DNA of 23,623 nucleotides from a virus: positions 1-23,623 of the IMG/VR virus record IMGVR_UViG_3300035698_009536. One strand, 5' to 3'. Within the stretch, counting starts at the first letter, position 1. The number at the start of each line of letters is the position of its first letter. Positions 1-23,623 of this stretch are shown one piece after another. The translations under genes and the position numbers were made by a program. Below the pieces are notes generated by a model. The model saw only the letters and a list, made by a program, of their open reading frames with translations, ran no database searches and was not told the origin of the DNA.

Positions 1-3000
1 GCTGTATGCTTGGACTGAAACGCCTATGTCGTTGTCATCTAAAAGCGTTGCGCCCCACACGCGGGCATCAATTTCATCAGTCGTCAACTGGTTGGAGCCG
101 TTCAGAATTACCACGGTGTTATCAGTTCCAGCACCAAGTCCTGATAAGGTTATAGTTCCGCTTGACGTAACGCCAGTTAATGCTGTGAGAGTGCCTGTAA
201 GGGTGCTATTCCCCGTCACCGTGATGCCGCCGGATTGGACGGTAGCATTCTGTGCGACGGTCAAGGTGCCGTTGGGGATGGATACGTTTGAATCCGAGTC
301 AATCCGCATCCCTTCGGCAAGACTTCCAGCAGCACCTGTGTTTGTATGGAACGTCATATACGTAGCAGCAGACACCACTTGATTCGCTTCGGCAAGCAAC
401 GCGATGCGCCCAACAATCCCCGCCATATTTGAGGAACCATCACGACTATTAAAATCAACTCGCCCAAAAATTTCGCCAGTTGTCACCCCCCCATCATTTT
501 TATCCAGCGTCAATACTGGCACCGAGTTGAATAGATCCAGATTTCCCGATAGTATTCCATCTTGGTTGTAGTCAAGGCGCAACGCCTCTTGCGCGGTAGC
601 TGTCGCGCTCTTGCCGGAATAAAACACAAGGTCAACTTGCCCCGTTGTGCCCCTCCCTATTGCCTCAATTTTCGCCCTTACTCCTGAAGCACTCCCCGAT
701 ACGTCTTGACCTTCCCATTCGATACGCCCATAAATCTCACCGTTCACTATCGCTGCGTCGTCGCGCTCCATCCTGATTACTGCGCTTCCGTCCGTTGCGC
801 TCAGATGTAGCATTGTGTCCGGCGTCGCCGTTTCAACCCCCACCCGATTATTCGCCGCATCCACGAACAGCGTATCCGTATCAACGACGAGGTTGCCGTT
901 GGGGATGGATACGTTTTGGGATGCGTCGATAGCCAAGCCTATCACAGCGCCAATATTCAACGAATGAGTTGATCCGTAAAGAGCAAGAGGTTCATACGAT
1001 GCGGCCCTATTATACGACGCGACAACACCAACCGTCCCCGTCCAGTATAACTCAACGCCAGCACCCGCCGCAGGTGCCTGTGTTCCCGTCACCTGCAACG
1101 TAGTCGGCATCGTCACCGCTTGCGCAGCATCCCCCAGTGTGTCGGTGTGGACGATGGCAACACGCGCCGCCGCAGATCCGATGTCATAAGTTGAATCCGT
1201 GATCGGCAACATATCGCCGGACGAATCCTCAAACGCAGAATCGCCCAAGCTCGACACCGATGTCCATTTAGGGAATCGGTGCAAAGTGCCGCTTCCTGAG
1301 ATTGTGCCAGAGCCACCGGCACCCCACGTAAGAGCGCCCGCGCCATCGGAGGAGAGGACATAGCCCGATCCAGCAGCATCGGCAGCGGGGAATGAGTAGT
1401 CCACGCCGTGGATGTGGAGATCCCATGCATTACCACCCGCCGCCGTTGGCGTTGCGAGATGCATTGCCCATGCATTTCCGCTTGTCGAGGTCAACGTCTC
1501 GGCTCGGAATCCGTATACGTCCCCCGCTCCCGCCGTTAATTGCGAGATCCGGTATCCGTAAGTATCTCCGCTTCCATTGTTCGCGCCTTGTATGGTATCG
1601 ACGTAGACGGTTGTTGTTGATGATGCCGCCGCCGTTGCCTGAGCGAATCGTGCGACGAGCGCAGACCCCGTTCCGATCTGCGCTTGAACCTGAACGACGT
1701 CCCCATAAATCGGCTTCGTCGAGGGAGTTCCCACATCATGCAAGACATCGAGAAAGCGCCACATCCCAAGCAGCGACCCGCCCGTTAGTGCAGCAGCGCT
1801 TGTGTTGATCTGCCAGAGGACCCCCTCGTTGACCTGCAACCCCCAATCGCTCGGGTTCTGCCCGAATGCTAAATCCTGCAAGTCCCCCATGTCAACCCGC
1901 TTGGCATCGCTGTCGTCGTAGACTTCGACGCCTCGGGTGTAGAGCTCGCTTTTTATATCGCGGCCACCCTGGAAAATTACCACTCTGTCTTTGTCGTCAG
2001 CCGATGCCAAGACCACCGCGATAAATACGAAGTTCTCAGCATAGGCTGTGGCCTGCACGGTCGTCGTCTGAAATCCCGAGGCCGCATCCCCCGGATCAAA
2101 GTATAGGTAGTGGGTACCTGCGCTCAGGCCGGTGATGTCTTGCTCGGCCACGGCGAAGATCGCGCTTTGCCCTACGCGCAGGTCTCCGGCCAGGATCTTA
2201 AAGCTGTTCTTTGTGAGGGACCGGATCTCTCCGCTATAGGTGCTCTGTTGTGCAGGTAGTCCAGATAGGGCGTTGATCACCTGGGTTATGGTCTTGTTGG
2301 TCCTCTCTATATCGCCCACTCGCCAGTCGAGGGTCTCGGCCTGCTCGGAGATTTCCACACGTAGGGCATCCGCGCTGTTGGGCCCGACAGATTGGAATGC
2401 CGCTTTTTGGTATGTCTGCACCGCAAAGGTGAGCCCGAGGGTGTGGAGGTTCTGGTCTTTGACGTGGGTGAGAATACGGACCTGAGCATCTAACGATATC
2501 TCGGGGTCTGTGAGCTGCACGGTGTCGCCGATGCCCATCTGCTGGTATTGGTAGCGGAGCTTGTCGGTGGCGAACCAATCGACGGGATCGGTGACGGTGT
2601 ATTCTACCTGCTCGGTTTTTTTCTTGTCGAGTTCCTCGAAACCTGCGCGCCACAGCACATAGGCGTGGTTGTATCGGACGTAGGGAGCGACGGACTGCTC
2701 TCCAACAAAGGACCAGGCGTCTACGTAGAAATCGGCAGCGGTGGCGCCGGCCTGGGTGATCTCTATGGTGGCAGTGCCCGTTGTACCCATCTGGAATGTC
2801 TGTATTTGGATATTGTGCCACCCGCCAGAGACGCGGGTGCCGATGCCGTTTGGGTAGATCTCGCCGTGGGGTCCTTTGACTTCGACCAGCACAGAGCCAG
2901 TGGCCACCCAAATAGAAAATGCCGAGCTGTAATAGTCGGACCCGTCGAGGGTGACATCGTAGGTGATGCCGTCGCCTGCGTTGGTGCACTGGACACGCTG

Positions 3001-4140
3001 TGACGCGTTGCCGTATCGGATGAACCCGAGGTCTGTGTTTTCGGTGGGCGTCGTCGTCGCCTCTTTGCCGGAGATCTCCGTCCATCCCGGCTGCAGGCCG
3101 CTAGCGTATGTCCCATCAAAGAAGGCACCAGCGTTGAGGATGTTGGCAGGCTGGACGCCGTTCACGTTGAGGATAGATTGGCGGGTGCCATAGGCGGTAT
3201 CTGCCGCAGCGTCAAAGATATAGGCGAACTCGGCGTCGCCAGAATCCACGAAGGTGATTATATCCCCGGCGCTGAAGGACGGGGACCCCGACACATCGAT
3301 GGTTGAAGCGTCATCGGCGTCCGATCGCGTGGTTGACGTAATCGGGGAGAGGAGGTCCGCTTCTGCGCCGGTGACGCCCTTGACCTTATAGCCCACCAAG
3401 GTGTCATCAGAGGGGATGACCTTATCCCCCACAATGGTGAGCGTGGGGTCTGCAAAAGAAAGCACCTCGAAGCGCGGGCCGTTGGCGCTGGTCTTCGGCT
3501 CGCCAGATCCCTCTGGGAAGATCCGGGTGCTGACATTACCAGGGAACCTCTTGCGATTTACACCGTTGATGTTTTTCCCATAGACCAGGTGGGCGCCTAT
3601 GTTCTGGCCTACCGTCTTTATGTCTACTTTTGCAGGGCTTGCCGTTTCATCTATAGAGATCTCTTCTTTGAGCTGGTCGGCCACGCTCTGGTAAATCGCC
3701 AGAATGGTCCGCCGACCTTTGAGCTTGATCACCTTGAGGGTATTCGCTGCAATGGTCGTGCCGATGTCAAACTGCGAAGAGCCCATCACCTCAGATAAGT
3801 ACGTGCCTGCGCCGAGCGATGGGTTGCCGATGCCGCCGTCGTATGTCTCTTCTCCCATCTCCCGCCAGATACGATCCCCCTCCACTTGCATGACCCTCTG
3901 GCCCTTGTGCACGTCATTGGGGGTCTGTACCCGGTAGGTTCGGATGTCTGTGGCGGTGGTGTCGTCTACGAGCTGGATATAGGAGACGTTGGCCTGCAGG
4001 TGGGTGAAGGCTTCTTCATCCGCAGTCGCCAGGGAGATGACATCTTGGGTGTTGAGCGTCTCCGTGAATTTCCACTCGGCGCGAGTGAGCTTGGCGACGA
4101 CTTCTTTGGAGCTGTTCAGGACAAAGGCTTTGTAGGCCAT
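1..4140 (-). CDS. Giant tail-associated / tail fibre protein, C-terminus cut by the left edge
   Basis: An open frame of 1380 codons runs from ATG at 4140 to base 1 without a stop, so the C-terminus lies outside the window. It follows the distal tail gene and a 115-aa gene, the usual place of the tail-tip (Tal-like) protein and the host-binding fibre. The first ~650 residues look like a tail hub region with beta-rich inserts. Around residues 975-1000 there is a fibre-type motif (STYDIGSAAARVAIVHTDTL). Near residues 1075 and 1284 the segment NVSIPNG is repeated, and near 1098-1110 is VGVETATPDTMLHL, similar to a motif common before fibre tips and chaperone domains. The likely role is adsorption: the N-terminus sits at the baseplate and the C-terminus contacts the host. 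Only 3 bases separate it from the upstream gene; the ribosome site is weak, suggesting translational coupling. Assignment rests on position, size and fibre motifs. Confidence 0.8.
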   Translation of the reverse strand, partial: MAYKAFVLNSSKEVVAKLTRAEWKFTETLNTQDVISLATADEEAFTHLQANVSYIQLVDDTTATDIRTYRVQTPNDVHKGQRVMQVEGDRIWREMGEETYDGGIGNPSLGAGTYLSEVMGSSQFDIGTTIAANTLKVIKLKGRRTILAIYQSVADQLKEEISIDETASPAKVDIKTVGQNIGAHLVYGKNINGVNRKRFPGNVSTRIFPEGSGEPKTSANGPRFEVLSFADPTLTIVGDKVIPSDDTLVGYKVKGVTGAEADLLSPITSTTRSDADDASTIDVSGSPSFSAGDIITFVDSGDAEFAYIFDAAADTAYGTRQSILNVNGVQPANILNAGAFFDGTYASGLQPGWTEISGKEATTTPTENTDLGFIRYGNASQRVQCTNAGDGITYDVTLDGSDYYSSAFSIWVATGSVLVEVKGPHGEIYPNGIGTRVSGGWHNIQIQTFQMGTTGTATIEITQAGATAADFYVDAWSFVGEQSVAPYVRYNHAYVLWRAGFEELDKKKTEQVEYTVTDPVDWFATDKLRYQYQQMGIGDTVQLTDPEISLDAQVRILTHVKDQNLHTLGLTFAVQTYQKAAFQSVGPNSADALRVEISEQAETLDWRVGDIERTNKTITQVINALSGLPAQQSTYSGEIRSLTKNSFKILAGDLRVGQSAIFAVAEQDITGLSAGTHYLYFDPGDAASGFQTTTVQATAYAENFVFIAVVLASADDKDRVVIFQGGRDIKSELYTRGVEVYDDSDAKRVDMGDLQDLAFGQNPSDWGLQVNEGVLWQINTSAAALTGGSLLGMWRFLDVLHDVGTPSTKPIYGDVVQVQAQIGTGSALVARFAQATAAASSTTTVYVDTIQGANNGSGDTYGYRISQLTAGAGDVYGFRAETLTSTSGNAWAMHLATPTAAGGNAWDLHIHGVDYSFPAADAAGSGYVLSSDGAGALTWGAGGSGTISGSGTLHRFPKWTSVSSLGDSAFEDSSGDMLPITDSTYDIGSAAARVAIVHTDTLGDAAQAVTMPTTLQVTGTQAPAAGAGVELYWTGTVGVVASYNRAASYEPLALYGSTHSLNIGAVIGLAIDASQNVSIPNGNLVVDTDTLFVDAANNRVGVETATPDTMLHLSATDGSAVIRMERDDAAIVNGEIYGRIEWEGQDVSGSASGVRAKIEAIGRGTTGQVDLVFYSGKSATATAQEALRLDYNQDGILSGNLDLFNSVPVLTLDKNDGGVTTGEIFGRVDFNSRDGSSNMAGIVGRIALLAEANQVVSAATYMTFHTNTGAAGSLAEGMRIDSDSNVSIPNGTLTVAQNATVQSGGITVTGNSTLTGTLTALTGVTSSGTITLSGLGAGTDNTVVILNGSNQLTTDEIDARVWGATLLDDNDIGVSVQAYS
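268..289. repeat. 22-bp exact direct repeat, copy 1, inside the tail fibre gene
   Basis: This segment is identical to 895-916. On the minus strand both encode NVSIPNG in the same reading frame, so it marks a repeated structural module of the fibre rather than an independent element. Confidence 0.75.
895..916. repeat. 22-bp exact direct repeat, copy 2, inside the tail fibre gene
   Basis: This segment is identical to 268-289 and in the same frame of the fibre gene. The copies lie 627 bases (209 codons) apart, consistent with duplicated fibre modules that have otherwise diverged. Confidence 0.75.
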
Positions 4141-4143
4141 CAG

Positions 4144-4491
4144 CTATTCACCCGAAAGTTTGAGGATGGTTCCATTGGGGATCGATCCATCAGCGGCGAC
4201 CGGAGAGACTTTGAGAGTCTGAGCCTCCTGCACCAGCCAGTTTGCTATCATTCTACAGAGGGAACAACCCTCCGCGTCCTTGGGTAGCATCTGCGCGACT
4301 TCTGCGGCGGGGGTGTCGAGGATGGCTTTTTTGGCCGCGTTCCTCTGGTGGGCGATGGCATTCCAGAAAATCGTTGCGGCCACATCGGGGCAATAGTCTT
4401 CGCCGTATTCGACTTCTCCATCAGCGTCTATGGATACGAGTGTCTTCCCATCCTTCTGTAAAACAAACGCAAAAACTTTGGCTTCTAACAC
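4144..4491 (-). CDS. Hypothetical tail-module protein, 115 aa, GTG start
   Basis: The start is GTG at 4491, preceded on the minus strand by AAGGAG six bases upstream. The gene begins 10 bases after the distal tail gene stop and ends 3 bases before the giant tail gene, so it is part of the same transcript. The protein is soluble with no membrane segment. It has a short cysteine pair (GCSLC, about residues 79-83) and another cysteine at about 34 (DYCPD). I do not recognise the family. Position between distal tail and tail-tip genes suggests a tail tip or baseplate component or assembly factor, by inference only. Confidence 0.8.
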   Translation of the reverse strand: MLEAKVFAFVLQKDGKTLVSIDADGEVEYGEDYCPDVAATIFWNAIAHQRNAAKKAILDTPAAEVAQMLPKDAEGCSLCRMIANWLVQEAQTLKVSPVAADGSIPNGTILKLSGE

Positions 4492-4501
4492 GTCGGTCTC
4501 C

Positions 4502-5959
4502 TTAGAGGAACAATTTCCGGTGGTATGTCTTTACTTCGGCAAACGTCGTGCCCGCTGGAATATAGAAGGCGGCTTTGGGAGGCAGCAGCGGAGGCATCCC
4601 ATTTTTCGTCCAGTTGTTGAGGTCGTTTTTTTTGGTCAGGTCGTCCTCGTATTTTGAAGCTGTCGCAGCATCGAAATCCAGCACCGACCGCTCGGTAGAC
4701 AAAAGCGCGGCGCTCCGGGTGTAGGTGGTGATGACCGGCTCGAAGTCCTGCCATTTGTAAACAAAGGCAGACATCTGGTCGTCGGTGGGTTGATACGGCA
4801 GGGACATGACGCGGTAGTAGGTAGCGTCGGGGGCCGAGGCACCACCGACTTCTCCCAGGCGGACGGTGACAGCGGCCCCGGTGTACCCCCCGGTCGTCGC
4901 ACTCACGGCGAGGCGAACTCCGTCTTTATAGATCTTCTGGCCATCAGCGCCGAAGGAGAAAGACAACACAAATGGAGCAGCGCTTGCCGTAAATGTCTCT
5001 GTGGGTGTATAATTCGCTGTGACGAAGTTGGCCGCGCCGGTCCTCAGTCGAAAGATGAAAGTGTCGGAGGTGAAGTTGTAATAAACGCTGACATATTCAT
5101 CGGCGCCGACCTCTGCGGTAAGAAGATAAACGTTTGCCGCCACGTCAAACGCGAAATCAGGAGATACGACGATGGCCCAAGCTCCCTCCGGGGCGTTCGC
5201 CCTCACGCCTGCCCATGTAGTCGCCCAGGTGTTTAGTTGCTCATACCGCCCGCCCTCGTCGCCCGGTTCAAACGCTGTGGCATCTGCCGCTGCACCCGAG
5301 TCGCCCACGACAGTGCCCAGCACCGTGGTGGCATCCATAGTGTAGAGGGGGCGCCACCAGAACTGACTATTTGCAATGCGGAACGATGCCGGATCCACCG
5401 CGCCGGTCAACTCAATGGTCGGCTCTGCTGGGCCGTCGCCTACATCGATTATTTCCCAGTGTTCTCCGGCATCAGAGAAGGCCAGCTCCGTGGGGGTGTT
5501 TGCGATTGCATAAGGTGAGGTCATTATCAGCGGGATAGTGATACTCGCCGCCAAGGTGTCCACGGGGAGGTTCTGCTCTGTGGGGCCGATGGGGCCTCGG
5601 TAAATCACCGGCCAAAAGCGATCGGTGTATTCCGAGGTCTCCAGCCGGATCGTTGCAGCGGTATTGTGAAGACTGCCCACCAGGGTATCGAGCTTTGCCT
5701 TGAGGGCCGCGAAGTTTGTGCGGAAAGCAGAGACGCTATCTGCGTGAATCTGCCCTTGGATAAGTATTTCTCGGCCCACGTATTGGGCATCGAATGCCGT
5801 GGTCCCGTGCAGGCCGAGGAATGCCTCCGTCCTCGCCGCCAGAACAGCCATGCCGATGTTGTTGGTGTTGAGGATGGTGACGCCGTATTGATGGAGGTCC
5901 GTCCCCCCGAGCTTCACCTTCCACGATGCGTTGGTAAGAGCCGATGGTGCTGTGGACAT
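4502..5959 (-). CDS. Distal tail protein (Dit-like) with a concanavalin/LamG-like carbohydrate-binding domain
   Basis: 485 aa. It starts two bases after the tape measure stop (AGG six bases before ATG). The gene directly after the tape measure in siphophages normally encodes Dit, which caps the tail tube and forms the hub for the tip. Residues ~15-150 fit a Dit N-terminal domain (KVKLGGTDLHQYGVTIL, then GREILIQGQI). Residues ~260-400 read as a LamG/concanavalin-like beta sandwich: SPDFAFDVAANVYLLTAE, FIFRLRTGA, and GQKIYKDGVRLA, the last being a typical turn-strand of this fold. Such inserted carbohydrate-binding modules are known in so-called evolved Dit proteins and help bind cell-surface sugars. 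The C-terminal ~80 residues return to a tail-like segment. Domain calls are by eye. Confidence 0.72.
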   Translation of the reverse strand: MSTAPSALTNASWKVKLGGTDLHQYGVTILNTNNIGMAVLAARTEAFLGLHGTTAFDAQYVGREILIQGQIHADSVSAFRTNFAALKAKLDTLVGSLHNTAATIRLETSEYTDRFWPVIYRGPIGPTEQNLPVDTLAASITIPLIMTSPYAIANTPTELAFSDAGEHWEIIDVGDGPAEPTIELTGAVDPASFRIANSQFWWRPLYTMDATTVLGTVVGDSGAAADATAFEPGDEGGRYEQLNTWATTWAGVRANAPEGAWAIVVSPDFAFDVAANVYLLTAEVGADEYVSVYYNFTSDTFIFRLRTGAANFVTANYTPTETFTASAAPFVLSFSFGADGQKIYKDGVRLAVSATTGGYTGAAVTVRLGEVGGASAPDATYYRVMSLPYQPTDDQMSAFVYKWQDFEPVITTYTRSAALLSTERSVLDFDAATASKYEDDLTKKNDLNNWTKNGMPPLLPPKAAFYIPAGTTFAEVKTYHRKLFL

Positions 5960-5961
5960 AT

Positions 5962-7902
5962 TTACCTACCCGAGAATCTACTGAGGCGGTCGAAGTTAGA
6001 AACGGTGGCTTGGAATTCGATATTACGAAGAAACCCATTGCCTTCGAGGGTCAGCTCCACAAGGCGTGATGTGTTGATGCGGACGGCTGACATATCCCCA
6101 GCCATAGAAGCTGCGACGGTGGCAGAGATCTGGGCCACCTGGTTGAAGTTTACGCTGCCGGAGGATGGCCCCTGACGGCTTTCGTCTTCCTTTACTGCGT
6201 CTTGTGCGCGCAGGTCGCCGCCTTCGACCTCTTGACCTAAAACATTATATTGCTTCTGTGCTTCTATTGCCACTTCCTCATCTGAGAGCTGAGATAAGTC
6301 TCGTGCCGTTGTTTGTTTTATGGTAGCGTTGAAAAGTGTTGTGACTCTAGCAGCCACAGCCGCGAGCGGCCCCAATTCCGCAAAAAGTTGTTTGAATTGG
6401 GGGCTTAAGGATGAGGCAATGTCTTGCCCGATGCCAAGTTTTTGCAACCAGCCAATCCCAGATCGAATCTGACCGATGCCAGAGAACAGTGTGCGGCCTC
6501 GCCCTGACAGTTGAAACATTGCGGTTTCTATATTGCGAAGGGATTGGTCAAAGGAGTATTCAAACTCCTGGGGGATGCGGTTATAGTCTTCTATCATCGC
6601 GTCGACTATTTTGTCGGTTGCGGCTTCTTGCTCGTCGAGGTCCGCCATCAGTTCATCATGGGCCAAGTTCTCTGCGGCCATCTTTTCTCGTATGCCGGAG
6701 ATCTGAGCTTCTTCTAAAACTCCAGCCGCTTCGACTTCTTCATCGATTTGCGTGTTGCGAGCGTTCTGAATACCCCTCCCGCTGGCCGCATTCAGGAAGG
6801 CATTGCCCCCTTGGGTTGCTGTGGTTAGCGAAGAGAACGAAGGCCGCTTAACTTGGCGAGCGCGGCCCTGCTCGCCCTGTCCAAATATTGCACCCATATT
6901 TGACCGCTGGAGATTGGAAATCTGCAGGCCAAGGAGGCGGGCCTCTTCGTCACGTCCGCGTGACACCGCCAGGGCCCTTATCCCCTTGAGGTCGTCTATT
7001 CTGTCCTGCCTCCGGCCTACCTGTCCCTCGACCCCTGTCCCCAAATTCCCCGCCACCTCAGAGACTCCCAGGAACTCGTTGGCTTTCTTTACCGCCAAGG
7101 TGAACAGTGTGACGACATCTCCCAAGGGTCCCACGAAGGCTTCGCCGATGCGCTTGCCCAGGTTCTCCATCTGGACGGTGGCCTTTTGCCACTTCTCTGC
7201 GAGGGAGGGGGCCACGTCCCCGAGCTCTTCGGACTTCTCTTTCGCGGCTTTCATCGTGGCATTGTAGAAGCCCAGTTTTTTATCCGCGTCGGTCAACTGT
7301 TCAACAGACACACCCATCGAGGTGGCCAGGTCTTGATATACTTTTTCTGTGTTAATGATGAGGCCGAGGTTGTCCAACCAAAGCTTGGACTGTCTCCCGA
7401 TACCAACCACCAAGGACTCGAGGGCGCTGTTTACATCTACTCCCATGGCGCGACCAAGGCGCACCGCCACGCGGGTCATCTCTTCCATTCCCTGCGCGGT
7501 GACGGGGATACCCAGGAGGATGGCCTGGTTGGCCCGCCGCATCAACTCCATTTCAGAGACAGCACCACCGATGCCCCTGCGCATGGCGGATAAAATCTTA
7601 TTCGCGTTTTTCCCAGCGCTTGCTGAAAGCCTCTCGAAGGAGGTCTGCAGAACCCTGGACTTATCCGCCATTAAGGCCATGGAAACGACGGCCTTGCCTA
7701 TAGTAGTCACAACTTTCGCAATGGCTGCGACGATGGCCAAACCCACGGCGCCCTTGATAAACGAGGACATCTTGCCGAAGGAAGCCATGATCCCCTTGGT
7801 GCTGGACTCGACGGCTTTCTCGTTCTTCTTTAAATCGCCGCGAAACTTGTTGCCGCCCTTTATATCTACCAGGACGCGCAGCCGCTCGGTGATGGTAGCC
7901 AT
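5962..7902 (-). CDS. Tail tape measure protein
   Basis: 646 aa. It begins at an ATG that overlaps the stop of the upstream gene (TAATG), with GAGG eight bases upstream. The N-terminus (RLRVLVDIKGGNKFRGDLKK) followed by helical, alanine-rich sequence and a hydrophobic stretch at about residues 38-78 is typical of tape measure proteins, which fix tail length and enter the host envelope during DNA delivery. Later parts are helical and charged (about residues 380-450). The position, after the frameshifting chaperone pair and before Dit, supports this strongly. The protein is short for its class; at the usual ~1.5 angstrom per residue it implies a tail near 100 nm. No lysozyme or peptidase domain is recognised in it. 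Confidence 0.9.
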   Translation of the reverse strand: MATITERLRVLVDIKGGNKFRGDLKKNEKAVESSTKGIMASFGKMSSFIKGAVGLAIVAAIAKVVTTIGKAVVSMALMADKSRVLQTSFERLSASAGKNANKILSAMRRGIGGAVSEMELMRRANQAILLGIPVTAQGMEEMTRVAVRLGRAMGVDVNSALESLVVGIGRQSKLWLDNLGLIINTEKVYQDLATSMGVSVEQLTDADKKLGFYNATMKAAKEKSEELGDVAPSLAEKWQKATVQMENLGKRIGEAFVGPLGDVVTLFTLAVKKANEFLGVSEVAGNLGTGVEGQVGRRQDRIDDLKGIRALAVSRGRDEEARLLGLQISNLQRSNMGAIFGQGEQGRARQVKRPSFSSLTTATQGGNAFLNAASGRGIQNARNTQIDEEVEAAGVLEEAQISGIREKMAAENLAHDELMADLDEQEAATDKIVDAMIEDYNRIPQEFEYSFDQSLRNIETAMFQLSGRGRTLFSGIGQIRSGIGWLQKLGIGQDIASSLSPQFKQLFAELGPLAAVAARVTTLFNATIKQTTARDLSQLSDEEVAIEAQKQYNVLGQEVEGGDLRAQDAVKEDESRQGPSSGSVNFNQVAQISATVAASMAGDMSAVRINTSRLVELTLEGNGFLRNIEFQATVSNFDRLSRFSGR

Positions 7903-8234
7903 TACACAACCTCAAGAGTCAGCGTGTGAAACCGGTGGGTGTTGCGTAGGTAGTGGTCTTTCTTTTTCTCTGACTTCCAGAGGATCAGCTCCCCAGGACC
8001 CAGCTTGTAGGTGCCTGGGGAGTTGAGTTTGGTGGCCAATAGGATAGGCTCACGGGAACAAAAAAACGCCTCGTTCGCCCACTGTAAGAAGGGGAACAGG
8101 CGAGGCCATTTTTTCTTCCAAGCCACCAGGACATGCACAGGCGGGAGGTGCTTGGGGAACGCCCTGCGAGCAAGGGGGATCATCACTCTTTCGTTTGGTT
8201 TGCGCTGAATAGGACGGTGGCTATTTGAATGCAT
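7902..8234 (-). CDS. Hypothetical basic protein, 110 aa, between tail chaperones and tape measure
   Basis: The ATG at 8234 has GGAG nine bases upstream and overlaps the end of the frameshifted chaperone frame by 14 bases. The stop overlaps the tape measure start (TAATG). The protein is rich in lysine, arginine, histidine and tryptophan, with segments VHVLVAWKKKWPRLFPFL and ELILWKSEKKKDHYLR. I do not recognise the family. Its place between chaperones and tape measure suggests a role in tail assembly or a small structural part. A later in-frame start at 8183 (MIPLARR) is possible but has a poorer ribosome site. Confidence 0.7.
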   Translation of the reverse strand: MHSNSHRPIQRKPNERVMIPLARRAFPKHLPPVHVLVAWKKKWPRLFPFLQWANEAFFCSREPILLATKLNSPGTYKLGPGELILWKSEKKKDHYLRNTHRFHTLTLEVV

Positions 8235-9017
8235 TTTTAAAAGCTCCTATTTGCAGGTCATCGCTTTTGGCTTCCTGTGCCAAGGTGAGCATTAGCATCA
8301 CGGTGACGTAAGGGACCTCCCATTCGAGAGAGTGCAGGGAATATCCCGTCCTATCTATCAGCGTGAAATATGCGCGGCTCACATCTCCGGGCTTATAGCC
8401 GCGTCCGCTTTTTTTTTACCCTCCTGGCTGGCCAACCGGTTGAGCCATAGGCTTGCGTCGTTGGCTTCGGTGAACGCCTGCCGGATCGCGCCCTGGTCGT
8501 CAGAGGTGAGGGCCCGGTAGTCGTCTTCTGTGAACTCCTGATGTTTGCTGGGCAGGTCGTCCCGTCCCTCTGGGTTTGCGAGAAAGGGCTCTTCGAAGAT
8601 GGCGTGGTAGTACTCAAACTCCGCCTGGGCCATATCCTCCAAAAGTTTGCGTATCTTGTTGTTGCGTAGGCCCCTGGCTCTCCACTTCGCTTGCATCTTT
8701 TTCCCTGCAGCGTTGGCTTGGTCAAGATACTTCTGTTCTGTGTATGCGATCTGCGTGAGTTGGCCCTTGGACTTGGGGTAGTCAAAAAATATCTTGCCGC
8801 TGGCCATGGTGAGCTTGAGGTATGGCTCGTTGCCAAAAAAACAGAGTTCCCGGTGCGGCATTAATCCGGTGGTGCCGCCGCCATCTCCCCCTGTGGTGCT
8901 GGGGCCTTGGCCGTCCGGGCTCAGGTTGACATCTCCATCACCAGAGTCGAGTTCTGTTTCGAGGTCCATCCCTATCCGGTCTTCGAGGTCCTTTTGTATC
9001 GGGTCGAGGTCAGACAT
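8221..9017 (-). CDS. Tail assembly chaperone, long form (GT-like) made by programmed -1 frameshift
   Basis: Reading the upstream frame from 9017 through GGT AAA AAA AAA and slipping back one base in the A run (8409-8417) continues as SGRGYKPGDVSRAYF and on to TAG at 8221-8223. This adds 62 residues, giving a 265-aa fusion. The extension is coherent protein (LHSLEWEVPYVTVMLMLTLAQ) in a stretch that otherwise has no gene. This is the architecture of lambda gpG/gpGT and its relatives: the short and long chaperones coat the tape measure and recruit tail tube subunits. The product ratio is usually set by slippage. No separate start for the T part is evident. Confidence 0.85.
8373..8417 (-). promoter_or_regulatory. 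Programmed -1 ribosomal frameshift site with downstream stem-loop
   Basis: On the minus strand nine A's (8417-8409) are phased as three AAA codons, which contains an A_AAA_AAA slippery heptamer. Five bases later a perfect 7-bp stem CGCGGCT (8403-8397) pairs with AGCCGCG (8379-8373) across a 17-base loop. Slippery run, 5-base spacer and GC-rich stem match the standard stimulatory layout. The zero-frame stop lies at the foot of the stem. Confidence 0.85.
8379..9017 (-). CDS. Tail assembly chaperone, short form (G-like)
   Basis: 212 aa, zero-frame product ending at TGA just after the A run (last residues KKKADAAISPEM). AGAGGA lies nine bases before the ATG; the start overlaps the end of the methyltransferase-like gene by 8 bases. 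The N-terminal ~55 residues are acidic and glycine-rich. The rest is mixed, with YLKLTMASGKIFFDYP and a helical C-terminal half. Sequence alone would not identify it. The call rests on its position two genes before the tape measure and on the frameshift signal at its end, both hallmarks of siphophage tail chaperones. Confidence 0.85.
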   Translation of the reverse strand: MSDLDPIQKDLEDRIGMDLETELDSGDGDVNLSPDGQGPSTTGGDGGGTTGLMPHRELCFFGNEPYLKLTMASGKIFFDYPKSKGQLTQIAYTEQKYLDQANAAGKKMQAKWRARGLRNNKIRKLLEDMAQAEFEYYHAIFEEPFLANPEGRDDLPSKHQEFTEDDYRALTSDDQGAIRQAFTEANDASLWLNRLASQEGKKKADAAISPEM

Positions 9018-9798
9018 CTAGATTTATCCTCTCCCGGTTGATGGCGCCACAGTGGATGCATTCGAAGTTCTGGTTCCCGCTGATCTCTGTCTTGCCGCAC
9101 TTTTTACAATTAAACAGGCGTTTCTCAGCGTCTTTGGGATCCGCAACGTCGAAGTATCCCTGGACAGTGAGGACCTTGGCATCCATGCGATGACGGCAAC
9201 TCTCCGCCCAGGTGCCCAGCCAGCAGCCCCAAAATTCGGGGATGTCTCCGAAGTCGTTGTATCCAATCTGCTGGAAGCCCCAGCGTCTGAGCTCCATCTC
9301 ATTGACGCCGCCAACAATAACAACAGAGGCCGCGACGCGCTGCATCTCAGAGACTAGGAAGTCTTTCTCTGGAGTGTCGAATCGGCCCATGGAATTGACA
9401 GCATAGGCCACAGAGATGTCTATGGCTTTGCGCTTGTTGTTCGGAGGTAATGGCAGGCGCTCCTTCCCCAGTGGCCAAGTCTTAATGATGATGTCGTTTT
9501 TGTAATCTTCAACCGCTTCCTTGGGGATCTTGGTGTCGAGGCCGATGTAGGAGCCTGCCCAATTGAAACGCTGCAGGAATCGATACATCCCGTGGTAGGG
9601 ATTTCCGCAGCCAATATCGAGCACGGGGTTGAACCGGCAGACACCAGATATTCCTTTCTTCACAGAGATCGTCACAGCGAAGTGGCACTTCTCCTGCCGC
9701 TGTCGGGAGGCCTCCATGAGCTGATCGAAATATATCTGCCTCGCATTATACGGAGACTCTGGCACCTGTTTAGGCTTTGCTCTCACTCGCATCGGCAT
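9010..9798 (-). CDS. SAM-dependent methyltransferase-like protein with C-terminal zinc ribbon
   Basis: 262 aa from ATG at 9798, with GAGGA about nine bases upstream; an extended frame reaches back to 9855 without a better site. Residues 59-70 read VLDIGCGNPYHG, a class I methyltransferase motif I. GSYIGLDTK (82-90) supplies the acidic residue at the end of strand 2 that usually holds SAM ribose. IDISVAYAVNSMGRF (127-141) fits the strand 4 region. DNA amino-methyltransferase motifs (DPPY/NPPY) are absent. The C-terminus has C231-x2-C234 and C247-x2-C250, a zinc-ribbon pattern. It overlaps the upstream small gene by 29 bases and the downstream chaperone by 8, so it is locked into the tail operon. 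The substrate is unknown: protein, RNA, nucleotide or small molecule are all possible. Confidence 0.75.
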   Translation of the reverse strand: MPMRVRAKPKQVPESPYNARQIYFDQLMEASRQRQEKCHFAVTISVKKGISGVCRFNPVLDIGCGNPYHGMYRFLQRFNWAGSYIGLDTKIPKEAVEDYKNDIIIKTWPLGKERLPLPPNNKRKAIDISVAYAVNSMGRFDTPEKDFLVSEMQRVAASVVIVGGVNEMELRRWGFQQIGYNDFGDIPEFWGCWLGTWAESCRHRMDAKVLTVQGYFDVADPKDAEKRLFNCKKCGKTEISGNQNFECIHCGAINRERINLDV

Positions 9799-9973
9799 TG
9801 TCTTTTGTCCTCGAGGTAGATCTCTTCTTGGTGGGTGGCGGTCCTGCGGATTCAATGGCGAGGTCCCAATCCTCGGATGATATGAGGTAGGACCCTACTT
9901 GAACAAACCCGTCAGACTTGCGCTCAACGCCCAGGCCGATAGGGTTTGTCCCTTCTCCTTCGAGTATAGTCAA
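9770..9973 (-). CDS. Small hypothetical protein, 67 aa, TTG start
   Basis: The start is TTG at 9973 with AAGGAG about eight bases upstream, 11 bases after the second tube-like gene. It reads MTILEGEGTNPIGLG at the N-terminus and ends in a lysine/serine-rich tail (KKRSTSRTKDNADASESKA). The 3' end overlaps the methyltransferase-like gene start by 29 bases. The family is not recognised. The good ribosome site and tight packing support a real gene, possibly a small tail accessory protein. Confidence 0.6.
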   Translation of the reverse strand: MTILEGEGTNPIGLGVERKSDGFVQVGSYLISSEDWDLAIESAGPPPTKKRSTSRTKDNADASESKA

Positions 9974-9984
9974 AGCGGATCTCC

Positions 9985-10518
9985 TTACGCGTATGTGTCG
10001 GTGATGGTGGCGAGTAGCCCAGTGCTGGCGGTGTCACCGATTGCAAACATGGTGAAGGCCAACGACTGCTCCGAGTCTTCGCCCTCGGTGGCGCGCGGCA
10101 TGATATAATCACCGGCCTCTTCGGATTCGGCCTTGGGCACGGAGATGACGCGCTGCCCCCAGGTGCCGTTCGGCGCGTAGGTGTCGAGCAATAGCGCAGC
10201 CGTCGCATCTAGGGATGACTCATTGATAGTCAGCACAGCAGGCGGACCAGCGGCGTGAGCCGTGTTGTACCACGAGAATTTCAGGTTTGCCAGCAATATT
10301 TCCCGAGCTCCGAAGGTGGCCTGGAAGTCCTTCGAGGTAATATATGACTTGATGCGGACGAGGCCCGCCCGGATGAAGCTCTTAGTGAACGGCGCCCGGA
10401 CGGTCACGTCTCCAGCGGGGTGGCCCAGCGTCGTGCCCCCGAGGGCGATGACATCCGTGGCATTGGGGGTGAATCCGATGTCAATATTTGCTTGTGCTCC
10501 TGGGGATCCAGCAGCCAT
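9985..10518 (-). CDS. Tail tube-like protein, copy 2
   Basis: 177 aa; AAGGAG seven bases before the ATG. It is about three quarters identical by eye to the upstream 175-aa protein. The N-terminal halves (NIDIGFTPNATDV, then GHPAGDVTVRAPFTKSFIR) and the C-termini (ESEEAGDYIMPRATEGEDSE) are nearly the same, while residues ~84-108 diverge. The position after the tail terminator and before the chaperones is where the major tail tube protein is normally encoded, so both copies are candidate tube subunits. One could instead be a decorating or tip-proximal variant. No Ig-like domain is seen. Family recognition is by synteny. Confidence 0.72.
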   Translation of the reverse strand: MAAGSPGAQANIDIGFTPNATDVIALGGTTLGHPAGDVTVRAPFTKSFIRAGLVRIKSYITSKDFQATFGAREILLANLKFSWYNTAHAAGPPAVLTINESSLDATAALLLDTYAPNGTWGQRVISVPKAESEEAGDYIMPRATEGEDSEQSLAFTMFAIGDTASTGLLATITDTYA

Positions 10519-10533
10519 GGCACAGCTCCTTTC

Positions 10534-11061
10534 TTATGCGTAAGTGTCGGTGATGGTGGCCATGAGACCAGAGCTGGCGGTATTACCTCGAGCGGACATA
10601 GTGAAGGCCAAGGATTGCTCTGAGTCTTCGCCTTCTGTAGCACGGGGCATGATGTAGTCACCAGCCTCTTCGGATTCGGCGAGAGGCACAGAGATGACGC
10701 GCTCTCCCCAGGCGCCGTTCGGTGCGTAGGTGTCTACAAGTAGCGCCACGGTAGCAGACCCCGCAGCGGCTTCATCGACGGTAACGACAGTGGCCGACAC
10801 CACTTTGGTATACCAAGAGTTCTGAAGGTTGGCCAACAAGATCTCTCGAGCTCCGAAGGTTACCTGGAAATCTTTCGAGGTAACGTAGGACTTGATGCGA
10901 ACGAGGCCCCCACGGATGAAGCTCTTGGTAAATGGTGCCCGAACGGTCACGTCTCCAGCGGGGTGGCCGAGGGACACCGCTGCGATGGAGATAACGTCTG
11001 TTGCGTTCGGGGTGAAACCGATGTCAATATTTCCCTGTGTTCCTGCGGCTCCTACAGCCAT
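10534..11061 (-). CDS. Tail tube-like protein, copy 1
   Basis: 175 aa; AGGAG eight bases before the ATG. It is separated by 15 bases from its paralog downstream. Beta-rich sequence with SLGHPAGDVTVRAPFTKSF and RIKSYVTSKDFQVTFGARE is compatible with a tail tube fold. It is the first of two tandem paralogs directly after the tail terminator gene. In siphophages this place holds the major tail protein that polymerises as rings around the tape measure. Whether this copy or the next is the main tube subunit cannot be told from sequence alone; their ribosome sites are similarly strong. Confidence 0.75.
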   Translation of the reverse strand: MAVGAAGTQGNIDIGFTPNATDVISIAAVSLGHPAGDVTVRAPFTKSFIRGGLVRIKSYVTSKDFQVTFGAREILLANLQNSWYTKVVSATVVTVDEAAAGSATVALLVDTYAPNGAWGERVISVPLAESEEAGDYIMPRATEGEDSEQSLAFTMSARGNTASSGLMATITDTYA

Positions 11062-11071
11062 GGGATGACTC

Positions 11072-11617
11072 CTATCCTTTAATATAACAATTTACGCCCA
11101 AAGATACGGAGCGCCTGACGAGGTTCACATTTCCCTGGTCGAATTCAAAGTCGAGATAGTTGGGCGGGTCCAGGGAAAGGATCTTTGCTTCTGTGGCACC
11201 AGCAACGGTGAGGTCCCTGTTGTCATCCAAAGTGTCTTCGATGGCTTCCTCCATCCGCTCGAGCCTGAGCTCCATCAGCTCGGCAGGCTGTAGGGTGCCC
11301 ACCCCGTCGATAGACAAGACAAAGAGGACGATCTCTATTCTGGGGTATCTGAGCAGGAATGCGCCCTGGTCTCCTGCCTCAGAGGATTGAGCCCCTGCTG
11401 GGAAGATAGCCAAACATGGATAATTCGTATACTGCCCCAGGCGGGACCGATAATACGTGTGGACATCCTCAAGGACGATGGGCGCGCCGAAGTCGGTGGT
11501 GTCCTGTGTCGCATACGCGGTGTCTACGTCATTGAAAGCGGCTGGCAAGTTGGCGACCAGAAGTTTCTGGATGGCATCTGCACAGCGCCGGGGGTTGGTG
11601 GAGACGTGCACGATCAA
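11072..11617 (-). CDS. Tail terminator / tail completion protein
   Basis: 181 aa with a TTG start at 11617 whose bases overlap the stop of the upstream gene (TTGA), indicating translational coupling; GAGG sits seven bases before it. Features: RRCADAIQKLLVANLP near the N-terminus, a central strand region YPCLAIFPAG then RYPRIEIVLFVLSIDG, and a helix MELRLERMEEAIEDTLDD. This pattern and position (after gpG-like, before tube) fit tail terminators that cap the tube and join the head. The assignment is mainly by order and fold pattern. Confidence 0.68.
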   Translation of the reverse strand: MIVHVSTNPRRCADAIQKLLVANLPAAFNDVDTAYATQDTTDFGAPIVLEDVHTYYRSRLGQYTNYPCLAIFPAGAQSSEAGDQGAFLLRYPRIEIVLFVLSIDGVGTLQPAELMELRLERMEEAIEDTLDDNRDLTVAGATEAKILSLDPPNYLDFEFDQGNVNLVRRSVSLGVNCYIKG

Positions 11618-12126
11618 ATTGCTCGCCTCGCTTCCTCGAGAGAAATCCTTCTGACGCCGCCGATGTCTGAAAACAGGTTCTTTTGCACAAGCTTCATGAT
11701 GGCATCGACTTCCTTCTTGGTGTATCCCATAAGGCGGCGGGCGGGCAGGTTATTTGACGGGGCACCAGAATGTTGTATCGGGGCTATGGGATTGATACTT
11801 CCGACATCAACAGATTGGCGCCTGGGGATGAAGATGTGTTCTTGGTCGTTGGGGTTGGTGAGGCTTTTCCACATCCGATCAGTGCGACGTTCTATGGGTT
11901 TGCCGGGGTATCGCTTTTGCTTCCACTTTTTATACTTGGTAGTGAGGGGCTTCCAATCCGCACCCATGTATTTCCCCTTGGTGCGAAACTGCCGAGCGGT
12001 GGCCCTGTTGATGATGGTGTGGGCCTTCGGCCAGATAGGCCGGAAGTCTACGCCCGATTTTCCCACGGCGCCCATTACGGAGATGACGCCGTCTGTCCCT
12101 TGCATTTTGAATACGACCTCAGACAT
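11614..12126 (-). CDS. Virion morphogenesis / gpG-like tail completion protein
   Basis: 170 aa from ATG at 12126 with a GGGG-rich site upstream. The frame is open further to 12258, but that would overlap the connector gene by 122 bases. The sequence DWKPLTTKYKKWKQKRYPGK, then DRMWKSL, HIFIPRRQSVDVGSINPIAPIQHSG and LPARRLMGYTKKEVDAI follows the Mu gpG / phage virion morphogenesis pattern: W-x-P-L, a basic helix, an L-x-x-S segment, a V-G-x-x-x-x-Y/I-A-x-x-H-x-x-G box and P-A-R. Members complete the head-tail joint. The 3' end overlaps the terminator gene by four bases. Confidence 0.78.
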   Translation of the reverse strand: MSEVVFKMQGTDGVISVMGAVGKSGVDFRPIWPKAHTIINRATARQFRTKGKYMGADWKPLTTKYKKWKQKRYPGKPIERRTDRMWKSLTNPNDQEHIFIPRRQSVDVGSINPIAPIQHSGAPSNNLPARRLMGYTKKEVDAIMKLVQKNLFSDIGGVRRISLEEARRAI

Positions 12127-12136
12127 TCCCCACCCC

Positions 12137-12625
12137 TTACCATATGCTGTCGCGCTTGAAGACGCTGGCCCGCTCGGTGCCCTCTGCGTCGAGGTTGAAC
12201 TCCCCATCGGGTTCCCGGTCGTTTGGTAGGACGATGCCGTCAGTTTCTTTAGGGGCATCGACCAGCGACATGGTCCCCTTTTGGATGAGCTTCAGCATCC
12301 CCATGGCCTTCTCTTCCCAGTGTATAGACTGCTCAGGAACGCCACCGATCGCCGCAGAGTAGAGGGCTTCAGAGACAAAGGCAGCTGTGAGAAGTTGGTT
12401 GATGGTCTTGAGGATGCCGCCAGCTTTGGTATAGGTGACCACATCCACAGGGATGGTGTAGCCCGCCGAATCAACAAACCCATTAATCACGTCAAACTTT
12501 TGGGTTATGTTTTCTTCTGTCTCTGCAGCGGTCGGCTTGCTGGTAGTGTCCAGGGTCTCCTGTTGGTGGAGAGCCTGGACATCCCCCAGCTCACAATACC
12601 CATCAGTCCCAAGAGCGATAGCCAT
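12137..12625 (-). CDS. Head-tail connector (adaptor-like) protein
   Basis: 162 aa; GGGGGA about nine bases before ATG. It begins MAIALGTDGYCELGDVQAL, and continues with a helical segment TEENITQKFDVINGFVDSAGYTIP, VVTYTKAGGILKTINQLLTAAFVSEALYSA. The order (start strand Y-C-x-L-x-D-V, then helices with an I/V-D-x-x-L/I-x-x-A/S-G-Y pattern) matches adaptor proteins that dock on the portal. Placement after the capsid genes and before gpG-like supports this. The C-terminus is acidic and probably flexible. Confidence 0.7.
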   Translation of the reverse strand: MAIALGTDGYCELGDVQALHQQETLDTTSKPTAAETEENITQKFDVINGFVDSAGYTIPVDVVTYTKAGGILKTINQLLTAAFVSEALYSAAIGGVPEQSIHWEEKAMGMLKLIQKGTMSLVDAPKETDGIVLPNDREPDGEFNLDAEGTERASVFKRDSIW

Positions 12626-12628
12626 ATC

Positions 12629-12922
12629 TTAAGATCCCCCGGCGTTCTTTGTGGGGACAAAGGTAACGACGGCAATAGGGCCAGTCCCTGTGAGGGTGAC
12701 ATACCCCCCCGTTTTGATGGGTAACCCCGCGACTTTCGAGGCCCGGTCCACGGCGTTAGCTGATCCGGCGTTGAGGTGGATCAGCCCGTCGCCGCCAGCC
12801 GTGAATTTGTCGGCTAACTCTGCGGTCGCAGCATCTGATCCAGCTATGAGCTCAAAATCATAGATGGTCAGATTTTGCCCGCTGGTCCCGAGAGCTCCGC
12901 TTGCTGCAAATCGCTTGACCAT
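12629..12922 (-). CDS. Small structural protein, 97 aa
   Basis: AAGGAG nine bases before the ATG; it starts 6 bases after the upstream gene and ends 3 bases before the connector. The sequence is beta-rich and glycine/alanine-rich (GYVTLTGTGPIAVVTFVP near the C-terminus). I do not recognise a family. Composition and position fit a small virion protein such as a decoration or connector part. Confidence 0.65.
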   Translation of the reverse strand: MVKRFAASGALGTSGQNLTIYDFELIAGSDAATAELADKFTAGGDGLIHLNAGSANAVDRASKVAGLPIKTGGYVTLTGTGPIAVVTFVPTKNAGGS

Positions 12923-12928
12923 GGGGCC

Positions 12929-13132
12929 TTACTCCTTGGGAATCTCGGGGGCCTTGCTGCGGTTGCGGGGTTTGGCCTCTTCGAGCTCTTTGATGGTTCC
13001 GTCCTTCAGCCACCGAGCGAAGGTCACTTCATCCGTATCCTTTTTTGTGACCTCTTCGCCGCGAAGGATGACGACCACCCCGTCTTCGGTCCCGATTCTG
13101 ATTGACTGCGCTTCACACTGAAACTTTGGCAT
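12929..13132 (-). CDS. Small hypothetical head-module protein, 67 aa
   Basis: The ATG is preceded by GAGAGA. The charged protein begins MPKFQCEAQSIRIG and has DGVVVILRGEEVTKKD and RWLKDGTIKELEEAKPR. The short beta-hairpin followed by a basic, proline-containing tail resembles small proteins often found next to connector genes. The function is unknown. Spacing (6 bases to the next gene) supports translation. Confidence 0.65.
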   Translation of the reverse strand: MPKFQCEAQSIRIGTEDGVVVILRGEEVTKKDTDEVTFARWLKDGTIKELEEAKPRNRSKAPEIPKE

Positions 13133-13182
13133 GACCGTCTCTCTTTTATATAGGTGGAGGTGGAAAGGCTTAACCTATTGGG

Positions 13183-14130
13183 TTATTGATCTCCAACAAA
13201 GACTCGAATCTTGAAGTTGTCCTTGTTGGAATACTCCATGGCCCTTGCAACATTCTGGCCGGTGGTCCCCGCCGCATCGGTGACAGCGGTGGCACTCGAG
13301 GCCAGTTCTAGAATGGTTCCGGGTTGAGCCCGTAGAGTGGCAGCGTCAACCACGCCGTCAACAGGTCCATAGATGCAAACATATCCCGAGTCCTGGTCTG
13401 CGATAGTTGCAATGGCCACACCGGCGAACAAGGTATTTGCGCCAGTGGCGGCGATCACATTAGCATAGGGAATGGCTTCCACCTGGACAGATAGGGCGCC
13501 GTCTACGCGAACAAGAGAGACTGAGTCTACCTGTGTCCAGTATTTCCGACTAGTGCCGTCCGTCATCATACTAAAGGCTTCGGCGCCATCGGTAAGGACC
13601 AAGGTGTCGAGGACTGAGCCTGTTGTTCCTAACCTGACTCCCCACACGGTAATCGTATCCGCAGCGACGGTGCCGTTGGCAATCGCCAAAAGGGTGAACT
13701 TGCCCACGTCGTTGAGTAGGCTGTCAGCCGTTCCGGCTCCCGCTCCTACATTGGCAGAGGTAGAGTCAACGAGAACGACTCTTGTGCTGTCCCACTGCAA
13801 GAAGGCGCCAGCAGTAATAGATGCCGCAGAGTTGTTGGCCACCTTGAGTAAAATAGAACCACTGGGCCCACCAACAATCGTTCCAATCTCCGCCCGTTTA
13901 AAGTTGGTCGTGTCTACGACCGTGTCACCCAGGCGCTTGGTGTCTGTGCCGAGGAATCCTTTGCCGGTGTTGGATGGCCGAATGCCGCCCAAGTCCCCGA
14001 TTTTCTGGGTACCCCAGATGACGGCAATGGCTCGACTTCGCACCTGCGAGAAGGAATCAGAAAACAGCATCACCGAAATTGCCACCGCAGCGAAGGCGAT
14101 CAGCAGTGGGTGCTTATTGAAAAATTTCAT
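13183..14130 (-). CDS. Capsid-region protein with a signal peptide-like N-terminus, 315 aa
   Basis: ATG at 14130 with TAGGAG about eight bases upstream. The N-terminus is MKFFNKHPLLIAFAAVAISV followed by MLFSDSFSQ: two lysines and a hydrophobic core of about 15 residues, then a possible cleavage point after S-F-S. That is the form of a Sec signal peptide or membrane anchor. The rest (30-315) is beta-rich with many threonine/serine/aspartate strands (VANNSAASITAGAFLQWDS, DTITVWGVRLG) and ends AMEYSNKDNFKIRVFVGDQ, like surface or decoration proteins. It lies directly downstream of the major capsid gene and a strong hairpin. A secreted or envelope-directed product in a head gene block is unusual. 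Function unknown. Confidence 0.75.
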   Translation of the reverse strand: MKFFNKHPLLIAFAAVAISVMLFSDSFSQVRSRAIAVIWGTQKIGDLGGIRPSNTGKGFLGTDTKRLGDTVVDTTNFKRAEIGTIVGGPSGSILLKVANNSAASITAGAFLQWDSTRVVLVDSTSANVGAGAGTADSLLNDVGKFTLLAIANGTVAADTITVWGVRLGTTGSVLDTLVLTDGAEAFSMMTDGTSRKYWTQVDSVSLVRVDGALSVQVEAIPYANVIAATGANTLFAGVAIATIADQDSGYVCIYGPVDGVVDAATLRAQPGTILELASSATAVTDAAGTTGQNVARAMEYSNKDNFKIRVFVGDQ

Positions 14131-14178
14131 TGGCCACGCTCCTACCTCAAAAGAGAGATGCGGAAATGAGGGGAAATC

Positions 14179-14200
14179 GGGCGGGCACTTAAGCCCGCCC
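14179..14200 (-). terminator. GC-rich hairpin after the major capsid gene
   Basis: A perfect 8-bp stem GGGCGGGC/GCCCGCCC with a 6-base loop lies 19 bases after the major capsid stop. No T run follows on the minus strand (GATTTCCCC), so it is more likely a partial terminator or an mRNA 3'-end stabiliser than a full terminator. Confidence 0.6.
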
Positions 14201-14218
14201 CGGTTTCAGGACAAACGC

Positions 14219-15172
14219 CTACGCCACAGCGTCTTTGATCAGGTATCCAGCAGCAACGGCAATGATCTTCTGCTGATACTCGGTCTCGACTTTGTGGCTG
14301 TCGCCTGCTGGGTTGTTCTCCCGCCAGGACGAAACTTGCACTTCTTCGGATCCCGCACGGGTCAGCGTGGCACCCAGCGTGTGGGTCCGCAGGCCGCGAG
14401 GGGATGGGTTCGTGTAATGCACCAGGAGAGACTTGCCCCAGATGGGGGCAATAACATCCGTTTGCCCTTCGTTGGCGCTGTCGTAATTCGACAGGCCGAT
14501 GTTGATGTTCGAGGCCGTCAAGTTGAAGATGGCCGCGAACTGCGCGATGTTGACGCCGCCGCCCGTGACGTTGATGTAGCGAGCCACGATATCGGGGTGA
14601 TGGCGGAGCTCATCCCACACGGCGCCACCCATCGTAATGGAGATGCTTTCCTCCGTTTGACTGACACCGTCGCGCACAGAGGTGATACCCGTCTGTATAT
14701 CGCCGATGGGATCCGAAACCCCAGAGGTGATATCAGACCACTGAGAAGTGCCCGAGAGGGTGGTGTTGTTGGTGATGTTTGCCGTGGCGAAAACCAGGGT
14801 GGCCGCTCGAATTTCCATGGCCAACAGGATCTGATCCATGATGTTTTCCACCACCATCTCTTCGGCGGCATCGGGGCCGAGGGCGTGGTTGGCGGCTTCC
14901 CGATCAGACAGGTTTCCATAGAGGTCGTAATACTGCAGCTCATAGGTGTCAGAGCTCATCTGATAGTCAACGCGGCGGGCGGGTTCTTTGAACCCTCGCG
15001 GGCCATCGTTGTTGTTGATGAAGTTGCTCCGGTCCTGAATGTAATAGGTGCCCGACTTATCAATGACGGGGATGGAGGGGAGCACCTTTTTCGCGATGAA
15101 CTGGCCGGGACTGTAACCTACCGCAAATGCCGTCAACGGCACATTCGGGGTAATGTCTTGAGGGGCAGGCAT
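14219..15172 (-). CDS. Major capsid protein
   Basis: 317 aa with AAGGAG seven bases before the ATG. It forms the HK97-fold shell. Evidence: position after decoration and protease/scaffold genes; N-terminal LTAFAVGYSPGQFIAKKVLP; a loop-strand region then a long helix (EEMVVENIMDQILLAMEIRA, about 104-123) as in the spine helix; WDELRHHPDIVARYI and FNLTASNINIGLSNYDSANE, recurring segments of a widespread capsid family; and IWGKSLLVHYTNPSPRGLRTHTLG near the C-terminus. The length is normal for a capsid protein lacking a large delta domain, consistent with a separate scaffold. No cleavage site can be assigned with certainty. Confidence 0.88.
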   Translation of the reverse strand: MPAPQDITPNVPLTAFAVGYSPGQFIAKKVLPSIPVIDKSGTYYIQDRSNFINNNDGPRGFKEPARRVDYQMSSDTYELQYYDLYGNLSDREAANHALGPDAAEEMVVENIMDQILLAMEIRAATLVFATANITNNTTLSGTSQWSDITSGVSDPIGDIQTGITSVRDGVSQTEESISITMGGAVWDELRHHPDIVARYINVTGGGVNIAQFAAIFNLTASNINIGLSNYDSANEGQTDVIAPIWGKSLLVHYTNPSPRGLRTHTLGATLTRAGSEEVQVSSWRENNPAGDSHKVETEYQQKIIAVAAGYLIKDAVA

Positions 15173-15190
15173 TTTGAATCTCCTTATGAA

Positions 15191-15204
15191 AGCCCCGAAG
15201 GGCT
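15191..15204 (-). promoter_or_regulatory. UUCG-tetraloop hairpin just upstream of the capsid ribosome site
   Basis: On the minus strand AGCCC-TTCG-GGGCT forms a 5-bp stem closing the very stable C(UUCG)G loop. It ends about five bases before the AAGGAG of the major capsid gene. Only three T's follow, so it is a poor terminator. It may protect the capsid mRNA 5' end or tune translation. Confidence 0.55.
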
Positions 15205-15252
15205 ATGGGACGAAGCATGCTATTTTCTGGATGTTACAAAAACAACAAATGC

Positions 15253-15645
15253 CTACGCGCCGAGGTAAGAGCGGCCTTGGCATAACACTTCGGCGATGTC
15301 TCCAGAAGCGTAGGTGGTATCTACAGAGCCGAATACGATGTCGTTGTTGGCGACTTTAATGACCGCCAAGCCATTGGCATCGGTGCCAACCTGGCCAGCC
15401 GTGAGGCCTGCCGATCCAACTTTGACTTTTACCACGGTGCCCGCCTGTAGTGCGCGGAAGTCTGCCGGGTCGCCTTGGGTGTCCGGTTTGTCATAGAGGA
15501 CGCACTCTACGAGGTCTCCGGTTCCCGAGCACACCGTCATCTGATCGGCGGTGGTCCCTTCGGCCTTCATGATGTAGTATTGCTTGGTGCTCAGATCAGC
15601 ACCGGCTCGAAACCCAGAAAGGGGGACAGAGCTGTCAGAAGCCAT
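15253..15645 (-). CDS. Capsid decoration / cement protein
   Basis: 130 aa; AAGGAG seven bases before ATG. The order protease/scaffold, then small beta protein, then major capsid is the usual place of head decoration proteins, which trimerise on the shell to stabilise it after expansion. The sequence has LSTKQYYIMKAEGTTADQMT, then TVVKVKVGSAGLTAGQVGTD and ends DIVFGSVDTTYASGDIAEVL, similar to the DUF2190-type cement proteins with repeating A-G-x-x-V strands. No Ig-like or signal sequence is present. Confidence 0.75.
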   Translation of the reverse strand: MASDSSVPLSGFRAGADLSTKQYYIMKAEGTTADQMTVCSGTGDLVECVLYDKPDTQGDPADFRALQAGTVVKVKVGSAGLTAGQVGTDANGLAVIKVANNDIVFGSVDTTYASGDIAEVLCQGRSYLGA

Positions 15646-15704
15646 CGTTTGTCTCCTTAAAAAAATCTGTTTGTTGATGGGGAAGGGACGCGAGGTGTCA
15701 TCTC

Positions 15705-16397
15705 TTACTTTTTGTATTTCCAGGCGTCAACTTTTTTGTCGCCGAACTTTTCACGCGCCAGTGTGATAACTTCGCCCTGGACTTTGCCCTCGGCCACACC
15801 GGCGGCCACGAACAGCGCCACGTCATTTTCGACGGTGGCATCCTCGGGGTCTTCGCTGGCGCCCTGGTTGGTAAACAAACCAGAGTCCAGATCCGGGCGG
15901 GCCAGAATGTCGGCGCTGACTTCGTCGAAGTCCACCAGCAGGCGGGCCTGGATGCGGGTGCGTTCTGCTGAGGTGAACTTCTTCACGTTGTCGGCGAGGA
16001 ACTTCTCAACTCGGGCCGTCTTCAGATCTGCCTGGGCGCTGACGCCTGCAGCGGCACCGGCTTCCAGCTCGGCAAACTTCGCTTCGGTCAAGACCACTTT
16101 ACCCAGGACCACCGTGGGGGTCCCGTCGCTGGCTGCGTTGATCGCGGCCAGATCGGTCTCGGCTTTTGTCAGCCGGGTGTGATCCTCAACTGAGAGGATG
16201 ACGCGCCCAGGAAGGGTCCCTTCCGTGAGGGCCGTCTGAACTTGCTCGGGGGACATATCGTCACCCGCAACGCTGACGATCGACGTGAGAATCTGACCGT
16301 TGGCATACAACAGCTCAAAGGCCTGCTCACTGTGTTCGTCTGTCAACTCAGTCCCCTCATCCAGCCCGAGGACCTCGCGGATTTTGGCTTCGTTCAT
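15705..16397 (-). CDS. Nested scaffold protein from an internal in-frame start
   Basis: In frame with the protease gene, ATG at 16397 (residue 248) is preceded by a perfect AGGAGG seven bases upstream, better than the site of the full-length gene. It would yield a 230-aa protein equal to the C-terminal scaffold part. Mu (I/Z) and lambda (C/Nu3) use the same nested layout so that free scaffold is made in excess over protease-scaffold. The preceding segment (about residues 212-245, rich in alanine, proline, threonine) looks like a linker, supporting a domain boundary here. Confidence 0.7.
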   Translation of the reverse strand: MNEAKIREVLGLDEGTELTDEHSEQAFELLYANGQILTSIVSVAGDDMSPEQVQTALTEGTLPGRVILSVEDHTRLTKAETDLAAINAASDGTPTVVLGKVVLTEAKFAELEAGAAAGVSAQADLKTARVEKFLADNVKKFTSAERTRIQARLLVDFDEVSADILARPDLDSGLFTNQGASEDPEDATVENDVALFVAAGVAEGKVQGEVITLAREKFGDKKVDAWKYKK

Positions 16398-17138
16398 TGC
16401 CTTTCCTCCTGTTACCTCCGGGCTTTTGGGAGCCGGAGCGTTGGGTGTTTGTGCGCCCTCACCCGGCGCTGTGAACGCGACTTGCGTTTTGCTGCTTGGT
16501 GCTTTTGCTGCGACAGTGGAGGTCTCTACCCAGATGCCCTTGCCGCGCACCCAGCCGGCGGCCTTTGCATTCTCCGGGCCGTAGGACAGAGACCCGTGGT
16601 TGTAGTCAACTACAATTTCAGTGGGTTCGTTGACCTTTTCGCCCGATACGTGGGAGCCGACGACTTCGACATTAGCCACCATTTCGTTTAAGTCATCGAG
16701 GGTGATGTCGAATTCGCCATACCAATAGTGATAGAACCGCCCTGTGGTGATGATCTCTATTTCGGAGGTCTTCCCATCAGGGCCCACCTCTACCACGGCC
16801 ATCCCTTTGACAAAGGGCCGGTTGACCAGGCCTACCGCCAGGAGGGCAGCGCCGATGTGCTTGCCATTCTTTTCGCTGAAATAGTCCCGGTCAAATTCCG
16901 CGCTGATGTATCTGAACTCTTCGTTGGTGATATACTCGATCGCGTTGTCGGTCCAGTGGATCTCCCCCTTGAGGGTGGCCAGGTCGTCGCCCTCGGCGAG
17001 CTTGAGAGTGGCAGGGCCCAGGAGATCAGTGAGCGGCATGATAAGCCCAGGCCGAGCAGCTTTGATCTCCGCGAGCAAAGACATCTGATCATTTCGGAAT
17101 TCCTGAAGGCTGTCACGAAGCTGTTTGATCGAGGGCAT
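15705..17138 (-). CDS. Mu I-like prohead protease with permuted motif order, fused to scaffold
   Basis: 477 aa; AAGGA about eight bases before ATG. Mu I-type proteases normally show, in order, a GRF-like strand, a V-D-x-x-H box, AAGW, a W-T box, an E-Y-R-Y-I-S-P box and a L-T-N-x-P box. Here the latter part comes first: EIHWTD (59-64), EFRYIS (74-79), GLVNRPF (103-109); then GRFYHYWYG (133-141), VDYNH (177-181) and AAGW (193-196). The likely catalytic residues, Ser79 and His181, therefore appear in reverse order, and the two halves are joined by about residues 112-130. Residues 248-477 are a helical, acidic scaffold-like region (EAKIREVLGLDEGTELTDEH). The enzyme would cleave scaffold and capsid proteins during prohead maturation. 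Catalytic roles are inferred from the family. Confidence 0.75.
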   Translation of the reverse strand: MPSIKQLRDSLQEFRNDQMSLLAEIKAARPGLIMPLTDLLGPATLKLAEGDDLATLKGEIHWTDNAIEYITNEEFRYISAEFDRDYFSEKNGKHIGAALLAVGLVNRPFVKGMAVVEVGPDGKTSEIEIITTGRFYHYWYGEFDITLDDLNEMVANVEVVGSHVSGEKVNEPTEIVVDYNHGSLSYGPENAKAAGWVRGKGIWVETSTVAAKAPSSKTQVAFTAPGEGAQTPNAPAPKSPEVTGGKAMNEAKIREVLGLDEGTELTDEHSEQAFELLYANGQILTSIVSVAGDDMSPEQVQTALTEGTLPGRVILSVEDHTRLTKAETDLAAINAASDGTPTVVLGKVVLTEAKFAELEAGAAAGVSAQADLKTARVEKFLADNVKKFTSAERTRIQARLLVDFDEVSADILARPDLDSGLFTNQGASEDPEDATVENDVALFVAAGVAEGKVQGEVITLAREKFGDKKVDAWKYKK

Positions 17139-17143
17139 ACCGG

Positions 17144-17275
17144 TTATCCTTTGGAGAAAAATTCATATTTCAGGGTGGAGACAAAGAAGAGAGAGAAGAG
17201 CGCAGCCGTGCAGAACGCGAGAATGCACCCCCATACGAAGAGTCTCACTACGTCGATTTTGCGAGGGTTGTTCAT
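17144..17275 (-). CDS. Very small membrane protein, 43 aa
   Basis: The ATG at 17275 overlaps the stop of the upstream gene in an ATGA, showing translational coupling. The stop lies five bases before the protease gene start. It reads MNNPRKIDVVRLFVWGCILA, then a hydrophobic run to about residue 35 (FCTAALFSLFFVST) and KYEFFSKG. This gives one transmembrane helix with a positive N-terminus. It may be part of a lysis set with the two upstream membrane-protein genes (small holin-like or spanin-like component) or a membrane adaptor. The family is not recognised. Confidence 0.6.
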   Translation of the reverse strand: MNNPRKIDVVRLFVWGCILAFCTAALFSLFFVSTLKYEFFSKG

Positions 17276-17688
17276 GGCCGAGATATCCGAGTTGCCCACT
17301 GTAAATCATCCTCTGTTTGCAACGTCACCTTTGCACTCAAAAAAGCGTCAATGTAATAGGGGGCCATTGCCCTCAGCTCCTCCGTCTTGTTTTCACCCCT
17401 CCAGTGTGAGACGCAATCGTCAAGGTATTCAATCACCTTCTGTTTATCCAACGTCTCAGCCTCAACTAGGGGTGGCTTTGTGTTATGTGGCATTGGAGGC
17501 ATAGAAGAAACATCAACAGGTGGTAGCATATTGCGAGTGATCTCTGTGCAAGTTTCAATGCCGGGGCTGTCTACGTTTACGGCGGAAGATCCGGTGACTT
17601 CTTGCTCTATCCGCCCACGAATAAACCACCCAAGTACGAAAAAGAACGCACCGACCGAGAAATAAACTAAGGTTTCAATAGATTCCAT
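17272..17688 (-). CDS. Membrane-anchored protein, 138 aa
   Basis: The ATG at 17688 overlaps the upstream stop (TAATG). Residues ~6-24 (TLVYFSVGAFFFVLGWFIRG) form an N-terminal transmembrane helix. The rest is soluble, with a proline-rich stretch (about 55-75) and helical segments such as DKQKVIEYLDDCVSHWRGEN and EELRAMAPYYIDAFLSAKVT. One N-terminal anchor plus a soluble domain is compatible with an inner-membrane spanin-like protein, but the long coiled coil typical of Rz is not obvious. I do not assign a function. Confidence 0.7.
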   Translation of the reverse strand: MESIETLVYFSVGAFFFVLGWFIRGRIEQEVTGSSAVNVDSPGIETCTEITRNMLPPVDVSSMPPMPHNTKPPLVEAETLDKQKVIEYLDDCVSHWRGENKTEELRAMAPYYIDAFLSAKVTLQTEDDLQWATRISRP

Positions 17689-17882
17689 TATTCAGGGGCC
17701 TTTGCGTTTTCGTCCTTCTCTGCCGCATAATAGAAGGTCATCGCCATGCCGATGGCTCCCCAGAATCCTTCTGAGATCTGGGTGCTAGTGACCTGGCAGT
17801 AGCACACGGTGCCGATAAGCAGAAGAAAACAAACGCCCCGGATAAGCTTTCTGATGGTGGTGTCTCTCTCTGATGCACTCAT
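17688..17882 (-). CDS. Small two-helix membrane protein, candidate holin
   Basis: 64 aa; AGGAG eight bases before ATG. A basic N-terminus (RDTTIRKLIRG) precedes a hydrophobic helix at about 12-30 (LIRGVCFLLLIGTVCYCQV). A second apolar segment at about 38-53 (GFWGAIGMAMTFYYAAE) is followed by a charged tail DENAKAPE. Small size, two membrane segments and a charged C-terminus fit holins, which time host lysis by forming holes in the inner membrane. No endolysin gene is in the window, so this stays a candidate. It is translationally coupled to the next gene. Confidence 0.65.
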   Translation of the reverse strand: MSASERDTTIRKLIRGVCFLLLIGTVCYCQVTSTQISEGFWGAIGMAMTFYYAAEKDENAKAPE

Positions 17883-17903
17883 GGTGAAACTCCTGTGTTG
17901 TGT

Positions 17904-18107
17904 CTATCCCAAGGACTGCAGGGCCGATTGTATAGAGGCGTTTTCGTCTACCCATTCTACCGTCATGCCCGCGCTCATAATGGCCGCAGCGCCCGCGACG
18001 GTGGCGCGAAGCTTGAGGTCTGTCAATGCTGGCCACCCGCCTTCGTTGGGGAAGGGCCGATCAAACTTGCGAGGACTCACCCGAGCCGATGGCCTGCGAT
18101 TGGCCAT
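17904..18107 (-). CDS. Small hypothetical protein, 67 aa
   Basis: The frame opens at ATG 18107 and lacks a good ribosome site; a GTG at 18080 is an alternative. It overlaps the 31-codon frame upstream by 47 bases. The C-terminal part (GGWPALTDLKLRATVAGAAA then IMSAGMTVEWVDENASIQ) looks like genuine protein with a mild hydrophobic stretch. Unknown function. A frameshift between this and the upstream small frame is possible, so the N-terminus is uncertain. Confidence 0.45.
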   Translation of the reverse strand: MANRRPSARVSPRKFDRPFPNEGGWPALTDLKLRATVAGAAAIMSAGMTVEWVDENASIQSALQSLG

Positions 18108-18156
18108 ACTTCACGATGTATCCAAATCCCTCTATGCCTGACAGGTTCCATTCCAT
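18061..18156 (-). CDS. Possible tiny protein, 31 aa
   Basis: The ATG at 18156 has AGAGG five bases upstream and lies 8 bases after the previous stop. It reads MEWNLSGIEGFGYIVKYGQS and ends in GESSQV. The ribosome site and tight spacing argue for translation. The length gives little to judge by, and it may be the N-terminus of the overlapping 67-aa frame. No family recognised. Confidence 0.35.
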   Translation of the reverse strand: MEWNLSGIEGFGYIVKYGQSQAIGSGESSQV

Positions 18157-18164
18157 GGGGGCCT

Positions 18165-18365
18165 CTACTGTGAGCTCGGAGCTTGATGGGTGAGATCCGC
18201 CAGGATAACCTGAACTGGGACTTTCTTCTTCCTCCGGGTGTGTTCGCTCAGGAGGATACAAGGGCATTGGCCACCCGTTCCCGCTGGGTGGCTCTGGCGT
18301 GCAGCGCGAAAAGCTGCGAAGGCCTCGGGGCCTGAAGGATCTTGGATCATATACTGGGAGCTCAT
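18165..18365 (-). CDS. Small hypothetical protein, 66 aa
   Basis: The ATG at 18365 follows the portal stop by seven bases, with GAGG in the overlapping stop region about six bases upstream. A start at 18425 would lie inside the portal gene and is less likely. The protein is polar with a cysteine pair (GGQCPCILL) and a basic run RRKKKVPVQVILADL. No family recognised; position suggests a minor head or regulatory factor. Confidence 0.5.
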   Translation of the reverse strand: MSSQYMIQDPSGPEAFAAFRAARQSHPAGTGGQCPCILLSEHTRRKKKVPVQVILADLTHQAPSSQ

Positions 18366-18372
18366 AGGTGCC

Positions 18373-20580
18373 TCAACTCTGCGGGGTGAACCGGTAGATG
18401 TAAACACACCGGCATTGTCCGCCACCCAAGCAGGCTTTATTCGGGGGCATAAACGAATAGTAATCGTTGGTGTTCACCTGGAAGACCCGCCCATCCAGGG
18501 GCAGGCACTGCTCGCAAGTGTTCTGATCAAGGATGGCCGAGTATATCACTTCCTCTATGAATTCGACGTTGGCCTGTGCTTCATTGTCCCTGCCCAGGTT
18601 AAAAGACTCGCTGACCAGGAGGGCCGACTCTTTGCGCGTGGCCGCGTCGAAGGTCTCCTTGACTGCGGCCTCTATGCCTGCCAGGTCCGCTTCGGTGACA
18701 CCTTCGCCCTTGGTCCTCATCAATGTCGCGGCAGCGGTGATTGCGAGGCTTGACGCACGGTTGCCCATCTGTGTGACGAAGGCGTCTACTTGGAAGGTGA
18801 TCAGCTTGGCCAATTCCTCGGGGTCGAAGGGGTCGTCTCGCAATTCCTGCCCAGCCGCTTTGTCGGCGACTTTCTGCTGTGCGTCGATCTCGTCTTGGAT
18901 GGTGCGCCGGCCATAGTTGAACACGTCTTCGGTGATCTCGAGGATAGGCTCGACGGCTGCGTCGATCATCTCCTGGGAGATCTCTACGTCTTTGAAGCCT
19001 GCGGGGTCCCCGGATTCGATGACTGCTGCGATCTGTTCTTTGAGGGAAGCGGCCCAGGTCTCCCGCTCGTCCTGCATAGAATCAACGATCGCGTCTTGTG
19101 CGTCGTCCTGGCGCCCGTCGATCTCCCTGAGATGCATTTTCTTTTCGAGGTCGGTGAGGTCCCGCCAGAAAGGGCGACGGGACGCGAGGGTTAGCGCGCC
19201 GTGGTCGTGGGGCTTATCTTTGATCTCCGCCGCTTCCGGTGCAACCTCTTCGTCTTCTACCTGCTCGCTTTCCACCTTGGCCGGTAGGTCGAGGATCTTG
19301 CGTATCTGCGCTTCGAGGTCGTCGTCGGGTGTAATGAATCCCCCGGTTGTCAATTTAGCGAGGGCCTCAGAGAGAACAACGGCATCCTCTGGCTTGAGGT
19401 CTGACCAGCTTATCTCGCAGATGATGTCCTCAGCGTCGGCGTAGTTCATTTTCAACCAGGGGTCTATGACCTGCTGGTTGAGGCAACGTTGTATCGAGTT
19501 GGCGAAAGACTCGAGGGACAAGAGGAAGATCTTGAACATCGAATCACCCAGTGCTCGGGAGCCCGTCTGTGTGGTGCCCAGCTTGATGGCCATCGCCAGC
19601 GCGCTCATGGCGATCTGCTCGTCACAGTAATCGATAAACGCCTTGGGGTCCAAGCGCGAGGTGGAGTTATGCCCGAGGATCTCGAATTTTACATCCTCCG
19701 CGTTGATGATGTAGTTTTGTTCACCTACTTTGAGCTTTTCCAGAATCGCTTTTATCTTGGTCTTGATGTTCTCGAATTTGCCTACCGTCGTCGCCATGGG
19801 TATCCCGACACCAAAGCGCTCGTATCCGATGAGGGCTATTTTCGATAGCTCAAATTTCCAATACCACGGGGTGTAGGCAGCGCGGAAGCCGGAGCGGCCC
19901 TCGAAATTATCACCCTCTTGTTTGAAGGAGCAGTGGACCAGCTTGAACTTGGCCGCTTCTGCTGAGGGCTCTTCGGGGATGGCGATTCTCTTGTAGGTGC
20001 CGTTCTTGTATACTCGCTGAACGATCCCGGCGAGCTCTCCGTCTTCGTCCGTCCACTCATCAATGGTCCGCTGTGCTCGGTGGTAGATGCCTTTATACCA
20101 GGTCATGTCGCCATCGACTTCCCAGACCTTCTCCATTATCTCGTACCCAAACGGGAACGACAGCAGGAGGTGGTGCAGAAGCCGGTCAAAGTCGAGGCGC
20201 CGGAAGAGCATCTCTTCTGCAGCCGCTTTTATCTCGGGGAGATCGACGCGCTCCTCTCCATTCATCCGATAAGCTTCGATGGTCCACTCGGCACCTTTGA
20301 CCGGCAAGGTGACCAGGTTCTCCACGGCTTCGACCTGGGCGTCGCTGCGCATGTGCTGATATTTAGCGGCAGCGGTGACGCCCTTGAGCTTGGGGTTGTA
20401 CTCCTCGGTTTCAATGTATCCCCGGAAGAACCGATTGCCCGACGCGCCCAGGGCTGCATCAAGTCCTGACTCTTCGCGGGGGCCATCGGCCAGGGTCAGC
20501 TCACCAGAGGGGCCTCGGGCGGGAGTTGTGGAGGCGTCAGCCGTTGGCGTTGTCCATCTAAATAAGTCAAAGAGTGACAT
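18373..20580 (-). CDS. Portal protein fused to a MuF-like minor head domain
   Basis: 735 aa; AGGGAG a few bases before ATG. Residues ~50-435 match a Mu gp29 (DUF935)-type portal: VKGAEWTIEAY (about 94-104), FEGRSGFRAAYTPWYWKFEL (226-245), YERFGVGIPMA (253-263) and a long helical stem (SMFKIFLLSLESFANSIQRC, 347-366). After an acidic linker (about 436-460) and helical region, residues 685-729 show the MuF/SPP1 gp7 signature: D-Q-N-T-C689-x2-C692, LDGRVF, PP (712-713), C717 and C723-R-C725. Portals form the ring through which DNA enters; MuF domains sit inside the head and may be injected. In Mu these are two genes. Here they are one frame. The PP-x-H of many relatives is replaced by PPNKACLGGGQCRC. 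Confidence 0.88.
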   Translation of the reverse strand: MSLFDLFRWTTPTADASTTPARGPSGELTLADGPREESGLDAALGASGNRFFRGYIETEEYNPKLKGVTAAAKYQHMRSDAQVEAVENLVTLPVKGAEWTIEAYRMNGEERVDLPEIKAAAEEMLFRRLDFDRLLHHLLLSFPFGYEIMEKVWEVDGDMTWYKGIYHRAQRTIDEWTDEDGELAGIVQRVYKNGTYKRIAIPEEPSAEAAKFKLVHCSFKQEGDNFEGRSGFRAAYTPWYWKFELSKIALIGYERFGVGIPMATTVGKFENIKTKIKAILEKLKVGEQNYIINAEDVKFEILGHNSTSRLDPKAFIDYCDEQIAMSALAMAIKLGTTQTGSRALGDSMFKIFLLSLESFANSIQRCLNQQVIDPWLKMNYADAEDIICEISWSDLKPEDAVVLSEALAKLTTGGFITPDDDLEAQIRKILDLPAKVESEQVEDEEVAPEAAEIKDKPHDHGALTLASRRPFWRDLTDLEKKMHLREIDGRQDDAQDAIVDSMQDERETWAASLKEQIAAVIESGDPAGFKDVEISQEMIDAAVEPILEITEDVFNYGRRTIQDEIDAQQKVADKAAGQELRDDPFDPEELAKLITFQVDAFVTQMGNRASSLAITAAATLMRTKGEGVTEADLAGIEAAVKETFDAATRKESALLVSESFNLGRDNEAQANVEFIEEVIYSAILDQNTCEQCLPLDGRVFQVNTNDYYSFMPPNKACLGGGQCRCVYIYRFTPQS

Positions 20581-20588
20581 GGTGCTCC

Positions 20589-22241
20589 CTATAGTGGCTG
20601 GCGTAATGCGGAGGACAAGCTGGTCCCGCTGCTGGCTTCTTCGTTGGCTGCGAGGATCTCATCAATGTCCGTGGCCTCTTCCAACAGTAGGCGATTGAGT
20701 GCCTGCGTCATCGTATCCACCATATCGTTGTATGCCCCCTTGGGGAAGAGCTTGCACTCTCCTATGAATTCGCTGACCCAGGGGTATAGCTTGGGGTGCG
20801 GTAGCCACACGTCCCCGGCCTGAATGAATGGGGACACTGCATGGGCCCGGGCCTCTTTGCCACCCTCAACAGGAAAGGGGATGAGCCCGCCTATGATGCG
20901 CTCGAGCTGGGAGATGACGGCGGGTCCGTTGGCCTTATCTTCGATGAGCTTCTCTGATGCACCAGGCCAGCGTTCGGTCAGATCTTTGACCGCCTCGCAG
21001 GTTTGGACGAAGCTGAGGTGGTCACAGATCTGGTCGCGCAAATAAGCGCGAGAGCCGAGGTGGCTCCACAGTTGACCACACACTCGACTCGAGGTCTCTG
21101 TGCCCTTGAATTTCATGTCCCACGATTGGATCTCGGTATCCATACGTGGGGGTATTGGCTCTTGTTCGCACTCTACCCATTTGTCGCCGATCTTGACATA
21201 GTGCGGCTCGGGGGTGGCGCCTGCGGGGTACCAGAACTTCCACCAGTGCTCTTTCAGGATGCCGCCACCTGCAGGGGATGGGGCCTGCTGAAGCTGACCG
21301 GCCACGCCATAGGATCCGAGGCGGAGTTTCCAATCGTCAACGACGTCTGCGGGGAAGCGTTCCGGCCAGAGCAGTTCATCTTGCTCCGTCCGGGGGTCAA
21401 ACTTCCCGTTGAAATACACGGTGGTGGTCTTCTCGTATTCCATTGGCAGCTTGAGGTGGACGTATCCACCCTGGGCCAGGACGTGCCCTGAGAGGTCTCG
21501 CTCGTGGACCCGCTGCATGACGATGACCTTGGCGAAATTCTGCGGGTCATTCGCTCGCATTGACATCACCTGGTCCCACCAGGTCAGAGTGGATTCGCGA
21601 ACCGGGTTGCTGTGGGCTTCTCGCACGTTGTGAGGGTCGTCAGATACGATTCGGTCGCCGCCTTCGCCGGTCGCTCCTCCATCTACCGAGGTGGCCAGCC
21701 GATACCCGGTCTTGTCATTCTCAAATCGGATCTTTGCATTCTGGTCAGAGGTCAGCTTGAACCGGGATCCGAAATGTTTTTGATACCAGGGCGATTGGAT
21801 GATGCGCCGGCACTTGAGCGAGTCACGAATGGCAAGGGGAGCGGCATAACTGGAATAGAGAAAGCGCGTCTCCGGGTATATGGCCCATTCCCAGCACGGC
21901 CAGAACACAGAGACAAGCAAAGATTTCATGAATCGGGGCGGCATATTGATGAGGAGGTTCTTGATCTCCCCGGTGGTGACGGCTTCGAGGTGATCGCAGA
22001 TAATGTCGATGTGCCAGTTATGGATATACGTCCGCCCAGGCTCTACGACGTGCCACGCAGCACGGGCGAAATCCACGAGGTTTGGGACCCCGTGGACAAG
22101 GCGATCGATCTCAACGCGCTCCTGGTCTTTAGTGTAGACCTGGAGAGGGCCGTCAACCTCCTGCATCTTCAAGCGCCTTATCTCGTCGCGCTCTGATGCG
22201 GTCGCATAGGACCAAAATTCGCTGGTCTCTTGCGTCGTCAT
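20589..22241 (-). CDS. terL: Terminase large subunit
   Basis: 550 aa from ATG at 22241, chosen because GAGGAAGG sits about eight bases upstream; the frame is open to 22283. The protein is the packaging motor and nuclease. Walker A is MPPRFMKS (100-107), Walker B is RIVSDDP (197-203), and IVMQRVHERDLSGHVL (about 240-255) is the coupling region. The RNase H-like nuclease shows D375 in QSWDMKFKGT, D435 in LIEDKANGPAVI and D506/D509 in AYNDMVDTMTQAL. The length is normal. It overlaps the small subunit gene by 89 bases, so the two are translated together. Motif spacing and the PPRxxKS P-loop fit the broad Terminase_6 group. Confidence 0.95.
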   Translation of the reverse strand: MTTQETSEFWSYATASERDEIRRLKMQEVDGPLQVYTKDQERVEIDRLVHGVPNLVDFARAAWHVVEPGRTYIHNWHIDIICDHLEAVTTGEIKNLLINMPPRFMKSLLVSVFWPCWEWAIYPETRFLYSSYAAPLAIRDSLKCRRIIQSPWYQKHFGSRFKLTSDQNAKIRFENDKTGYRLATSVDGGATGEGGDRIVSDDPHNVREAHSNPVRESTLTWWDQVMSMRANDPQNFAKVIVMQRVHERDLSGHVLAQGGYVHLKLPMEYEKTTTVYFNGKFDPRTEQDELLWPERFPADVVDDWKLRLGSYGVAGQLQQAPSPAGGGILKEHWWKFWYPAGATPEPHYVKIGDKWVECEQEPIPPRMDTEIQSWDMKFKGTETSSRVCGQLWSHLGSRAYLRDQICDHLSFVQTCEAVKDLTERWPGASEKLIEDKANGPAVISQLERIIGGLIPFPVEGGKEARAHAVSPFIQAGDVWLPHPKLYPWVSEFIGECKLFPKGAYNDMVDTMTQALNRLLLEEATDIDEILAANEEASSGTSLSSALRQPL

Positions 22242-22758
22242 CAAGAAAGCCTTCCTCGGTTTGGATTTGCACAGGGGCGCCATCTTTGCCGGTGATTTCT
22301 TGCTTGACAGGTGCGTCTATTCCGAATATCTCACAGCGCTTTTGTATGCACCACTGGATACCCGTTAAAAATCTGGGGTCCCCGCTGAGTGTCTCGGTGC
22401 GGATGCTTGCTTTCTGTTTGGGTTGAGTGATCGGCTTGCCCTCTTCATCGAGCTTCACCCCGCCCTCGGCTGTTTTGGTGGTGGTCGTAGCCTCACCGGC
22501 CGATGCCTCCCAGGCATCCCAATACGTGCGCTCCAGTCGGTCCACCTTGGCCAGCTCTTCGGCTTTTCGTTTGTCTGTGGCTTCGATGGACGAGGCGAAC
22601 CACCGCTTGTGTAGGACTTTGAGATCATAGCCAATCTGCTGGCGGCTGACATTAAGCTGCTCTGCTATCTCTCTTTGTGTCTGTTTCTGGAGATACAGGC
22701 GGGCGATTTGCTCCAGGTCTATTTCACGCTGAAGGGCTGATCGTTTCGGGGCGGCCAT
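22153..22758 (-). CDS. terS: Terminase small subunit
   Basis: 201 aa; GGGAG about nine bases before ATG. Residues ~25-50 (KQTQREIAEQLNVSRQQIGY) form a helix-turn-helix for binding the packaging site. Residues 55-80 are helical and charged, followed by an acidic, proline-containing linker and C-terminal segment that likely contacts the large subunit. It is the first gene of the late block, directly downstream of the promoter embedded in the palindrome. The 3' end overlaps terL by 89 bases. An HTH regulator is a theoretical alternative, but position leaves little doubt. Confidence 0.88.
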   Translation of the reverse strand: MAAPKRSALQREIDLEQIARLYLQKQTQREIAEQLNVSRQQIGYDLKVLHKRWFASSIEATDKRKAEELAKVDRLERTYWDAWEASAGEATTTTKTAEGGVKLDEEGKPITQPKQKASIRTETLSGDPRFLTGIQWCIQKRCEIFGIDAPVKQEITGKDGAPVQIQTEEGFLDDDARDQRILVLCDRIRARRDKALEDAGG

Positions 22759-22802
22759 GCAAACTCCCTACGAAGCAAACTTTCAAGGGTTCTGGTGGGC
22801 AC

Positions 22803-22852
22803 TGATAACAAAAGTTAGCACCAAAAGCGCCAACTGTCAACTTTTGTTATCA
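22803..22852. repeat. Perfect 14-bp inverted repeat, probable operator of the late promoter
   Basis: TGATAACAAAAGTT (22803-22816) and its exact complement AACTTTTGTTATCA (22839-22852) are separated by 22 bases. The arms overlap the -10 and -35 of the leftward promoter respectively. The arm centres are 36 bp apart. Likely binding sites for a dimeric or looping regulator, not encoded in the window. Confidence 0.7.
22812..22840 (-). promoter_or_regulatory. Leftward promoter of the late operon
   Basis: On the minus strand TTGACA (22840-22835, perfect -35) is followed after exactly 17 bases by TAACTT (22817-22812), preceded by TGC, making an extended -10 (TGnTAACTT). Transcription should start near 22805, about 45 bases before terS. 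Every gene leftward to base 1 reads the same way with very small gaps, so it probably drives them all. Confidence 0.7.
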
Positions 22853-22934
22853 CATGGGAGCTTGTGTGGGAAAAATGTTCCGCATAATAAGATGCCGTTT
22901 AATATGCGAAATAAGGAGGGTGGCTATCTTGTTA

Positions 22935-22948
22935 CCTTTGATTGTGGC
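22935..22948. repeat. 14-bp direct repeat, copy 1
   Basis: CCTTTGATTGTGGC, exactly repeated at 23099-23112, 164 bases apart. Non-coding on present evidence. Possibly a regulator half-site. Confidence 0.65.
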
Positions 22949-22965
22949 GAGAATCACGAAAGTAA

Positions 22966-22997
22966 CACTTAAGAGTCAAGCGCAAGCACCTTAAGTG
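22966..22997. repeat. 8-bp inverted repeat
   Basis: CACTTAAG (22966-22973) and CTTAAGTG (22990-22997) are exact complements across 16 bases. No T run follows, so a terminator is unlikely. It could be a second operator or chance. Confidence 0.4.
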
Positions 22998-23088
22998 CCA
23001 GCGATATCCGCAACCAAATAAAAAAACAACACATTGCTCGCGGCTCTTCCTTCGACAAAAAGAAACTTGAAAAAGGTTCACTTTGTTC

Positions 23089-23119
23089 TTGACTCCCTCC
23101 TTTGATTGTGGCATATTAT
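23089..23119 (+). promoter_or_regulatory. Rightward promoter for the 62-aa and pentapeptide genes
   Basis: TTGACT (23089-23094) and TATTAT (23114-23119) are separated by 19 bases; CATATT at 17 bases is a poorer alternative. The 14-bp direct repeat copy 2 (23099-23112) fills the spacer, so factor binding there would block or bend the promoter. The next gene starts 42 bases downstream. Confidence 0.5.
23099..23112. repeat. 14-bp direct repeat, copy 2, within the promoter spacer
   Basis: Identical to 22935-22948. It lies between the -35 and -10 of the rightward promoter, suggesting regulation by a protein that also contacts copy 1. Confidence 0.65.
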
Positions 23120-23161
23120 AAACAAGTAAGAGAACAGCCACCCAATCACAGGAGCAAGACA

Positions 23162-23350
23162 ATGACACACCAGGCCGCAGAGCAAGGGCTACTGAGCGCC
23201 ATCAGCCGCCTCGAAAACCTCGCAGCAATCGCAGACCAGAAGCGGAACCCTGAGTTGGCCACCCGGCGCCGAGCGCAGGTCCAGGTCCTCAAAGCGACGG
23301 TCGAGAATCGCGCCACGGAATACGCCGGACACATTGCACTCGTAGCATAA
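23162..23350 (+). CDS. Small hypothetical protein, 62 aa
   Basis: The ATG at 23162 has AGGAG about seven bases upstream; the frame is open further upstream to 23102, but that would put the start at the promoter. The protein is helical and charged (MTHQAAEQGLLSAISRLENL, then RNPELATRRRAQVQVLKATV), without membrane segments. It is first in a rightward unit with the pentapeptide gene 21 bases later. No family recognised. A small early or accessory phage protein is likely. Confidence 0.7.
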   Translation: MTHQAAEQGLLSAISRLENLAAIADQKRNPELATRRRAQVQVLKATVENRATEYAGHIALVA

Positions 23351-23371
23351 CCCTCACCAGGAGAGTTTAGA

Positions 23372-23623
23372 ATGCCAGAAGAATCCTTTGAGATTATTTA
23401 TAGAAACCCATTACGGGTAAAAGTAACAGCTAAAATCGAATGTGAAGCAGCGACCACCAATGGGAGGAAGCTTGGCCTTGCAATTCTCTGGGCCTTTAAC
23501 TCAAGAGCAGACCTCACTTGGGCAGACCTCAGAGGGGCAGACCTCACAGGGGCAGACCTCACAGGGGCAGACCTCACAGGGGCAGACCTCAGAGGGGCAG
23601 ACCTCGCAGGGGCAGACCTCAGA
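23372..23623 (+). CDS. Pentapeptide-repeat protein, C-terminus cut by the right edge
   Basis: The ATG at 23372 has AGGAG about eight bases upstream, and the frame is open for 84 codons to the end of the window. The first 45 residues are non-repetitive (MPEESFEIIYRNPLRVKVTA, then KIECEAATTNGRKLGLAILW). From residue 46 the pattern A-D-L-x-x repeats: ADLTW, ADLRG, ADLTG three times, ADLRG, ADLAG, then a partial unit. Such repeats fold into a right-handed square beta helix. Some family members mimic DNA and act on gyrase (Qnr, MfpA); many have unknown roles. The full length and any C-terminal domain are outside the window. Confidence 0.82.
   Translation, partial: MPEESFEIIYRNPLRVKVTAKIECEAATTNGRKLGLAILWAFNSRADLTWADLRGADLTGADLTGADLTGADLRGADLAGADLR
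23507..23623 (+). repeat. 15-bp tandem repeat array encoding pentapeptides
   Basis: Seven full units and a 12-base partial unit of GCAGACCTCACAGGG, differing at only a few bases, run from 23507 to the window end. Near identity at the DNA level, not only at protein level, points to recent expansion by slippage or unequal crossing over. Confidence 0.85.

Follow-up and report, generated by a model that had tools for sequence, protein, structure and literature searches.

The window, by which we mean the whole stretch of 23,623 nucleotides analysed here (IMG/VR record IMGVR_UViG_3300035698_009536), carries a set of phage head genes on its minus strand, Table 1. The gene between the small membrane proteins and the putative decoration protein is a single uninterrupted frame in the ORF listing. 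Its third-position GC is high throughout, which fits one coding frame. In the initial annotation the product was described as a prohead protease with Mu I-like motifs in permuted order within one frame, and all six motifs are indeed found at the residues given there. The first set consists of W62-T63, E74-F-R-Y-I-S79 and L104-V-N-R-P108, and C-terminal to it follow G133-R-F135, V177-D-Y-N-H181 and A193-A-G-W196.

Table 1. Head genes of the window and subdivisions of the protease gene. Positions are those of the window; L-numbers are related loci described in the text.
Feature	Position	Strand	Evidence or remark
Large terminase subunit	20589..22283	-	PF17289, phrog_38
Portal protein fused to Mu F-like head protein	18373..20580	-	PF06074, PF04233; conserved in L089, L114 and L117
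Two small membrane proteins between portal and protease	17272-17882	-	No family matches
Circularly permuted Mu I-like protease with C-terminal scaffold, 477 aa	15705..17138	-	ORF, PF10123, phrog_328
N-terminal extension, residues 1-51	16986..17138	-	Helix 4-28 in the model; sequence poorly conserved
Half B, residues 52-117, C-terminal in the usual order; contains the VxWT strand, FRYIS with Ser79 and LVNRP	16788..16985	-	Canonical-only profile 65-128, 8e-20
Ser79, predicted catalytic serine	16902..16904	-	Column invariant in 81/81 homologues
Junction GPDGKTS, residues 118-124, old C-terminus to old N-terminus	16767..16787	-	Alignment with canonical sisters
Half A, residues 125-208, N-terminal in the usual order; contains GRF, helices, VDYNH with His181 and the AAGW strand	16515..16766	-	Canonical-only profile 2-60, 3.4e-9; model
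His181, predicted catalytic histidine	16596..16598	-	Column invariant in 81/81 homologues
Pro/Ala-rich linker between protease and scaffold, residues 209-247	16398..16514	-	Sequence
Internal Shine-Dalgarno AGGAGG inside the linker	16405-16410	-	7-nt spacing before ATG
Scaffold domain, residues 248-477	15705..16397	-	Internal ATG of residue 248 at 16395-16397, in frame
Likely decoration protein, a small product encoded between the protease and capsid genes	15253..15645	-	40% identity to its positional counterpart in L114
Major capsid protein	14219..15172	-	phrog_1005 major head protein, 1e-57

Directly after the capsid gene lies a gene for a 315-aa protein (13183-14130, minus strand). It begins with MKFFNKHPLLIAFAAVAISVMLF, which looks like a signal peptide or membrane anchor and is odd for a head gene, and it has a weak match to a phage cement protein (E 0.022).

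The protease scores 55.4 bits against the Pfam family PF10123 (Mu-like_Pro), above the curated cut-off of 25.2, and is matched twice, in reversed order relative to the profile. Residues 56-117 correspond to profile positions 78-134 (2.3e-11), and positions 40-68 are matched farther towards the C-terminus of the protein (1e-4). The profile phrog_328 (head maturation protease) gives the same reversed two-part matching, and the assignments to both profiles are unchanged when the halves are searched separately.

As a cleaner test, we built a profile of 129 positions from canonical-order proteases only. On the window protein its positions 65-128 are matched in front and 2-60 behind, Table 1. The two matches tile the profile, and only 4 positions are left between them, at the cut, which falls directly after AAGW-V-R in the hairpin preceding the VxWT strand. 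All six distinct permuted ORFs known to us from the searches described below are matched twice above noise by this profile, at about 65-129 and then 2-60. Half B thus comes first, where PF10123 has half A before half B, and we file the protein as a permuted derivative of the family rather than as an ordinary member. A collinear alignment to known proteases, which would have spoken against a permutation, was looked for in the profile searches and none was found; with matches that are non-collinear throughout, the collinear reading is rejected. Of the two predicted active-site residues, Ser79 precedes His181, the reverse of the usual order.

The first permuted relative was found with a degenerate DNA pattern (WT, FRYIS, then AAGW about 113 residues on). 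Two other spacing windows of the pattern returned canonical proteases or chance matches only. The relatives L087, L089 and L090 (IMG/VR) represent one phage type with a protein of 424 aa, which in L089 is collinear with the window protein and 43% identical to it over residues 58-323. An alignment of the B halves used as a query brought in about 70 canonical proteases and a third permuted lineage, L113-L116 (IMG/VR, 470 aa), whose member L114 shares 37% identity with the window protein and is likewise collinear with it. Homologues with the same order, proposed as a check in the initial annotation, do therefore exist, and the profile order together with these two further independent lineages bears out the circular permutation. 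The order could be called in 82 distinct ORFs, of which 76 are canonical and 6 permuted, a ratio that is not a frequency since the search started from permuted sequences.

Several other searches gave no permuted relatives. Single-protein searches of viral and genome contigs returned no relatives of the window protease, nor did a search with the portal protein return any relatives. None of the 80 loci from a terminase search contains a permuted protease, and none was found by the alignment search of genome contigs. In a collection of annotated phages, the three permuted proteins used as queries obtained partial matches to single halves only, and a canonical protein matches the same records over both of its halves, in normal order. 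All permuted members come from uncultured tailed phages.

The window, an IMG/VR virus record, probably comes from a metagenome, and an assembly error or chimera that exchanged two pieces of the gene could be suspected. The same order is found in unrelated contigs of several data sets, each time in a single open frame. These independent lineages refute an artefact, and we give it practically no weight.

In all three permuted lineages the protease is located in the same head module. Portal identity to the window is 38% in L089, 36% in L114 and 30% in the canonical-order locus L117; for the capsid protein it is 27% in L089 and 34% in L114. The window terminase has no match in L089 or L114, which indicates that the head module has been shuffled relative to the packaging gene. 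The head module is in this sense mosaic, with a terminase lineage that differs from that of the other permuted phages and a shared portal, protease and capsid. Two unusual arrangements of head genes were also seen among the loci. In L086 (5323-8022, minus strand), an ORF of 899 aa joins in one chain a Mu I-like protease of canonical order, a stretch resembling a scaffold and an apparent major capsid protein. In L025 (14041-16281), an apparent intein that includes a nuclease-like region splits a Mu F-like head protein; the point of insertion is the conserved HPNC site.

A maximum-likelihood tree was calculated from both halves of 71 sequences (120 columns). The three permuted lineages form one clade (UFBoot 100), which is nested among canonical-order proteases and has the canonical-order L117 as its sister (support 91); the deeper nodes are weak because the alignment is short. 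The topology points to a single permutation of an ancestor with the canonical order. The L117 protease (IMGVR_UViG_3300017971_000912) is 50% identical to the window protein over residues 60-119, and the portal proteins of the two phages are similar, but it has the canonical order, with a single collinear PF10123 match over 16-330 of 330. The canonical sister-group proteases of L117 (4449-5756) and L118 (ORF near 4270-5309) have a ChaB-like N-terminal region, a weak Pfam match in L117 (E 0.011), and the permuted proteins are without it.

We take Ser79 and His181 to be the catalytic pair, from what is established for the prohead protease superfamily. The 81 homologues in which both columns are invariant include the six permuted ones. 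The invariance of Ser79, and of Pro108, is partly selected, as most of the sequences were retrieved through stretches that contain these two residues; His181 lies outside these stretches. The initial annotation had proposed a functional permutation, and the conservation of the two residues supports an enzyme that would still be active. Rearranged enzymes can lose function, and the permuted protein might instead be a catalytically dead remnant that serves as scaffold only, with cleavage carried out by another protease. Given that the histidine of DYxH and the serine of YRYIS are kept in every permuted member at 37-43% overall identity, and that the record, which may be incomplete, holds no second PF10123 copy, we regard such a loss as highly unlikely.

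Residues 1-210 were modelled with AlphaFold2 from an alignment of the six permuted sequences and the halves of canonical proteins placed as separate rows, so that the register within each half is given to the method and the packing of the halves is not. The model is one confident domain (mean pLDDT 85.2, pTM 0.73). Most core blocks reach 90-98, and strands and helices are located where the motifs predict them. The strands of half B are at 52-62, 77-88 and 93-105, and the junction at 118-124 is well ordered, with a pLDDT of about 92. An earlier run with two sequences only gave a pLDDT of 41. The halves are not modelled as two separate non-protease domains, an arrangement that would have contradicted the initial annotation, and we reject it; the model rather favours the view that the permutation keeps the fold.

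Foldseek found no match for the model in the PDB. In a viral library it returned nothing significant, and the partial matches to phage proteins cover 53-60 columns, some at 1.4-1.7 A, with prohead proteases among the weaker ones. Matches to one half are expected for a permuted chain, as Foldseek requires the same chain order, but they are no proof of it.

The main rival to a rewired single-chain enzyme is an active site formed between two chains. In such a domain-swapped dimer, half B would combine with half A of the next molecule, and the permutation would act as an assembly-dependent switch. The cut sits in a hairpin that might swap, and the sequence fits pairing within and between chains alike; activation by dimerisation is described for the herpesvirus assemblin (PMC4498786). 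A swap is not needed, however, since the single chain on its own gives a confident one-domain model whose junction is short and ordered, and we consider it unlikely.

In the single-chain reading, the old N- and C-terminal strands would be joined by the short GPDGKTS loop and the chain opened anew within the hairpin that connects the AAGW and VxWT strands. The polypeptide would take the usual protease fold and bring Ser79 and His181 into a common active site. In all, we hold it very probable that the protein is a Mu I-like head-maturation (prohead) serine protease that was circularly permuted once in the ancestor of this phage group and is active in its rewired form.

The halves of the protease are swapped, but the layout of protease, linker and scaffold and the internal start are intact, as the scaffold is still C-terminal and the Shine-Dalgarno and ATG are kept. 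A matching internal Shine-Dalgarno and ATG are found in L089, in L113/L114 and in the canonical L095, and the regions of L089 and L114 equivalent to the scaffold match scaffold ends of phage protease families. Judging from these sequence signals, the scaffold is probably also made alone from the ATG at residue 248. In Mu-like phages of Pseudomonas the scaffold likewise starts inside the protease gene (PMC4378225), so the permuted gene has the same fused-scaffold, internal-start arrangement.

In function the protein most likely does not differ from other prohead proteases. Its scaffold tail would bring the protease into the procapsid, and a second scaffold product would start at residue 248; the protease would then degrade the scaffold, and possibly trim the capsid protein, before DNA packaging. 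One connection would differ, as the scaffold chain would leave the protease domain after the AAGW strand and no longer after the last strand (LxNRP).

The case suggests that this enzyme tolerates a complete rewiring of its chain and remains functional, with all conserved residues kept. A natural permutation of this kind would reveal which chain connections are dispensable to the fold, and an event that occurred once, with a canonical protein as close sister, is a basis for comparison. It also makes testable whether the site on the protease to which the scaffold is tethered matters. For annotation, the consequence is that collinear methods miss a permuted protease or read half of it.

We know of no circular permutation of a capsid maturation protease. 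The literature searched, with the Cheng 2004 superfamily paper outside that scope, contains no description of a prohead protease in permuted order. That this is the first natural one, and that the moved attachment of the scaffold alters the orientation of the protease on the scaffold or its activation in the procapsid, is a tentative proposal to which we give slightly less than an even chance.

Among the known capsid proteases, assemblin (S21) and T4 gp21 (S77) have the histidine before the serine. Neither has a detectable sequence match to the window protease. The two are reported to be homologous prohead and capsid proteases (review PMC9026906), and PMC12451611 describes the maturation protease as a hallmark protein of the realm to which both tailed phages and herpesviruses belong. 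The closest known system is the family of Mu gpI and Mu-like prophage I proteins (PF10123, phrog_328), which shares with the window protein the motifs, the predicted serine and histidine and the place before the capsid gene, but has the halves in the opposite order, the serine preceding the histidine in the window protein. Elsewhere, natural circular permutations are known from saposin/swaposin and from C2 domains, where the old termini were joined, new termini arose at another site and the fold was kept. The rearrangement of the window protease would be the same kind of event.
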